The notes beneath the pieces are model-generated. The model did no database searches and was not told where the DNA came from. It was given only the letters and a program-made list of their open reading frames with translations. A stretch of 64,000 nt of DNA, taken from positions 1 to 64,000 of the forward strand of contig JAEEXG010000002.1 in the NCBI GenBank assembly GCA_016291405.1. The letters are read 5' to 3'. Position numbers and translations under genes: made by a program. Of this stretch, positions 1 to 64,000 are shown piece after piece (position 1 is the first letter of the stretch; every line of letters begins with the position of its first letter). The stretch comes from Lachnospiraceae bacterium (lineage in GTDB: Bacteria; Bacillota; Clostridia; Lachnospirales; Lachnospiraceae).

Positions 1-1375
1 TGTATTCTTTTATAGGTTCATCGGAAATCAGCTTCTTTTCAAATAAAGTTTCCTGCACATACTCAGGCGCTTTTTCAAAAACAAAACTATCTTTTCTTGA
101 ATTCTCAAAGGGCTCGGGTATTCTAACATCATTTGAAGGTTTTCCAAATTCTTTGGGCATTACGACAACGGTGTCATTATCATATTTTTCATTAGCATTT
201 ACAGAGTAATCATCATACTCTTCTTTTAAAGAAGATTCTTCTGTTAAGGATGATTCTTCCGTTACAGGAAATTCTTCTTTTAAAGGAAATTCTTCTTTTA
301 AAGGAAATTCTTCTCTAACAGGTTCCGTCTCCGGTTCATTAACAACCACCACATCCCTATCATCAACCGAAACCTTGGGAATTAAGTCTTTATTGTTAAA
401 TGCATCGTTTAAAGCCTCAATTACGGCATCAGACATAAATTCATTATCCGAAAACTTAACTTCCATTTTCTGCGGATGAACATTAACATCTATTGTGTCG
501 GGTGCAACGTCTATATAAAGAACACAGAAAGGAAACCTATGCTGCATCAAATAGTTTCTGTAGACTTCTTCGATTGCAGTATTAATTACCTTACTCTTTA
601 CAAATCGCTTGTTTACAAAATAAAGCTCTCCGTTTCTTGCCTGATATGAAAACTCAGGTTTTGCGCAAAAGCCTTTTATTTTAATGCCTAAAGACTCGTA
701 ATTTACTTCAAGCAATGCTTTGTAAACGTCCTTACCAAACACATGATAGATAACGTCTTTTAAAGCGCCGTTTCCGCCTGTTGAAAGTTTGGTTTTACCG
801 TTAACTATAAGCTGAAATGAGATGTCAGGATTTGACAAGGCAAACTTTTCAATTATATCTTCTACCATTGCGCCTTCCGCATTGGCGCTTTTTAAAAATT
901 TTCTTCTTGCGGGAGTGTTATAAAAAAGGTTTCTTACGATGAAAGTGGTTCCAATCGGAGCACCGACATCGGATTTATCAACCATTTTACCGCCTTCAAC
1001 AAGCACTCTTGTGCCAAGTAGCTCATCATAAGTCTTTGTGATCATTTCAGTCTTTGATACTGCACTTATGGCAGCCAAAGCTTCACCTCTAAAGCCTAAA
1101 GAAGCCAGGCTTTCCAGATCTTCGATTGAACGAAGCTTACTGGTTGCATGCCTTATAAAAGCTTTTTCGCATTCTTTTTTCTCTATTCCAAAACCGTCAT
1201 CGGTAACTCTTATTAAATCAATTCCGCCGCCTTTAATCTCAACACTTATTGACTTAGCACTAGCGTCGATTGAGTTTTCAACAAGCTCCTTAACAACATT
1301 TAAAGGACGCTCAACCACTTCACCTGCGGCTATCTTATCAATGGTTTCACTGCTTAATAAAACAATCTCTCTCAT
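1..1375 (-). CDS. mutL: DNA mismatch repair protein MutL (C-terminus beyond window edge)
   Basis: Minus-strand translation starts MREIVLLSSETIDKIAAGEVVERPLNVVKELVENSIDA, with GFRGEALAAI and the GHKL ATPase motifs; directly downstream of mutS. Confidence 0.97.
   Translation of the reverse strand, partial: MREIVLLSSETIDKIAAGEVVERPLNVVKELVENSIDASAKSISVEIKGGGIDLIRVTDDGFGIEKKECEKAFIRHATSKLRSIEDLESLASLGFRGEALAAISAVSKTEMITKTYDELLGTRVLVEGGKMVDKSDVGAPIGTTFIVRNLFYNTPARRKFLKSANAEGAMVEDIIEKFALSNPDISFQLIVNGKTKLSTGGNGALKDVIYHVFGKDVYKALLEVNYESLGIKIKGFCAKPEFSYQARNGELYFVNKRFVKSKVINTAIEEVYRNYLMQHRFPFCVLYIDVAPDTIDVNVHPQKMEVKFSDNEFMSDAVIEALNDAFNNKDLIPKVSVDDRDVVVVNEPETEPVREEFPLKEEFPLKEEFPVTEESSLTEESSLKEEYDDYSVNANEKYDNDTVVVMPKEFGKPSNDVRIPEPFENSRKDSFVFEKAPEYVQETLFEKKLISDEPIKEY
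231..320. repeat. 18-bp degenerate tandem repeat in MutL linker
   Basis: Five units; GGAAATTCTTCTTTTAAA occurs twice exactly; encodes EEFPLK-like hexapeptides. Confidence 0.85.
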
Positions 1376-1387
1376 GTTTATACCCCC

Positions 1388-4042
1388 TTAAGCCTTCCAC
1401 CTGTTTTTTAACATGTTTTGGAATTTTGAAAGCTGATTAAGCGCATCCAAAGGAGTGATGTTTGTTAAATCAAGAGATTTTAATTCTTCCAAAACATCTT
1501 CATCTTTTACTGTATCAAACAAAGAAATCTGATTATAATCAAAGTCATCCTTTTCAGGCCTTTTCTTTATGCCGTCATTTTTGATGTTTACGGCAATGCT
1601 TTGAACTTTTTCCGTTATATCATTATCGGATAACTGCTCTGCAATTTCTTTTGCTCTGTTTAAAACAATATCGGGAATTCCTGCAAGACGGGCAACCTGA
1701 ATACCGTAACTTCTGTCTGCCCCTCCGGGAATAATCTTTCTTAAAAAGACTATGTCATCCCCTTCTTCTTTTACCGCAACACAATAATTGTTTACATTGT
1801 CCATCTTATCTTCAAGCTCTGTAAGCTCATGATAATGGGTTGCAAACAATGTTTTAGCACCTAAAATCTTTTTATTGCTTATATGCTCTATTACAGCCCA
1901 GGCAATTGACAATCCGTCGAAAGTAGATGTTCCTCTTCCGATTTCATCAAGTATTAGCAAGCTCTTTTGAGTGGCATTTCTTAAAATGTTTGCCACTTCA
2001 TTCATTTCAACCATGAAGGTACTCTGACCGCTTGCTAAATCGTCCGAAGCTCCCACTCTTGTAAACAGTCTGTCCACAATACCGATATCGGCCTTCTCTG
2101 CGGGCACAAAGGAGCCTATCTGGGCCATTAGTACAATTAACGCCACCTGTCTCATATAAGTGGATTTACCGGCCATATTGGGGCCTGTAATAATGCTTAT
2201 ACAGTTTTTATCGTTATCAAGCTTAGTGTCGTTTGGAATAAACAATCCGCCGTCCATAAGCTTTTCAACAACAGGGTGTCTTCCTGCTTTAATAGAAATA
2301 TGACCTTTTTCGTTAAGTGAAGGTCTTGTATATTTGTTTTGCTCCGCAACATATGCAAGGGATGCAAAAACATCAAGTTTTGCTACGGCCTTTGATGTTT
2401 CATAAATTCTTGAAACATTCGCTGCTATAGTATCTCTTACATTACAAAAAACATCATACTCAAGGCCAAAGAGCTTATCCTGAGCATTTAAAATGTTTTC
2501 TTCCATCTCCTTTAGTTCGGGAGTAGTGTATCTTTCCGCGTTTGTAAGAGTCTGTTTTCTGATATAGTCTGAAGGCACCAAATCCTTATATGAATTTGTA
2601 ACTTCATAATAGTAGCCAAATACCTTGTTGTATTTGATTTTAAGATTCTTAATGCCAGTTCTTTCTCTGTCTTTTTCTTCCAAGGCTAAAAGCCAGTCTT
2701 TTCCTTCGGTCTTTGCATTTCTGAAATGATCTATTTCAGGCATATATCCGCTCTTTACGATTCCACCTTCTTTTAAAGTAATGGCAGGTTCATCCAAAAT
2801 AGCTTCATTAATCAAAGAATACAAATCGCCCAAAGTATCTATGCTTTCAAATATTTCCTGAGAAAGCTTTGAAGAAAAATCATTAAGGATTGTTTTTATA
2901 TGAGGAAGTATATAAAGAGAATTCTTAAAGGCAATCAAATCTCTTGGATTTGCCGTCTTATAAGTAATTCTTCCAAGAAGTCTTTCAAGGTCATAAACCT
3001 CGTTTAAATACTCTCTTAATTCCTCTCTGTTTATTGAATCTTTTAAAAGTTCATCAACAAAATCAAGACGTTCATTCATTTCGGAAACGTCCAATAAAGG
3101 CTGTTCTATATAGCTTCTTAAAAGTCTTCCACCCATAGCGGTCTTTGTTTTATCCAATACCCAAAGAAGCGAACCGCGCTTTTGCTTTTCACGCATGGTT
3201 TCACATAATTCTAGGTTTCTTCTTGTTGAAGAATCAAGATGCATGAAATTAGTGGAATCATATACGTGAACGGTTGAAATGTTTTCTAATGAATTCTTTT
3301 GAGTATCATACAAGAAAGAAAGCATTGCGCCTGCGGCAATTGTTCCCATCTTATAATCAAGAAGCCCAAGGCCTTCTACGGAATTAACCTTAAAATGCTC
3401 TTTTAAATTCCTTAAGCAGTCTTTTTCATCAAAATGATATGCATCAATTGAATTAATTGATACGTCGGTTCTTTCTTTAATGGATTTAAAAGGAAAATCA
3501 GACATCATAAAAGGTTCGTTACAAATGATTTCATTTGGCGAATACCTTTGAACTTCATCAAGAATACCTCTTATATCCTTAACTTCCGTAACAAAAAAAT
3601 CTCCCGTGGTAATATCTGCCACCGATATACCGATACCGTTATCAAGGTAGCAAATACACATAAGGAAATTGTTTGTTCGTTCATCAATTAAAGAAGTATC
3701 AAGATTGGTTCCTTTAGAAACAATCCTGATTACTTCTCTTTTTACTAAGCCCTTTGCAAGCTTTGGATCTTCAACCTGTTCGCAAATGGCTACTTTGTAG
3801 CCTTTTGTTACAAGTCTGTTTAAATAAGAGTCAACCGCATGGTAAGGAATACCGCACATAGGCGCTCTTTCATCCTGACCGCAGCTTTTACCGGTAAGTG
3901 TTAATTCAAGTTCTTTTGAAGCAACTTTAGCGTCTTCAAAAAACATCTCATAAAAATCACCGAGTCTGTAAAACAATATGCAATCCGGATACTCTTTTTT
4001 AGTCTCCAGATATTGTTGCATCATAGGCGTAAAATCTGCCAC
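1388..4042 (-). CDS. mutS: DNA mismatch repair protein MutS
   Basis: MMQQYLETKKEYPDCILFYRLGDFYEMF; Walker A TGPNMAGKSTYMRQ; LDEIGRGTSTFDG. Confidence 0.99.
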   Translation of the reverse strand: MADFTPMMQQYLETKKEYPDCILFYRLGDFYEMFFEDAKVASKELELTLTGKSCGQDERAPMCGIPYHAVDSYLNRLVTKGYKVAICEQVEDPKLAKGLVKREVIRIVSKGTNLDTSLIDERTNNFLMCICYLDNGIGISVADITTGDFFVTEVKDIRGILDEVQRYSPNEIICNEPFMMSDFPFKSIKERTDVSINSIDAYHFDEKDCLRNLKEHFKVNSVEGLGLLDYKMGTIAAGAMLSFLYDTQKNSLENISTVHVYDSTNFMHLDSSTRRNLELCETMREKQKRGSLLWVLDKTKTAMGGRLLRSYIEQPLLDVSEMNERLDFVDELLKDSINREELREYLNEVYDLERLLGRITYKTANPRDLIAFKNSLYILPHIKTILNDFSSKLSQEIFESIDTLGDLYSLINEAILDEPAITLKEGGIVKSGYMPEIDHFRNAKTEGKDWLLALEEKDRERTGIKNLKIKYNKVFGYYYEVTNSYKDLVPSDYIRKQTLTNAERYTTPELKEMEENILNAQDKLFGLEYDVFCNVRDTIAANVSRIYETSKAVAKLDVFASLAYVAEQNKYTRPSLNEKGHISIKAGRHPVVEKLMDGGLFIPNDTKLDNDKNCISIITGPNMAGKSTYMRQVALIVLMAQIGSFVPAEKADIGIVDRLFTRVGASDDLASGQSTFMVEMNEVANILRNATQKSLLILDEIGRGTSTFDGLSIAWAVIEHISNKKILGAKTLFATHYHELTELEDKMDNVNNYCVAVKEEGDDIVFLRKIIPGGADRSYGIQVARLAGIPDIVLNRAKEIAEQLSDNDITEKVQSIAVNIKNDGIKKRPEKDDFDYNQISLFDTVKDEDVLEELKSLDLTNITPLDALNQLSKFQNMLKNRWKA

Positions 4043-4064
4043 TTTTTTGTCCTGCCTTTACTTA

Positions 4065-5477
4065 TCAGTCAACCACATCTCCGTCATAATAAAAACCATG
4101 ACACTTGGTAAGCTTAACATTTACAAAGCTACCTATCATGGAAGAATCGCCTTTGAAATGAACGACTGTATTTGATGACATTCTTCCGTCCAAATATGAA
4201 TCGTCCTGTTCATTGATTTCTTCACACAAAACTCTTACTACCCTGTTTTCAAATCGAGCGGTTCTTTCTTTAGCCATTTCCTGGACTGTAGATAAAACCA
4301 TGTCGAAATGTTTCTTTACATCCTCTAAGGGAACCTGGTCGGGCATTGAAGCCGCAGGGGTATCCGTTCTCTTAGAATAAATGAATGTAAATGCGTTATC
4401 GTATTTAGCCTTTTTAATAACATCAATGGTCTCTAAAACATCTTCGTAGGTCTCACCGGGGAAACCGACAATAATGTCAGTTGTAATAGAAATATCCGGC
4501 ATTGCCTTTCTTATTTTTTCAACCAAAGCCAAATACTGTTCTTTTGTATATCTACGATTCATTCGTCTTAAAACTTCAGTTGAGCCTGACTGAAGAGGCA
4601 AATGAATGTGTTTACAAATCTTTTTGGAGTTAGCCATCACCTCAATTAATTCATCAGATAAATCCTTGGGGTGAGATGTCATAAAGCGGATTCTTTCAAT
4701 TCCTTCAACTTCTTCAACCATCTTTAAAAGTTCTGGGAAAGAAACCTCATTGTCAAGATTGTTTCCGTATGAGTTAACGTTTTGTCCAAGAAGCATAACT
4801 TCTTTAACGCCGTCATCGGCAAGACGCTTAATCTCTTCAATTATTTCTTCATGTCTTCTGCTTCGTTCTCTTCCTCTAACGAAAGGAACGATACAGTAAG
4901 TACAGAAGTTATTACAGCCAAACATAATGTTTACGCCTGACTTAAATTTATACTTTCTTGCAACGGGAAGCCTTTCAACAACCTTGTCAGTGCTTTCCCA
5001 GATTTCGATTACCTGCTTGTTTTCTTCATATGTACGAAGTAAAAGCTGAGGAAAGCTAAAAATATTGTGGGTACCAAAAACAAGATCAACGAAGGGATAA
5101 CTCTTTTTAATCTTTTCTATAACAGAAGGTTCCTGCATCATGCATCCGCATAAGGCAATCTTCATTTCTTTATTCTTTTTCTTGTGGCTCTTTAAAGCTC
5201 CGAGTCTTCCGTAAACTCTCTGGTTTGCGTTATCTCTGACTGTACAGGTATTGTAAATAACAAAGTCCGCATCATCTGCTTCATCAAGCTTTTCTTCAAA
5301 GCCCACAGACTTTAAAATACCAAGAATCTTTTCTGAGTCCCTGGCATTCATTTGACAACCGAAAGTGGTCACCTGACAGGTTAACTTTCTTCCAAGCTTC
5401 TGCTCTTTGTTGTAAACAAGCTTTCTTAACTTATCAATGTAGTCTAACTGCAATAATTCATCGTCGTTGTAAATCAA
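4065..5477 (-). CDS. miaB: tRNA (N6-isopentenyladenosine(37)-C2)-methylthiotransferase MiaB
   Basis: UPF0004 N-terminus TFGCQMNARDSE; radical SAM FGCNNFCTYCIVPFVRGRERSR; TRAM-like C-terminus. Confidence 0.97.
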   Translation of the reverse strand: MIYNDDELLQLDYIDKLRKLVYNKEQKLGRKLTCQVTTFGCQMNARDSEKILGILKSVGFEEKLDEADDADFVIYNTCTVRDNANQRVYGRLGALKSHKKKNKEMKIALCGCMMQEPSVIEKIKKSYPFVDLVFGTHNIFSFPQLLLRTYEENKQVIEIWESTDKVVERLPVARKYKFKSGVNIMFGCNNFCTYCIVPFVRGRERSRRHEEIIEEIKRLADDGVKEVMLLGQNVNSYGNNLDNEVSFPELLKMVEEVEGIERIRFMTSHPKDLSDELIEVMANSKKICKHIHLPLQSGSTEVLRRMNRRYTKEQYLALVEKIRKAMPDISITTDIIVGFPGETYEDVLETIDVIKKAKYDNAFTFIYSKRTDTPAASMPDQVPLEDVKKHFDMVLSTVQEMAKERTARFENRVVRVLCEEINEQDDSYLDGRMSSNTVVHFKGDSSMIGSFVNVKLTKCHGFYYDGDVVD

Positions 5478-5479
5478 TA

Positions 5480-6088
5480 TTAAATCCTCAAACTATCTAT
5501 CATATTTATATCCAAAACACGAGTTTTTTCTGTAATAACATAATTCATCTTTATATCGTGTTCCTCATTTGGAATCGTATCCGTAACCTGCATGGAAAAG
5601 CAAAGGCCGATTTTAAGCATTTCATCTTTATCTTTTAAATAATTATCATAATAGCCTTTACCGTATCCAAGCCTGTAATTGTCTTTTGAAAAAGCAACTC
5701 CCGGCACAAAAACCACAGTCTTTGAAAGGTCGATTTCATCTAAAGAAAACACCCTGTCTAAAGAACCAATGGGTTCTTTAATCCCCATAAAGCCATCAAT
5801 TAATTCTTGTGTAGAATAGATCTGATAAAACTCCATTCTTGCTTCCATGAAGTTTTCACACACCTTAGGCAAGAAAACTTTCTTGTTATCTAAAAGTGCG
5901 GCTTCAATCAAAGAAAAAGTTCCGACTTCACCATGAAAGTCAGAATATAACAAAATGCATTCGGCATTTCTGTATAAAGAAGACCTTATAATATTCCTTT
6001 GAATTTTGTTTGAAAACTCAACCCAATCATCTGATTTGATAGCATCACGCTTATCAATCAAATCCTTCCTTATTTCCCTTTTATCCAT
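5480..6088 (-). CDS. 5-formyltetrahydrofolate cyclo-ligase family protein
   Basis: FVPGVAFSKDNYRLGYGKGYYDNYL signature. Confidence 0.92.
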   Translation of the reverse strand: MDKREIRKDLIDKRDAIKSDDWVEFSNKIQRNIIRSSLYRNAECILLYSDFHGEVGTFSLIEAALLDNKKVFLPKVCENFMEARMEFYQIYSTQELIDGFMGIKEPIGSLDRVFSLDEIDLSKTVVFVPGVAFSKDNYRLGYGKGYYDNYLKDKDEMLKIGLCFSMQVTDTIPNEEHDIKMNYVITEKTRVLDINMIDSLRI

Positions 6089-6111
6089 CCCTTATACACC
6101 CAATATAAACG

Positions 6112-6330
6112 TTACTTTATCTTGTGAACCTTTGTTATTGAACCATCCAATTCCTGAATCTCTATGTTTTCAAGCTGTGCCTTTAAGCCTTTTTTAATAG
6201 AATCGATATAATCCTGTCTTAAAGACTTTTGTTCCAATGCTTCTTCATTGGTTAATGCTCTTTCTTTAGACAAATGATAAAGCTCATTGATACGCTTTAT
6301 TTTTTCATCCATAGTCATTTTGGTACTCAT
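6112..6330 (-). CDS. DUF896 family small protein (YnzC-like)
   Basis: KIKRINELYHLSKERALTNEEALEQKSLRQDYI is typical of DUF896. Confidence 0.85.
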   Translation of the reverse strand: MSTKMTMDEKIKRINELYHLSKERALTNEEALEQKSLRQDYIDSIKKGLKAQLENIEIQELDGSITKVHKIK

Positions 6331-6342
6331 AAAATCCTCCGC

Positions 6343-7974
6343 CTAAAAAGGCTTATATTTACTTATAATTTTTTCAAATACTTTCATGCCGTCCATGGCA
6401 GCAGATGTGATTCCGCCTGCATAGCCCGCACCTTCTCCGCAAGGATAAACTCCTTTAACGTTTATGCTTTCAAATGAATCAAATTCTCTTGTAATTCTTA
6501 CAGGCGAAGATGTTCTGCTTTCAACGGCACTAAGTAAAGCATAGTCACTTGAAAATCCCGGAATAATTTTATTAAAATAATCAATTCCTTCTACTATTGC
6601 TTCAGACATCTCCTTAGGAAGAATACTACTGACTTTCGCTTTTGTATATACCCCTTTAGTCTGAGGCTTAACAGCCATTAATTCATCAAGGTTTTGATCG
6701 TTAAGATTTTCAAATCCGTTTACTTCAGCCTTAAAGTCTGAATAGAATTCAACGGGAATAGCTCCGTTTCCTTCTTTATAGGCATTTCTTTCAATCTTTC
6801 TTTGAAATTCAACACCAGCCAAAGGATGTTCGCTTTCATAGTCTTTTGAAGAAACGCTTACAACAATTGCAGAATTTGCATTTTCTCCGTCACGCTTTGA
6901 ATAGCTCATACCGTTAACGCATAAGCATTCAGGCTCAGAAGAAGCATTGACTACATAGCCTCCGGGACACATACAAAAAGAATATACACCGCGTCCACTC
7001 GTAGACTTATAGGTTAACTTATAAGATGCCGGAGGAAGATATTTTAAAATCTCCTCATTATCCGTATAAAGAGCTTTATCAATCATCTTCTGACTATGCT
7101 CAATTCTAAAGCCCACCGCAAAATCTTTTTGCTCCATCTTTAAGCCTTTATCATAAAGCATCTTAAAGGTGTCTCTGGCGCTGTGTCCGATACAAAGCAC
7201 CAGATTGTCGCACTCTAACGTATTGTTTGAATTTATTGTTACAGAGCTTACTCTACCGTCGTTAATCGATATGTCGGTAAGTTCTGCATTAAACCTTATT
7301 TCACCGCCATAAGCCTTTATATCTTCTCTCATGGCCTTAATTACATCCCTTAATACATCGGTGCCGATATGAGGCTTTGCTTCATAAAGGATGTTGGGAT
7401 TTGCTCCGTACTTAACAAAAATCTCAAGAACTTCTTTGTTTCTTCCAAATTTATCTTTAACCAAAGTGTTAAGCTTTCCGTCACTGAAAGTTCCGGCGCC
7501 GCCTTCTCCGAATAAGACATTAGAATTCCTGTTTAAATTACCTGTAGTCCAGAAGCTTTCAATATCTTTAGTTCTTGTGTCAATGTCAAAGCCTCTTTCT
7601 ATTAAAATGGGCTTATATCCTGCTTTAGCCAAAAAATACGCACAAAATAGCCCTGCAGGGCCTGCACCGACGATTATAGGCCTTGAGCGCATGAATTCTT
7701 TACCGGTTATTTCGTAAGTATATTTAACAGGTTTGTACAAAGAAACCTGATTGTTATGAGCATGCCTTCTTAAAACACTGTCTTCATGCTTAACTTCACA
7801 TGCAATGGAGTAGACAATAAATATATCAGGTTTCTTTCTTGCATCGATTGATTTTTTCTCAATTGAAAGAGAAATAATATCTTCGGGTAAAACCTTCAAA
7901 ATCGATGCTGCTTTTAAGCGAAGTGCATTTTCCTTAGCATCCGGTTTTAACTTTATTTGATTAATTAAAATCAT
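6343..7974 (-). CDS. NAD(P)/FAD-dependent oxidoreductase
   Basis: PIIVGAGPAGLFCAYFLAKAGYKPILIERG Rossmann motif; C-terminal YPCGEGAGYAGGITSAAMDGM. Confidence 0.88.
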   Translation of the reverse strand: MILINQIKLKPDAKENALRLKAASILKVLPEDIISLSIEKKSIDARKKPDIFIVYSIACEVKHEDSVLRRHAHNNQVSLYKPVKYTYEITGKEFMRSRPIIVGAGPAGLFCAYFLAKAGYKPILIERGFDIDTRTKDIESFWTTGNLNRNSNVLFGEGGAGTFSDGKLNTLVKDKFGRNKEVLEIFVKYGANPNILYEAKPHIGTDVLRDVIKAMREDIKAYGGEIRFNAELTDISINDGRVSSVTINSNNTLECDNLVLCIGHSARDTFKMLYDKGLKMEQKDFAVGFRIEHSQKMIDKALYTDNEEILKYLPPASYKLTYKSTSGRGVYSFCMCPGGYVVNASSEPECLCVNGMSYSKRDGENANSAIVVSVSSKDYESEHPLAGVEFQRKIERNAYKEGNGAIPVEFYSDFKAEVNGFENLNDQNLDELMAVKPQTKGVYTKAKVSSILPKEMSEAIVEGIDYFNKIIPGFSSDYALLSAVESRTSSPVRITREFDSFESINVKGVYPCGEGAGYAGGITSAAMDGMKVFEKIISKYKPF

Positions 7975-9209
7975 TATTTATCCTCTTGTTTGCCGGCGGC
8001 TCTTCCTGCAATAATTCCCGTAGAAAAAGCCCATTGTAAATTGTAACCTCCGCATAACCCGTCTACATTTAACAATTCGCCTGTAATAAAGAGATTCTTA
8101 TGAAGCTTTGATTCAAGGTCATCAGTCACTTCACTTGTTAAAATACCGCCGCCTGTAACCTGAGCTTTGTCAAAGCCGTTAACATCGGTAGCTTTAACGG
8201 TAACCTCTTTTAAGCTTAATACAGCATTTAAAAGAGTGTCTTTATCAACATCCGAAACTTTCATTGAAGGCTTTAAGCCTGATCTTTTGATAATTTCGGT
8301 ATTAAGCTTTTTGTTGTGAAGCCCTACAAAGAATTCTTCCAAAGTCTGATTTGGATGAAGAAGCATTTTAGGAACTATAAATGCTTTGAGGTTTTCTTCT
8401 TCAATACCGGGAAGTAAATCAAGTACAACTTCAACCTTCTTCTTATTATCCAAAAACTCTGCAACACAGTGGCTTATCTGGAAAGAAACAATTCCCGAAA
8501 TTCCGGAGTCAGTGAAAAGCAACTCCCCTCCCTGACTCATAATAAGGTTTTCATCGGCAAATAAATAAAGCACACAATCACTCTTTACTCCCGATAAACC
8601 CTTAAAATTTAATCCATCACATTTAATCTGAGTAAGGGCCGGATATAATTTGGTTGATTTATGATCAAGCTTATTTAAAATGTCGTATCCGTTAACAGTT
8701 TCTTTAGGTGCAAGACCCGCTTTACCGCCTGTAGAAACAATAACGGCATCAAATTCATAAGTATCGCCGTTTTCAAGTTTTACGACATATTTGTCATTTT
8801 TGTTTAAAACAGAAATTACATTACTATCCGTCTTTACGTCTACATTCTTTTCGCTTAAAGCCTGCCTTAACAAGTCCAATACTGCTGAAGCCTGTTCGCA
8901 TGAAGGATAAAAATATCCGTTCTTTTCACGAATCAAAAGACCCAAGCCGGTAAAATACATTAAAAGCTCCGAATTACCAAACTTAGATAAAACTCTTTCG
9001 ACAAAATCATCATCGTCGGTATAGTAATAATCTTTTGAAATATTGGCATTGGTAAAATTGCATCTACCGTTTCCCGTTACCAATATCTTTTTACCGACAC
9101 GGTCCTTTTTTTCAAATAAAGTAACCGCTGCACCTTCTCCTGCCGCTTCAATGGCAGCCATCAATCCACTTGCACCAGCTCCGATAATTCCGACATTTTT
9201 CATATTCAC
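7974..9209 (-). CDS. NAD(P)/FAD-dependent oxidoreductase, HI0933/YhiN family
   Basis: NVGIIGAGASGLMAAIEAAGEGAAVTLFEKKDRVGKKILVTGNGRCNFTN; GELLNVDGLCGGYNLQWAFSTG. Confidence 0.92.
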   Translation of the reverse strand: MNMKNVGIIGAGASGLMAAIEAAGEGAAVTLFEKKDRVGKKILVTGNGRCNFTNANISKDYYYTDDDDFVERVLSKFGNSELLMYFTGLGLLIREKNGYFYPSCEQASAVLDLLRQALSEKNVDVKTDSNVISVLNKNDKYVVKLENGDTYEFDAVIVSTGGKAGLAPKETVNGYDILNKLDHKSTKLYPALTQIKCDGLNFKGLSGVKSDCVLYLFADENLIMSQGGELLFTDSGISGIVSFQISHCVAEFLDNKKKVEVVLDLLPGIEEENLKAFIVPKMLLHPNQTLEEFFVGLHNKKLNTEIIKRSGLKPSMKVSDVDKDTLLNAVLSLKEVTVKATDVNGFDKAQVTGGGILTSEVTDDLESKLHKNLFITGELLNVDGLCGGYNLQWAFSTGIIAGRAAGKQEDK

Positions 9210-9212
9210 CCC

Positions 9213-10868
9213 TTACGCACATAAATGCAAACGTTTAAAGATTTTATATAACTTGCTTCCGCCCGGGAACTTTTCAAGCTCATATCTTGTAATACCCTTT
9301 GTAAGAAGCATTGTTATTAAATAAACTACTGCACCCACAAGCACAGATAAAACAACGGTAAATCTGCTGTGTAATACCTTAGACAATACACTGTCTAGCA
9401 CAAAGACAATCAAGCCCATTGCCAACGAGCACAAAAGGGGTAAAACGAATGTCTTTTTTACTTCCTGTCTGTAATTAAGTATTCTCCTGATGGAAACAAT
9501 ATTCATAGCAAATATTGCCAATGCAAAAATGTTGTTTGATAATGCAACAGCATAAATGTTTAAATCAGTAAAATACAAAAGCGAAAGCAAAATACTTGCA
9601 TGAATCACAATTGCAATAAGGCCGTGAGTAATAGGCTTAATAAGCCTTCCCATTCCCTGAAGTATACCGTTTGTAAGAGTTGATAAAGAAAACAGCACAA
9701 CACCGATACTTCCGATTCTTAAAAGATTGGGCGCCGTGGGAGTCTTTGTTGAAAATAACATCCACACTACGTTAGGAGCAACAACTGCCAAGCCAATAGC
9801 ACAAGGAAAAGCAATAATCATTACAAGCCTTATTACGCTTTCAATCTTTTGATTTAACTCATGATATTCTTTTCTTTTCATAAGTCCCGATATTGTAGGT
9901 ACCGTTGACATGCCCATTGAAGCAGCAATTGCAATGGGGACATTAATAAGCACTAAATATTTTCCTGAATAAATGCCCCAGTTGACGGATTTAATAGCCT
10001 CTAAGCCCTTAACATCCATCATCCAGTTATGAAGGCACATATCAAGATAATTTGAAATATTATTCACAAAAGAACCAACCGTTATAGGAACAATGGTAAC
10101 AAGCAAAGCCTTGTAAATATCCCATGATGAGTCAATAACATGGGTAGGATCTCTGAAAATACGCTTCTGGAAGGTTCTCTTATTTGCTTTATAAACCAAA
10201 ATCATAAAGGTCAAAGCAAATGCCGCGCCAACCGTATATCCTAAAGTAGCACCCGCAGCACCATATGCATTGGCGTAGTTTTCATTTTGTAAAAGTGCAC
10301 CGACTTTACGTCCATACTTGGTAAAATAATATGCACAACCAAGGCCTACAGGGACAAGGACAATTGTCTCAATAAGCTGAGAACAAGCGGTTTGGACCAT
10401 TGAGCCCATTCCTTGGAAATAACCTCTGAATACCGCACTTATACAAAAGAGCAAAAGTGCCGGAGCCAAAACTCTTAAAGCAAGATAGCTCATAGGCTCG
10501 TGGTTCATCTTTGATAATCCATCAGCAAAAACAAACACAAAGCCTGAAACAAGCAAACCTAAAATAACGGCAAATCTTAAAGTGCACTTAAATATCTTGT
10601 CTGCATTTCTGTATTCACCCTTACTCACCTTCGCCGAAACAAGCTTTGAAACCGCAAGGGGAATACCGTAAACAGAAACTGTAAAAGCCACATTATATAC
10701 TTCATAAGCCGCGGAATAATAAGCGTTACCCACGTCTCCGATAATGTATGGCATGGGAATTCTTTTAGCAAGTCCCAATACTCTTACTAAAATTCCCGCT
10801 ATAGCAAGGATGCTTCCCTGCACCAAAAAATTATTAAATTTATTCTTTTCGTTCTTCTCAATAGGCAT
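9213..10868 (-). CDS. Polysaccharide biosynthesis protein / SpoVB-MurJ-like MOP flippase
   Basis: Polytopic membrane protein; GSILAIAGILVRVLGLAKRIPMPYIIGDVGNAYYSAAYEVYN. Confidence 0.85.
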   Translation of the reverse strand: MPIEKNEKNKFNNFLVQGSILAIAGILVRVLGLAKRIPMPYIIGDVGNAYYSAAYEVYNVAFTVSVYGIPLAVSKLVSAKVSKGEYRNADKIFKCTLRFAVILGLLVSGFVFVFADGLSKMNHEPMSYLALRVLAPALLLFCISAVFRGYFQGMGSMVQTACSQLIETIVLVPVGLGCAYYFTKYGRKVGALLQNENYANAYGAAGATLGYTVGAAFALTFMILVYKANKRTFQKRIFRDPTHVIDSSWDIYKALLVTIVPITVGSFVNNISNYLDMCLHNWMMDVKGLEAIKSVNWGIYSGKYLVLINVPIAIAASMGMSTVPTISGLMKRKEYHELNQKIESVIRLVMIIAFPCAIGLAVVAPNVVWMLFSTKTPTAPNLLRIGSIGVVLFSLSTLTNGILQGMGRLIKPITHGLIAIVIHASILLSLLYFTDLNIYAVALSNNIFALAIFAMNIVSIRRILNYRQEVKKTFVLPLLCSLAMGLIVFVLDSVLSKVLHSRFTVVLSVLVGAVVYLITMLLTKGITRYELEKFPGGSKLYKIFKRLHLCA

Positions 10869-10871
10869 TAA

Positions 10872-11375
10872 TCAATCTCTTGTAATATTTAATCTTTTTA
10901 GTATTTCTTCCTGTTTAGCTTCCATGACTTCTCTCTCATCATCACTTTCATGATCGTAGCCAAGCAAATGTAAAAGGCTGTGAGTTATCAGGAATGCTAC
11001 TTCACGCTTTAAAGAATGACCGTATTCATCTGCCTGACTTACAGCATGATCTGTTGATATCATAATGTCTCCCAGAATAAGCTCCCCTGTCTCACAATCA
11101 AAGTATTCAGGGTCGCCTTCCTTAATGCCGCTAAAATCGGCTGGAGCATTAAAATCTATGGCAGGGAATGATAAAACGTCGGTAGATTTATCCATGTTCC
11201 TAAACTCTTTATTAATAACATGAATATTCTCATCATCTGTGAAAGAAACATTTAAAGATACATTAAGAAACGGAACGTTCTCTGATTTAAGTGTTTCTTC
11301 GGTTAAACTCTTTATAAGATTTTCAACATCAAAACCAAATTCAAAATCGAATTCATTCTCAACGTAAAAAGTCAT
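10872..11375 (-). CDS. ybeY: Endoribonuclease YbeY (rRNA maturation)
   Basis: THSLLHLLGYDHESDDEREVME (HxxxHxxxxxH) and LGDIMIS. Confidence 0.97.
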   Translation of the reverse strand: MTFYVENEFDFEFGFDVENLIKSLTEETLKSENVPFLNVSLNVSFTDDENIHVINKEFRNMDKSTDVLSFPAIDFNAPADFSGIKEGDPEYFDCETGELILGDIMISTDHAVSQADEYGHSLKREVAFLITHSLLHLLGYDHESDDEREVMEAKQEEILKRLNITRD

Positions 11376-12546
11376 AATATAATGTTTCCTTTAAAATAAT
11401 CTCTCTGATTTGTCTAAAGTCTTTCTGAGTAAGATCACTCTCTGATAAAGTCTCTTTAATAAAATTCTTTTCAAACAATGTGTCAACCAAAGCCGAATAA
11501 TCTACCTTAGCCTTCTTATCTTTTGAAAAAATGCTCATTAAAGTCGAAATAAACTTATCGGATAAATAAACAATACAAGCTTCCTTTGATACAAGCCTTG
11601 AGTTTTTATCCAAGAACCCTAAAAGCAGTTTTGCGGCCTTTGGCGGGAATTGATTCTTTTCAACAAACTCCTCACATCCCTTTTCCGATAAGTCGAAAGC
11701 TTTCTTTATTCTGTGATAGTATGCGCAGTTTTTGGTGATATCCACATCGCATCCTATGGAATTGGCCATTCTTTCTGCAAGATATGCTGTATGAATCGAC
11801 CTGTAATACTCTTCTTTTGATACGTTTTTAAGTTCGATCAACGCTGAGTATTCCTGGTCGTTTAACTCTAAATACTTATTTCTGTAACGATTAGCAACAG
11901 TTGTATTAAAATACTTTAAGCAAAAAAACAAAGCAATTGAATTAATGGCTATATTAACAATAGGCATAATAAATTGCTCTGCATCAAGCTTTGAATTATC
12001 AAGCATAACAAAGCCCGCTATTTCAAATACTGCCAGGAATAAAACAGACAAAAATATCGATGAAGCAACTTTAAATTGTTTATCGATATCCTGAAAAAGC
12101 ATTATTCCTAAGAAAGAAGCCAAGAAATAAACCGCTACGGTAACAATCTCCGTTCCCGAAAGCAAAACAGCCAGTATTATAAATGAGGCTGAAACATAAA
12201 AAGAAATGAATGCATTTGAAAAAAGGGAAAGCGCAATTGCAATGGTTAAAAAAATCCATCCCTTTTTATCAATCAAAGGAAAAAGAACCGTTAAAACAAG
12301 TCCCGATAGGTAGACCACCAAAAATCTGTATGGGTGTTCCGCATTATCGTAATCCATTCTCTCTGTCTTTAAACAATACTGTAAGAAATAAATAAGTCCT
12401 AAAGAAAATGAAAGCGCAAATACACCGTTTCTGATTATTTCGCCCCATGTCTTATCGTATAAAAAAGACATTGTGAGGGTAACCAAAACGGTAAGAAACA
12501 ATATTAAAACGGCTGAAATTGTCTTCTTTTTTGAAAGAGTGCTCAA
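11359..12546 (-). CDS. Membrane protein with degenerate HD domain, PgpH/7TMR-HD-like
   Basis: N-terminal multi-TM segment; HTAYLAERMANSIGCDVDITKNCAYYHRIKK resembles the PgpH HD region; lies between phoH and ybeY, the usual pgpH slot. Confidence 0.72.
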   Translation of the reverse strand: MSTLSKKKTISAVLILFLTVLVTLTMSFLYDKTWGEIIRNGVFALSFSLGLIYFLQYCLKTERMDYDNAEHPYRFLVVYLSGLVLTVLFPLIDKKGWIFLTIAIALSLFSNAFISFYVSASFIILAVLLSGTEIVTVAVYFLASFLGIMLFQDIDKQFKVASSIFLSVLFLAVFEIAGFVMLDNSKLDAEQFIMPIVNIAINSIALFFCLKYFNTTVANRYRNKYLELNDQEYSALIELKNVSKEEYYRSIHTAYLAERMANSIGCDVDITKNCAYYHRIKKAFDLSEKGCEEFVEKNQFPPKAAKLLLGFLDKNSRLVSKEACIVYLSDKFISTLMSIFSKDKKAKVDYSALVDTLFEKNFIKETLSESDLTQKDFRQIREIILKETLYYDFLR

Positions 12547-12548
12547 AA

Positions 12549-13526
12549 TTATTTCTTCCTTTGTTTGTTTTTATTTGCTGCCTTTTCTTCGTATACTTCG
12601 TATGCCTTTACAATCTTTTGAACCAAAGGATGTCTTACAACGTCTTTACTTGTTAAATTGCAAACGCTGATTCCTTCGATATTCTTTAATATTTTTATAG
12701 CCACATCAAGACCGCTTGTTACATCTTTAGGCAAGTCTTTTTGTGTGGAGTCGCCGGTAATAACTACTTTAGAGCCAAAACCGATACGGGTTAAAAACAT
12801 CTTCATTTGGGCGGGAGTGGTGTTTTGAGCTTCATCAAGGATAATGTAAGCATCATCCAAGGTTCTTCCTCGCATATAGGCTAAGGGCGCCACTTCAATA
12901 AGCCCCTTCTCCATGTTTTTCTGAAAACCTTCAGCTCCCATGATTTGATATAAAGCATCGTACAAAGGTCGTAAATAAGGATCAACCTTACTTTGCAAGT
13001 CGCCGGGCAAGAATCCAAGTTTTTCTCCCGCTTCAATAGCAGGTCTTGTAAGTATAATCTTATTTACCTCATTATTTTTAAAAGCGGTAATGGCCAAAGC
13101 CATTGCAAGGTAAGTTTTACCTGTACCTGCAGGGCCGATACCAAACACCACCATATCTTTCTTCATTGCATCTACATAAGCCTTCTGACCTAATGTCTTA
13201 GGTTTTATGGGCTTACCGTTAACAGTATGGCAAATTACTTCCTTATCGATTAATGAAAGGGCTTCTTCCTGCTTTTCTTTAGCTAAAGAAATAGCATAGT
13301 CTATTTTTTGTTCTTCCAAATCGTCGCCTCCTTTAACCGTTTTTAAACAAGCTGTCATCATGGAATAAGCGGATTCTACGTTCGGTTCTTCTCCGATTAT
13401 TTTTAAAACGCCGTTTCTGTTTACTAAAATAACGTTTAACTTATTCTCTATTTTTTCAAGATACTTATCGTTTTGACCAAATAAAGTTCTTAATTGTTCA
13501 CCGGAAAATTCAATAACTTTCTCCAT
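12549..13526 (-). CDS. phoH: PhoH family protein
   Basis: VVFGIGPAGTGKTYLAMALAI; LTRPAIEAGEKLGFLPGDL; YIILDEAQNTTP. Confidence 0.96.
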   Translation of the reverse strand: MEKVIEFSGEQLRTLFGQNDKYLEKIENKLNVILVNRNGVLKIIGEEPNVESAYSMMTACLKTVKGGDDLEEQKIDYAISLAKEKQEEALSLIDKEVICHTVNGKPIKPKTLGQKAYVDAMKKDMVVFGIGPAGTGKTYLAMALAITAFKNNEVNKIILTRPAIEAGEKLGFLPGDLQSKVDPYLRPLYDALYQIMGAEGFQKNMEKGLIEVAPLAYMRGRTLDDAYIILDEAQNTTPAQMKMFLTRIGFGSKVVITGDSTQKDLPKDVTSGLDVAIKILKNIEGISVCNLTSKDVVRHPLVQKIVKAYEVYEEKAANKNKQRKK

Positions 13527-13540
13527 ACAATCCTTTCCGC

Positions 13541-14020
13541 TTACTTATGATAGGGTTCATTTGCATTTATCTTAAATGCACGATATATCTGTTCAAGCAC
13601 AATTACCCGCATCAATTGATGCGGGAATGTCATATCTGAAAAACTAAGTGAAAAATCAGAACGTTTCTTTACTTTTTTATCAAGCCCCAAAGATCCGCCT
13701 ATGACAAAATCAATGGTTGATTGTCCTGATAAACAAATAGAAGAAAGTTTTTTAGCCAAATCTTCGCTTGATAACTTCTTACCTTCTATTTCAAGAGTAA
13801 CAAGGAAATCAGAATCCTTTATTTTGGAAAGGATTCTGTCTCCTTCTTTTTCTAATATTTTCTGATTTTCAACATCTGTAGCTTTATCCGGAGTCATCTC
13901 ATCCTGAACTTCGATTATTTCAAGATTACAAAACTTGGAAAGCCTTTTGGAATACTCCAAAATAGCGTCTTTAAAGAATTTCTCCTTTATTTTTCCAACT
14001 GTAATCAGCTTAATCTTCAT
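13541..14020 (-). CDS. rlmH: 23S rRNA (pseudouridine(1915)-N(3))-methyltransferase RlmH
   Basis: Starts MKIKLITVGKIKEKF; FVIGGSLGLDKKVKKR; LEQIYRAFKINANEPYHK. Start trimmed relative to the ORF track. Confidence 0.96.
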   Translation of the reverse strand: MKIKLITVGKIKEKFFKDAILEYSKRLSKFCNLEIIEVQDEMTPDKATDVENQKILEKEGDRILSKIKDSDFLVTLEIEGKKLSSEDLAKKLSSICLSGQSTIDFVIGGSLGLDKKVKKRSDFSLSFSDMTFPHQLMRVIVLEQIYRAFKINANEPYHK

Positions 14021-14723
14021 CAAGAATGTCTCCTGCGAAGCGGTCAACTACATAATAAGCAAATCCCGGTTCCAAATCAGGGAACGCTTCTTTAACGTCC
14101 GAAACGACCTTATTGTTAAGCTCTAAGTATTCTGCTTCATAGTTTTCGGGATTAGGCTTTTTGTAGCTTCCGTTTAACTTATTTTGCTTAATAAATTCAA
14201 CTATATCATTTATAAGCTTTTCTTCTTTTTCAACTTCAGGCTTTAACTTCTTTACATTTCCTAATGAAATAAAGCCTGTTAAAAGAAATACGGCAAATAA
14301 TACGCCAAGCACTATAAAGGTAAGTACTCTTGAGGAACCGGATAAAGGAAGTGTTATAAGTCCAAACACATCCAAAAGAATAACCAAAAGTCCCAAAAGC
14401 CCGCTCACAATAAGCACTCCGTAAGCGGATTTGTTGTTTAAAAGCTTATCTTTCTTTGATTTATAAACAGGATTTTCTTCAAAGTTCTTAAGCTGTTCTG
14501 CCCTAAGCATAATTGCTTCCATTTCTTCGGGCGTAAGCTTTTGAATATCAGTAAGATTTTCTTCTTCCAAAGCTTCGGTTACTTCATCAGAATAGTTTTC
14601 CGCAAACTCAGGATCAAAAGAAACCTCTTCCTCTTTAAGCTCTTCAACAAGCTCCACATTACAATCGGGGCATACTTTTATGCCTTCTACATATTCAAGT
14701 TTACATTTGGGACACCAGGGCAT
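14010..14723 (-). CDS. Zinc-ribbon membrane protein, unknown function
   Basis: MPWCPKCKLEYVEGIKVCPDCNVELV zinc ribbon plus two central TM segments. Confidence 0.75.
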   Translation of the reverse strand: MPWCPKCKLEYVEGIKVCPDCNVELVEELKEEEVSFDPEFAENYSDEVTEALEEENLTDIQKLTPEEMEAIMLRAEQLKNFEENPVYKSKKDKLLNNKSAYGVLIVSGLLGLLVILLDVFGLITLPLSGSSRVLTFIVLGVLFAVFLLTGFISLGNVKKLKPEVEKEEKLINDIVEFIKQNKLNGSYKKPNPENYEAEYLELNNKVVSDVKEAFPDLEPGFAYYVVDRFAGDILDED

Positions 14724-14738
14724 CTTTATTCCTCCGAT

Positions 14739-16124
14739 TTATTTACCTGATAAAAATTCATCAATACCTGCGGCAGCAGTCTTACCTGCACCCATAGCCA
14801 AAATTACGGTAGCTGCGCCTGTAACGGCATCACCGCCTGCATAAACGCCTGTCTTTGAAGTCTTACCGCAGTCTTCCTGAGCAACAATACATTTTCTTTT
14901 ATTGATTTCAAGTCCCTTTGTTGTTGATGAAATCAAAGGATTGGGGCTTGTTCCGAGAGACATGATTACGGCATCGACATCAATTGTAAATTCGGAGCCG
15001 GGGATTTCAACAGGAGATCTTCTTCCTGATTCATCAGGCTCACCAAGTTCCATCTTAATGCACTTAATTGCATTAACCCATCCGTTTTCATCTGTTAAGA
15101 TTTCAACGGGATTGGTAAGAAGATCGAAAATAATACCTTCTTCTTTTGCATGATGTACTTCTTCTACTCTGGCAGGTAATTCTTCTTCACTTCTTCTGTA
15201 TACGACATGAACTTCAGCGCCAAGTCTTAAAGCGGTTCTAGCAGCATCCATTGCTACGTTACCGCCGCCTACAACAGCAACTTTCTTTGCTCTCATAATA
15301 GGTGTGCTTGAGTTTTCGTCAAAGGCCTTCATGAGGTTGCTTCTTGTAAGATATTCGTTGGCAGAGAATACACCGTTGGCATTTTCTCCGGGGATTCCCA
15401 TGAATTTAGGAAGTCCTGCACCGGAACCGATGAATACGGCATCAAAGCCTTCATCGTTCATAAGTTCATCAACAGTAATAGATTTACCTACAACAACGTT
15501 TGTTTCAATCTTTACGCCAAGAGATTTAACGTTTTCAATTTCTTTTGCTACAACTCTTTCCTTGGGAAGTCTGAATTCGGGAATACCGTAAACAAGCACT
15601 CCTCCGGGCTGATGAAGAGCCTCAAAAATAGTAACGTCATATCCCATTTTTGCAAGGTCTCCCGCACAGGTTAAGCCTGCAGGGCCTGAACCTATAACAG
15701 CAACCTTCTTACCCTTCTTTTCAGCTGTAACAGTGGGTTTAATATTGTTCTTTGCGGCATAATCGGCAACGAATCTTTCAAGCTTACCGATAGAAATAGG
15801 CTCGCCTTTAATGCCTCTTATACATTTACCTTCACACTGGCTTTCCTGAGGACAAACACGTCCGCAAACAGCGGGAAGGGCTGATGACTCGCTTATGATT
15901 TCATAAGCTTTATCAAAATTACCGTTCTTAACCTGTTCTACAAATCCGGGAATGTTGATTGAAACGGGACATCCCTTCATACACTGTGCATTCTTACAAT
16001 TAATGCATCTTGAAGCTTCAGCTATAGCTTCTTCTTCGTTGTATCCCAAACAAACTTCTTCAAAGTTCGTGGCGCGCACCTTTGGATCCTGCTCACGAAC
16101 CGGTACTTTCTTTAATACGTCCAT
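14739..16124 (-). CDS. NADPH-dependent glutamate synthase small-subunit-like flavoprotein (NfnB/GltA type)
   Basis: CINCKNAQCMKGCPVSINIPGF; IGSGPAGLTCAGDLAKMGY; start after GGAGGGTAATC RBS; paired with a SudB/NfnA-like gene. Confidence 0.9.
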   Translation of the reverse strand: MDVLKKVPVREQDPKVRATNFEEVCLGYNEEEAIAEASRCINCKNAQCMKGCPVSINIPGFVEQVKNGNFDKAYEIISESSALPAVCGRVCPQESQCEGKCIRGIKGEPISIGKLERFVADYAAKNNIKPTVTAEKKGKKVAVIGSGPAGLTCAGDLAKMGYDVTIFEALHQPGGVLVYGIPEFRLPKERVVAKEIENVKSLGVKIETNVVVGKSITVDELMNDEGFDAVFIGSGAGLPKFMGIPGENANGVFSANEYLTRSNLMKAFDENSSTPIMRAKKVAVVGGGNVAMDAARTALRLGAEVHVVYRRSEEELPARVEEVHHAKEEGIIFDLLTNPVEILTDENGWVNAIKCIKMELGEPDESGRRSPVEIPGSEFTIDVDAVIMSLGTSPNPLISSTTKGLEINKRKCIVAQEDCGKTSKTGVYAGGDAVTGAATVILAMGAGKTAAAGIDEFLSGK

Positions 16125-16134
16125 GATTACCCTC

Positions 16135-17010
16135 CTAACAGTTTCCGCAGCCGCCATGGTGTGTGGCGCCTTCTTTTGCTTCAAGATATTTTCTTCCTTC
16201 TTCGGTCTTATAAAGTGTCTGACGCTTCATAGCCTCATCGAAGTTAACCAAATGTCCGTCAAATTCAGGTCCGTCTACGCAAGCGAATTTAACCTTATCA
16301 CCAACGGTAACACGACAGGCACCGCACATTCCGGTACCGTCTACCATAATGGGGTTAAGGCTAACTACAGTAGGAATGTTTAATTCCTTAGTAAGCTTGC
16401 ACACAAACTTCATCATGATCATCGGGCCTATAGCAACGCACACATCATAATGTTTTCCTTCGTCAACAAGGTCCTGCAATGTCTTTGTAACCATACCGCT
16501 TCTTCCGTAAGAACCGTCATCTGTGGTTACATAGAGATTTCCGGCAACAGCCTTCATTTCATCTTCCAAGATAAGAAGGTCTTTGGTTTTGGAACCAACA
16601 ATAACATCAGCATTTACGCCGTTTTCTTTAAGCCATTTAACCTGAGGATAAACAGGAGCTGTTCCTACGCCACCTGCAACAAAAACGATACTTTTCTTTT
16701 TAAGTTCCTCAATTGACTCAGTGCAAAATTCAGAAGGGCAGCCTAAAGGTCCTACGAAATCATGGAACGAATCTCCTTCTTTTAAATTTGCCATAAAACT
16801 TGTTCCCGCACCTACAATCTGGAACACGATGGTAATTGTTCCTTCATTTCTGTCATAATCGCAAATAGTGAGGGGAATTCTTTCGGAATCTTCATTTGCT
16901 CTGACAATAACAAATTGTCCGGGCAAACAAGACTTAGCAACTCTGGGAGCTTTTACAATCATTTCATAAATGTTAGTGGTAAGCTCTCTTGCTCTCAAAA
17001 TCTGGTACAT
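16135..17010 (-). CDS. Sulfide dehydrogenase/ferredoxin-NADP reductase-like subunit (NfnA type)
   Basis: MYQILRARELTTNIYEM; FVAGGVGTAPVYPQVKWL; NPIMVDGTGMCGACRVTVG. Confidence 0.9.
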   Translation of the reverse strand: MYQILRARELTTNIYEMIVKAPRVAKSCLPGQFVIVRANEDSERIPLTICDYDRNEGTITIVFQIVGAGTSFMANLKEGDSFHDFVGPLGCPSEFCTESIEELKKKSIVFVAGGVGTAPVYPQVKWLKENGVNADVIVGSKTKDLLILEDEMKAVAGNLYVTTDDGSYGRSGMVTKTLQDLVDEGKHYDVCVAIGPMIMMKFVCKLTKELNIPTVVSLNPIMVDGTGMCGACRVTVGDKVKFACVDGPEFDGHLVNFDEAMKRQTLYKTEEGRKYLEAKEGATHHGGCGNC

Positions 17011-17042
17011 TTTTTCATTTTCCTTCCTAAAATTCATATACC

Positions 17043-18476
17043 CTAAAATCCAACTAATGTATAATCACCGTTTCCGGAAGATTTAACTTTATATAACGAC
17101 AAATCATCGCATCCTACGGCATAAATGTTGTTTGTATTAGTCCTTATGCCGGCATCGCTTTCATGATATTCTACCACAAAATAGTAGTTTCCCATACCTT
17201 CAATAGGGTAAATAACGGAATACATAAGGAGGAATCTGCCGCTTACTCCTTCTTTTCTTTCTCCGTCAATAAAGTAACCGGTTTGAATAAGGTATTCAGA
17301 CAGTCTCTGCACGGCCTGTGCAGGTGTATAAGTGGGGTTATAGTTAAGAGTGTATTTTCTTTCAACCACACTGCTCATAGTGCCGTCTGCGGCGTAGCAG
17401 ACGAATTTATAAGTATGCTCTCCTGCTTCCATTGGAATAGGAGTTTTATACTGCTTTGAGTTCTTGTCAGGATCTCCTCCGTCAACCGTATAGTAAAGAG
17501 TATACATGGGAGGAACATCGGCTTCAATCAACGTAGCCGTTGTATATTCTCCCGATTCCGTTAAAATATCGGGTTCAAATTCAAACTCAACGTCAATAAG
17601 GTATTTCTTTGTAACCACATCACTTACAACACCGTGAGGGCTTACATATACCGCATTAATCACATAGCTTCCGTATTCAAGGAAAATAGGGCTTTCAAAT
17701 AGATTTGACCCTGTATTTGGCACGGACTTATCGGTAGTATAGTAAATCTTACCGGGGCCTTCGGTTGAAAGCTTAAGTGTAACGGTTTCGTTGTATGTGC
17801 CTTCATTTAAGTTAAATTCAGGCTCAAATACCATGTATTCGCCGTAGTTTTTAACAATACTGTCAATCTTACAATCCTTTAAAGCCTCTGCAAGCATTTC
17901 ATAGTTTTGAGATGATAAGTACAAAGAAATTATTTTCTTATATGCAGATTCTTTCTCAACCTGAGTAAAGTCAGAACCTATTACTTCCTGAAGAGTGTAA
18001 ATAGCATCGTTATCTCTTTCAAGGGTGTAATAATAGTCGGCTATTGTAAATAAAATATCGGAACTAGGCTTTATCTTGTAAGCTGCCTCAAGGGATGAAA
18101 TAGCGCTTAAATAGTTACCGCTGTCGCTGTATTCAACAGCCTTTGACATCTGATAATCGTAACTGTTTTGTGAACTGATTCTTCTTCCGAGTAAAATTGC
18201 TGCCACCAAAATAAGAACAACAATTATTCCAAGGAAAACATAAAAGAACTTACCGCTTTTGTGAGTACCCAAAATCATAGAGATAATATTGGGATCATCA
18301 TCGAAATCGATATCATAGTCCTTTGCAATGTCATCTTTTGCAATGTGAGACATTGTTTTCTTCATTTCGCTTTCAATATCAATTTCCATATCCGGAACTA
18401 TCTGAAGTTCAGCTCCGCACTTTTCACAATATAATTCGCCGTTTTTAATTTCATTTCCGCAATTGGGACACTTCAT
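17043..18476 (-). CDS. Zinc-ribbon/TM/TPR protein with two chitobiase-C-terminal-like (CHB_HEX_C) domains
   Basis: MKCPNCGNEIKNGELYCEKCG; single TM; repeats KIYYTTDKSVPNTGSNLFESPI and TLYYTVDGGDPDKNSKQYKTPI. Confidence 0.72.
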   Translation of the reverse strand: MKCPNCGNEIKNGELYCEKCGAELQIVPDMEIDIESEMKKTMSHIAKDDIAKDYDIDFDDDPNIISMILGTHKSGKFFYVFLGIIVVLILVAAILLGRRISSQNSYDYQMSKAVEYSDSGNYLSAISSLEAAYKIKPSSDILFTIADYYYTLERDNDAIYTLQEVIGSDFTQVEKESAYKKIISLYLSSQNYEMLAEALKDCKIDSIVKNYGEYMVFEPEFNLNEGTYNETVTLKLSTEGPGKIYYTTDKSVPNTGSNLFESPIFLEYGSYVINAVYVSPHGVVSDVVTKKYLIDVEFEFEPDILTESGEYTTATLIEADVPPMYTLYYTVDGGDPDKNSKQYKTPIPMEAGEHTYKFVCYAADGTMSSVVERKYTLNYNPTYTPAQAVQRLSEYLIQTGYFIDGERKEGVSGRFLLMYSVIYPIEGMGNYYFVVEYHESDAGIRTNTNNIYAVGCDDLSLYKVKSSGNGDYTLVGF

Positions 18477-18501
18477 GGCAATCCTCACTGATTTGGATAA
18501 A

Positions 18502-19341
18502 TTACATTTTTTCTATAGCTTTAACACAATTGTTCATTAACATAGCAATGGTCATAGGGCCTACGCCACCGGGAACAGGGGTAATCTTTGAAACCTTGTC
18601 TTTAACGCTTTCAAAATCAACATCACCGCACATTTTGTTGTTTTCATCTCTGTGAATTCCAACATCAATAACAACGGCTCCGTCTTTTACATATTCTTCG
18701 TTTATAAACTTAGGTTTACCGATTGCAACGATTAAGATATCTGCGTTTTTACATACATCTTTTAAGTTCTGAGTTTTTGAATGACAAACGGTAACCGTAG
18801 CATTTTCTCTTAGCATTAAAAGTGCCATGGGCTTTCCTACAATGTTGCTTCTTCCAACAACAACACAGTTTTTACCGGACATTTCAACATTGTATCTTTT
18901 TAAAAGTTCAATAACACCTGCGGGAGTGCAAGAGACAAAACCGTCTTCTCCTACGCACAATGCTCCAACATTTTCAACATGAAAACCATCAACGTCTTTC
19001 TTTGGTGAAATAGCTTTAATTACTTCATCTTCGTTTATGTGCTTAGGCAAAGGAAGCTGCACCAAAATTCCTGCAATATCACTTCTTTTATTTAATTCAT
19101 CAATAGTATCAAGAAGCTTTTCCTGGGTAGTACTTTCGGATAGTTCGTATGAAACTGAACCGATTCCTATATACTCACAGGCCTTCTTTTTATTCTTAAC
19201 ATAGATTGAAGAAGCCGGATCGTTACCAACCTGGATAACGGCCAAAGAACCTGTTTTACCTTGCTTTTTTAATTCTTCGACTTTTTCTTTAAGCTCATCT
19301 TTTATAATCGATGAAGTAAGCTTTCCGTCAATAATTTCCAT
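18502..19341 (-). CDS. folD: Bifunctional methylenetetrahydrofolate dehydrogenase/cyclohydrolase FolD
   Basis: GILVQLPLPKHINEDEVIKAISPKKDVDGFH; VVVGRSNIVGKPMA; PVPGGVGPMTIAML. Confidence 0.98.
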   Translation of the reverse strand: MEIIDGKLTSSIIKDELKEKVEELKKQGKTGSLAVIQVGNDPASSIYVKNKKKACEYIGIGSVSYELSESTTQEKLLDTIDELNKRSDIAGILVQLPLPKHINEDEVIKAISPKKDVDGFHVENVGALCVGEDGFVSCTPAGVIELLKRYNVEMSGKNCVVVGRSNIVGKPMALLMLRENATVTVCHSKTQNLKDVCKNADILIVAIGKPKFINEEYVKDGAVVIDVGIHRDENNKMCGDVDFESVKDKVSKITPVPGGVGPMTIAMLMNNCVKAIEKM

Positions 19342-19349
19342 TTTATCTC

Positions 19350-21020
19350 CTAAAACAGTCCTGTAATCATACCGCTTTCATTAACGTCAATTCTGTGAGC
19401 CGCAGGTTCTTTGGGAAGTCCGGGCATTGTCATTACCTGCCCTGTTAAAACAACCACAAATCCTGCACCTGCGCTTATATATACTTCTCTTACATTTAAA
19501 GTAAAGTTTTCGGGGCGTCCAAGCAATGTGGCATCATCCGATAAAGAATACTGAGTCTTTGCGATACAAACAGGCAAATTACCAAATCCCAAATCTGTAA
19601 GCTTATCAAGCATCTTTAATGATTCAGAAGAGAAATTTACATCTTTTGCGCCATAAATCTTCTTTGCTACAGTTTCTATCTTTTCCTTTAAAGGTAAAGA
19701 ATCTTCATAAATAGGAGCAAAGTTGCTCTTCTTTTCTTCCAAAGTTTTTAATACGGCATTTGCAAGCTCGATTCCGCCTTCACCGCCAAATTCCCATACT
19801 TTTGAAAGAGCAAATTCACAGTTTCTTTCTTCGCAGAAGTCTTTAACAAACTTAACTTCCGCATCGGAATCTGAAGAAAATGCATTTAAAGTAATAACAA
19901 TGGGAACATTGTATTGCTTTAAGTTTTCAATATGCTTTTCAAGGTTTGAAATACCCTTCTTTAATGCATCAAGGTTTTCAATTCCAAGATCAGCCTTTTT
20001 AACACCGCCGTTATACTTTAAAGCTCTGATTGTAGCAACAAGCACACATGCATCAGGCTTTAAGTTAGCCTTTCTACACTTAATATCAAAGAACTTTTCA
20101 GCACCTAAATCAGCGCCAAAGCCTGCTTCCGTAATAACGTAATCAGCCATCTTTAAAGCATACTTTGTAGCAATAACAGAGTTGCATCCGTGAGCAATGT
20201 TTGCAAACGGTCCGCCGTGTACAATTGCGGGAGTATGCTCAAGTGTCTGAATAAGGTTAGGCTTAATGGCATCTTTTAAAAGGGCTGCCATGGAACCTAC
20301 AGCCTGTAAATCCTTTGCGGTAACAGGTTCTCCGTCAAAGTTATAGGCAACAATTATTTTAGAAAGCTTTTCCTTTAAGTCTTTCATATTTTCTGAAAGA
20401 CAAAGAATAGCCATTATTTCACTTGCGACTGTTATAACAAAATGATCTTCTCTGACAACACCGTCTGACTTCTTTCCAAGGCCTACAACAATGTTTCTTA
20501 AAGCTCTGTCGTTCATATCAAGGCAACGTTTCCAAACGATGCTTCTTGTGTCGATTCTTAATGAATTTCCCTGTTGAATATGGTTATCAATAAGGGCTGC
20601 AAGCAAATTGTTTGCAGATGTGATTGCATGGAAGTCACCGGTAAAATGAAGGTTTAAATCTTCCATGGGAACTACCTGTGCGAATCCTCCGCCGGCAGCT
20701 CCTCCTTTTATTCCAAAGCAAGGTCCCAAAGAAGGCTCTCTTAATGCAACAACACATTTCTTATTAAGCTTTGAAAAAGCCTGTGCCAAACCAACGCTGG
20801 TGGTAGTTTTTCCTTCGCCTGCGGGCGTAGGATTAATGGCGGTTACTAATATTAACTTTCCGTCTTTATTGTTTTTGTTTCTTTGATACCACTCATCGGA
20901 TATCTTGGCTTTGTACTTACCGTACAATTCCAAATCATCTTCAGCTATCCCTATAGATGCAGCCACATCTTTGATAGGCATTAATTTAGCTTCCTGTGCA
21001 ATTTCAATGTCTGTCTTCAT
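19350..21020 (-). CDS. fhs: Formate--tetrahydrofolate ligase
   Basis: [64 protein letters not shown]. Confidence 0.99.
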
Positions 21021-21054
21021 TCGTTCACTCCAATGGAAATAAATTTATATATAA

Positions 21055-23649
21055 TCAACCGCCGTACTCTTCAAGATAATTCTCGAATTGTTCGTGGCTC
21101 ATTAATATCTCTCTGGGTTTAGTGCCAAGATCCGGTCCCACAACGCCTGCATCCGCAAGCTGGTCCATAACTCTGGCAGCTCTGTTAAAGCCCATTTTGA
21201 ACTTTCTTTGCAACATACCGATTGAAGCTTTATCCGAATCGATTATATAGAAACCTGCTTCAACAAACATTTCATCATTTCCGTCTCCGCCATCTCCCAT
21301 AGCGCCTGATCCGCCGGATGAATCGGAAGATTTTTCGCATGACCTTATCTTTTCTTCAATCATAGCGTCATAAGAAGGTGAACCCTGTTTCTTTAAGAAT
21401 TCAACAACAGAGTTAACTTCCTTATCGGAAATGAATCCGCCTTGCAATCTTACCGGTTTCTTTAAGCCCTTAGGGAAGAAAAGCATATCGCCCTTACCAA
21501 GAAGTTCTTCGGCTCCACCCATATCAAGGATGGTTCTTGAATCCACATTACTTGATACGGCAAAAGCAATTCGGCTAGGCATATTGGCTTTAATAATACC
21601 GGTGATAACGTCAACAGAAGGTCTTTGTGTTGCAATTATCAGATGAATACCTGCGGCACGGGCAAGCTGAGCCAGTGAGCAGATGGAATCTTCAACGTTT
21701 TTACGCTCCTGAAGCATAAGGTCCGCAACTTCGTCTACGATAATTACGATATGAGGCATCTTTTGGTTGAAAGAATCCTCTCCGTTTTTCTCGATTTCTC
21801 GGTTGTATCCGGAAATTTCTCTTACGCCGACTTCAGAAAACTTTTTATATCTTTCATGCATTTCATTAACCGCATAAGCCAGTGTAGCGGATGCTTTCTT
21901 AACATCTGTTACAACAGGCAAAAGCAAGTGAGGAATGCCGTTATAAACGCTAAGTTCAACGACCTTAGGGTCAATCATAATAAGCTTAACATCATCGGGA
22001 TTTGCCTTATATATAATACTCATTATCAAAGTATTTATACATACGGATTTACCTGAACCTGTGGCACCTGCAATAAGCAAATGAGGGAAATTGTCGATTC
22101 CGTAAACAATTGTTTTACCCGCAATATCCTTACCAACAGCAAATGCAAGGTTTGAATCAAAGTTATTGTATTCGGGAGTATCTATTAAATCTCTGAATAC
22201 AACAGGCTGAGCCTCTTTATTGGGAACTTCGATACCAATTGCAGCTTTACCGGGAATAGGCGCTTCAATTCGGATTTCAGAAGCCGCAAGGTTAAGCTTA
22301 ATATCATCTGATAAGTTTTTAATCCTTGAAACCTTAACGCCAAGCTTAGGCTGAAGCTCAAATCTTGTTACGGTAGGTCCCTGACTGATATCAGTTACTG
22401 TAGCTTCAACGCCAAATATTGCTAAAGTATCCTGAAGCTTTTGAGCCGTCTGCCTTATGCTCTGAGTAGAATCCCCTGCCTTTTTTGTGCCCTTATTAAG
22501 TAAGGTTCTGGGAGGGAAAATGTACTCTCTTTTTTCTATATCATTTTCTTCATTCTTAATTTCTTTTCCGATGTCAAAAGAAGGTGCCGCGGCCTCAGCC
22601 TTTTTAACAGGTCTTGCAGGCTTAACAATTGAAGGAGACATTTCTTCGATTGATAAATCAGTAAATGTTCCGGGGATTTCTTCATCTTCTTCCTCAGGGA
22701 CATTTCCCACAGAACTGTTAATGGGAACGCTTGAAACATCAAAAGTAAGAGTGGATGGTTCAAAACCGTTTAATGTAATCTCGTGAATGTCATCATTCTT
22801 ATTTCTCTTTTTTGAAACATCCGCCTGTTTTTCTACGTTTGCAGGTTCTTCAATCAAAGTATTGAAAGTTACTCCCGTAACCTTTTTGTTTCTCTTTAAA
22901 ACTTCCTCATCGGATTTTTGATTAATCTTTTGTTCTTTCTTTTCTAAGGCCTGAGCTCTTTCCTGATTTCTTCTTTCAAGCTCTTTTAAACGTTCTTCTT
23001 TCTTTAACTCGTATGCTTTTCTTCTGTCTTCTTTTAATTCTTCTTTGAAAGCTCTGTCTTCTCTCGTTCTTTCAAGCATCACTTCTGTTGTATCTTTAAC
23101 GGCTCTAACAAAAGATTTTTCCGTTAAAATCACAAGACAGATGATAAGCAAAACCAAAATTACAATGATTGTGCCCACAGGTTTAATGGCCTTTTCAAGT
23201 CCAAAAACAAGTGAAGCCGCAATTACACCGCCGCCACGTTTTTCGGTGGAGTATTTATACATTTCAATAAAATTATACTTTTCCAAAGTCTTTGTTATTC
23301 CACCGATAAAGTCAATAATCATATCGATAAGCAAAAAGAAAACGGAAGAAGCAACTATTTTACGAACTACTACTCCGCTTCCTGCGGAAAGCTCGTATAT
23401 AACGATCAAAAAGGCTATAAACAGTGCAACTACATAGTTAAGCACGCCAAAAAGGCCGAAACCAAAAGAAGAAATAACGTCTCCGACCTTACCTATAACA
23501 CCAAAATTACACACGAAAAAGAAAACTGCCAATGCAACAATAAGAATAATCTTAATGTCCTGAATCAATTCGTAGTCTTTTTTCGTGCGTTTATATGATT
23601 TTTTTCTACCCGTTGATTGAGGCTTTCTGCCTCTTGTTTGTTTAGCCAA
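21055..23649 (-). CDS. ftsK: DNA translocase FtsK/SpoIIIE
   Basis: N-terminal TMs; PHLLIAGATGSGKSVCINTLI; gamma winged helix at C-terminus (MLQRKFKMGFNRAARVMDQL). Confidence 0.97.
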   Translation of the reverse strand: MAKQTRGRKPQSTGRKKSYKRTKKDYELIQDIKIILIVALAVFFFVCNFGVIGKVGDVISSFGFGLFGVLNYVVALFIAFLIVIYELSAGSGVVVRKIVASSVFFLLIDMIIDFIGGITKTLEKYNFIEMYKYSTEKRGGGVIAASLVFGLEKAIKPVGTIIVILVLLIICLVILTEKSFVRAVKDTTEVMLERTREDRAFKEELKEDRRKAYELKKEERLKELERRNQERAQALEKKEQKINQKSDEEVLKRNKKVTGVTFNTLIEEPANVEKQADVSKKRNKNDDIHEITLNGFEPSTLTFDVSSVPINSSVGNVPEEEDEEIPGTFTDLSIEEMSPSIVKPARPVKKAEAAAPSFDIGKEIKNEENDIEKREYIFPPRTLLNKGTKKAGDSTQSIRQTAQKLQDTLAIFGVEATVTDISQGPTVTRFELQPKLGVKVSRIKNLSDDIKLNLAASEIRIEAPIPGKAAIGIEVPNKEAQPVVFRDLIDTPEYNNFDSNLAFAVGKDIAGKTIVYGIDNFPHLLIAGATGSGKSVCINTLIMSIIYKANPDDVKLIMIDPKVVELSVYNGIPHLLLPVVTDVKKASATLAYAVNEMHERYKKFSEVGVREISGYNREIEKNGEDSFNQKMPHIVIIVDEVADLMLQERKNVEDSICSLAQLARAAGIHLIIATQRPSVDVITGIIKANMPSRIAFAVSSNVDSRTILDMGGAEELLGKGDMLFFPKGLKKPVRLQGGFISDKEVNSVVEFLKKQGSPSYDAMIEEKIRSCEKSSDSSGGSGAMGDGGDGNDEMFVEAGFYIIDSDKASIGMLQRKFKMGFNRAARVMDQLADAGVVGPDLGTKPREILMSHEQFENYLEEYGG

Positions 23650-23754
23650 GTTCTAATGTACCATCCAAAAGCTTAAATATTTATGACCATAAAACTAAAA
23701 ACAGTCATCAATTAAATATACCATATTTTGTGTTTTCAAAAAACCATGTATACA

Positions 23755-25179
23755 CTATTTAATGTCAAAATCATCATCAGCCGAAATCTCTATATCGTAA
23801 TTCATCATGTCGGCTTCAGGCTCAAATGCATAGTCAATCGACTTTTTAACATGCTTTTTCGGAACAGGAAGCGGATTATCAAGAAATTTGATTTCTTTCT
23901 TTGCTTCTTCTTCTAAAGGCGCCTTTACAATTTCAGTCTTGTCAAATGCCTTAAATGAAACCTCTTTTATCCTGCTTTCTTCGATCTTTCCTGAAGGAAT
24001 AGATACAACGTTTGCAATTCCCGGTTCACTAATCTCTTCAATGATTACTTCTTCGGTTTCTGTAGTTTCGGCTTCAGAAACAGTTTCTTTCACCTTGTAT
24101 CCTTCAAAGAAAAGTCTTTTTACACCGATTCCCGAAAGAATACAAACAAATAAGCTATACCAGATTTCAAAATCATTTTCAGAGTTATTAAAGTACATTA
24201 ATGCTGCAAATACTATGGTAACAAGCACTAAGGCACTGATTTTATCTTTCTTATCAAACAAATATCCAAGTACACCGTAAAAAGAAAACAATACGGGTAA
24301 AATGGCAACTACGTAATAGATTGAAATGAAAAATCCAAGCAATGAATTATCAGAGCCAAAACCGAATGAAAAACTAAAAGGAAAGAATAAAAAGTGGTTT
24401 AAAACAAGCAATAAACCAATTACAAAGGCCATAATAGCGGCATAAAGCCAAGGCCTTTTTTCCAGTGTTAAATCCGCAAAATAGGAAGTAACAAATATTA
24501 CAAATGAAACTATAAAGAACCAAAATACGGTTCCCGTTACGTCAGAGTTATAGCTTACCGTATATTCAAAAATCATAAGGAAAGAAAAAGCGGCAAGCGC
24601 AGGGATCTTTCCAAAAGCTTTCTTAACAGTAAAGAAAATAAGTACACAAGAAACCAAGAATAATCCAACATTAAAGTATGCAATCACCGCGTCTTTTAAT
24701 CCGAATATTCTAAGTAAAAGCACACAAAGCTTATCGTAAAGCCCAAGAATAATGTTTGGATATGAATTCTCGGCAGATAAAAAGTTATTGTGTAATTGAT
24801 TATAAAAATCGGGATTCGGAATACTTGAGTTTGCAAAAGAAAAGTATACGTTTGCAAACCTTAAATATCCTCCAATTGCAAGGAAGAAAGAAAACAAAAG
24901 CCAAAAGGCGATTTTAAAAAGAGTATCTCTTGTGGAGGATGTCTTTATTAAAATGTGTTTCTTAATATATTCAACCAGTAAAAACAATCCGGCAAATATA
25001 AGCACAAATAAAATGCCCAAAAAGAAAGAGACATCGATTCCGTGAATCTTTATGTATGTACCATTAGCATTTTCCATGAACATACATAACGAAACAAAGA
25101 GTGTATATAAATATACACTCAGAAGCAATGTCCCGATTATAAAAACTGAATGTCCGAACCAACTCTTTTTAAATTGCAT
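23755..25179 (-). CDS. Polytopic membrane protein, possible GT-C-type glycosyltransferase
   Basis: About 10 hydrophobic segments, no clear signature; stop codon overlaps the region just downstream of a GT2 gene. Confidence 0.5.
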   Translation of the reverse strand: MQFKKSWFGHSVFIIGTLLLSVYLYTLFVSLCMFMENANGTYIKIHGIDVSFFLGILFVLIFAGLFLLVEYIKKHILIKTSSTRDTLFKIAFWLLFSFFLAIGGYLRFANVYFSFANSSIPNPDFYNQLHNNFLSAENSYPNIILGLYDKLCVLLLRIFGLKDAVIAYFNVGLFLVSCVLIFFTVKKAFGKIPALAAFSFLMIFEYTVSYNSDVTGTVFWFFIVSFVIFVTSYFADLTLEKRPWLYAAIMAFVIGLLLVLNHFLFFPFSFSFGFGSDNSLLGFFISIYYVVAILPVLFSFYGVLGYLFDKKDKISALVLVTIVFAALMYFNNSENDFEIWYSLFVCILSGIGVKRLFFEGYKVKETVSEAETTETEEVIIEEISEPGIANVVSIPSGKIEESRIKEVSFKAFDKTEIVKAPLEEEAKKEIKFLDNPLPVPKKHVKKSIDYAFEPEADMMNYDIEISADDDFDIK

Positions 25180-25196
25180 ATCGGATTCCCCTTGTA

Positions 25197-26147
25197 TCAT
25201 TTATCAGCAAGAATTTTTTCGATATTGTATCTTGGCCTATGTTTAACTTCGATATATATCTTTCCAATATACTGGCCGATTAATCCTATGCAGAGTAACT
25301 GCACTCCGCCAAGGAACCAGATTGATAATATAAGTGAAGTCCAACCGGGCTCAACTCTTCCTGCCACGTAAGAAATCAAAGCATAAATAGCGGCAAGGAT
25401 AGATAAAATAATGATTACCACACCAAGACCTGTAACCATGGTGATGGGCTTAACGCTAAAAGAAGAAATTCCGTTAAAAGCAAGGGCAAGCATCTTCTTT
25501 AAAGGATATTTGCTCTCTCCCGCAACTCTTTCTTTTCTGTCGTAGTAAACACAATCCGATTCATATCCTATAAGAGGGATCATACCTCTTATAAACAAAT
25601 TGGATTCTTTATACTCAGAAAACTGAACCATAGCTCTTTGGCTCATTAATCTAAAGTCCGCATGGTTATATACAGTCTTTACGCCCATAATATTCATAAG
25701 CTTATAGAATGACTGAGCAGTAAAGCGTTTAAAGAAAGTGTCTGTATCACGTTTCTTTCTTACACCATATACAATATCTTTTCCTTCGTGGAACTTATCA
25801 ACCATTTCTTCAATAACAGCTACGTCATCCTGCAAATCAGCATCGATAGAAACAGACATGTCGCACATCTGCATAGCAGTAAGAAGGCCTGCCGTAAGGG
25901 CATATTGATGGCCCACATTTCCTGCAAGCTTTACACCAAATATCTGCTTTGGATGCTCTTTATGTTCTTCTTCAATAAGTTCCCAGGTTCTGTCTTTAGA
26001 ACCGTCATTTACAAACAAAACATAACTGTTTTCAGCAATCTTTCCCTTTCCGATTAAGTCATCAAGTGTATCTCTTAATGCCTTTGAAGCTATCTTTAAA
26101 ACTTCTTCTTCGTTGTAGCAAGGAACAACAATAGCCAATCTGTCCAT
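25197..26147 (-). CDS. Glycosyltransferase family 2 (polyprenyl-phosphate sugar transferase, DPM1/GtrB-like)
   Basis: LAIVVPCYNEEEVL; VNDGSKDRTW; SIDADLQDD; two C-terminal TMs. Confidence 0.92.
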   Translation of the reverse strand: MDRLAIVVPCYNEEEVLKIASKALRDTLDDLIGKGKIAENSYVLFVNDGSKDRTWELIEEEHKEHPKQIFGVKLAGNVGHQYALTAGLLTAMQMCDMSVSIDADLQDDVAVIEEMVDKFHEGKDIVYGVRKKRDTDTFFKRFTAQSFYKLMNIMGVKTVYNHADFRLMSQRAMVQFSEYKESNLFIRGMIPLIGYESDCVYYDRKERVAGESKYPLKKMLALAFNGISSFSVKPITMVTGLGVVIIILSILAAIYALISYVAGRVEPGWTSLILSIWFLGGVQLLCIGLIGQYIGKIYIEVKHRPRYNIEKILADK

Positions 26148-26168
26148 AAAAACCCCTCTTTAAAAAAA

Positions 26169-27431
26169 TTATCCTATTGCCTGTGCCAAATCTTCGATAA
26201 GATCATCCACATTTTCAATTCCGACAGAAAGTCTGATAAGGTCAGGTGAAATGCCTGCTTCCTTTAACTGTTCTTCTGTCATCTGTCTGTGGGTGTGGCT
26301 TGCGGGATGAAGCACACAGGTACGAGAATCCGCAACATGAGTAACAATTGCGATAAGTTTAAGAGCATCCATAACTTTTGCGGATGCTTCTCTTGAGCCC
26401 ATACCAAATGTAATTACACCGCTTGTACCGTTAGGCATATACTTCTTAGCCAAGGGATAATACTTATTTGATTCAAGTCCGGGATAATTAACCCAGGCAA
26501 CCTTTGGATTGCTTTCAAGCCATTTAGCAATCTTTAAAGCATTGCTGCAGTGGCGTTCCATTCTTAAAGCCAAGGTTTCAAGGCCAATATTAATGTAAAA
26601 AGCGTGCTGAGGAGACTGAATTGCTCCAAAGTCTCTCATAAGCTGAGCGGTACATTTTGTAATGTATGCGCCCTTTCCAAACTTTTCTGCATATACAATT
26701 CCATGATATGTTTCATCAGGTGTGCAAAGGCCAGGGAACTTATCCTTATGAGCCATCCAGTCAAAGTTACCTGAATCTACGATGCATCCGCCTACTGTAG
26801 CTGCATGTCCGTCCATATACTTGGTGGTTGCATGAGTAACGATATCAACGCCGAATTCAAAGGGGCGGCAATTGATAGGTGTAGGGAATGTATTGTCAAC
26901 GATAAGCGGTACGCCATGAGCATGAGCACACTTTGCAAACTTTTCAAAATCCAATACATTTAGTCCGGGATTTGCAACAGACTCACCGAATACACACTTT
27001 GTGTTTTCTTTAAAGAGCTTATTTAACTCTTCTTCTGTACAATCGGGATCCACAACGCTGCATTCGATATCCATCTTTGCAAGTGTGTTTTTAAGAAGGT
27101 TAAATGTTCCTCCGTATACTGCACTTGACATTATGAAATGGTCGCCTGCTTCACAAATATTAAATACGGCATAGAAATTTGCTGCCTGTCCGGAAGATGT
27201 AAGCATTGCAGCCACACCGCCTTCAAGTTCGCAGATTTTCTTAGCAACATAATCGTTTGAAGGATTTGCAAGTCTTGTGTAGAAATAACCGTCTTTTTCC
27301 AAATCAAAAAGCTTACCCATTTCATCACTTGATGAATACTTAAAGGTTGTGCTCTGGATGATAGGCATAATACGGGGATCTCCGTTACCGGGAGTATATC
27401 CGCCCTGAACGCATATCGTTTCTTTTCTCAT
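26169..27431 (-). CDS. O-acetylhomoserine aminocarboxypropyltransferase/cysteine synthase family
   Basis: Cys/Met metabolism PLP enzyme; HATTKYMDGHAATVGG Lys motif; SVGIENVDDLIEDLAQAI. Confidence 0.93.
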   Translation of the reverse strand: MRKETICVQGGYTPGNGDPRIMPIIQSTTFKYSSSDEMGKLFDLEKDGYFYTRLANPSNDYVAKKICELEGGVAAMLTSSGQAANFYAVFNICEAGDHFIMSSAVYGGTFNLLKNTLAKMDIECSVVDPDCTEEELNKLFKENTKCVFGESVANPGLNVLDFEKFAKCAHAHGVPLIVDNTFPTPINCRPFEFGVDIVTHATTKYMDGHAATVGGCIVDSGNFDWMAHKDKFPGLCTPDETYHGIVYAEKFGKGAYITKCTAQLMRDFGAIQSPQHAFYINIGLETLALRMERHCSNALKIAKWLESNPKVAWVNYPGLESNKYYPLAKKYMPNGTSGVITFGMGSREASAKVMDALKLIAIVTHVADSRTCVLHPASHTHRQMTEEQLKEAGISPDLIRLSVGIENVDDLIEDLAQAIG

Positions 27432-27451
27432 TAGTCGTCTCCTAAAGTAAT

Positions 27452-28186
27452 TTATTCTTCCTCTTCCCAGTTTGTGTAAACGTTTTGAACATCATCATCT
27501 TCTTCCAAAAGGTCTAATGTTCTTTGTAAGTTCTTAACTGCAGTTTCTTCTGTAAGACTTACATAGTTTTGAGGAATCATGGTAACTTCGGCACTTGCAA
27601 AAGCAATTCCTGCCTTTTCCATTTCCTTTAATACGTTATCAAACTCATTGGGATCGGTTAAAACTTCGTAGCAGTCTTCTTCTTCGTTAAAGTCTTCTGC
27701 GCCGCAATCCAATACAGACATCATTAAGGTATCTGCTTCCATGGGGCAGTCTTCTTTTTCGATATAAATCTGACCCTTTTTATCAAACATAAAGGATACG
27801 CAACCGGGAGTTCCGATGCTTCCGTTACCCTTTGTGAATGCGCTTCTTACGTTTGCTGCGGTACGGTTCTTATTGTCTGTAAGGCAGTCAACAATTATAG
27901 CGATACCGTTGGGGCCATAACCTTCATATGAGCAATATTCGTAGTTTACTGAATTTCCTTCGCCGGCAGCCTTCTTGATACCTCTTTCGATTGTATCGTT
28001 AGGTACGTTGTTGGCTTTAGCCTTAGCGATAACTGTAGCAAGTTTAAAGTTATTTGCAGGATCGGGGCCGCCTTCTTTTACCGCAACGGCAATTTCTCTA
28101 CCGATGATTGTGAAAATCTTGCCCTTTGCAGCATCATTTTTCTCTTTCTTGTGCTTGATGTTTGCAAATTTTGAATGTCCTGACAT
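27452..28186 (-). CDS. YebC/PmpR family protein
   Basis: [56 protein letters not shown]. Confidence 0.97.
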
Positions 28187-29086
28187 TTATTGGTCCTCTT
28201 CTTTCATATTGTTTATTTTCTTAACGGATACTTTTGAAATCATTCTGTTTTCTACTTTGAAAATCGAAAAATTATATCCGCAAACTTCTGTTGTAAATGT
28301 TTCTCCTTTTTCAGGAAGCCTGTCTAGGCGTGAAATCATGAAACCGTTCAGGGTTTCAAAGTCTTCTACGTCAAACTTAACGGGAATAACGTCTTCAATT
28401 TCCGATAAAGATGTAAATCCATCTATAATGTAAGCATCTTTACCGACTTTTCTTATGTGCTTTTCTTCCACATCATATTCATCCATGATGTTTCCGACGA
28501 TTTCTTCTAAGATATCTTCCATTGCGATAAGACCGGTGGTCTGACCGTACTCATCAATAACGATTGCAAGCTGAGTCTTTTTAGACTGCATGGCCTTAAA
28601 AAGGTCGTCAATGTTCATGGTTTCGGGAATGAACATAGCTTTTCTGATAAGCCCCTTTATTTCTTCAATGGGCTTATCCAAGGTCTCGTCTTTTGCATGG
28701 AAACGCATAGCATCTTTTAAGAAAAGAATACCGATAATATGGTCTAAGTTTTCATCGTAAACCGGGTATCTTGAGTTATTGTTTGAAAGCATAAAATTAA
28801 GAGCATCAATTAACCCCGTATGCTTATCGATTGCAACGATATTTGAGCGGTTAATCATGATTTCTCCCGCTTCTTTGTCTCCAAACTCAAATATGTTGTT
28901 TATCATTGTGGCTTCGCTTGTTTCAAGCATGCCCTGCTCATGACCTTCGTTAACCATTGAAATGATTTCATTGGTAGGGTCCTGAGTATCTTTTCTTTTA
29001 AATAGTCTTACAAAAATATCGACAATAACTAAAATTATAAGCGCGGATAAAAGTATAAAAATCGCCGCGACATAACCGTCGTCCAT
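28187..29086 (-). CDS. CBS-domain CNNM/HlyC-CorC family protein
   Basis: INNIFEFGDKEAGEIMINRSNIVAI; IVIDEYGQTTGLIAMEDILEEIVGNIMDEYD. Confidence 0.93.
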   Translation of the reverse strand: MDDGYVAAIFILLSALIILVIVDIFVRLFKRKDTQDPTNEIISMVNEGHEQGMLETSEATMINNIFEFGDKEAGEIMINRSNIVAIDKHTGLIDALNFMLSNNNSRYPVYDENLDHIIGILFLKDAMRFHAKDETLDKPIEEIKGLIRKAMFIPETMNIDDLFKAMQSKKTQLAIVIDEYGQTTGLIAMEDILEEIVGNIMDEYDVEEKHIRKVGKDAYIIDGFTSLSEIEDVIPVKFDVEDFETLNGFMISRLDRLPEKGETFTTEVCGYNFSIFKVENRMISKVSVKKINNMKEEDQ

Positions 29087-29169
29087 AGCTGTTCCTTTCT
29101 TAAATTAAGCATACAAACATACAATAAAATATAACATTCCCATATATCTACGTCAAGAAAACGAAGGCC

Positions 29170-29823
29170 TTATTCGCTCTTTTCCTTGTTCTCTTTAACG
29201 GTGTCTTGATTGGTTAAAGGTTCAACGTTATATTTCATGTCAAATATGTTTATAACCTCTGCTCCGAATATATTATGCATATATGTGTAAAAGTTTTGGT
29301 TTTTCTTTAATTTTTGCTGTTTTTGAACCACTTTTTTCTTTAACTCGACTCTCATCTCATCCACCCATTTACTGATGTTTTCGATTTCGTCGTTGTTTTC
29401 CTGAATCTGCTCGTAGCAAATTTCCATGGTCTCAAGCATAAGCTTATAGTTTACTTCATTAATCTTTTTAGGAATGTCGTAAACGTCATCTCCGTATTCC
29501 TGAAGCTTTTCGTTGCATTCTTCAATAAGCCTTTTGTTATCGTTTAGCTTCTTTTCCGCCTTCTTCGACATATTGGAGCCCATTTCGTTCATCTGCTCCA
29601 CTATTTCATCCATAAGACGCTTTTTTAATGCTCTTATATCTTTAATGTCAGTGTTTAGTTTCCCCTGCTTCTTTAAAAGGTCGTTTAACTCTTCTTCCAA
29701 GGCCAAAATTTCATCCGAAGGATCTGTTTGAGTAAACAATCTGTGCCATGTGTTATCCAGTGTTAAAAGAGGTATTTTTTTATTTTGTAAAGCCGGAATA
29801 AATACTTCATCTTTTCTTGACAT
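29170..29823 (-). CDS. Coiled-coil hypothetical protein
   Basis: Long charged helical ORF with good codon structure in a co-directional cluster; no recognised motif. Confidence 0.65.
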   Translation of the reverse strand: MSRKDEVFIPALQNKKIPLLTLDNTWHRLFTQTDPSDEILALEEELNDLLKKQGKLNTDIKDIRALKKRLMDEIVEQMNEMGSNMSKKAEKKLNDNKRLIEECNEKLQEYGDDVYDIPKKINEVNYKLMLETMEICYEQIQENNDEIENISKWVDEMRVELKKKVVQKQQKLKKNQNFYTYMHNIFGAEVINIFDMKYNVEPLTNQDTVKENKEKSE

Positions 29824-29836
29824 AAAAGCCTCCGAT

Positions 29837-30490
29837 TTATTCGTTTTCCTGTTCTTTTCTTGTTATGTTGTAAGAAAGCTTCATTAATGAATCCGATAAG
29901 TGTACGTTTTCAACCACAATGTCATCGGGAACGTTTAAATCAACGTGAGCAAAGTTCCAAAAAGCTTTAACGCCGTATCCAACAAGCTGCTCTGCGACTT
30001 TTACGGCACTTGTTTTGGGAATGGTTAAAACCGCAATATCGATTGCATTTTCCTTAACGAAGTTTTCAAGATTGCTCATGGGCTGCACATACATATCCCT
30101 TATCTTTTTACCGGTAAGAGCTTCATTACTGTCAAAGATACCTGTAAAATGAAAGCCTCTTCTTTCAAAATTCATGTAGTTTGCAAGGGCCTGACCTAAG
30201 TTACCCGCGCCCACAATAATAAGATGATGAGTTTTGTTGATTCCAAGAATCTTTGCAATTTCATCATATAAGAAGTTTACTTTATAGCCGTAACCTTGCT
30301 GACCGAATCCTCCGAAATTGTTAAAATCCTGTCGGATCTGGGATGCAGTTACATTCATAAGTTCGGAAAGTTCCTGAGAAGAAACTCTTTCTACATTTGA
30401 ATCCTTTAATTCCCCAAGATATCTTAAGTATCTCGGTAATCTTCCTATGACCGCTTGTGAAATATTCTTATCGTCCATTTTATTCTCCAA
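29837..30490 (-). CDS. rex: Redox-sensing transcriptional repressor Rex
   Basis: AVIGRLPRYLRYLGEL; SQIRQDFNNFGGFGQQGYGYKV; IVGAGNLGQALANY. Confidence 0.98.
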   Translation of the reverse strand: MENKMDDKNISQAVIGRLPRYLRYLGELKDSNVERVSSQELSELMNVTASQIRQDFNNFGGFGQQGYGYKVNFLYDEIAKILGINKTHHLIIVGAGNLGQALANYMNFERRGFHFTGIFDSNEALTGKKIRDMYVQPMSNLENFVKENAIDIAVLTIPKTSAVKVAEQLVGYGVKAFWNFAHVDLNVPDDIVVENVHLSDSLMKLSYNITRKEQENE

Positions 30491-30500
30491 ACATGTATCT

Positions 30501-30551
30501 TTGTTATTTTCATAACACTTTAATTATATTCGTTTGTTAAATACGTGTCAA
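30501..30551 (-). promoter_or_regulatory. rex promoter with two Rex-box-like sites
   Basis: Minus strand TTGACA (30546-30551)-17-TATAAT (30523-30528); sites 30534-30551 (TTGACAC GTAT TTAACAA) and 30501-30518 (GTGTTAT GAAA ATAACAA). Confidence 0.8.
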
Positions 30552-30568
30552 ATAAATACAGGCATAAA

Positions 30569-30593
30569 AAAAGCCATGAAAATCATGGCTTTT
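30569..30593 (-). terminator. Terminator of icd operon
   Basis: AAAAGCCATGA AAA TCATGGCTTTT. Confidence 0.88.
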
Positions 30594-30597
30594 ATAA

Positions 30598-31794
30598 TTA
30601 CATATTTGATTTAATGGCTTCGAAAAACTCATGAGTGTTAACACTCTTTGCACCTTTGATTGTGCAGATTCTTGATAAGTCTGCAGTCATAATGCCGCTT
30701 TCAATTGTCTTAATTACGGCTTTTTCAAGACGCTCGCCAAACTCAGTAAGTTCTTTGTTTGAATCAAGCTCACCGCGCTTTTTTAAAGCTCCGGACCAGG
30801 CAAATATTGTAGCTACAGGATTTGACTTAGGTTCTTCACCTTCTAAGTATCTGTAATAGTGTCTTTGAATTGTGCCGTGAGCCGCTTCGTATTCATATAC
30901 ACCCTTAGGTGATACAAGAACACTTGTCATCATTGAAAGAGAACCGAAAGCACTTGAAACCATGTCACTCATAACGTCTCCGTCATAGTTTTTACATGCC
31001 CAGATGAATCCGCCTTCCTCTTTAACTACTCTTGCAACAGCATCGTCTATCAAAGTATAGAAATACTTAATTCCTGCTTTTTCAAACTTTTCTTTATACT
31101 CATTTTCATAAATATCTTCAAAGATATCTTTGAAAGTGTGGTCGTACTTTTTAGAAATTGTATCTTTTGTAGCAAACCAAAGATCCTGCTTTAAAGAAAG
31201 AGCATAATCAAAGCAAGCATATGCAAAGCTTGTGATTGAAGCTATTGTATTGTGAATACCTTGAATGATGCCGGGGCCCGTAAATTCATGGATAAGTTCT
31301 CTTACTTCGGTTCCGTCGGGCTTTGTGAAAACAAGCTCAGCTTTTCCCGGGCCGTCAATCTTCATTTCGGCATTTTTATATACATCACCGTATGCGTGTC
31401 TTGCAAGAGTAATGGGCTTTTTCCAGTTTGAAACACAAGGGTTAATGCCTTTAATGATAATCGGTGTTCTGAATACTGTACCATCAAGCATCGCTCTAAT
31501 TGTACCGTTAGGGCTCTTCCACATGCTTGATAAGTTATATTCTTTAACTCGCTGGGCATTGGGAGTGATTGTTGCACACTTAACCGCAACCTTGTATTTT
31601 AAAGTGGCATTTGCCGAATCTATGGTAACCTGATCCTTTGTATTGTTACGATTTTCAAGACCTAAGTCATAATACTCAGTCTTTAAATCAACATATGGCA
31701 AGATAAGTTCATCCTTAATCATGTTCCAAAGGATTCTGGTCATTTCATCTCCGTCCATTTCAACTAATGGAGTGGACATTTGAATCTTACTCAT
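30598..31794 (-). CDS. icd: NADP-dependent isocitrate dehydrogenase
   Basis: [34 protein letters not shown]; start trimmed so it overlaps the GntR stop by 8 nt. Confidence 0.97.
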
Positions 31795-32476
31795 TGGAAT
31801 AAGCCTCCTTAAGACCATTTTTAACCATGTTGTCATATGCATTATGAATATGAACTGTGGCAAGCTTTTCGGCTTCTTTTACATTCTTAGCCTTAATGGC
31901 TTCCATAATCATCTGATGCTCATGGTTTGAAGCAAGGCTTCTTTCAGTGGTAGAAAGAGTTTTCTTTCTTACTCTTTGAACGTATTGATGGAAATCCTTA
32001 AGCAAATGCTCAAGCATCTTTGAATTACATGATTCATATAAAATCTCATGAAATCTTGAATCAAGCTCCGCCATCTGTTCAAAATGGCCGCGCTCTGCAT
32101 GAAACTTTGCAAGATAAATGTTTTCTTCCATTTCTTCAAGGGCACTCTCTGTAATGTGTTCGCAAGCCCAGGCTGCGCACAATCCTTCAAGCTTTGAACG
32201 AATCATGTAAATATCCTTTACATCGTTCATTGAAATACCTGTTACATATGCTCCTTTATTGGGAACAATCTGAATAAGGCCCTCAAGTTCAAGCTGTCTG
32301 AAAGCTTCTCTTACGGGAGTTCTTGAAACACCGAGTTCTTCTCCGATGGCTATTTCTTTAAGCTCATCGTTTTCTTTGTACTTACCCGAAAGAATATCCT
32401 CTCTGATCTTGTTGAAAACACGTCCACGTAAGGAATACTTATCGGTAACTTCCTGCTTTAAGTCGTAGTTTCCCAT
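31787..32476 (-). CDS. GntR family transcriptional regulator, FCD (FadR) subfamily
   Basis: [55 protein letters not shown]; helical FCD C-terminus. Confidence 0.95.
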
Positions 32477-33912
32477 ATCTTCTCCAATCCAAGTTTTTTG
32501 GTGTATTTCTTAATAGCCGCATCAAGTTCATCGTCTGTCATAACGGTAACACGGCCGTTTGCGTATTCTTCGTCAACCCATTCCTTAACTGCATGCACAA
32601 GCTCCGAGTTTTTGTCCATGCACTTGTCACCTTTAAGCTTATACTTTGTGTTCATCCAGTGAGCGATTCCCGCTAAACCGGATGTGTTTGAAACCGCACA
32701 AATAACAGGTCTGTTTAAGAATTTATCTGTATCAAAGATGTTATAGATTTCTTCATTCTTAAGTAAACCGTCAGCATGAACACCGGCTCTTGTAACGTTA
32801 AAGTTCTTTCCTACAAAAGGAGTTCTGTCAGGGATATGATATCCGATTTCTTTTTCGTAGTATTCTGCAAGTTCTGTGATAACAGTTGTATCCATGCCGT
32901 TTAAGTCGCCCTTTAACTGAGCATACTCAAATACCATAGCTTCCAAAGGTGTGTTACCTGTTCTTTCACCGATACCAAAAAGCGAAGTGTTAACTGCAGA
33001 ACAGCCATAAAGCCATGCGGTTGTAGAGTTAACAACAGCTTTATAAAAGTCGTTATGGCCATGCCATTCAATAAGTTCATGAGGAACACCTGCATGAGTG
33101 TGGATGGCGTAGATGATACCGGGAACTGATCTTGGAATAACGGCACCGGGATAGTTTACACCGTATCCCATGGTGTCACAAGCACGAATCTTAATGGGAA
33201 TCTTGTATTCATCCATAAGCTTCATAAGTTCCAAGCAAAAAGGAACAACATATCCATAGATATCTGCTCTTGTAATATCTTCCAAATGGCATCTTACAGC
33301 AATGCCTTCTTCAAGGCAATCTCTTACAACAGACAAATAATGTTCAAGAGCCTGCTTACGAGTCATCTTTAATTTAAGGAAAATGTGATAATCCGAACAG
33401 CTTACCAAAATACCTGTTTCTTTCATACCGATTTCTTTGACAAGCTTAAAGTCCTCTTTTGAAGCTCTGATCCAGCTTGTAACTTCAGGGAACTCATATC
33501 CCCTTTCCATACACTTGTAAACCGCATCTCTGTCCTTCTTTGAATAAAGAAAGAACTCACTTGCCTTAATCATTCCGTTGGGGCCGCCAAGTCTGTGAAG
33601 ATAATCATAGATTGTAACAATCTGCTCTGTTGTGTAAGGAGCTCTTGATTGCTGACCGTCACGGAAAGTTGTATCTGTAATCCAAATGTTCTTTGGCATA
33701 TTGTGTGGCACTATTCTGTCATTGAAAGGAATTTTGGGAATTTCAGAATAAGGGAACATATTTCTAAAGACATTGGGCTTTTCAATGTCGTTAAGAATAT
33801 ACATATGTTCTTCTATCTGTAATAGATTATTCTTTTCATTCATGGAAACAGGACGGTTTGTAAATACGTCCATTCCGTCATTTGAGTATAAATCTGAGTT
33901 TTTAGGCGACAT
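32458..33912 (-). CDS. HMGL-like/homocitrate-isopropylmalate synthase family; likely (Re)-citrate synthase
   Basis: WITDTTFRDGQQSRAPYT; HGHNDFYKAV; roughly 70-aa N-terminal extension; operon with GntR and icd; RBS GGAGGGAAAAGATG. Confidence 0.85.
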   Translation of the reverse strand: MSPKNSDLYSNDGMDVFTNRPVSMNEKNNLLQIEEHMYILNDIEKPNVFRNMFPYSEIPKIPFNDRIVPHNMPKNIWITDTTFRDGQQSRAPYTTEQIVTIYDYLHRLGGPNGMIKASEFFLYSKKDRDAVYKCMERGYEFPEVTSWIRASKEDFKLVKEIGMKETGILVSCSDYHIFLKLKMTRKQALEHYLSVVRDCLEEGIAVRCHLEDITRADIYGYVVPFCLELMKLMDEYKIPIKIRACDTMGYGVNYPGAVIPRSVPGIIYAIHTHAGVPHELIEWHGHNDFYKAVVNSTTAWLYGCSAVNTSLFGIGERTGNTPLEAMVFEYAQLKGDLNGMDTTVITELAEYYEKEIGYHIPDRTPFVGKNFNVTRAGVHADGLLKNEEIYNIFDTDKFLNRPVICAVSNTSGLAGIAHWMNTKYKLKGDKCMDKNSELVHAVKEWVDEEYANGRVTVMTDDELDAAIKKYTKKLGLEKIWETTT

Positions 33913-33947
33913 CTTTTCCCTCCATGATAAATTGTATCTTGTGTACG

Positions 33948-33976
33948 ATTGTATACAATGATGCAATCAATGTCAA
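33948..33976 (-). promoter_or_regulatory. Sigma-A promoter with overlapping GntR-type palindrome ATTGTATACAAT (33948-33959)
   Basis: Minus strand TTGACA-17 nt-TACAAT; the 12-bp perfect palindrome contains the -10. Confidence 0.82.
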
Positions 33977-34036
33977 GTATAATAACCACACAAAAACGCA
34001 GAATATACACTAAAAATAAGTAAATATGCATAAAAG

Positions 34037-34067
34037 AACCGGATCCGACACAAAGCCAAATCCGGTT
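34037..34067 (-). terminator. Hairpin terminator downstream of BspA-like gene
   Basis: AACCGGAT...ATCCGGTT stem followed on the minus strand by a T-rich tract. Confidence 0.7.
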
Positions 34068-34092
34068 GAATTTATGAAACTAAAAAATACAA

Positions 34093-36909
34093 TCAAGCAG
34101 TAACTCGCTCTTCTTTACCCTTTATAAGTAACAAAACTGAGCCAAAGGCTAAAAGGCCAATCATCAAAAACCACTTGGGATGCATTAATTCGCCTGTATC
34201 AGGTGATGCATCAAGCGCATATTTAGATACTGCTGTTGAATTAAATGAATAAAGGCCGTAGGTTCCTGTATGTGAAATATCAAAACTTACCATTAACTTT
34301 GAGCCATCAGAATTTACTTCATAAGGGAAATCTTCAAGCTGCCCATCTTCGTCCATGCTTATAACATGAAGATTTGATGTGGGCACATTTGAAGGAAGCT
34401 CAATCGACACCTTTGCAGACTCAAGTCCAAGCTTTGAAACCAATACATTTGAACTATCTTCTTTAAGAGAAATATCAAATGTAGTAAAGTTTGCAGGTAC
34501 ATTTTCCGCATAAATTCTCTTATATGCGTCCACAAGCTTAGAATTTGCCGTATCGTCCTTTACTATGTTTAAAGTATATGTATCCTTATTTCCGGTAAAA
34601 GAAACCTTAGGCACATCTTCTTCGCTTATTGTTTCAAAATATGCTCCGTTTCTTGCCATTGAAAGGACTGAATCAAGTTCGTCTTCAAGGAAATTATACC
34701 CTTTACCAAATACATACATTGTGGAAGGAACGCTGAAGGTCTCTGCTTCTTCCTTTGTAAGAGTGCAATCAATTATCTTAAGGGTTCCGTTAAAGTATTC
34801 ATTATTAGGTTCTGAAATTACACAAATAAGACCACTAAAACCTGACTTGTTTCTGTCAAGTACACTATCTACTCTGTTTACATCAGCGGAGTTTACGATA
34901 GCTACCTTTACTCCTGAAAATACATCGCTTCTGTAATCTGAGTTTGAAAGGCGGCTTGTTGTATCTGTATAAGAAACCTTTGGAAGTTCATTTCCCATAA
35001 ACACAACACTCTTATACTCATCCTTTAAAGAAGTGCCGTCTAAATCATAAGCATCAAGGCCCACTTCTTTAACAGAATCAGTAATTCTTATTGTATTTAA
35101 AGGGCATCCCCAAAAGGCTCTGTCTTCAATAGTTTTAACATTGCTTCCGCCTGTGACGCTTCTTAAATTCTTACAGTTATAAAAAGCACCCTCTCTTATT
35201 ATTTCCAAAGAGTCAGGCAATGATATTTCCATAAGCCTGCTTATATCTTTAAAACATTCGGGTCCGATTTGCTTTACACCCTCCGGAATAGTTACGGAAG
35301 TATTAAGACCGTTGTAAGCTACCAATATTCCGTCTCCCATAATAAGGAACTCAGAACTTCCGTATAACTTCCAGTTATCCATCATCCTGGTTTTAGCAAA
35401 AGCATAGGCTTCTATTTCTTTAACGCTTGAAGGCACCATAATTGTGGCTAAATCATCACAGTGATAGAAAGCACCCATACCTATGTGTGTAACACCGTTA
35501 GGAATTTCAATGCTTGTAAGGGCAGATCTCGCAAATGCAAAATCCCCGATGGATGTAATGTTATTGTCAATTGTATATTCTTTTAAATTTGTATCTCCGT
35601 AAAAGGCTTTTCCCGCAATGTGATCATCCACAACCGCAAACTTAGGTAATGATAAGCCTTTTCCGTTTGTCTCAGTTTGGAGAACAGCTTCAAGCTCTTC
35701 TGCTTTTTCACGTTCAGCTTTATCGGTTCCCTTTACGGTCATTTTGGAATTATCGATAATAAAATATGCATGTCTTCCGGCTATTATTGTTTCACCGATT
35801 AAGCCTTCAATAGGCTTTCTGTTTTGAGAATTAATATCAATAATCTTGTTTCCGGAAGCATCCGTTAAGCCTGAATTATCCTCTGTATCAATAATGTTTA
35901 CCATTGAATTATCAAAGGTTTTAAACCACTCAGAAGCATAGCTTCCTTCGGGAGCATTAATCTTAAGCTTAGAGCAACCATGGAAAGCAGTATCATGAAT
36001 AAATTCTACGGAAACAGGAATTTCAACATTTTCTAAGTTTATACAATACTCAAAAGCTTTAACATCAATAGATGTAACGGAATAAGGAATCTTAATAGAT
36101 GTAAGTCCGTTACAATATGAAAATGCAAAAGCGGGAATTTCTGTTAAATTAGGCGATAAATTAATTGATTCAATGTTTTTACAACCATAAAGCGCATAAG
36201 GCATTATGTTAGTAACGGTTGAAGGCATATCATAGGTTGTAACAGTCACTAAATCTTTAGACTTATCGCTTCTTTTTTTCTTTGCTCCCTGAAGCACTTC
36301 GTAAAGTGTTTCTTTATTCTTATCGTATATAGCTCCGTCAACGCAGACAAAGTAATCATTGTAAATAGGGATATCAGTTCCTGATATGGTATTTGGAGTT
36401 TCAATGACATTTCCTGAAGCGTCCTTTGGAGGCTCATAATCGCTTCCCGAAACGGTTACCGTTGATAAATTGGGACAGCCTGTAAACACACCGCTGCCAA
36501 GTCTATATACAGAAGTTCCGATTGTCACATCCGATAAGCTTGTACAATTACAAAACGCAGCAGAACCTATTTCTGTTACCCTGTTTGGAATCACTACTTT
36601 TTTAAGACTGTTACAGCCCGAAAATGCAGCATAAGAAATCTTCTCAAGGTCTTTTGGAAGAGTAAGATTAACCATGTATGAATTATTTGCAAAGGCTTCA
36701 TCTGCAATAACTTTTACAGAATCGGGAACAGACACGGTTTCTGCCGTGCCTGTATACCTGATTAATGTTGTGCCGCTTAGCTGAAAGTCTGATAATTTTG
36801 ACTTTGAATCATCTTCCGCTACGGATTCACCGGTAGGGATCATCGCAACGATAAGTGATAGCAAAATCAAAATTACTCCAAATATTTTTCTTGATTTTCT
36901 TCTTGTCAT
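34093..36909 (-). CDS. BspA-like leucine-rich repeat (LRR_5) surface protein with SPDTG sortase signal
   Basis: Signal peptide; repeats such as TEIGSAAFCNCTSLSDVTIG; C-terminal SPDTGELMHPKWFLMIGLLAFGSVLLLIKGKEE. Confidence 0.9.
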   Translation of the reverse strand: MTRRKSRKIFGVILILLSLIVAMIPTGESVAEDDSKSKLSDFQLSGTTLIRYTGTAETVSVPDSVKVIADEAFANNSYMVNLTLPKDLEKISYAAFSGCNSLKKVVIPNRVTEIGSAAFCNCTSLSDVTIGTSVYRLGSGVFTGCPNLSTVTVSGSDYEPPKDASGNVIETPNTISGTDIPIYNDYFVCVDGAIYDKNKETLYEVLQGAKKKRSDKSKDLVTVTTYDMPSTVTNIMPYALYGCKNIESINLSPNLTEIPAFAFSYCNGLTSIKIPYSVTSIDVKAFEYCINLENVEIPVSVEFIHDTAFHGCSKLKINAPEGSYASEWFKTFDNSMVNIIDTEDNSGLTDASGNKIIDINSQNRKPIEGLIGETIIAGRHAYFIIDNSKMTVKGTDKAEREKAEELEAVLQTETNGKGLSLPKFAVVDDHIAGKAFYGDTNLKEYTIDNNITSIGDFAFARSALTSIEIPNGVTHIGMGAFYHCDDLATIMVPSSVKEIEAYAFAKTRMMDNWKLYGSSEFLIMGDGILVAYNGLNTSVTIPEGVKQIGPECFKDISRLMEISLPDSLEIIREGAFYNCKNLRSVTGGSNVKTIEDRAFWGCPLNTIRITDSVKEVGLDAYDLDGTSLKDEYKSVVFMGNELPKVSYTDTTSRLSNSDYRSDVFSGVKVAIVNSADVNRVDSVLDRNKSGFSGLICVISEPNNEYFNGTLKIIDCTLTKEEAETFSVPSTMYVFGKGYNFLEDELDSVLSMARNGAYFETISEEDVPKVSFTGNKDTYTLNIVKDDTANSKLVDAYKRIYAENVPANFTTFDISLKEDSSNVLVSKLGLESAKVSIELPSNVPTSNLHVISMDEDGQLEDFPYEVNSDGSKLMVSFDISHTGTYGLYSFNSTAVSKYALDASPDTGELMHPKWFLMIGLLAFGSVLLLIKGKEERVTA

Positions 36910-36919
36910 CTTTTTACCG

Positions 36920-39900
36920 TTAAGCTATCCTTCCGGTTACAGTTCTTTTATCTTTTACAAAGAATAACGCAATACTAAGTGCCGCAAGACCTGCCACCAA
37001 GAACCACTTAGGCTGAATATCGCCGGTCTTAGGGCTTATGTCTGAAACGCCGTTAGCTGTAAGGTTACCTGTATCTACATAAATCGTATAAGGTGAGAAG
37101 TGCGTACATGTAAATGTGATACAAGGAACACCGTCAATAGTGGTAAATTTAGGGCTTAACTTATCAAGCTTTTCATTTACAACACCTGCAGCCTTATTGT
37201 TACCTGCATACTGAGTAAGTACATCGGGAATAGGAAGTGTAAGTGTAACGCTTAAGCCTGAATAATTGGTAATTTTGTTAGTACCTGTTGCATCATAAAG
37301 CGAAATATCCATTGCACTGTATCTGATTCCGTCAAGGCTTCCGTACTCATTTGTCAAAGCCTTTTCTACAGCTGCTGTAGCTGCAGCACTTTCAGATATT
37401 CTGATTACGTAGTTATCGCTAGATCCTGTAACCTGCGCTGATGCAAGGTCTGTATTTGAAATACCGGACTTAGAAATGATAATGGTATTTCCGCCCTTAT
37501 TTCTGTTGTTGTTATTATTGTTATTACCTGATACGGAACCGCTTCCCGATGTGTTCGAAGGAGAAGCCTTTTTAAATGTAGCCGTAACGCTTGCTTCATG
37601 TGCAGGCATCTTAAGTGTTGTAGCAGCAACATTTACACTTGCAATACCTAAGTCGTTTGTAGCAGGTACCCACTTATCAAATACCTGTCCTGCAGGAGGA
37701 TTTGTACATGTAATAATAACTGTAGCGCCTTCTGCATAGGAACCTGAACCGTTACCGTTTGTTACGGTAAGGGTGTAAAACTTAGTGTTGTTTCCGCTTG
37801 TAGAATCGCCTGTACCACTTCCGCTACCGCTTCCGGAACCGCTTCCTGAGCCATTACCGCTTCCGTTGTTTCCGCTAACATCTGAACCTGAATCAGCAAC
37901 ATATGTAGCAATTACAATCGTATCTGTGTCAATGTTCTTAAGGTCTCTGTTCCATCCGTTAAACTTATAACCGGGGCGATCGGGAACATCAGGAATGCTC
38001 TCAAGCGGAACGCTCTTTCCTTTTTCAACAAAAACAGTTGTGCCAAGAGGCTTTCCATCGAAATTAAAGAAGTTAACCTTAACTTTATCATCCAATGTAG
38101 TGTTTACATTGGCGTCTATATCTTTACCTGCCTTATAAGCTGCTGAATCCTTGTATGAAATAATAGATTTATTACTTACATAGTCATATTCATCAGTCGG
38201 AGACAAAGTTCCGAAAGCATCATTAGGTAAGTAAAATTCTTTCGCATAAACAGCAACCTTGATACCTTCCATACAACCTGCAAAAGCGTTATGTCCTACA
38301 GCCGCAATATTGTCGGGAAGAATAACCTGATTCAATTGGTCACAATCCATGAAGCATTCATCAGGAATTTCTTTTAACTGTGTAGCTCCGGTTAAATCAA
38401 TTTCTGTAATAGTATCACAGTTTCTGAATGCACCCGGTTTAATATTAGAAACATCCTTAAGTTTTGAATCTTGTTCGTTAACAACTATATTAGATTCTCC
38501 AACCAAAGAACCACGCGAAGACAATACTTCTTCAATCGTGTAACTTCCATCAGGATTTGTTGAGTATATAATACCGTTCTCACAAACAAAATCGTTTGTT
38601 TCACTTGATATTCCGGTAAGTTTAGGACAGCCTGCAAATGGTGCATTTCCAAGATCCTTCAGTTTTTTACCAAGGCCTACATTTTCAAGTTGTTCACAAC
38701 TGTTGAATGCATTATCGGGAAGATACTCAACCGTATGCATTTTAACAGACATAATACGGTCATTACCTTCATACTCTTTTTCTCTGGGATCTCTTTCACC
38801 GTTAACGGGAGGATACTCTCTCCTTACATTGCTTCCAAGATCTTCTCCATAATAACCATTAAACAATCCGTTCAAATTATACGTAGTATAATAAGGTAAT
38901 CCAAGACAGTACTGTGAAACTGTACCTGAATTGGAGGTGCTCTTATCTACTCCTTCGCCAAGTTTTGATGTATTGGTTAGGAATCCCTTGGAATCAATAG
39001 ATTCGATTCCTGATGGAATCTCAACATTGAGAGCCGCCTTAACCAAATCTTCTTCATACTTCGATAACGAGTAGGAATGAAGCACTGCTCCCGTAACAGA
39101 ATCAAGTACCTCTTTTTTACCACCTTGTACCATTTCAAATCTATGAGTAAGTGAATTATCCAATTCTATCAAGCCTAAATCAGAATCACTTACCGTTACT
39201 TTTGAATTAGCAGTATTGGTTATTGTATTAATCTGATCATAATGAAGATAATCAACCAAAGTTGCCAATCCATTTCTGTTATCAACAATAACAGTTTGAT
39301 ATGTAGGATATCCTGTTTGATAACATACTCTGACACCCTCTGTAGGATTAACGTAATTCTCTACATCCGTTGCCCACACAAAAGGACCATAGCTTTCATC
39401 GATATCACCCTGAATAATAAGTTTATCGGCTCCGGTACTAAAAGCATTCTCTCCTATATTTTCACGAGGAAATGATGAGTAACCACCTGCAGGGGTTGCA
39501 AATGAAATCTTTTCAATCTTATTACATCCCTGGAATGCAGAAGCCCCAATTTTGGTAACAGAATTACCTATTTCTACAGTCTTAAGTTTTTTATAGTCTT
39601 TAAAAGCGCTGGGAGCAATCTCAGTAATTGTGTTATCTGCGATTATAAGTTCAGTCATATGATCCCTTAAGGTATCATTATTAAAGCAATTAGATGCTAT
39701 GGCATTTACTTTTGTTTCTCCTACAGTTTCAGGTATTCTCATAACAATATCTGTAGGAGTCATGGACGGATCAAATTGTACTGACTGAAGGGTACCATTA
39801 TCATCTACAACAAGGATGTATGTTCCATCACTTATTTCAAAATGCTCTTTTCCACCGGACATATAAACATAAGGAACCTGTCTTGCTCCGGCACTAAGAT

Positions 39901-41761
39901 CAGTACCATTACTAAGCTTACCCCATGTACTTATTCTGGGCAAAGCTGTTCCGTTTGCCGCATTCTTCTCAGGACCTTTTACAAAGAAATTAGGATTGGT
40001 TATAGTTGAGAAAATGGTTGGCTTCAATTTAAAGTCAACATATCCTGCTGAACCCATTCCGTCATCGGGGAATTCTAATACCCCTAAGTTAACGCAATTC
40101 CATACTAAATGCTCAGGAATTGGAGCAGCCGGTGACTGATTACGTCCATAGTTGGTAGGCATGGTCAAAGAAACCATATTTCCACGACCTGCAAACATAA
40201 AATCACCAAATGTGGACAGATTATCCGGCAACTTTACATCGGCCCATCCACCTGTAGCTCCTCGTTTACATGCAAAACAAGCATCTCCTATTATCGTTAT
40301 TGAATCAGAGAAAGATGCTGAATCCAAAGCAATACTGTTATAAAATGCAAATCCGGCGATTTCTGCATTTGGTTGTGCAACCTGAGATAAATCAAGTCGT
40401 CTTAAATGATCACATTCCGCAAATGCGCCGGGACCTATTTTCTGTATAGTGTTAGGAAACTCCAGGCTGCCAAGGGCACCACAACCTTGGAAGGCTTCTG
40501 TTCCAATAACACTGGTTTTAGATCCGAATGCTATATTTGCAAGCTTGGTACAATTTTTAAAAGCTCTGTTACCAATCTGGGAAATGTTTGAGAACTCAAT
40601 CTCTCTAATGAATGAATTTTCAAATGCCTCATCACCGATAAGCGCAATATCACCTGATAAGCGCATTCTTTCTACACCATTAACATCTTTGAACGCTTGA
40701 TCACCTATAGCCAAGATTTTTCTGTTACCTTTGACATAAAAACCTAATGTATCATTAGGAGATGAATTACCGGTCAAAAAGCCTTCATTAGGCTCTCCTT
40801 TTGCCAGATAAATTCCGGGTGTTGCCAAACCGGGGCCGGGATCGGGAACAGTAAAGTCATAGGCATATTGAAGTTCATAACCCTTTAAGTTCAAAGTAGA
40901 ATTATTATAATTCTTATTAACTTCACAGAAATATGTACGTTTAGGCTGATTATCATTATTTGTCGGGAGGTCGCTTACATAAACCACAAGTGGTTCAATC
41001 GCACCGGGATGTGTTTGCTGATTATTCGGAGGATTACCATTCGAACCATTTGTTACCCATCTCTCATACTCCTCATATTGACTTACTTTATCCTGCCATG
41101 CCAAATAATCCTGTTTATAGTTATCATAATTAACAGGGAAATACTTCTTGATAAAATACTCGTCACTTCCATCAACTATAGAGTTTGCAAACGAGTTCAT
41201 TGTATATCGATTCTTATATGTATAACCGCCTACAGTTATTTCACTCGCATTTGCTGTCTTACCTGCATCAAAGGCATCATAGAATTCTTTGTATTCAGCC
41301 TCAGTTACAGTTACATACTCAATCGGTAAATAAGCATTAACTTCCAACAAATCAACCGTATAAGTCGAGTTATATGCACAAATTACACCCTGAGTAGATC
41401 CTTGATAAGTCTGATCATACGCAAGAAACTGCCAACTGTATTCATACTTTCCTTCAGGATTACGACGAGTAGAATATGTTCTATAAACTTGAGAAGGAGA
41501 AAGTGTATTAGTCGGTTTATACTTTCCTAAATCGGCTCCGCCAAGATTTAATGTAATATCATCCGACCCATCATCACTAACCCCATAGCCATATTCCAAT
41601 GCGGTGATTTGAGCGGCAGGTATTTGAGTATAACCTTCGGTAGGTTTTGCGGGAACAAGTGCCACGATAATAGCACTTACCATGCAAAGAGCCGATACAG
41701 TTCTCCTTATGGTTTTCTTTACTCTCCTGGGTAATTTCTTTTTAGTCTTCAATACTCCCAT
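36920..41761 (-). CDS. Large BspA-like LRR_5 surface protein with InlB B-repeat-like modules and SPKTG sortase signal
   Basis: RRTVSALCMVSAIIVALVPAKP signal; LRR repeats; PDRPGYKFNGWNRDL module; GSGSGSG linker; SPKTGDIQPKWFLVAGLAALSIALFFVKDKR. Confidence 0.9.
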   Translation of the reverse strand: MGVLKTKKKLPRRVKKTIRRTVSALCMVSAIIVALVPAKPTEGYTQIPAAQITALEYGYGVSDDGSDDITLNLGGADLGKYKPTNTLSPSQVYRTYSTRRNPEGKYEYSWQFLAYDQTYQGSTQGVICAYNSTYTVDLLEVNAYLPIEYVTVTEAEYKEFYDAFDAGKTANASEITVGGYTYKNRYTMNSFANSIVDGSDEYFIKKYFPVNYDNYKQDYLAWQDKVSQYEEYERWVTNGSNGNPPNNQQTHPGAIEPLVVYVSDLPTNNDNQPKRTYFCEVNKNYNNSTLNLKGYELQYAYDFTVPDPGPGLATPGIYLAKGEPNEGFLTGNSSPNDTLGFYVKGNRKILAIGDQAFKDVNGVERMRLSGDIALIGDEAFENSFIREIEFSNISQIGNRAFKNCTKLANIAFGSKTSVIGTEAFQGCGALGSLEFPNTIQKIGPGAFAECDHLRRLDLSQVAQPNAEIAGFAFYNSIALDSASFSDSITIIGDACFACKRGATGGWADVKLPDNLSTFGDFMFAGRGNMVSLTMPTNYGRNQSPAAPIPEHLVWNCVNLGVLEFPDDGMGSAGYVDFKLKPTIFSTITNPNFFVKGPEKNAANGTALPRISTWGKLSNGTDLSAGARQVPYVYMSGGKEHFEISDGTYILVVDDNGTLQSVQFDPSMTPTDIVMRIPETVGETKVNAIASNCFNNDTLRDHMTELIIADNTITEIAPSAFKDYKKLKTVEIGNSVTKIGASAFQGCNKIEKISFATPAGGYSSFPRENIGENAFSTGADKLIIQGDIDESYGPFVWATDVENYVNPTEGVRVCYQTGYPTYQTVIVDNRNGLATLVDYLHYDQINTITNTANSKVTVSDSDLGLIELDNSLTHRFEMVQGGKKEVLDSVTGAVLHSYSLSKYEEDLVKAALNVEIPSGIESIDSKGFLTNTSKLGEGVDKSTSNSGTVSQYCLGLPYYTTYNLNGLFNGYYGEDLGSNVRREYPPVNGERDPREKEYEGNDRIMSVKMHTVEYLPDNAFNSCEQLENVGLGKKLKDLGNAPFAGCPKLTGISSETNDFVCENGIIYSTNPDGSYTIEEVLSSRGSLVGESNIVVNEQDSKLKDVSNIKPGAFRNCDTITEIDLTGATQLKEIPDECFMDCDQLNQVILPDNIAAVGHNAFAGCMEGIKVAVYAKEFYLPNDAFGTLSPTDEYDYVSNKSIISYKDSAAYKAGKDIDANVNTTLDDKVKVNFFNFDGKPLGTTVFVEKGKSVPLESIPDVPDRPGYKFNGWNRDLKNIDTDTIVIATYVADSGSDVSGNNGSGNGSGSGSGSGSGSGTGDSTSGNNTKFYTLTVTNGNGSGSYAEGATVIITCTNPPAGQVFDKWVPATNDLGIASVNVAATTLKMPAHEASVTATFKKASPSNTSGSGSVSGNNNNNNNRNKGGNTIIISKSGISNTDLASAQVTGSSDNYVIRISESAAATAAVEKALTNEYGSLDGIRYSAMDISLYDATGTNKITNYSGLSVTLTLPIPDVLTQYAGNNKAAGVVNEKLDKLSPKFTTIDGVPCITFTCTHFSPYTIYVDTGNLTANGVSDISPKTGDIQPKWFLVAGLAALSIALFFVKDKRTVTGRIA

Positions 41762-41783
41762 TTTTTTCTCCTTTGACTTACGC

Positions 41784-42965
41784 TCAGTCGATTCTTTTTG
41801 CGACTACAACAAATCTTCCGTTTTCTTCCTGATAATCACAGGTTGAAAGTGTTAAAAGCTTATCTCCGTATTCTGCTGTTACACCGGTGTCTATCAAAGA
41901 CATGTCGGCCATTTCTTCCATGTAAGACTCAAACTCTTCATAGGAAGAAGCATCTATAAATTGATAATATTTAAATCTGACATCGTCAGCTGTATAGATT
42001 CTTGAACGAAAGGCATACATAACTTCATACCTTCCCTTTTCATAAATGGTGTCAAATTCGATTATTTTATGCTCTTTGTAATAATCTTCATTGGCATATT
42101 TAATGAGGGAAGAAAACATCTTACCGTTGTTCATATGATGCCCATACAATATCCAGTTATCGTTTCCCAGCACAACATCACAATTGCAATCCAAAAAGAT
42201 GCAACCATTGTCATCTTTCTTCTGATCAAAATTGTGTTTTAAATAGTATTCGTTGTCTTTAGTTTGCATAACAGGATAATCAATTATAGTATCGGCTATT
42301 TTTATCCATCCTATTAGGCTTTTATTTTTGTTATATAAGGCAAGATATTCATCAAGAATGTCAGGTATAACAACTTCTTCGTCATACTTTTTATTCACTA
42401 CAGGTTTGACATCCTTTAAAATCTGCGAATAATTTTCGTCCTTAAGTTCACTCCAATTTTCTGAATTTTTTTGAAGCTTCATTGCATCGGAGTAATATTT
42501 TACGTAATATCCGATTGAACCAAGGCCCACAACAAGAAGTAAAGCTATAACAAATCGCCTTACTCTGTTCTGCTTTTTTAATTCATTTTCAATTTCGGCC
42601 TTATATTTTTCGTCATATTCAGGAAGCCCCTTTGACGACTTCTTCTTTGCTTTTTTATTTAAAGACTTTTCTTTGCCGGGTTTTGAATCGGATTTTTTAC
42701 CCTTTGCTTTACTTACAGCGACTGATTTATTCTCTTTAAACTCACCGTTTTTTACTTTTGTGTATAAATCAAAAACCTCATCGTCAAACTTATCACCGAC
42801 AACGGTTCTGAAAGTGACGGCCTGAAGCTCTGTATAAGCGCCCTTGATGCCATCAATAGTGGATAAATCGTATTGCGCCTTTATCTCATCTATAACTTCT
42901 TTATCAAGCAAGGCCTTCTCATATTCAGTTTTATTACTGAATGCCTCACCGTTTACAAACATCAT
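41784..42965 (-). CDS. Class B sortase with long N-terminal cytoplasmic extension
   Basis: WILYGHHMNNGKMFSSLIKY (His), LLTLSTCDYQEENGRFVVVAKR (TLSTC and Arg); TM near residue 145; start moved from GTG to ATG after AGGTGGA. Confidence 0.92.
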   Translation of the reverse strand: MMFVNGEAFSNKTEYEKALLDKEVIDEIKAQYDLSTIDGIKGAYTELQAVTFRTVVGDKFDDEVFDLYTKVKNGEFKENKSVAVSKAKGKKSDSKPGKEKSLNKKAKKKSSKGLPEYDEKYKAEIENELKKQNRVRRFVIALLLVVGLGSIGYYVKYYSDAMKLQKNSENWSELKDENYSQILKDVKPVVNKKYDEEVVIPDILDEYLALYNKNKSLIGWIKIADTIIDYPVMQTKDNEYYLKHNFDQKKDDNGCIFLDCNCDVVLGNDNWILYGHHMNNGKMFSSLIKYANEDYYKEHKIIEFDTIYEKGRYEVMYAFRSRIYTADDVRFKYYQFIDASSYEEFESYMEEMADMSLIDTGVTAEYGDKLLTLSTCDYQEENGRFVVVAKRID

Positions 42966-43076
42966 TTGAATATAGTCCACCTAATTTTATTTAATATCAT
43001 CTTTATTTTACTATATATTGAAAAATTTACAATAGAAAAAACTATATGTTGTGAATCACTTTTATTTTAAAGCAAT

Positions 43077-43102
43077 AAAAAACACCCCAAAGGGTGTTTT
43101 TT
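43077..43102 (-). terminator. Intrinsic terminator of the Hpt gene
   Basis: AAAAAACACCC CAAA GGGTGTTTTTT perfect inverted repeat overlapping the stop codon. Confidence 0.88.
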
Positions 43103-43454
43103 ATAATGCTTTTATTGTATCAACAACTTCTTCGTAATCTTTTTTAATTCGTTCCATGTTTCCGGAATCATAATCTAAGCTTCCCGCTCTGAATACTTCA
43201 GTTATTTCTTTCATTTCAAGATATAAACGGTTAAGCCCCAAATTAGCCGTAACACCTTTAAGCGCATGGGCTGCATCGAAAGCCGCCGAAGGATTGTTTG
43301 AATTTATGGCTTCAAACATTCCGTTATAGTTTTTATCTTGAAGAAGTTTGCCCAAGCATCTTAAATAAAGCTCTTCGTTATCAACAAACCGCTCTAAGGT
43401 TTCTTCAAGATCAACTCCCAAAGATTCAAGTTTAGTTTTCTGTTCTAATGTCAT
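43101..43454 (-). CDS. Histidine phosphotransfer (Hpt) domain protein
   Basis: AAFDAAHALKGVTANLGLNRLYLEMKEIT matches the Hpt phospho-His motif. Confidence 0.88.
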   Translation of the reverse strand: MTLEQKTKLESLGVDLEETLERFVDNEELYLRCLGKLLQDKNYNGMFEAINSNNPSAAFDAAHALKGVTANLGLNRLYLEMKEITEVFRAGSLDYDSGNMERIKKDYEEVVDTIKAL

Positions 43455-43521
43455 ATCTCTCCTCCAATTTCATTTAATTCTATTGCAGGATAATTTACAA
43501 AAAATTAAAAGAAAGATAAAT

Positions 43522-43546
43522 CGACTGCCCCCAAAAGGAGCAGTCG
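43522..43546 (-). terminator. Probable terminator of EF-G-like gene
   Basis: CGACTGC...GCAGTCG stem followed by a T-rich stretch on the minus strand. Confidence 0.6.
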
Positions 43547-43562
43547 AAATAATTTTTACAAA

Positions 43563-45656
43563 TTAAGCATCAATGTTACTTTCGGCAACCTTACTTGCTC
43601 TTTCTTTAACCTGTGCATCCTGAATATCACTGGGTGCCTGCTCGTAGCGGTCAAATTCATATTCATATTCACCGCGTCCACCGGTCATTGAGCGAAGGTC
43701 TGTGCAGTAACCGAATAAGCTCATCATAGGAACGGATGCTTCTATGATCTGTCTTCCGCCTGCAACAGGTGTCATACCAAGAACTCTGCCTCGTCTCTTA
43801 TTTAAGTCACCCATTACATCACCGGTATAAGAATCAGGAACATTTACTTTTAAGCTTACAATAGGCTCAAGTAAGATGGGACCTGCTTCCATAAAGCCTT
43901 TCTTAAATGCCTGAGCTGTAGCAACCTTAAATGCCATTTCTGAAGAGTCTACAGGGTGATAAGATCCATCATATAAAACAGCCTTAACACCAACAACGGG
44001 ATATGCTGCCAAAGGTCCTCTTAATACTGATTCCTGTAATCCCTTTTCAACTGCCGGGAAGTAGTTCTTGGGAACTGCACCGCCAACAACTTCTTCTTCA
44101 AATACATAAGGAACGGTAATGTCATCTGCAGGTGAGAAACGCATCTTAACGTGACCATACTGTCCGTGACCGCCCGACTGCTTTTTGTATTTGTATTCAA
44201 CATCTGATTTTTTCTTAATCGTCTCTCTGAAAGCTACCTTCGGCTTTTCCAAAGTGATTTCAACCTTGTATTCGTTCTTAAGAATAGATGTAACGATATC
44301 AAGGTGCATATCTCCCATACCATAAAGAAGTGTCTGACCGTTATCTGAGTCATTAACATTCTTTAAAGTTAAGTCTTCATGCATCATCTTTTGAAGTGCC
44401 TGGCTTATCTTATCAACATCCTGCTTGTTTACAGGGCGATATCTCATGTAAGTATAAGGCTTGGAGATTTCAAACATACCATACTTAATGGGATTGGCTT
44501 TTGTTGAAAGAGAGTTACCTGTTCTTGCGCCTGTAAGCTTTGCAATTGCGCCAAGGTCACCGGCATGAAGTTCGGATACTTCAACTGCTTTACCACCCTG
44601 CATGGTGTAAAGCTTTGAAACCTTTTCTTCAATGTCTTTATCTAAGTTATAAATGGAGTCATCGGCCTTAAATACACCGGAGCAAACCTTTATAAGGGAA
44701 TACTTTCCGATGAAAGGATCTACGATTGTCTTAAATATAAATGCTGACTTAGCCTTTGAGAAATCGTAGTTAGCTTCAAAGATATCATTATTCTTCATGT
44801 TCACGCCTGCAATCTTGCAGTTTTCGGGAGAAGGAAGGTATTTAACGATATCATCCAAAAGTGTGTAAATACCATAGCAAAGAAGGCTTGAGCCCATTGT
44901 CATGGGAACTACAGAACCATCAATAACATTGGTACGAAGTGCTGATCTGATTTCCGCATCCGAGAAGGTTTCTCCTGCGAAATATCTTTCCATAAAGTCT
45001 TCACTTGTTTCAGCAACCGTTTCCATTAAGGTTTCACGATATTGCTGTAAGTTTGCTTTGGAATATTCGGGAACGGGAATTTCAACGGCATCTTTGCCCT
45101 GCCACTTATTACCTGTTTCAGAAATAACGTTAACGTATCCGATAAGTTTTTCATTTTCTCTGATAGGCAAATGGAAAGGAGCCATTCTCTTTCCGTATTT
45201 CTCTGTCATTGTTTCAAGTACATTCTTAAAGGATGCATTATCAACATCCATGTCGGTTACAAATACAAATCTGGGAAGTTTATGCTTTTCACAAAGATCC
45301 CAAGCTTTTTCTGTACCAACTTCAAAACCGGATTTACCGGAAACTACTATAATAGCCGCATCGGCAGCTGCAACTGCTTCTTCAACTTCACCGACAAAAT
45401 CAAAGTATCCGGGAGTATCCAACAAGTTTATTTTAACGCCTTCCCATTCAAGAGCTATAAGAGAGGTATTAATTGAAAACTGTCTTTTCTGTTCTTCTTT
45501 ACCGAAGTCACTCAAAGTATTCTTGTCTTCTACCTTGCCCATTCTGGATGTGAGACCTGCGAGATATGCCATTGCTTCGGCAAGACTCGTCTTTCCACAA
45601 CCACCATGTCCCAGCAAAACGACATTTCTGATTTTGTCCGTTGTGTAAACATTCAT
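43563..45656 (-). CDS. Elongation factor G-like GTPase (FusA2-type paralogue)
   Basis: VLLGHGGCGKTSLAEAM; LLDTPGYFDFVGEVEEAV; EF-G domain IV/V (GHGQYGHVKMRFSP; DLRSMTGGRGEYEYEFDRYEQAP). Confidence 0.93.
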   Translation of the reverse strand: MNVYTTDKIRNVVLLGHGGCGKTSLAEAMAYLAGLTSRMGKVEDKNTLSDFGKEEQKRQFSINTSLIALEWEGVKINLLDTPGYFDFVGEVEEAVAAADAAIIVVSGKSGFEVGTEKAWDLCEKHKLPRFVFVTDMDVDNASFKNVLETMTEKYGKRMAPFHLPIRENEKLIGYVNVISETGNKWQGKDAVEIPVPEYSKANLQQYRETLMETVAETSEDFMERYFAGETFSDAEIRSALRTNVIDGSVVPMTMGSSLLCYGIYTLLDDIVKYLPSPENCKIAGVNMKNNDIFEANYDFSKAKSAFIFKTIVDPFIGKYSLIKVCSGVFKADDSIYNLDKDIEEKVSKLYTMQGGKAVEVSELHAGDLGAIAKLTGARTGNSLSTKANPIKYGMFEISKPYTYMRYRPVNKQDVDKISQALQKMMHEDLTLKNVNDSDNGQTLLYGMGDMHLDIVTSILKNEYKVEITLEKPKVAFRETIKKKSDVEYKYKKQSGGHGQYGHVKMRFSPADDITVPYVFEEEVVGGAVPKNYFPAVEKGLQESVLRGPLAAYPVVGVKAVLYDGSYHPVDSSEMAFKVATAQAFKKGFMEAGPILLEPIVSLKVNVPDSYTGDVMGDLNKRRGRVLGMTPVAGGRQIIEASVPMMSLFGYCTDLRSMTGGRGEYEYEFDRYEQAPSDIQDAQVKERASKVAESNIDA

Positions 45657-45883
45657 AGCCTATTCCTCCAATGTAAGTCGTTTGAGATTGATTGTTCAAA
45701 TCTTCCAAAGAATTCATTGAAAAATCAAAGCTCATGTATATATTTTACAAGACACATTGGAAGTTTACAAGCAAATTGTGCAAAAGTGTGTCAAAAATAT
45801 TTATATTTACACGCAAGTCAGCAGTTTGTCGAAAAAGTCATTAAATTGTCAATCAAAAGCTTAAAGAAACTACGCAAAAAAAT

Positions 45884-45907
45884 AAGAGACTGCTTTCACA
45901 GTCTCTT
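45884..45907 (-). terminator. Terminator downstream of PilZ gene
   Basis: AAGAGACTG...CAGTCTCTT stem with T-run on minus strand. Confidence 0.82.
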
Positions 45908-45922
45908 AAAAAATATCACATT

Positions 45923-46264
45923 TTATTCTTCAGCTGTCTGATCTTCAACTGTCTGATAAGTCTCGATTCTGGCTGCATCCATTTCGGGCATTCCGATAAA
46001 GATTGCACCGTATGCATAGCCTTCGTCGCACTTTTCAATTCTTACGATTTCAACAAAAGCATGTAACACTTCTTTTGTCCAGATTGTAAGATAAGCTTCA
46101 TACACTCCGCCGATTGAAAGAGCCTTCTTTGAGATGAATCCGACACCTGTTTTTGACACGTCGGTTACATCAATGGAAGCTTCCTCAACTCTTGAGCCAT
46201 CCAATCTTTTTAATATAATTTTTGAAAGAAGCTCTGTACGCTTGCTTTTTCTTTTTTCTTCCAT
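45923..46264 (-). CDS. PilZ domain protein
   Basis: RKSKR (RxxxR) and DVSKTGVGFIS (D/NxSxxG) c-di-GMP motifs intact. Confidence 0.88.
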   Translation of the reverse strand: MEEKRKSKRTELLSKIILKRLDGSRVEEASIDVTDVSKTGVGFISKKALSIGGVYEAYLTIWTKEVLHAFVEIVRIEKCDEGYAYGAIFIGMPEMDAARIETYQTVEDQTAEE

Positions 46265-46352
46265 ATTAACCCTCCACTATTACAAGAAAACTCTAAATTT
46301 ATTTTATCCAATAAAAATATTTCTGTAAATAGAAAGATAATAGTTATAAGGC

Positions 46353-47387
46353 TTAATGAATAAACATAGCATCCCCAAAGCTAAAGAAACGATACTCCAT
46401 GGAAACCGCTGTTTTATAAGCATTGAGAATATTTTCTCTGCCTGTAAGTGCAGCTACAAGCATAATCAACGTAGACTCCGGAAGATGGAAGTTTGTAATA
46501 AGGCAATCAAGAACTTTAAACTTGTATCCGGGATAAATAAATATCTCGGTATTATCTGAGCCTGCTCTTACAATTCCGTTTTCATCTGAAGCACTTTCAA
46601 TTGTTCTGCAGCTTGTGGTGCCGACACATATTACTCTTCCGCCTGCTTTCTTTGTGGCGTTAATCTCATCGGCAGCTTCTTTGGTCACCTGATAAAACTC
46701 AGAATGCATATGATGGTTTAATATGTTTTCTTCTTTAACGGGTCTGAATGTTCCAAGACCAACATGCAATGTCACGAAAACAGTTTTAACGCCCATAGCT
46801 CTTATTTCATCAAGAAGCTCATTTGTAAAGTGAAGCCCTGCGGTAGGTGCCGCAGCCGAGCCTTCATACTTTGCATAAACTGTCTGATAGCGATTTCTGT
46901 CTTGAAGTTTATGTGTGATATATGGAGGAAGTGGCATTTCACCAAGCTTATCAAGAATCTCTTCAAAGATTCCTTCATAGTAAAACTTAATGATTCTGTT
47001 TCCTTCATCCTCAATGCCTATAACTTCCGCAGTAAGTAAACCGTTACCAAACTCTATTATCTGGCCGATTCTAGCCTTCTTACCGGGCTTTACCAAAGTT
47101 TCCCAGGTGTCTGCATCGCGTCTTTTTAAAAGAAGCACTTCAACGACTGCGCCTGTATCTTTTCTTGTGCCCATTAATCGGGCGGGGATAACCTTAGTGT
47201 TGTTAAGCACAAGGCAATCTCCGGGCTTAAGGTATTGTTTTATATCATAAAAATGCTTATGTTCAATCTCCCCTGTTTCTTTATCAAGAACCATAAGTCT
47301 TGAGTCAGACCTTTTAAGCAAAGGGTCTTGAGCAATCAATCTTTCGGGAAGATCGTAATAATAATCTGATTTTAAAATCTGTTCCAT
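46353..47387 (-). CDS. queA: S-adenosylmethionine:tRNA ribosyltransferase-isomerase
   Basis: [38 protein letters not shown]. Confidence 0.98.
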
Positions 47388-47395
47388 ATCAATAA

Positions 47396-48817
47396 TTACA
47401 TTCCGGGTGCATTAAGAAATGCCATATAACCTCTCATTGTTTCAAACACATCTGCCTTGCTTGTACATTCGTAAGGAGCATGCATGTTAAGCACGGGAAT
47501 ACCTGCATCAATAACATTCATGCCATACTTAGCCATAAGGTAAGCGATTGTTCCGCCACCGCCAAGGTCAACTCTTCCAAGCTCTGCAAACTGATAAATA
47601 ACCTTTGCATCATCCATAATCTTTCTGATGTATCCGATGTATTCAGCGTTTGCATCGTTTGAACCTGATTTACCTCTTGAGCCTGTAAACTTGTTAAATA
47701 CCATACCCTGTCCCATGAATGCGGCATTCTTCTTTTCAAATGCTGAATCATATGAAGGATCGTAAGCTGCTGATACGTCGGAAGAAAGCATTGTTGAATT
47801 TGAAAGGCATCTTCTAACCTTTAATTCGCTGTAATCGCCTTCTAAGTTAACCATTTCGGCAATGATGTTTTCAAAGGACTGTGATGCCATACCTGTAGCA
47901 CCGACACTTCCGATTTCTTCTTTATCTGTTAAAATACAGCAAGCTGTTCTCTTTACATTGGGAGTAACAAGCATTGCATATAAAGAAGTAAATGCGCATG
48001 ATCTGTCGTCCTGACCGTAAGCTAAAATCATGCTTCTGTCAAAGCCTGCTTCTCTTGCCTTACCTGCGGGAACAACTTCAAGTTCTGCTGAAAGGAAGTC
48101 TTCTTCCTCAACATCGTATTCATCCTTTAAAAGCTTTAAAAGCATAGCCTTAACGGGATCTTTTTCTTTCTTTTCGTTTTCTTTGTCTGCCTTCTTTGAA
48201 TTGTTGATAACCAAAGGCTTGTTACCTACGATAATATCCAAAGCTTCGCCTTCTATTACCTTTGCAGCCTTCTTTTCAAGCTGTTCCTGTGAAAGGTGGA
48301 TTAAAAGGTCTGATACAAAGAAAACAGGATCGTCTTCATCTTCACCTACGGAAAGTTCAATTGTGGTTCCGTCTTTCTTAATCACTACGCCGTGTAAAGA
48401 AAGAGGCTGAGCAACCCACTGGTATTTCTTGATACCGCCGTAATAATGAGTATCAAGGAAAGCAAATCCGCCGTTTTCATATACAGGATAAGACTTAATA
48501 TCAATACGGGGAGAATCGATATGAGCTCCAAGGATGTTCATACCCTTTTCAAGAGGCTCTTCACCGATATTGAATAATACGATTGACTTATTCATAACAA
48601 CTGAATAAACCTTATCGCCCTTCTTTAAGCCTTTCTTTTTCTTAACGGCTTCTTCAAACTCAACATAACCGGATTTTTCTGCCAAATTAACGATAACGTT
48701 TACAGCTTCTCTTTCTGTCTTGGCGTTATCAAGGAAATCACGGTATTCCTTATTAAAAAGGTCACATTCACGAATCTGTTTTGTGGAATAGCTTTCCCAC
48801 ACATTTTTTCTTTCCAT
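47396..48817 (-). CDS. M18 family aminopeptidase
   Basis: [47 protein letters not shown]. Confidence 0.94.
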
Positions 48818-48906
48818 AAACTAACTCCTATCTTTATATTTTTATTTAAAATTAAGTACTATTTATGCCTTAATTAGAATACACTGAAGGCCTTAATTTA
48901 TCAATA

Positions 48907-49779
48907 CTAATCTTCTTCCAAGCTCTCAAGTTGCCCCTTAATACTCTTTAAATTCTTTTCTTCGTGAAAAGCTAAAATGACGGGCCTAAAATACCTGTTT
49001 AAATTGTGCCCCAAGAAAAGAATAAACATATCAAAGTAAAGCCATACCATCAAAATGATGATTGTTGTAAAGTTTCCGTATATGTCAAATGCGTTAAATC
49101 TGTCTACGTAAAAAGAAAACAGATAGGAAAAGCCGGTCCAGGCAAGTGATGAAATCACAGCTCCCGGAAAAACTTCTTTAAACTTATGCTTTTTACAAGG
49201 TAAGAGTGCGTAGCACAAACATACAACCACAGTCATTAATACAATTGAAATTAATGACCTAAAGTTTACAAGCACATTGAATACATTTGAAAGATTTGGG
49301 AAATGGTCAAATAAAAGACCCTTTATAAAGTTACCGCCTACCACTAGTATTAATAAAGCTATGATACCGATTAAAAAGATAAGTGTATAAAGTGTAGCAA
49401 GCACTCTTACAAGAAGGCCGTTACGTTTATCAGTATTTCTGTCTATGGCATTAAGGCCAAGAATCAAAGAATTGATTCCTTTTCCCGCAGACCAAAGCAT
49501 AGCAATGGCTGTAACGGATACAAGCCCTGCAGACTTTCTTGGCACATCTTCCAAAATTGCTACAATCATAGCGCCGGTACCTGCCGGAAATTCATTTAAA
49601 ATAAGATTTGAAAGTATTGCCGAATCTGCCGGAGTATATGGCAATATGGCAAAAAGAAGCATAATTAAGGGGATTAAAGATAAAAAAATAAAGAAAGCGC
49701 AACTTGATGCGTATGAACTGATATTATCTTCTCTAATCTGTTTACCAAAGTTTGAAAGAATCTTTAATAGTCTTTTCAT
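48907..49779 (-). CDS. YihY/BrkB family inner membrane protein
   Basis: SSYASSCAFFIFLSLIPLIMLLFAILPY; start trimmed to lie downstream of the 6S terminator. Confidence 0.92.
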   Translation of the reverse strand: MKRLLKILSNFGKQIREDNISSYASSCAFFIFLSLIPLIMLLFAILPYTPADSAILSNLILNEFPAGTGAMIVAILEDVPRKSAGLVSVTAIAMLWSAGKGINSLILGLNAIDRNTDKRNGLLVRVLATLYTLIFLIGIIALLILVVGGNFIKGLLFDHFPNLSNVFNVLVNFRSLISIVLMTVVVCLCYALLPCKKHKFKEVFPGAVISSLAWTGFSYLFSFYVDRFNAFDIYGNFTTIIILMVWLYFDMFILFLGHNLNRYFRPVILAFHEEKNLKSIKGQLESLEED

Positions 49780-49795
49780 ACTCTTCACCAAAGTT

Positions 49796-49823
49796 AAAAA
49801 AGCAGCCATAAAGCCGCTTTTTT
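49796..49823 (-). terminator. Intrinsic terminator downstream of putative 6S RNA
   Basis: RNA AAAAAAGCGGC UUUAUG GCUGCUUUUUU, one G-U pair. Confidence 0.75.
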
Positions 49824-49827
49824 AAAT

Positions 49828-49994
49828 AAGCCCCGAAATGCCGACTCTTTTTTGACTCCTAGAACGAATCTAGGTGGGTGACCGCATACATGCTTCTGCC
49901 TTCCATTGCAAGATGGCCTGACATCTACATGAGGATATAGGAATCCCGTTTAAAGTAACTGTAGGTTCAAAATTAAGAATCGAACACCTCAGGT
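49828..49994 (-). ncRNA. ssrS: Putative 6S RNA (SsrS)
   Basis: Non-coding gap; minus strand begins CCUGAGGUGUUCG and ends CAUUUCGGG, which pair as a 9-bp terminal stem; internal CACCCACCUAGAUUCGUUCUAGG hairpin; TATAAT -10 at 49999-50004; terminator downstream. Confidence 0.75.
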
Positions 49995-50016
49995 TATGAT
50001 TATATTAACATAATTC

Positions 50017-50760
50017 CTATGAATAATCAACACATACAAGGCTAAGGCCACATGCAGGAGCTGTTTCTCCAGCTGCTTTCCTGTCTTTGTTTTCTAAAAG
50101 AGTAAGCATATTTTCAGGAGATCTTTTCTTAAGCCCAACCTCTAAAAGTGTGCCTGTAAGTATTCTAACCATGTGCTGCAAGAAACCTGTTCCATGATAA
50201 GTAAAGGTTAAATAATCTCCCTTTCTTTCAATCAAAATCTTATCAACAAGCCTTACTGTGGATTTCTTCATTCTGGGATTTGAACAAAAGGCTGCAAAGT
50301 CATGCTCTCCCATCAGGTACTCGGAAGCCTTTTTCATAAGCTCAATGTCCGGAACTGCATTAAGAGTATATACATACTTTCTGTCAAACACCGGCTTTGT
50401 GGGCCCGATGTAACAAGTATAGCAATATGTCTTTCCTGTAGCGTTATACCTTGCATGGAACCTGTCTGAAGCAATCTTTACTTCATTTACGCAGATATCT
50501 TCGGGAAGATAGTTATTTAAATAATCAAGAATCTCTTTTTCGGATAATTCAGTATTAAGCACAACGTTTGCAATCATTGCTTTTGCATGAACACCCGCAT
50601 CTGTTCTTCCCGCACATATTATTTTTACAGGCTCACCTACCATTCTTTCAAATACATTTTCAAGTTTACCTTGAATTGTCATATCTGTATTTGGTTGATG
50701 CTCCCAACCGTAATATCTTGTTCCATCGTAGGCAATAGATAATCTATAGTTTTTCTCCAT
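50017..50760 (-). CDS. truA: tRNA pseudouridine(38-40) synthase TruA
   Basis: YRLSIAYDGTRYYGWEHQPNTDMTIQGKLE; CAGRTDAGVHA. Confidence 0.97.
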   Translation of the reverse strand: MEKNYRLSIAYDGTRYYGWEHQPNTDMTIQGKLENVFERMVGEPVKIICAGRTDAGVHAKAMIANVVLNTELSEKEILDYLNNYLPEDICVNEVKIASDRFHARYNATGKTYCYTCYIGPTKPVFDRKYVYTLNAVPDIELMKKASEYLMGEHDFAAFCSNPRMKKSTVRLVDKILIERKGDYLTFTYHGTGFLQHMVRILTGTLLEVGLKKRSPENMLTLLENKDRKAAGETAPACGLSLVCVDYS

Positions 50761-50807
50761 TAAAATCTCACTCTCAAAATTATATATATCGCTATTTTAT
50801 AATAAAA

Positions 50808-50838
50808 AAAGACCGAAAGCAAATCGCTTTCGGTCTTT
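50808..50838 (-). terminator. Terminator of pckA
   Basis: AAAGACCGAAAGC AAATC GCTTTCGGTCTTT perfect stem. Confidence 0.9.
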
Positions 50839-50856
50839 AATGAATCTAACTAAGAA

Positions 50857-52470
50857 TTAGAGCTGAGGGCCAGCCTTAACAAGTGCCTTACCTGCTTCGT
50901 TGGTCTCATACTTCTTGAAGTTCTTGATGAATCTTTCTGCAAGATCCTTAGCCTTTGTTTCCCATTCGGAAGCATTAGCATATGTATCTCTGGGATCAAG
51001 AATGTTTGTGTTAACGCCCTTAAGTTCTGTAGGAACTTCGAAATCAAAGTAAGGAATCTTCTTAGTAGGAGCGCTGTTGATTGAACCATCAAGAATAGCA
51101 TCGATGATACCTCTTGTATCAGGGATAGAAATTCTCTTTCCGGTTCCGTTCCAACCTGTGTTTACAAGGTAAGCCTTAGCGCCTGACTTCTTCATCTTCT
51201 TAACGAGTTCTTCACCGTACTTTGTAGGATGTAACTCAAGGAATGCCTGACCAAAGCAAGCTGAGAATGTAGGTGTGGGCTCTGTGATACCACGTTCTGT
51301 ACCTGCAAGCTTAGCTGTGAAACCGCTCAAGAAGTAGTACTGTGTCTGTTCAGGAGTAAGAATTGATACAGGAGGAAGTACTCCGAATGCATCAGCTGAA
51401 AGGAAGATAACGCTCTTAGCTTCAGGACCTGAAGACTTTCCGTTAACCTTCTTAACAATGTTCTTAATGTGATCGATAGGATAAGATACACGAGTGTTTT
51501 CTGTAACGCTCTTATCATCGAAATCAATCTTTCCTGCTGCATCTACAGTTACGTTTTCAAGAAGTGCGTTTCTCTTGATTGCGCCGTAGATATCAGGTTC
51601 ATGTTCTTTATCAAGGCCGATAACCTTAGCATAGCAACCACCTTCAAGGTTGAATACACCGTTGTCATCCCAACCGTGTTCGTCATCACCGATAAGGAGA
51701 CGCTTAGGATCTGTTGAAAGTGTTGTCTTACCTGTTCCTGAAAGACCGAAGAAGATAGCTGTGTTCTTACCTTCCATATCGGTGTTTGCTGAACAGTGCA
51801 TTGAAGCAATGCCCTTAAGAGGAAGGAAGTAGTTCATCATTGAGAACATACCCTTCTTCATTTCTCCGCCGTACCAGGTGTTAAGAATAACCTGTTCCTT
51901 GGATGTGATGTTGAATGCTACACAAGTTTCGGAGTTAAGACCGAGTTCCTTGAAGTTTTCAACCTTAGCCTTTGATGCTGTGTAAACAGTGAAATCAGGC
52001 TTGAAGTTTGCTTCTTCTTCAGCTGTGGGAACGATGAACATGTTCTTAACAAAGTGAGCCTGCCAAGCAACTTCCATGATGAAACGTACTGCCATACGAG
52101 TATCGGCATTTGCACCACAGAAAGCATCAACTACGAAAAGTCTCTTGTTTGAAAGTTCTTTCTTTGCAAGAGCCTTAACTTCTTCCCAAACCTTTTCGCT
52201 CATGGGGTGGTTATCGTTCTTGTACTCATCTGTTGTCCACCATACAGTGTCCTTAGAATTTGCATCCATAACGATGTATTTGTCTTTGGGAGAACGTCCG
52301 GTGTAGATACCTGTCATAACATTTACTGTGTCAAGTTCAGTTACCTTACCAACCTCAAAGCCCTGAAGTCCGGCCTTTGTTTCTTCTTCGAAAAGCAATT
52401 CGTAAGAAGGGTTGTAAACGATCTCTGTAGTACCGGTAATACCGTACTGGGTTAAATCGATCTTTGCCAT
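50857..52470 (-). CDS. pckA: Phosphoenolpyruvate carboxykinase (ATP)
   Basis: [42 protein letters not shown]. Confidence 0.98.
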
Positions 52471-52500
52471 ATTTAATCTCCTTATATAAAAATTTATATG

Positions 52501-52551
52501 TTCTTTATTTCATACGCCCAATATTATAAATAAAGAAGCGTGTAAAATCAA
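52501..52551 (-). promoter_or_regulatory. pckA promoter (TTGATT-17-TATAAT) with TTCTTTATTT/AAATAAAGAA inverted repeat (52501-52537)
   Basis: Minus-strand -35 at 52546-52551, -10 at 52523-52528; 10-bp perfect arms around the -10/start region. Confidence 0.7.
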
Positions 52552-52571
52552 TAAAATTCCTCTAAAAAATA

Positions 52572-54371
52572 TTATTTTATAGGAGCTGTGGCTTCTTTAA
52601 GCCAGTTGAGTTCTTCACCCTCAAAGTAAGAAGATGTCTTTTCATAAACTGCCTTATGATAAGCATTGATTCTGTCTATATCTTCTTTTGTAAGGTATTT
52701 TGTATCGATTAAGTCCTTATCAAGAGGTGTAAAGGTTAAGTGTTCAAACTTCATGAACTGTCCGTCTGAATTATTTACATCCTTTAAGCAGATAATGACG
52801 TTTTCGATTCTGATTCCGTGGCTTCCCTCGATGTAAACACCGGGTTCATCACTCATAATCATGCCTTCTTCAAGGACAGCTTCTTTAGCGCCTTCAACAT
52901 ACTTCCATCTGATGCCGTGAGGGCCTTCATGAACGTTTAAGATATATCCGACACCGTGGCCTGTACCGCACTTATAGTCGATTCCAAGCTGCCATAAAGG
53001 AAGTCTTGAAAGAATATCTACGTTTCTTCCTGTACATCCGTATAAAAACTTAGCGTCAGCCAAAGCAAGCATACCTGCGGCTGTCTTTGAATAGTGAAGC
53101 TTCATTTCATCGGTTACAGGGCCGCAAGCAAAGGTTCTGGTTACGTCTGTTGTACCTCTTAAGTACTGTCCGCCCGAATCCACCAAAAGCATTCCTTCAG
53201 GCTTTACAACAGCGTGGTTTTCAGGTGTTGCACTATAATGCATCATTGCGGCATTGGGACCGTATCCGCTGATTGTAGGGAAGGATAATTCGATGTAATC
53301 GCTAACCTTGCTTCTTAAGTTATCAATATACTCAGCTGCGCTTACTTCTGTGATTTCAATTTTGCCCACATTCTTTTTAAGCCAGTAAGCAAACTTGCTG
53401 ACACAAACCGAGTCTTCGATATAAGCTTCTCTTAATCTTTTAATTTCCGTTGAATTCTTAATGGCCTTCATAAGCTTGGAAGGATTCATTTTATCAACGA
53501 TCTTTGCTTTCTCAGATATTATTTTATAACATGAGTAATTAACGCCTGATGTATCAAGTAAAACAGAGCCGTCAAAATCGTATTCCGAAAGGAAAGAAAG
53601 CACCTTTTCATAGTCAACAATCTTAACGTTTTTATCCTTTAAATACTCAGCTACTTCTTCGCTTACTTCTTCTTTTTGAATAAACAAGAATGCTTCGTTC
53701 TTTGTGATAAGCATGTAAGAAAGAAATACGGGGTTACATTCTATATCGTTACCACGAATGTTTGTAATCCAGGCAATATCATCAAGGCATGCGACAAAAT
53801 TGTATGAAGCCTTGTTTTCTTCCATCTTTTCTCTGATTCTTTTTAACTTAGAATCAATGCTTTCACCTGTAATGTCATCAGATAAAATCATTAAACGGCT
53901 TACAGGAAGTGCGGGTCTATCCTTCCAAAGTTCTCCCGCAAAATCGTCTTCATAAACCATTTTTGCTTTGTTGTCTGTTAGAATATCTTTAATTTTCTTA
54001 CCTAAAGCAGTCGAAACCATGCGTCCGTCAAAAGAAAGTGTCTCCCCTTCTTTTACGCTTTCGGCTATTTTTTCACTTACTGTAGGAACTCCGGGCTCTC
54101 CCATTTTCATAAGAGTAACGCCTGTTCCTTTAAGCTCATCTTCTGCCTGGATGAAGAATCTTCCATCCGCCCACATGTATGCATTCTCAGAATTTAACAA
54201 AAGAAAAGCATTTTCACCGGTAAAACCGGTGTAATGCTCTCTAATTTTGAAGTAATCTGCAACATACTCCGATGTATGATAATCGTCGCTGGTGCAAAAA
54301 TACCAATCAATATTCTTCTTTTGCATTGCATCACGTAATTCAACTAATCTCTGTGCAATGATGTTTCCCAT
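52572..54371 (-). CDS. Aminopeptidase P family (M24) Xaa-Pro peptidase
   Basis: LLVDSGGQYLRGTTDVTRTFACG; GTGHGVGYILNVHEGPHGI; MIMSDEPGVYIEGSHGIRIEN. Confidence 0.95.
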   Translation of the reverse strand: MGNIIAQRLVELRDAMQKKNIDWYFCTSDDYHTSEYVADYFKIREHYTGFTGENAFLLLNSENAYMWADGRFFIQAEDELKGTGVTLMKMGEPGVPTVSEKIAESVKEGETLSFDGRMVSTALGKKIKDILTDNKAKMVYEDDFAGELWKDRPALPVSRLMILSDDITGESIDSKLKRIREKMEENKASYNFVACLDDIAWITNIRGNDIECNPVFLSYMLITKNEAFLFIQKEEVSEEVAEYLKDKNVKIVDYEKVLSFLSEYDFDGSVLLDTSGVNYSCYKIISEKAKIVDKMNPSKLMKAIKNSTEIKRLREAYIEDSVCVSKFAYWLKKNVGKIEITEVSAAEYIDNLRSKVSDYIELSFPTISGYGPNAAMMHYSATPENHAVVKPEGMLLVDSGGQYLRGTTDVTRTFACGPVTDEMKLHYSKTAAGMLALADAKFLYGCTGRNVDILSRLPLWQLGIDYKCGTGHGVGYILNVHEGPHGIRWKYVEGAKEAVLEEGMIMSDEPGVYIEGSHGIRIENVIICLKDVNNSDGQFMKFEHLTFTPLDKDLIDTKYLTKEDIDRINAYHKAVYEKTSSYFEGEELNWLKEATAPIK

Positions 54372-54373
54372 TA

Positions 54374-55024
54374 TTATTTAGCCTCCAAAATAGAAATAGC
54401 GCTTGAGGTGCCGAGTCTGTCTGCGCCAAGTCTCAAGAATTCTTCCATGTCTTCTCTGGTACGAATTCCGCCGGCTGCCTTGATCTTAACATCTTTACCT
54501 ACGTTCTTTGCAAATAAAGCAACATCTTCATAAGTTGCTCCGTTTGTTCCAAAACCTGTGGATGTCTTGATGTAATCAGCCTTAGCTCTTGTTACACAAC
54601 CGCATAATTTAACCTTTTCTTCGTCAGTTAAATAACATGTTTCGATAATAACCTTTAAAATCTTATCTCCGCATGCTGCCTTAATTGTTCTGATTTCTTC
54701 TTCAATCTTGTCAAAGTCACCGTTCTTTGCATCGTTAATGTTGATAACCATATCAACTTCCGAAGCACCGTCCTTGATAGCTTCTTTAGCTTCTACAACC
54801 TTTGCTGCGGTTACAGAGTAACCCAAAGGGAAACCGATAACTGTACAGATGTTTACTGCATCTCCGTACTTATCATGGATTCTCTTAATGTAGCAAGGGG
54901 GTACACAAACAGATGCAGTCTTATATTTAACTGCTTCGTCGCAAAGTGTAACAATATCCTGCCAGGTGGCAAATGCCTTCAATTGGGTGTGATCGACATG
55001 TGCGTATAATTCCTGATTTGTCAT
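54374..55024 (-). CDS. deoC: Deoxyribose-phosphate aldolase
   Basis: VDHTQLKAFATW; CTVIGFPLGYSVTAAKVVEAKEAIKDGASEVDMVIN; KTSTGFGTNGAT; KAAGGIRT. Confidence 0.98.
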   Translation of the reverse strand: MTNQELYAHVDHTQLKAFATWQDIVTLCDEAVKYKTASVCVPPCYIKRIHDKYGDAVNICTVIGFPLGYSVTAAKVVEAKEAIKDGASEVDMVININDAKNGDFDKIEEEIRTIKAACGDKILKVIIETCYLTDEEKVKLCGCVTRAKADYIKTSTGFGTNGATYEDVALFAKNVGKDVKIKAAGGIRTREDMEEFLRLGADRLGTSSAISILEAK

Positions 55025-55048
55025 TCTAACCTAACCTCCGTTTAAAAC

Positions 55049-55381
55049 TTAAAATAAATACTTGGTTGCCGCTTTTGATGCAACAATCGCGTAATATATT
55101 ATAGCAACAAACTCTATAATCTGCATTACAAACAAAACAACAGAATCTATTGCCAAATAATCTTTAATCACGGTAACGGCACTAAAAACTGATATTATAC
55201 AACCAAAAATAATGCCTCTTATGAACATATAGTTAATGAATCCGGGGATGTCCTTTGCTCTGTCAAGCTTAACCTTTGAGCTTATAAGAGCCTTGGGGAT
55301 TTCACCTGTCTTCTTCATTTTAATATTAATAAAAATCAAATATATTCCGCTTCCGAAAAGGAACAATGTAATTATATCCAT
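55049..55381 (-). CDS. Small membrane protein, unknown
   Basis: Three predicted hydrophobic segments; between deoC and REC-GGDEF genes. Confidence 0.6.
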   Translation of the reverse strand: MDIITLFLFGSGIYLIFINIKMKKTGEIPKALISSKVKLDRAKDIPGFINYMFIRGIIFGCIISVFSAVTVIKDYLAIDSVVLFVMQIIEFVAIIYYAIVASKAATKYLF

Positions 55382-55387
55382 TAAGAA

Positions 55388-56734
55388 TTAACCCTCCGAC
55401 TTAAGCTCTTCAATATCGTACTTTAACAACACATTGGGATTATTGTTGTTTTCATTCCAGTTGTTCATAATTCTGTCAACAACCGACTGGCGCTTTACTT
55501 CATCAACATCCATTAAGATAACCAGAAACTGAGTTGAGGTATATCTTGTGGAAACATCATTTTTACGAAGAGAGTCTTTAATGCACTCATCCAGAATTAT
55601 CATGGACTTGTTAAGCCCTGCCGTATTGTCAGATGTAATGATGGAAAGGTCTTTTAGCGAGAATAAAATAATCTGGATTTTTGAATTTGTACGCATGACG
55701 TATCTTTTCAAAAATCTGTAAATGCTCTTAAAACTGTTATACTCTACTTTAAAAGGTCCGTCGGAAAAGTCCTCTTCATCAATGTATTTTTTTAATTGAA
55801 AAAGATCGATGACCTCTTTGTTTTCTTCATCGGTGAATGAATACTTTTCACTGGGATTATAAAAATGATATCCTGATTTTCCGTTTTGCTTTACATAGTA
55901 AAGAGCCTTATCGGCATTATTATAAAGCTCAATAAAGGTTCTTCCGTCAAAAGGGAATGCCGATATTCCGATTGATACAGAGCTGTAAGAATCATCTTCT
56001 TTAACAACCTTTATTTCATGTTCAACTTCAGTAATCAGGTTTTCAATTCTGTCTGAAAGAAGCTCTTTTCCATAGCTGTTTCGTAAAAAAACGGCAAACT
56101 CATCTCCGCCGATTCTTGCAACTATATCATCTTTATGAACAAAGTTCTTTAATGTCTTTGCAAATGCCACAAGGGCTGCATCGCCAACAACATGTCCGTA
56201 ATTATCATTTATTCCCTTAAAGTTATCAAGGTCGAAAATAAGAAATGAGCCTGTTGAGTCTGAATCCTTTAAAGAATCAAGCTCATCCTGTAAATGCTTT
56301 CTGTTCCAAAGTCCCGTAAGAGCATCCTTATAGGCTTCATCGCGAATGGCTTTATTCTTTTCTTCCTGAACTAAAGCCTTCTCGATTCTTCCAAGCATTA
56401 TTTCAGGCTCATAGGGCTTTCTTATAAAGTCACTTGCGCCTAATCTAAGACCTTTAACTTCACTTCCGTTTTCTGTATCTGCTGTTAAAAATATAACCGG
56501 AATATCGGAAGTCTCCGGATTATCTTTCATGGCTTTGAATGTTTCATACCCATCCATTCCTGGCATTTTAACGTCCAAAAGGACAAGGTCAGGCTTGACC
56601 TTGCCTATCATTTGAAGGGCCTGCTCTCCAGACTTAGCCATAGACAACGCATAGTCGTTTCTAAGGATTTCGCCCACACATTTTAAATTTGTCGTAACGT
56701 CATCAACAATAAGAATATGTTTTTTTACTTTCAC
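55388..56734 (-). CDS. Response regulator-diguanylate cyclase (REC-GGDEF) with C-terminal degenerate GGDEF-like domain
   Basis: LVLLDVKMPGMDGYE; ARIGGDEFAVFL; C-terminal RKNDVSTRYTSTQFLVILM. Confidence 0.9.
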   Translation of the reverse strand: MKVKKHILIVDDVTTNLKCVGEILRNDYALSMAKSGEQALQMIGKVKPDLVLLDVKMPGMDGYETFKAMKDNPETSDIPVIFLTADTENGSEVKGLRLGASDFIRKPYEPEIMLGRIEKALVQEEKNKAIRDEAYKDALTGLWNRKHLQDELDSLKDSDSTGSFLIFDLDNFKGINDNYGHVVGDAALVAFAKTLKNFVHKDDIVARIGGDEFAVFLRNSYGKELLSDRIENLITEVEHEIKVVKEDDSYSSVSIGISAFPFDGRTFIELYNNADKALYYVKQNGKSGYHFYNPSEKYSFTDEENKEVIDLFQLKKYIDEEDFSDGPFKVEYNSFKSIYRFLKRYVMRTNSKIQIILFSLKDLSIITSDNTAGLNKSMIILDECIKDSLRKNDVSTRYTSTQFLVILMDVDEVKRQSVVDRIMNNWNENNNNPNVLLKYDIEELKSEG

Positions 56735-56758
56735 GAAGTAACCCCTATGTATTAAGAA

Positions 56759-58240
56759 TTATAAATTCATGCTTTCTTTTACTGCTGTCTTCATGTCTTT
56801 AACATCCACAACAGTATCGTGAATAACGGGAAGCGTCTGAATTTCTTTAACTGCTTCCGGTATCTCCACATTAGCCGCTTTTGAAAGGATATCAATAAGC
56901 TTGAAATCTTCTTCATTTTCGTATTTAGAATCGATAGCCTTCATTACGGAGCGTGAAAACTTAAAGGGACTTGCGGTTGAAGCAATAACCGTTACTGTCT
57001 TATCATTTGTTTCTTTTACGTATTTATCGTAAGAAGCCGCAGCAACAGCGGTATGTGTATCGATAACATATCCTGTGTCTTCGTATAAATCATGGATTTT
57101 CTTCTTGCAGTCATCCCATGATGCGTATTCGCCCACAAACTCATCTTTAATCTTTGAAAACTCGGAGTTTAATGAGTATTTACCCGATGTTTTAAGATTA
57201 TTCATAAGCTCTTTGTTCTTTTCGGCATCCAAGCCTTCACAAAGATAAATGAGTCTTTCAAGGTTTGAAGAAATTAAAATGTCCATTGAAGGTGAATCAG
57301 TAAGGATAAACTCACGATTCTTATCATAAGTACCGCTCTTAAAGAAATCAAAGAGTACTTTATTATCATTTGATGCGCAGATTAACTTGTTAATGGGAAG
57401 GCCCATCTGCTTTGCGTAGAAAGCCGCAAGAATGTTACCAAAGTTACCTGTGGGAACACAAACGTTAATCTTTTCGCCTTCTTTAATGCGTTCTTCTTTT
57501 AATAACTTTGCATATGCATAAACGTAGTAAACAATCTGAGGAACCAGTCTTCCGATGTTAATGGAGTTAGCACTTGAGAACGCGAAACCTTTCTTTGCCA
57601 TTTCTTCTTTTAAAGAAACATCGGAGAAAAGTTCTTTAACCTTTGACTGACAATCATCAAAGTTACCTTTAACGCCTACAACCTTAACGTTTTTACCGCG
57701 CTGAGTAAGCATCTGAAGTTCCTGAACCTTTGATACACCGCCCTTTGGATAAAAGACGATGATTCTTGTACCGGGAACATCGGCAAAGCCTGCCATGGCT
57801 GCCTTTCCGGTATCACCGCTTGTAGCCGTGAGAATGACGATTTCTTTATCTGAATTGTTTTTCTTTGCTGAGGTAGTCATAAGATGAGGAAGGATCGATA
57901 AAGCCATATCTTTAAAAGCAATGGTCTTTCCGTGGAAAAGTTCAAGGTAATAAACACCTTCGGCTTCTGTTAAGGGCGCGATCTCCTCTGTATCGAATTT
58001 GGAATCATATGCTTTTTCAATACAAGACTTAAGCTCGTCCTCTGTAAAATCATTCAAAAAATCTTTCATTACGATATAAGCGGTTTCTTTGTAATCAAGC
58101 TCGCTTATCTCTTTTAATGATTTTGAAAGTTTGGGGAATTCACTTGGAACAAACAATCCACCGTCATCTGACAAGCCTTTTAAGATTGCCTGAGAGGCTG
58201 TCAATTTGATTGAATTGTCTCTTGTACTTGTATAAAACAT
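56759..58240 (-). CDS. thrC: Threonine synthase
   Basis: GKTIAFKDMALSILPH; ILTATSGDTGKAAMAGF; VPTGNFGNILAAFYAKQMGLP. Confidence 0.97.
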   Translation of the reverse strand: MFYTSTRDNSIKLTASQAILKGLSDDGGLFVPSEFPKLSKSLKEISELDYKETAYIVMKDFLNDFTEDELKSCIEKAYDSKFDTEEIAPLTEAEGVYYLELFHGKTIAFKDMALSILPHLMTTSAKKNNSDKEIVILTATSGDTGKAAMAGFADVPGTRIIVFYPKGGVSKVQELQMLTQRGKNVKVVGVKGNFDDCQSKVKELFSDVSLKEEMAKKGFAFSSANSINIGRLVPQIVYYVYAYAKLLKEERIKEGEKINVCVPTGNFGNILAAFYAKQMGLPINKLICASNDNKVLFDFFKSGTYDKNREFILTDSPSMDILISSNLERLIYLCEGLDAEKNKELMNNLKTSGKYSLNSEFSKIKDEFVGEYASWDDCKKKIHDLYEDTGYVIDTHTAVAAASYDKYVKETNDKTVTVIASTASPFKFSRSVMKAIDSKYENEEDFKLIDILSKAANVEIPEAVKEIQTLPVIHDTVVDVKDMKTAVKESMNL

Positions 58241-58380
58241 ACGAAATCTCCTTTATTATCAAATTACTCTTTTTAAGATAACTTAAAATCCCCGATAGTT
58301 CAATAGGTTAAAGTGAAAAACAACATTATGATTGAGGATAAACTCAAATTATGATAACTTTATTATGTAGGAGAAACTAT

Positions 58381-59175
58381 ATGTTACCGGGAGTTTATAT
58401 TGACAAAAAGAAGAACGGTGAGCTTAATTACCGAGCTTCTATAACAATAGACAAAAAGCATATAAGTCTTGGAAGCTATACGTCCGAAATTCAAGCCTCG
58501 GCCGCTTATTCTCTTGCAAAAAAAATCATGGAGGATACCTCCTATTCTTGTCTTAATTATCAGGAATCATCCCCTTTAAAATACGATAAATACGTGTCTT
58601 TAATTAATTTAAGGGATAATCATTTATATTTCAGTAATCCAATCTACATTCGAAGAAGGGATTTTAGCTACTTCTATTCTCCTTTTGAAGAATTGAAATT
58701 TGATATGGATGATTTGTTTTATTTTTCTCAGCATAAAATCATGTGCAGAGGCAATCATTATTTTGTTGCTGAATACGGTATGCAGACTTCCATAAAAGAA
58801 AGATTCGGCATAAGAAGCTTCTCCGTTGAGGGAAGAGACTTTGTATTTGTGAACTCCGATTCACTTGATTTTAGACGTGAAAATTTAAAGATAATAAATC
58901 ACTTTTACGGTGTAACCGAAATTGAAAAGAAACTAAAGAAAAAATATAAAGCTACAATCCACGTTAAGAGTAATTATGTAGTAGGCATATATCAAACCGA
59001 AAAAGAAGCCGCCATTGCATATAACAAGGCGGCCGATACTCTTACCAAAAACGGATTTGAAAAAGAGTTCTTTCAAAATTATGTTGAGGATTTATCCAAT
59101 AAGGAATATGCGGAAATCTACTCAAACCTTAAGATTTCAGACAGAATCATAAACTTAAAGCCATCACTTAAGTGA
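58381..59175 (+). CDS. AP2-domain protein related to HNH-AP2 endonucleases, HNH degenerate
   Basis: Two AP2-like segments (GVYIDKKKNGELNYRASITIDKKHISLGSYTSEIQASAAYSLAKK; KYKATIHVKSNYVVGIYQTEKEAAIAYNKAAD) around FVFVNSDSLDFRRENLKIIN; RBS AGGAGAAACTATATG. Confidence 0.8.
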   Translation: MLPGVYIDKKKNGELNYRASITIDKKHISLGSYTSEIQASAAYSLAKKIMEDTSYSCLNYQESSPLKYDKYVSLINLRDNHLYFSNPIYIRRRDFSYFYSPFEELKFDMDDLFYFSQHKIMCRGNHYFVAEYGMQTSIKERFGIRSFSVEGRDFVFVNSDSLDFRRENLKIINHFYGVTEIEKKLKKKYKATIHVKSNYVVGIYQTEKEAAIAYNKAADTLTKNGFEKEFFQNYVEDLSNKEYAEIYSNLKISDRIINLKPSLK

Positions 59176-60288
59176 GTAATCAATAAAGCTTATGTTAAAA
59201 TTTACATAGCCTGAAATTCCGTCTACTGTTCCAAGATCCTCATATTGCCACATGGCAAACTTATAAGGGTAATCGGGTTTTTCTTCATTGGGCTGAGAAA
59301 GCCACATATCAAACTCGCTTATAAGCTTAGATAAATCGATTTCTTTAATAAGCCATTCTTTATCTCCATAAACCATGGGAATAAGATTGGCTTCTTTTAT
59401 TGTATTTAAGAATGCTCTGGCAACAATTGTTTTATCATTCTTAGATAATGAATCATAACGTGCTGTGTCGCTTCCGTTAAATTTCATTACATAGGCTATT
59501 GGGTAAGTTACTCTAAAGTCTCCGATCATTTCTACGACTTTATTTGCTTCTTCAATTGCCTCAAGCTCAGTTGTGGCAGCTGAAATAAAGTAAAGCCCTA
59601 CATAAAGCCCTGCATCAGTTGCTCGTTTAATGTTATCGGAATAATAATCATCGATAGTAATCTGACCGCTTTGATAGCCTCTTGCACCGACTCTTATCAT
59701 TACAAAATCAACACCGGCTTTTTTAAGCTTATTAAAATCTACATACCCCTGGTCTTTTGAAATATCAACTCCCCATGTACTGGCCGGTTTGTTGTTTACA
59801 AAATATTTCATCTTACCGGAAGAATCTATTAGATTTTCAAAGTCATACTCATGCTTTGTAAGATTGGGGCTTATTGTAACCCAGTCAAAGGTTCCGTCTT
59901 TATTTACAACCAAAGTATGATGACCGTCGTTTGAATAATCTTCTTCCTTCTTTTCTTCCTTTACTTCTTCTTTGGTTTCTTCTTCCGAAGCTTCTTCCTC
60001 GTCTTCTTTGTAAAGATCGTAAAAATCTAAGTCGCTTGCGGTAAGATTAGAATCGCTTTTAAAAATCGGAGTTTCCTCTTCTTCTTTATCGCTTATTGTA
60101 AAGGCATCCTGAACGGAAGTAACTTTCTTTGCCACATCGGTTTCTTTGTATCTTCTCTTAATGGCATTTTTGTTTACAAGCAAAACTGCCATAACGATAA
60201 GCACTATAGAGGAAATAGCAATAATGGCCGCTATGGTAAAGGTCTTATTCTTATTTACTTCATCAAAGTCATCGTTACCTAATTTCAT
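59164..60288 (-). CDS. Membrane-anchored GH25 lysozyme-like protein lacking DxE catalytic motif
   Basis: TWGVDISKDQGYVDFNKLKKAGVDFVMIRVGARGY; WQYEDLGTVDGISGYVNFNISF; catalytic strand reads YPIAYVMKF. Confidence 0.82.
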   Translation of the reverse strand: MKLGNDDFDEVNKNKTFTIAAIIAISSIVLIVMAVLLVNKNAIKRRYKETDVAKKVTSVQDAFTISDKEEEETPIFKSDSNLTASDLDFYDLYKEDEEEASEEETKEEVKEEKKEEDYSNDGHHTLVVNKDGTFDWVTISPNLTKHEYDFENLIDSSGKMKYFVNNKPASTWGVDISKDQGYVDFNKLKKAGVDFVMIRVGARGYQSGQITIDDYYSDNIKRATDAGLYVGLYFISAATTELEAIEEANKVVEMIGDFRVTYPIAYVMKFNGSDTARYDSLSKNDKTIVARAFLNTIKEANLIPMVYGDKEWLIKEIDLSKLISEFDMWLSQPNEEKPDYPYKFAMWQYEDLGTVDGISGYVNFNISFIDYSLK

Positions 60289-60297
60289 TTATCCCCT

Positions 60298-61098
60298 TTA
60301 TCCTAAATTCATGATTGATTTCTTAGGACATTTTTCTGCACAAACACCACAGTTTGCACATAAAGAATAATCAATTGTGGCATTAAAGTCTGTTACACTT
60401 ACTGCACCCTTAGGACAGTTCTTTTGGCATATTCCGCATCCTATGCAGCCGACTTTACATTGCTTTGTTGTGACTACGCCTTTTTCCTTGTTTGAACATG
60501 CAACGGCATATTTTGCATCGTAAGGAATCAAGGATATTAAATGCTTAGGGCAAACAGCAACGCATTTACCGCAGGCTTTACACTGCTCTTTATCAACGAC
60601 TGCCACTCCGTCAACAACGGAAATCGCACCAAAGGGGCAAACCTTTACGCAGCTTCCGTAGCCAAGGCATCCGTAATTACAGGATTTAGGGCCTCCGTTT
60701 GGAACAAAAGAAAGCATTCTGCAGTCTTCAGAACCTGTGTAATCATAATCAAGAGTAATGTCATCGCAATGCGCTTTACAAGCAACAAAGGCAACCTGTC
60801 TTTCACTCTTGCCTGCCTCTGTACCCATGATTTTGGCTATCTCAGAAGCAACAGCTTCACCGCCAACAGGACACTGGTTTACGGGAGCTTCACCCTTAGC
60901 AATTGCAGCAGCCAAACCCGCACAGCCGGGGAATCCGCATCCACCACAGTTATTTCCGGGAAGAGCTTTTAAAACAGCTTCTTCCTTTTCATTAACTTTT
61001 ACTTTAAATACTATTGCAGCAACACCGAGGAACAGGCCTACAAAAAGCCCAAGTACCAACATAATTATCAATGTAGTAATAATACCGCTAAAATTCAT
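60298..61098 (-). CDS. rnfB: Rnf electron transport complex subunit B
   Basis: LPGNNCGGCGFPGCAGLAAAIAKGEAPVNQCPVGG; multiple 4Fe-4S motifs. Confidence 0.97.
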   Translation of the reverse strand: MNFSGIITTLIIMLVLGLFVGLFLGVAAIVFKVKVNEKEEAVLKALPGNNCGGCGFPGCAGLAAAIAKGEAPVNQCPVGGEAVASEIAKIMGTEAGKSERQVAFVACKAHCDDITLDYDYTGSEDCRMLSFVPNGGPKSCNYGCLGYGSCVKVCPFGAISVVDGVAVVDKEQCKACGKCVAVCPKHLISLIPYDAKYAVACSNKEKGVVTTKQCKVGCIGCGICQKNCPKGAVSVTDFNATIDYSLCANCGVCAEKCPKKSIMNLG

Positions 61099-61108
61099 GC
61101 TGTACCTC

Positions 61109-61687
61109 CTAGAGCAATCCTGCGAAACCGCAGAATGCAATGGCCATAAGACCTGCCGATATCAAAACGATAGGCATTCCTTGGAAAGGCTTGGGAATGT
61201 CGTTATATTGCATCTTTTCACGAATACCCGCCAAAATGACGATGGAAATTGTAAATCCAACGCTTGTGGCAAATCCGTTAACGGTACCTTCCAAAAGTGA
61301 ATAATCTTTTTGGACGTTTGTAATTGCAATACCAAGTACCGCACAGTTTGTGGTAATCAAAGGAAGGTAAACGCCAAGGGCTTTATATAAAGCAGGCATA
61401 AACTTCTTTAAAAACATTTCAACAAACTGAACCAAAGCCGCAATAACCAAAATAAACACTATGGTCTTTAAAAAGGTTAAATTAAAAGGAGCTAAAATGC
61501 CCTTATAAATTAAACCGGTTACAATGCTTGAAAGCGTAATTACGAAAATGACCGCAGCTCCCATTCCGGCAGCAGTCTTAACCTTTTTTGAAACGCCAAG
61601 GAAAGGACAAAGGCCTAAAAACTGGCTTAGCACAACGTTGTTGATTAAAGCCGAGCCAAGTGATAAAAGAATTAAACTCTTAATCAT
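61109..61687 (-). CDS. rnfA: Rnf complex subunit A
   Basis: LINNVVLSQFLGLCPFLGVSKKVKTAAGMG. Confidence 0.97.
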   Translation of the reverse strand: MIKSLILLSLGSALINNVVLSQFLGLCPFLGVSKKVKTAAGMGAAVIFVITLSSIVTGLIYKGILAPFNLTFLKTIVFILVIAALVQFVEMFLKKFMPALYKALGVYLPLITTNCAVLGIAITNVQKDYSLLEGTVNGFATSVGFTISIVILAGIREKMQYNDIPKPFQGMPIVLISAGLMAIAFCGFAGLL

Positions 61688-62783
61688 TCTTTTCCTCCTT
61701 TAATTCCTTTTCTGCTTTAAAGAGCATGGCCTGTGCTTTTTCCATTGAAGCTTTCTTTCTGGTAGGCTTCTTTGCAGTGCCTTGTGTCTTTTTAATTGCA
61801 TTTTTATAATCTGTGAGGTCTAAAAGTTCAAGCTCGTCATCGTCATCTTTAGCTTCTTCTTTAACCTCTTCTTTAACCTCTTCTTTAACCTCTGAAGACT
61901 CTGTAGTTCCTATATCTTTATCTTCTTCTTTGGAAGTGTCGCTTTCGACAGGCTCTTCCAAGGTTTCTACCTTTACAGGTTCAGCCTTAGGCTCTTCTTT
62001 AACAGGAGCCTTTTCTTTAACTTCTTTAGTTTCTTTAGCTTCCTTAACTTCTTCGGTCTTAACTTCATCCTTAGGCTTTAAAGAACATCCCGTAGCGCAG
62101 GCTTCGCAGTCTTTACCGCATCCTGACTGGATCTTTGACATGTCCTTACCCTTCTTTTCCCCCGCAATCTTAATTGCATTTTGAATTGCAGTAAGCATTG
62201 CAAGTACAAAGAAAGCACCGGGAGCCATAATGAAGATGCTTACAGGCACAAAGCCCTTTGGCATAACATTTGCATTAAATAATGTTCCCGCACCGAGAAG
62301 TTCTCTGAAAGAACCGATAATGGTTAAAGCAATTGTAAATCCCATGCCCATTCCGATACCGTCAAAGAGTGATAAGAAGGGTCCATGAGAATAAGCATAT
62401 GCTTCAGCTCTTCCAAGGATGATACAGTTAACTACAATAAGCGGAATGTATAATCCCAAAGCACTGTAAAGTGAAGGGATATATGCTTTTAGCAAAAGCT
62501 CCACCATTGTAACGAATGAAGCAATAATAACGATAAAAGCAGGGATTCTGATTTTATCTGGTATAACCTTTCTAAGTAACGAAATAAACAAGTTACTTAA
62601 AGCAAGAACCACCATTGTGGTAACGCCCATTCCAAGACCGTTTACAGCACATGTGGTAACGGCCAATGTGGGACACATACCAAGAAGTAAAACAAATGTA
62701 GGATTTTCCTTAAGAATACCATTTAACAATCTTTCGGAAAGTTCGGAAATTAAGGATTCTCTTTCATCATTTTCATGATTCAT
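61680..62783 (-). CDS. rnfE: Rnf complex subunit E with long acidic Cys-containing C-terminal extension
   Basis: NPTFVLLLGMCPTLAVTTCAVNGLGMG; tail begins CGKDCEACATGC then K/E-rich. Confidence 0.95.
   Translation of the reverse strand: MNHENDERESLISELSERLLNGILKENPTFVLLLGMCPTLAVTTCAVNGLGMGVTTMVVLALSNLFISLLRKVIPDKIRIPAFIVIIASFVTMVELLLKAYIPSLYSALGLYIPLIVVNCIILGRAEAYAYSHGPFLSLFDGIGMGMGFTIALTIIGSFRELLGAGTLFNANVMPKGFVPVSIFIMAPGAFFVLAMLTAIQNAIKIAGEKKGKDMSKIQSGCGKDCEACATGCSLKPKDEVKTEEVKEAKETKEVKEKAPVKEEPKAEPVKVETLEEPVESDTSKEEDKDIGTTESSEVKEEVKEEVKEEAKDDDDELELLDLTDYKNAIKKTQGTAKKPTRKKASMEKAQAMLFKAEKELKEEKND
61853..61893. repeat. 12-bp tandem repeat in RnfE tail
   Basis: (CTTCTTTAACCT)x3 encoding KEEV repeats. 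Confidence 0.8.
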
Positions 62784-63471
62784 TTCCAGCACCTCCCATC
62801 AAGCAAATTCTAAAGTATTCCAAAGCACCGTTAACTGCATTTGTTACAGCTTTTGATGTAATTGTGGCACTTGAAATGGCATCAATCTGATTGTCGTTAA
62901 TGGCCCCTGTTTTTGTAACTTCAAAAACTAGTTCGTTTCTGTTTTTAAACTGAGGAGCCAAAACCTCGGAAGCTCTCATACCAAGGCCTGCGGTTTCAGA
63001 TATGTCGGTAATTGAAATACCGTTAATCAAACCGTCTGTACATACGCCCAATGAAAATGAAATGTCTCCGCCATATCCTTCATGAGACGTAACCATCAAA
63101 ACATAGCCTAAAAGCTTTCCGTCGGAATCATAGGCTTCAATACAATCATCCACATCAAAGCCCGGATACTTATCTTTTATTTCATCCGTCATAGGATGAT
63201 CCTTAATAATGGAATCCGAAAAAGATGTTGCAAGCATGAATACGCTTTGGTTTGCAATGTTTCTTTCTCTTTCTTCCATTTGGGCAATGGGTTCTTTTGT
63301 TATTTCATACACAAAGCCCAATACTCCGCCTGCAACAAGTGCAATCGCAAGCATTATCAAAGTATTTTTTATAAGCTCGGAAATTTCTTTATTGTTAACT
63401 TCCGACTTTTTCTTGTTACGCATTCTTTCCTGGCGCTCAATCTGCGCTATGGATTTAAATTCATCAGCCAT
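62773..63471 (-). CDS. rnfG: Rnf complex subunit G (FMN-binding)
   Basis: DAISSATITSKAVTNAVNGAL flavinylation motif. Confidence 0.95.
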   Translation of the reverse strand: MADEFKSIAQIERQERMRNKKKSEVNNKEISELIKNTLIMLAIALVAGGVLGFVYEITKEPIAQMEERERNIANQSVFMLATSFSDSIIKDHPMTDEIKDKYPGFDVDDCIEAYDSDGKLLGYVLMVTSHEGYGGDISFSLGVCTDGLINGISITDISETAGLGMRASEVLAPQFKNRNELVFEVTKTGAINDNQIDAISSATITSKAVTNAVNGALEYFRICLMGGAGNES

Positions 63472-64000
63472 TAAATTCTGACACCTCCTTTTCCGAAGAA
63501 ACGAGGCTTAACAGCCTTATCAATCAAAGGAACCAAGAGGTTACCGATGATTATCGCAAAAGAAACGCCTTCTGCATTAGGTCCGAATATTCTAAATACA
63601 GCGGTAAGCAAACCAAGAATGATACCGTATATGAACTGTCCGCCCTTTGTTATGGGACGAGTGGTATAGTCTGTAGCCATAAAGAAAGCACCAAGCATAA
63701 GACCACCACCTGCAAGATGAGCTGCAAGGAATGTGGTATCAAAACCGCGTCCACCGAATAAGCAAATACAAAGTGAGAAAACGACGATATATGTTCCCGG
63801 AATGATAATGTCGATTACATTACACAAAATCAAAATGCAGGCACCAAGTAAGATAAGTACAGTGCTTACTTCACCGATTGTGCCGGGAATGTTACCTCTT
63901 GCCATGGCAACGATATCAACCACTTCACCGTTTTTCAAAGCCTGTAAAGGGGTGGCAGAAGAAACACCGTCCACACTAAAGTTTGTCATTATGGATGCAA
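63471..64000 (-). CDS. rnfD: Rnf complex subunit D, partial (N-terminus beyond window)
   Basis: DGVSSATPLQALK flavinylation motif; RnfD membrane C-terminal half; ORF continues to window end. Confidence 0.94.
   Translation of the reverse strand, partial: ASIMTNFSVDGVSSATPLQALKNGEVVDIVAMARGNIPGTIGEVSTVLILLGACILILCNVIDIIIPGTYIVVFSLCICLFGGRGFDTTFLAAHLAGGGLMLGAFFMATDYTTRPITKGGQFIYGIILGLLTAVFRIFGPNAEGVSFAIIIGNLLVPLIDKAVKPRFFGKGGVRI

What the first reader, a model, noticed from the sequence alone, without database searches (positions are those of the whole stretch)
58381..59175. Lone plus-strand gene: tandem AP2 domains around a degenerate HNH core, a possible domesticated homing-endonuclease regulator
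Every other confident gene in the window is on the minus strand. This protein has two AP2-like modules flanking a segment that follows the HNH-AP2 layout, in which I expect something like HiNGdxLDNRRENLRIVT. Here it reads FVNSDSLDFRRENLKIIN: the catalytic His is lost but the scaffold is kept. That pattern suggests a former mobile endonuclease reused as a DNA-binding regulator. The intergenic region also holds an inverted repeat TTGAG-GATAAA-CTCAA (58332-58347) that could be an autoregulatory operator.
Basis: partly seen in the sequence, partly recalled or inferred. Interest (0 to 1): 0.78.

Follow-up and report, generated by a model that had tools for sequence, protein, structure and literature searches.

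The report
Retired endonuclease kept as DNA-binding protein
This gene encodes a protein descended from a self-copying DNA-cutting enzyme; it has lost its cutting residues in all the relatives examined, yet a large part of a gut-bacterial family has kept it for a long time, probably as a DNA-binding regulator, much as plants are thought to have acquired their AP2 transcription factors.

Summary
The ORF 58381-59175 (+, 264 aa) is a real gene and the only plus-strand gene in the window. AlphaFold2 (pLDDT 94) shows two AP2 folds around a middle module that ends in an HNH relic colinear with phage HNH-AP2 endonucleases. Both HNH histidines are lost in nearly every homologue aligned, while the Asn is invariant (55/55). 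The family is single-copy, found in about 40% of Lachnospiraceae genera, and almost confined to their order. It usually sits divergent to thrC within 3.2 kb (55 of 61 genomes with both genes on one contig). Its distribution fits an early gain followed by several losses. dN/dS is about 0.03-0.08 between close relatives. No intact-HNH copy was found at the site, and 'phage' copies look like misfiled bacterial contigs. So a domesticated, catalytically dead HNH-AP2 protein is strongly supported. A sequence-specific transcriptional regulator is the most likely role, but this is inferred. The proposed operator (58332-58347) is not supported: chance-level in the window and conserved only in the sister species. 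The divergent partner gene changes among genera, which argues against a local thrC regulator. I found no description of this family in the held library. Verdict: new variant of a known kind.

The parts
58381..59175 (+). CDS, 264 aa, AP2 - middle module with HNH relic - AP2; monocistronic
   Evidence: ORF and Shine-Dalgarno; homologues in about 40% of Lachnospiraceae genera; dN/dS 0.025-0.08 between close relatives
58390..58536 (+). AP2 module 1 (residues 4-52); beta-3 KHISLGSY is the most conserved element of the family
   Evidence: AF2 model; conservation 3.97 of 4.32 bits; PF00847 in 21 of 55 homologues
58537..58791 (+). Family-specific middle module (residues 53-137)
   Evidence: Conserved across the family; confidently modelled; no Pfam match
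58792..58896 (+). HNH relic (residues 138-172): His1 -> E140 (S/E/N in family), His2 -> F156, Asn168 retained
   Evidence: Alignment counts; hhalign to phage HNH-AP2 proteins; HNH_3 weakly in 10 of 55 members
58900..59058 (+). AP2 module 2 (residues 174-226)
   Evidence: AF2 model; WRI1 match; colinear with phage HNH-AP2
58369..58373 (+). Shine-Dalgarno AGGAG
   Evidence: Sequence
58241..58380 (.). Divergent intergenic region thrC / gene; strongly constrained (6/140 differences from sister species)
58332..58347 (.). Inverted repeat TTGAG-GATAAA-CTCAA proposed as operator; not supported
   Evidence: 0.51 expected by chance in the window; only in sister species
56759..58240 (-). thrC (threonine synthase), divergent neighbour that marks the ancestral site
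   Evidence: Divergent upstream within 3.2 kb in 55 of 80 genomes, 61 of them with both genes on one contig
59164..60288 (-). GH25 lysozyme-like protein, convergent neighbour (overlaps by 12 bp); neighbour in the window's genus and some other genera
   Evidence: PF01183 E 2e-19; neighbourhoods

Best explanation
An HNH-AP2 homing-type endonuclease gene settled beside thrC early in the evolution of the order that holds Lachnospiraceae, lost both catalytic histidines and was kept as a single-copy cellular gene. The product most likely works as a sequence-specific DNA-binding protein: AP2-1, whose beta-sheet is highly conserved, reads a short DNA site; AP2-2 and the HNH-derived scaffold add further non-cleaving contacts, extending the footprint as in two-AP2 plant factors. 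Its target genes would be elsewhere in the genome rather than at the thrC locus. Shown: fold (by confident prediction), loss of His, single copy, synteny, purifying selection, lineage restriction. Inferred: DNA binding, loss of cleavage, transcriptional role, distant targets.
For: Fold and families: AF2 pLDDT 94; Foldseek top hits plant AP2 factors and viral HNH/AP2 proteins; PHROG 'HNH endonuclease' phrog_99 matches all 55 members; colinear HNH tail plus AP2-2 with phage proteins. Dead site: His lost in nearly all homologues, Asn168 55/55. Cellular gene: single copy in 16 of 17 other same-genus genomes and 81 of 200 family genomes; absent outside the order apart from AP2-sized weak matches. 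Presence needs 9 changes on a ribosomal-protein tree against 18 in shuffles, and order-level outgroups carry it. Gene distances follow species distances (Mantel r 0.63, shuffles at most 0.56; 0.46 against at most 0.36 without the longest branch). thrC is divergent within 3.2 kb in 55 of 61 co-contig genomes. dN/dS 0.025-0.08 in close pairs, comparable with ThrC. DNA binding: AP2-1 beta-3 is the most conserved segment, and both AP2 modules carry net positive charge on average across the family. An AP2 domain from a Trichodesmium homing endonuclease binds DNA sequence-specifically (Magnani et al. 2004, as reviewed in PMC3794426).
Against: No DNA target, regulon or ligand is known. No conserved operator emerged from 50 upstream regions. 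The immediate divergent partner varies (cell-wall hydrolase 15, thrC 12, others 13), so locus context does not point to a regulon. The gene tree is poorly resolved and shares only 4 of 30 splits with the species tree. The gene is missing from about 60% of family genomes, so it is dispensable over evolutionary time.
Confidence: 0.62

Rival explanations
1. It is a non-transcriptional DNA-binding protein (nucleoid architecture, replication, repair or recombination accessory) rather than a promoter regulator.
For: Two DNA-binding-type modules and a structured middle with no effector domain; no operator found; monocistronic and without a conserved partner gene.
Against: AP2-1 beta-3 conservation suggests base-specific reading; a single-copy gene lost many times fits a dispensable regulator as well as an architectural protein.
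Confidence: 0.2
2. It is still a nuclease, with a rebuilt active site that uses other conserved polar residues (H118, D153, D163, R165, N168).
For: H118 51/55, D153, R165 and N168 55/55, D163 53/55; strong purifying selection.
Against: Both canonical HNH His positions are replaced; H118 aligns by eye with the Tyr of the SKYKW segment in phage relatives, outside the HNH hairpin; single copy at a stable site is unlike a homing enzyme.
Confidence: 0.08
3. It is a local regulator of the divergent thrC and of itself, with the operator in 58241-58380.
For: thrC lies divergently next to it in the window and near it in most genera; the 140-bp intergenic differs by only 6 bases from the sister species although gene dS is about 0.5-0.7.
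Against: In many genera another gene lies between them, often a cell-wall hydrolase; the repeat is not conserved beyond the sister species; genomes that lack the gene keep thrC.
Confidence: 0.12
4. It is a recently inactivated mobile endonuclease, drifting towards loss.
For: Descends from a mobile-element protein class; patchy presence among genera.
Against: dN/dS far below 1, mostly intact frames across genera, His loss shared by order-level relatives, no mobile copies found: full-length phage- and virus-labelled hits carry bacterial thrC and/or leuDC flanks, no plasmid match.
Confidence: 0.03

Closest known systems
HNH-AP2 homing endonucleases of phages (PF13392 HNH_3 plus PF00847; PHROG phrog_99)
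   Same: HNH tail motif followed by AP2, AP2 EAAIAYNKA helix nearly identical; every family member matches phrog_99
   Different: Here an additional N-terminal AP2, both His lost, single-copy chromosomal gene at a stable locus, lineage-wide retention
Plant AP2/ERF transcription factors with two AP2 domains (WRI1, AP2 subfamily)
   Same: Two AP2 folds in one protein; family profile matches both domains of WRI1; TEM1 AP2 is the best Foldseek match
   Different: Bacterial; the AP2 domains are separated by an HNH-derived module; no recognisable activation domain; function untested
Tyrosine-integrase arm-binding domains (PF13356)
   Same: Small three-strand sheet plus helix DNA-binding fold; 5 of 55 members match weakly (best E 3.6e-4)
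   Different: No recombinase catalytic domain in this protein
HO endonuclease of yeast (domesticated homing element)
   Same: Host reuse of a homing-element protein (PMC7282813)
   Different: HO still cleaves DNA; this one appears to have lost its catalytic residues; different nuclease family

Membership tests
AP2 domain (PF00847) | Sequence match to the AP2 profile | tested here: met
   Not for the window protein alone, but 21 of 55 homologues match, best E 1.1e-5; profile match to WRI1 E 2.1e-6
AP2 domain (PF00847) | Three-stranded sheet packed on a helix | tested here: met
   AF2 model residues 5-51 and 178-223; Foldseek hits to TEM1/WRI1/ERF096 (E 0.008-0.6, probability up to 1.00)
AP2 domain (PF00847) | Sequence-specific DNA binding | not testable with these tools
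   Needs EMSA, SELEX or DAP-seq
HNH endonuclease (PF13392) | Catalytic His-Asn-His constellation | tested here: not met
   His positions 140 and 156 replaced, Asn168 kept
HNH endonuclease (PF13392) | Profile match above cut-off | tested here: not met
   Weak in 10 of 55 members, best E 0.0098; no match in own genome
Homing endonuclease | Mobility: sporadic, multi-site or multi-copy distribution | tested here: not met
   Single copy, stable thrC locus, restricted to the order
Bacterial transcription factor | Controls promoters of a defined regulon | not testable with these tools
   No operator found in 50 upstream regions; needs RNA-seq and DAP-seq
Tyrosine integrase | Recombinase catalytic domain | tested here: not met
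   No such domain in 264 aa

The most novel reading that the evidence does not exclude
A bacterial order carries its own domesticated AP2 transcription factor: a dead HNH-AP2 endonuclease turned into a sequence-specific global or pathway regulator, in parallel with the proposed origin of plant AP2/ERF factors.
Probability: 0.5. Interest if true: 0.78.

Novelty: new variant of a known kind. Interest (0 to 1): 0.62.

Why it matters
Plant AP2/ERF factors are thought to descend from prokaryotic HNH-AP2 homing endonucleases, but bacterial AP2 proteins are known mostly as mobile nucleases. A long-retained, catalytically dead, double-AP2 protein in Lachnospiraceae would be a bacterial counterpart to that domestication, would make the step from nuclease to DNA-binding protein testable, and would assign a DNA-binding role to an unannotated gene common in gut bacteria.

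Tried and rejected
A second copy in the own genome (L002) was a chance match to an unrelated ORF. The inverted repeat as operator was rejected. Enriched words upstream of 50 homologues were Shine-Dalgarno and promoter-like, plus ATAACCG in a few genomes, several of them on the thrC side in the window's genus. Phage and virus origin of current copies was rejected: records MT836856 and MT837267 and IMG/VR L107 have thrC and/or leuDC flanks. Defence role: no PADLOC match. Structured RNA nearby: none in Rfam. Link with sporulation: the window's genus and several other carriers lack a full Spo0A match while several genomes without the gene have one, so no link is apparent; no formal test was run. 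Literature: no paper in the held library describes this family.

Full report
What is there. The window comes from a Lachnospiraceae genome: the closest named record is an uncultured Lachnospiraceae MAG, 98% identical in the protein. The ORF 58381-59175 (+) encodes 264 aa with an AGGAG Shine-Dalgarno. Every other plus-strand ORF of 130 aa or more lies inside a larger minus-strand ORF. Upstream and divergent is thrC; downstream and convergent, overlapping by 12 bp, is a GH25 protein, followed by Rnf genes.

Architecture. Pfam sees nothing in the single sequence, but across 55 homologues AP2 (PF00847) is the most frequent match and HNH_3 the second. The family profile finds both AP2 domains of the plant factor WRI1 in the PDB sequences. 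The AlphaFold2 model (pLDDT 94.3, 55-row alignment) has two AP2-type beta-beta-beta-alpha units at residues 5-51 and 178-223 flanking a middle module. Foldseek's best solved structures are plant AP2 domains, and the best viral matches are HNH/AP2 proteins of giant viruses and phages. E-values against the PDB are only 0.008 and up and TM-scores are low, because single domains align in a multi-domain chain; these are domain-level matches.

The HNH relic. IMG/VR relatives are short HNH-AP2 proteins that read like MHRMV...DHINNEKLDNRKQNLR...AP2. Profile alignment places VNSDSLDFRRENLKII plus AP2-2 on that tail plus AP2 (98%, E 3e-14). The middle module alone scores above all of 200 column shuffles (26.1 against at most 23.2). 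In 55 homologues the first His position is S/E/N/D/T/M, the second is F in 53 and L in 2, and the Asn is invariant. A two-residue shift would put the second His at position 154, which is Y/F in 53 and H in 2, so the conclusion does not depend on the register. The loss is therefore a property of the family and shared by order-level relatives, not of this genome.

Distribution and history. One copy occurs in 16 of 17 other same-genus genomes (the exception is 79% complete) and in 81 of 200 genomes drawn across the family. A more sensitive profile search gives a similar share, 44 of 120. Outside the order, only short AP2-sized matches occur. On a tree of concatenated ribosomal proteins from 60 genomes, presence needs 9 changes against 18 in shuffles, and three carriers branch below the family, consistent with an early gain and several losses. 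Gene and species distances correlate (Mantel r 0.63, shuffles at most 0.56; 0.46 against at most 0.36 without the longest branch), but the gene tree is weakly resolved and shares only 4 of 30 splits, so limited transfer is not excluded. thrC lies divergently within 3.2 kb in 55 of 61 genomes where both are on one contig, while the downstream genes vary: GH25/Rnf, leuDC, ABC transporters and others. Flanking genes run opposite on both sides in nearly all of 40 neighbourhoods, so the gene is monocistronic. dN/dS is 0.025-0.08 (NG86) between close relatives, comparable with ThrC.

The site. The repeat TTGAG-GATAAA-CTCAA is real, but 0.51 such matches are expected in a shuffled window and it is found upstream of the gene only in the window and its sister species. 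The intergenic region as a whole is strongly constrained in the sister species (6 differences in 140 bp, against synonymous divergence of about 0.5-0.7). Two promoters in 140 bp explain this as well as an operator does. No motif other than ribosome-binding and promoter-like words stands out across genera.

Mechanism. Shown: predicted fold, family-wide loss of the HNH histidines, lineage-wide retention under purifying selection at a stable locus. From established knowledge: AP2 domains read DNA through the sheet, and an AP2 domain of a cyanobacterial homing endonuclease binds DNA sequence-specifically (Magnani et al. 2004, reviewed in PMC3794426). In this family the third strand of AP2-1 (KHISLGSY) is the most conserved element, whereas in AP2-2 the helix is. 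The inference is that AP2-1 carries the specificity, with AP2-2 and the HNH scaffold as additional, non-cleaving contacts. Because the neighbouring gene on the divergent side changes among genera, targets are more likely elsewhere than at thrC. Whether the effect is on transcription or on DNA structure cannot be decided here.

Comparison and novelty. By descent it is an HNH-AP2 protein. By the defining tests it is neither an HNH nuclease (histidines not met, profile cut-off not met) nor a homing element (mobility not met). It resembles two-AP2 plant factors in architecture. The papers searched do not describe this family; most subscription journals are not held, so this is a weak negative. I rate it a new variant of a known kind, worth experiments because it offers a bacterial parallel to the proposed origin of plant AP2/ERF factors.

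Noticed in passing
L126 (MT836856.1), L127 (MT837267.1), L107 (IMGVR_UViG_3300003472_000044): Records filed as phage or virus carry this gene with bacterial thrC and/or leuD-leuC flanks; they look like misfiled bacterial chromosome.
   Followed up: partly
Genomes G020, G072, G078, G101, G127, G153: Several Lachnospiraceae genera carry short ORFs matching only the C-terminal DNA-binding part of Spo0A, often two per genome, with no full-length Spo0A listed.
   Followed up: no
58241-58380: The thrC/gene intergenic region differs by only 6 of 140 bases from the sister species although gene dS is about 0.5-0.7, so it is strongly constrained.
   Followed up: partly
G021:C8:54997-56511: ThrC matches in two overlapping pieces in G021, suggesting a frameshift or assembly error.
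   Followed up: no
L144:7269-8069 and 17 other neighbourhoods: A SleB-like cell-wall hydrolase (PF07486) often lies between thrC and this gene, divergent from it.
   Followed up: partly
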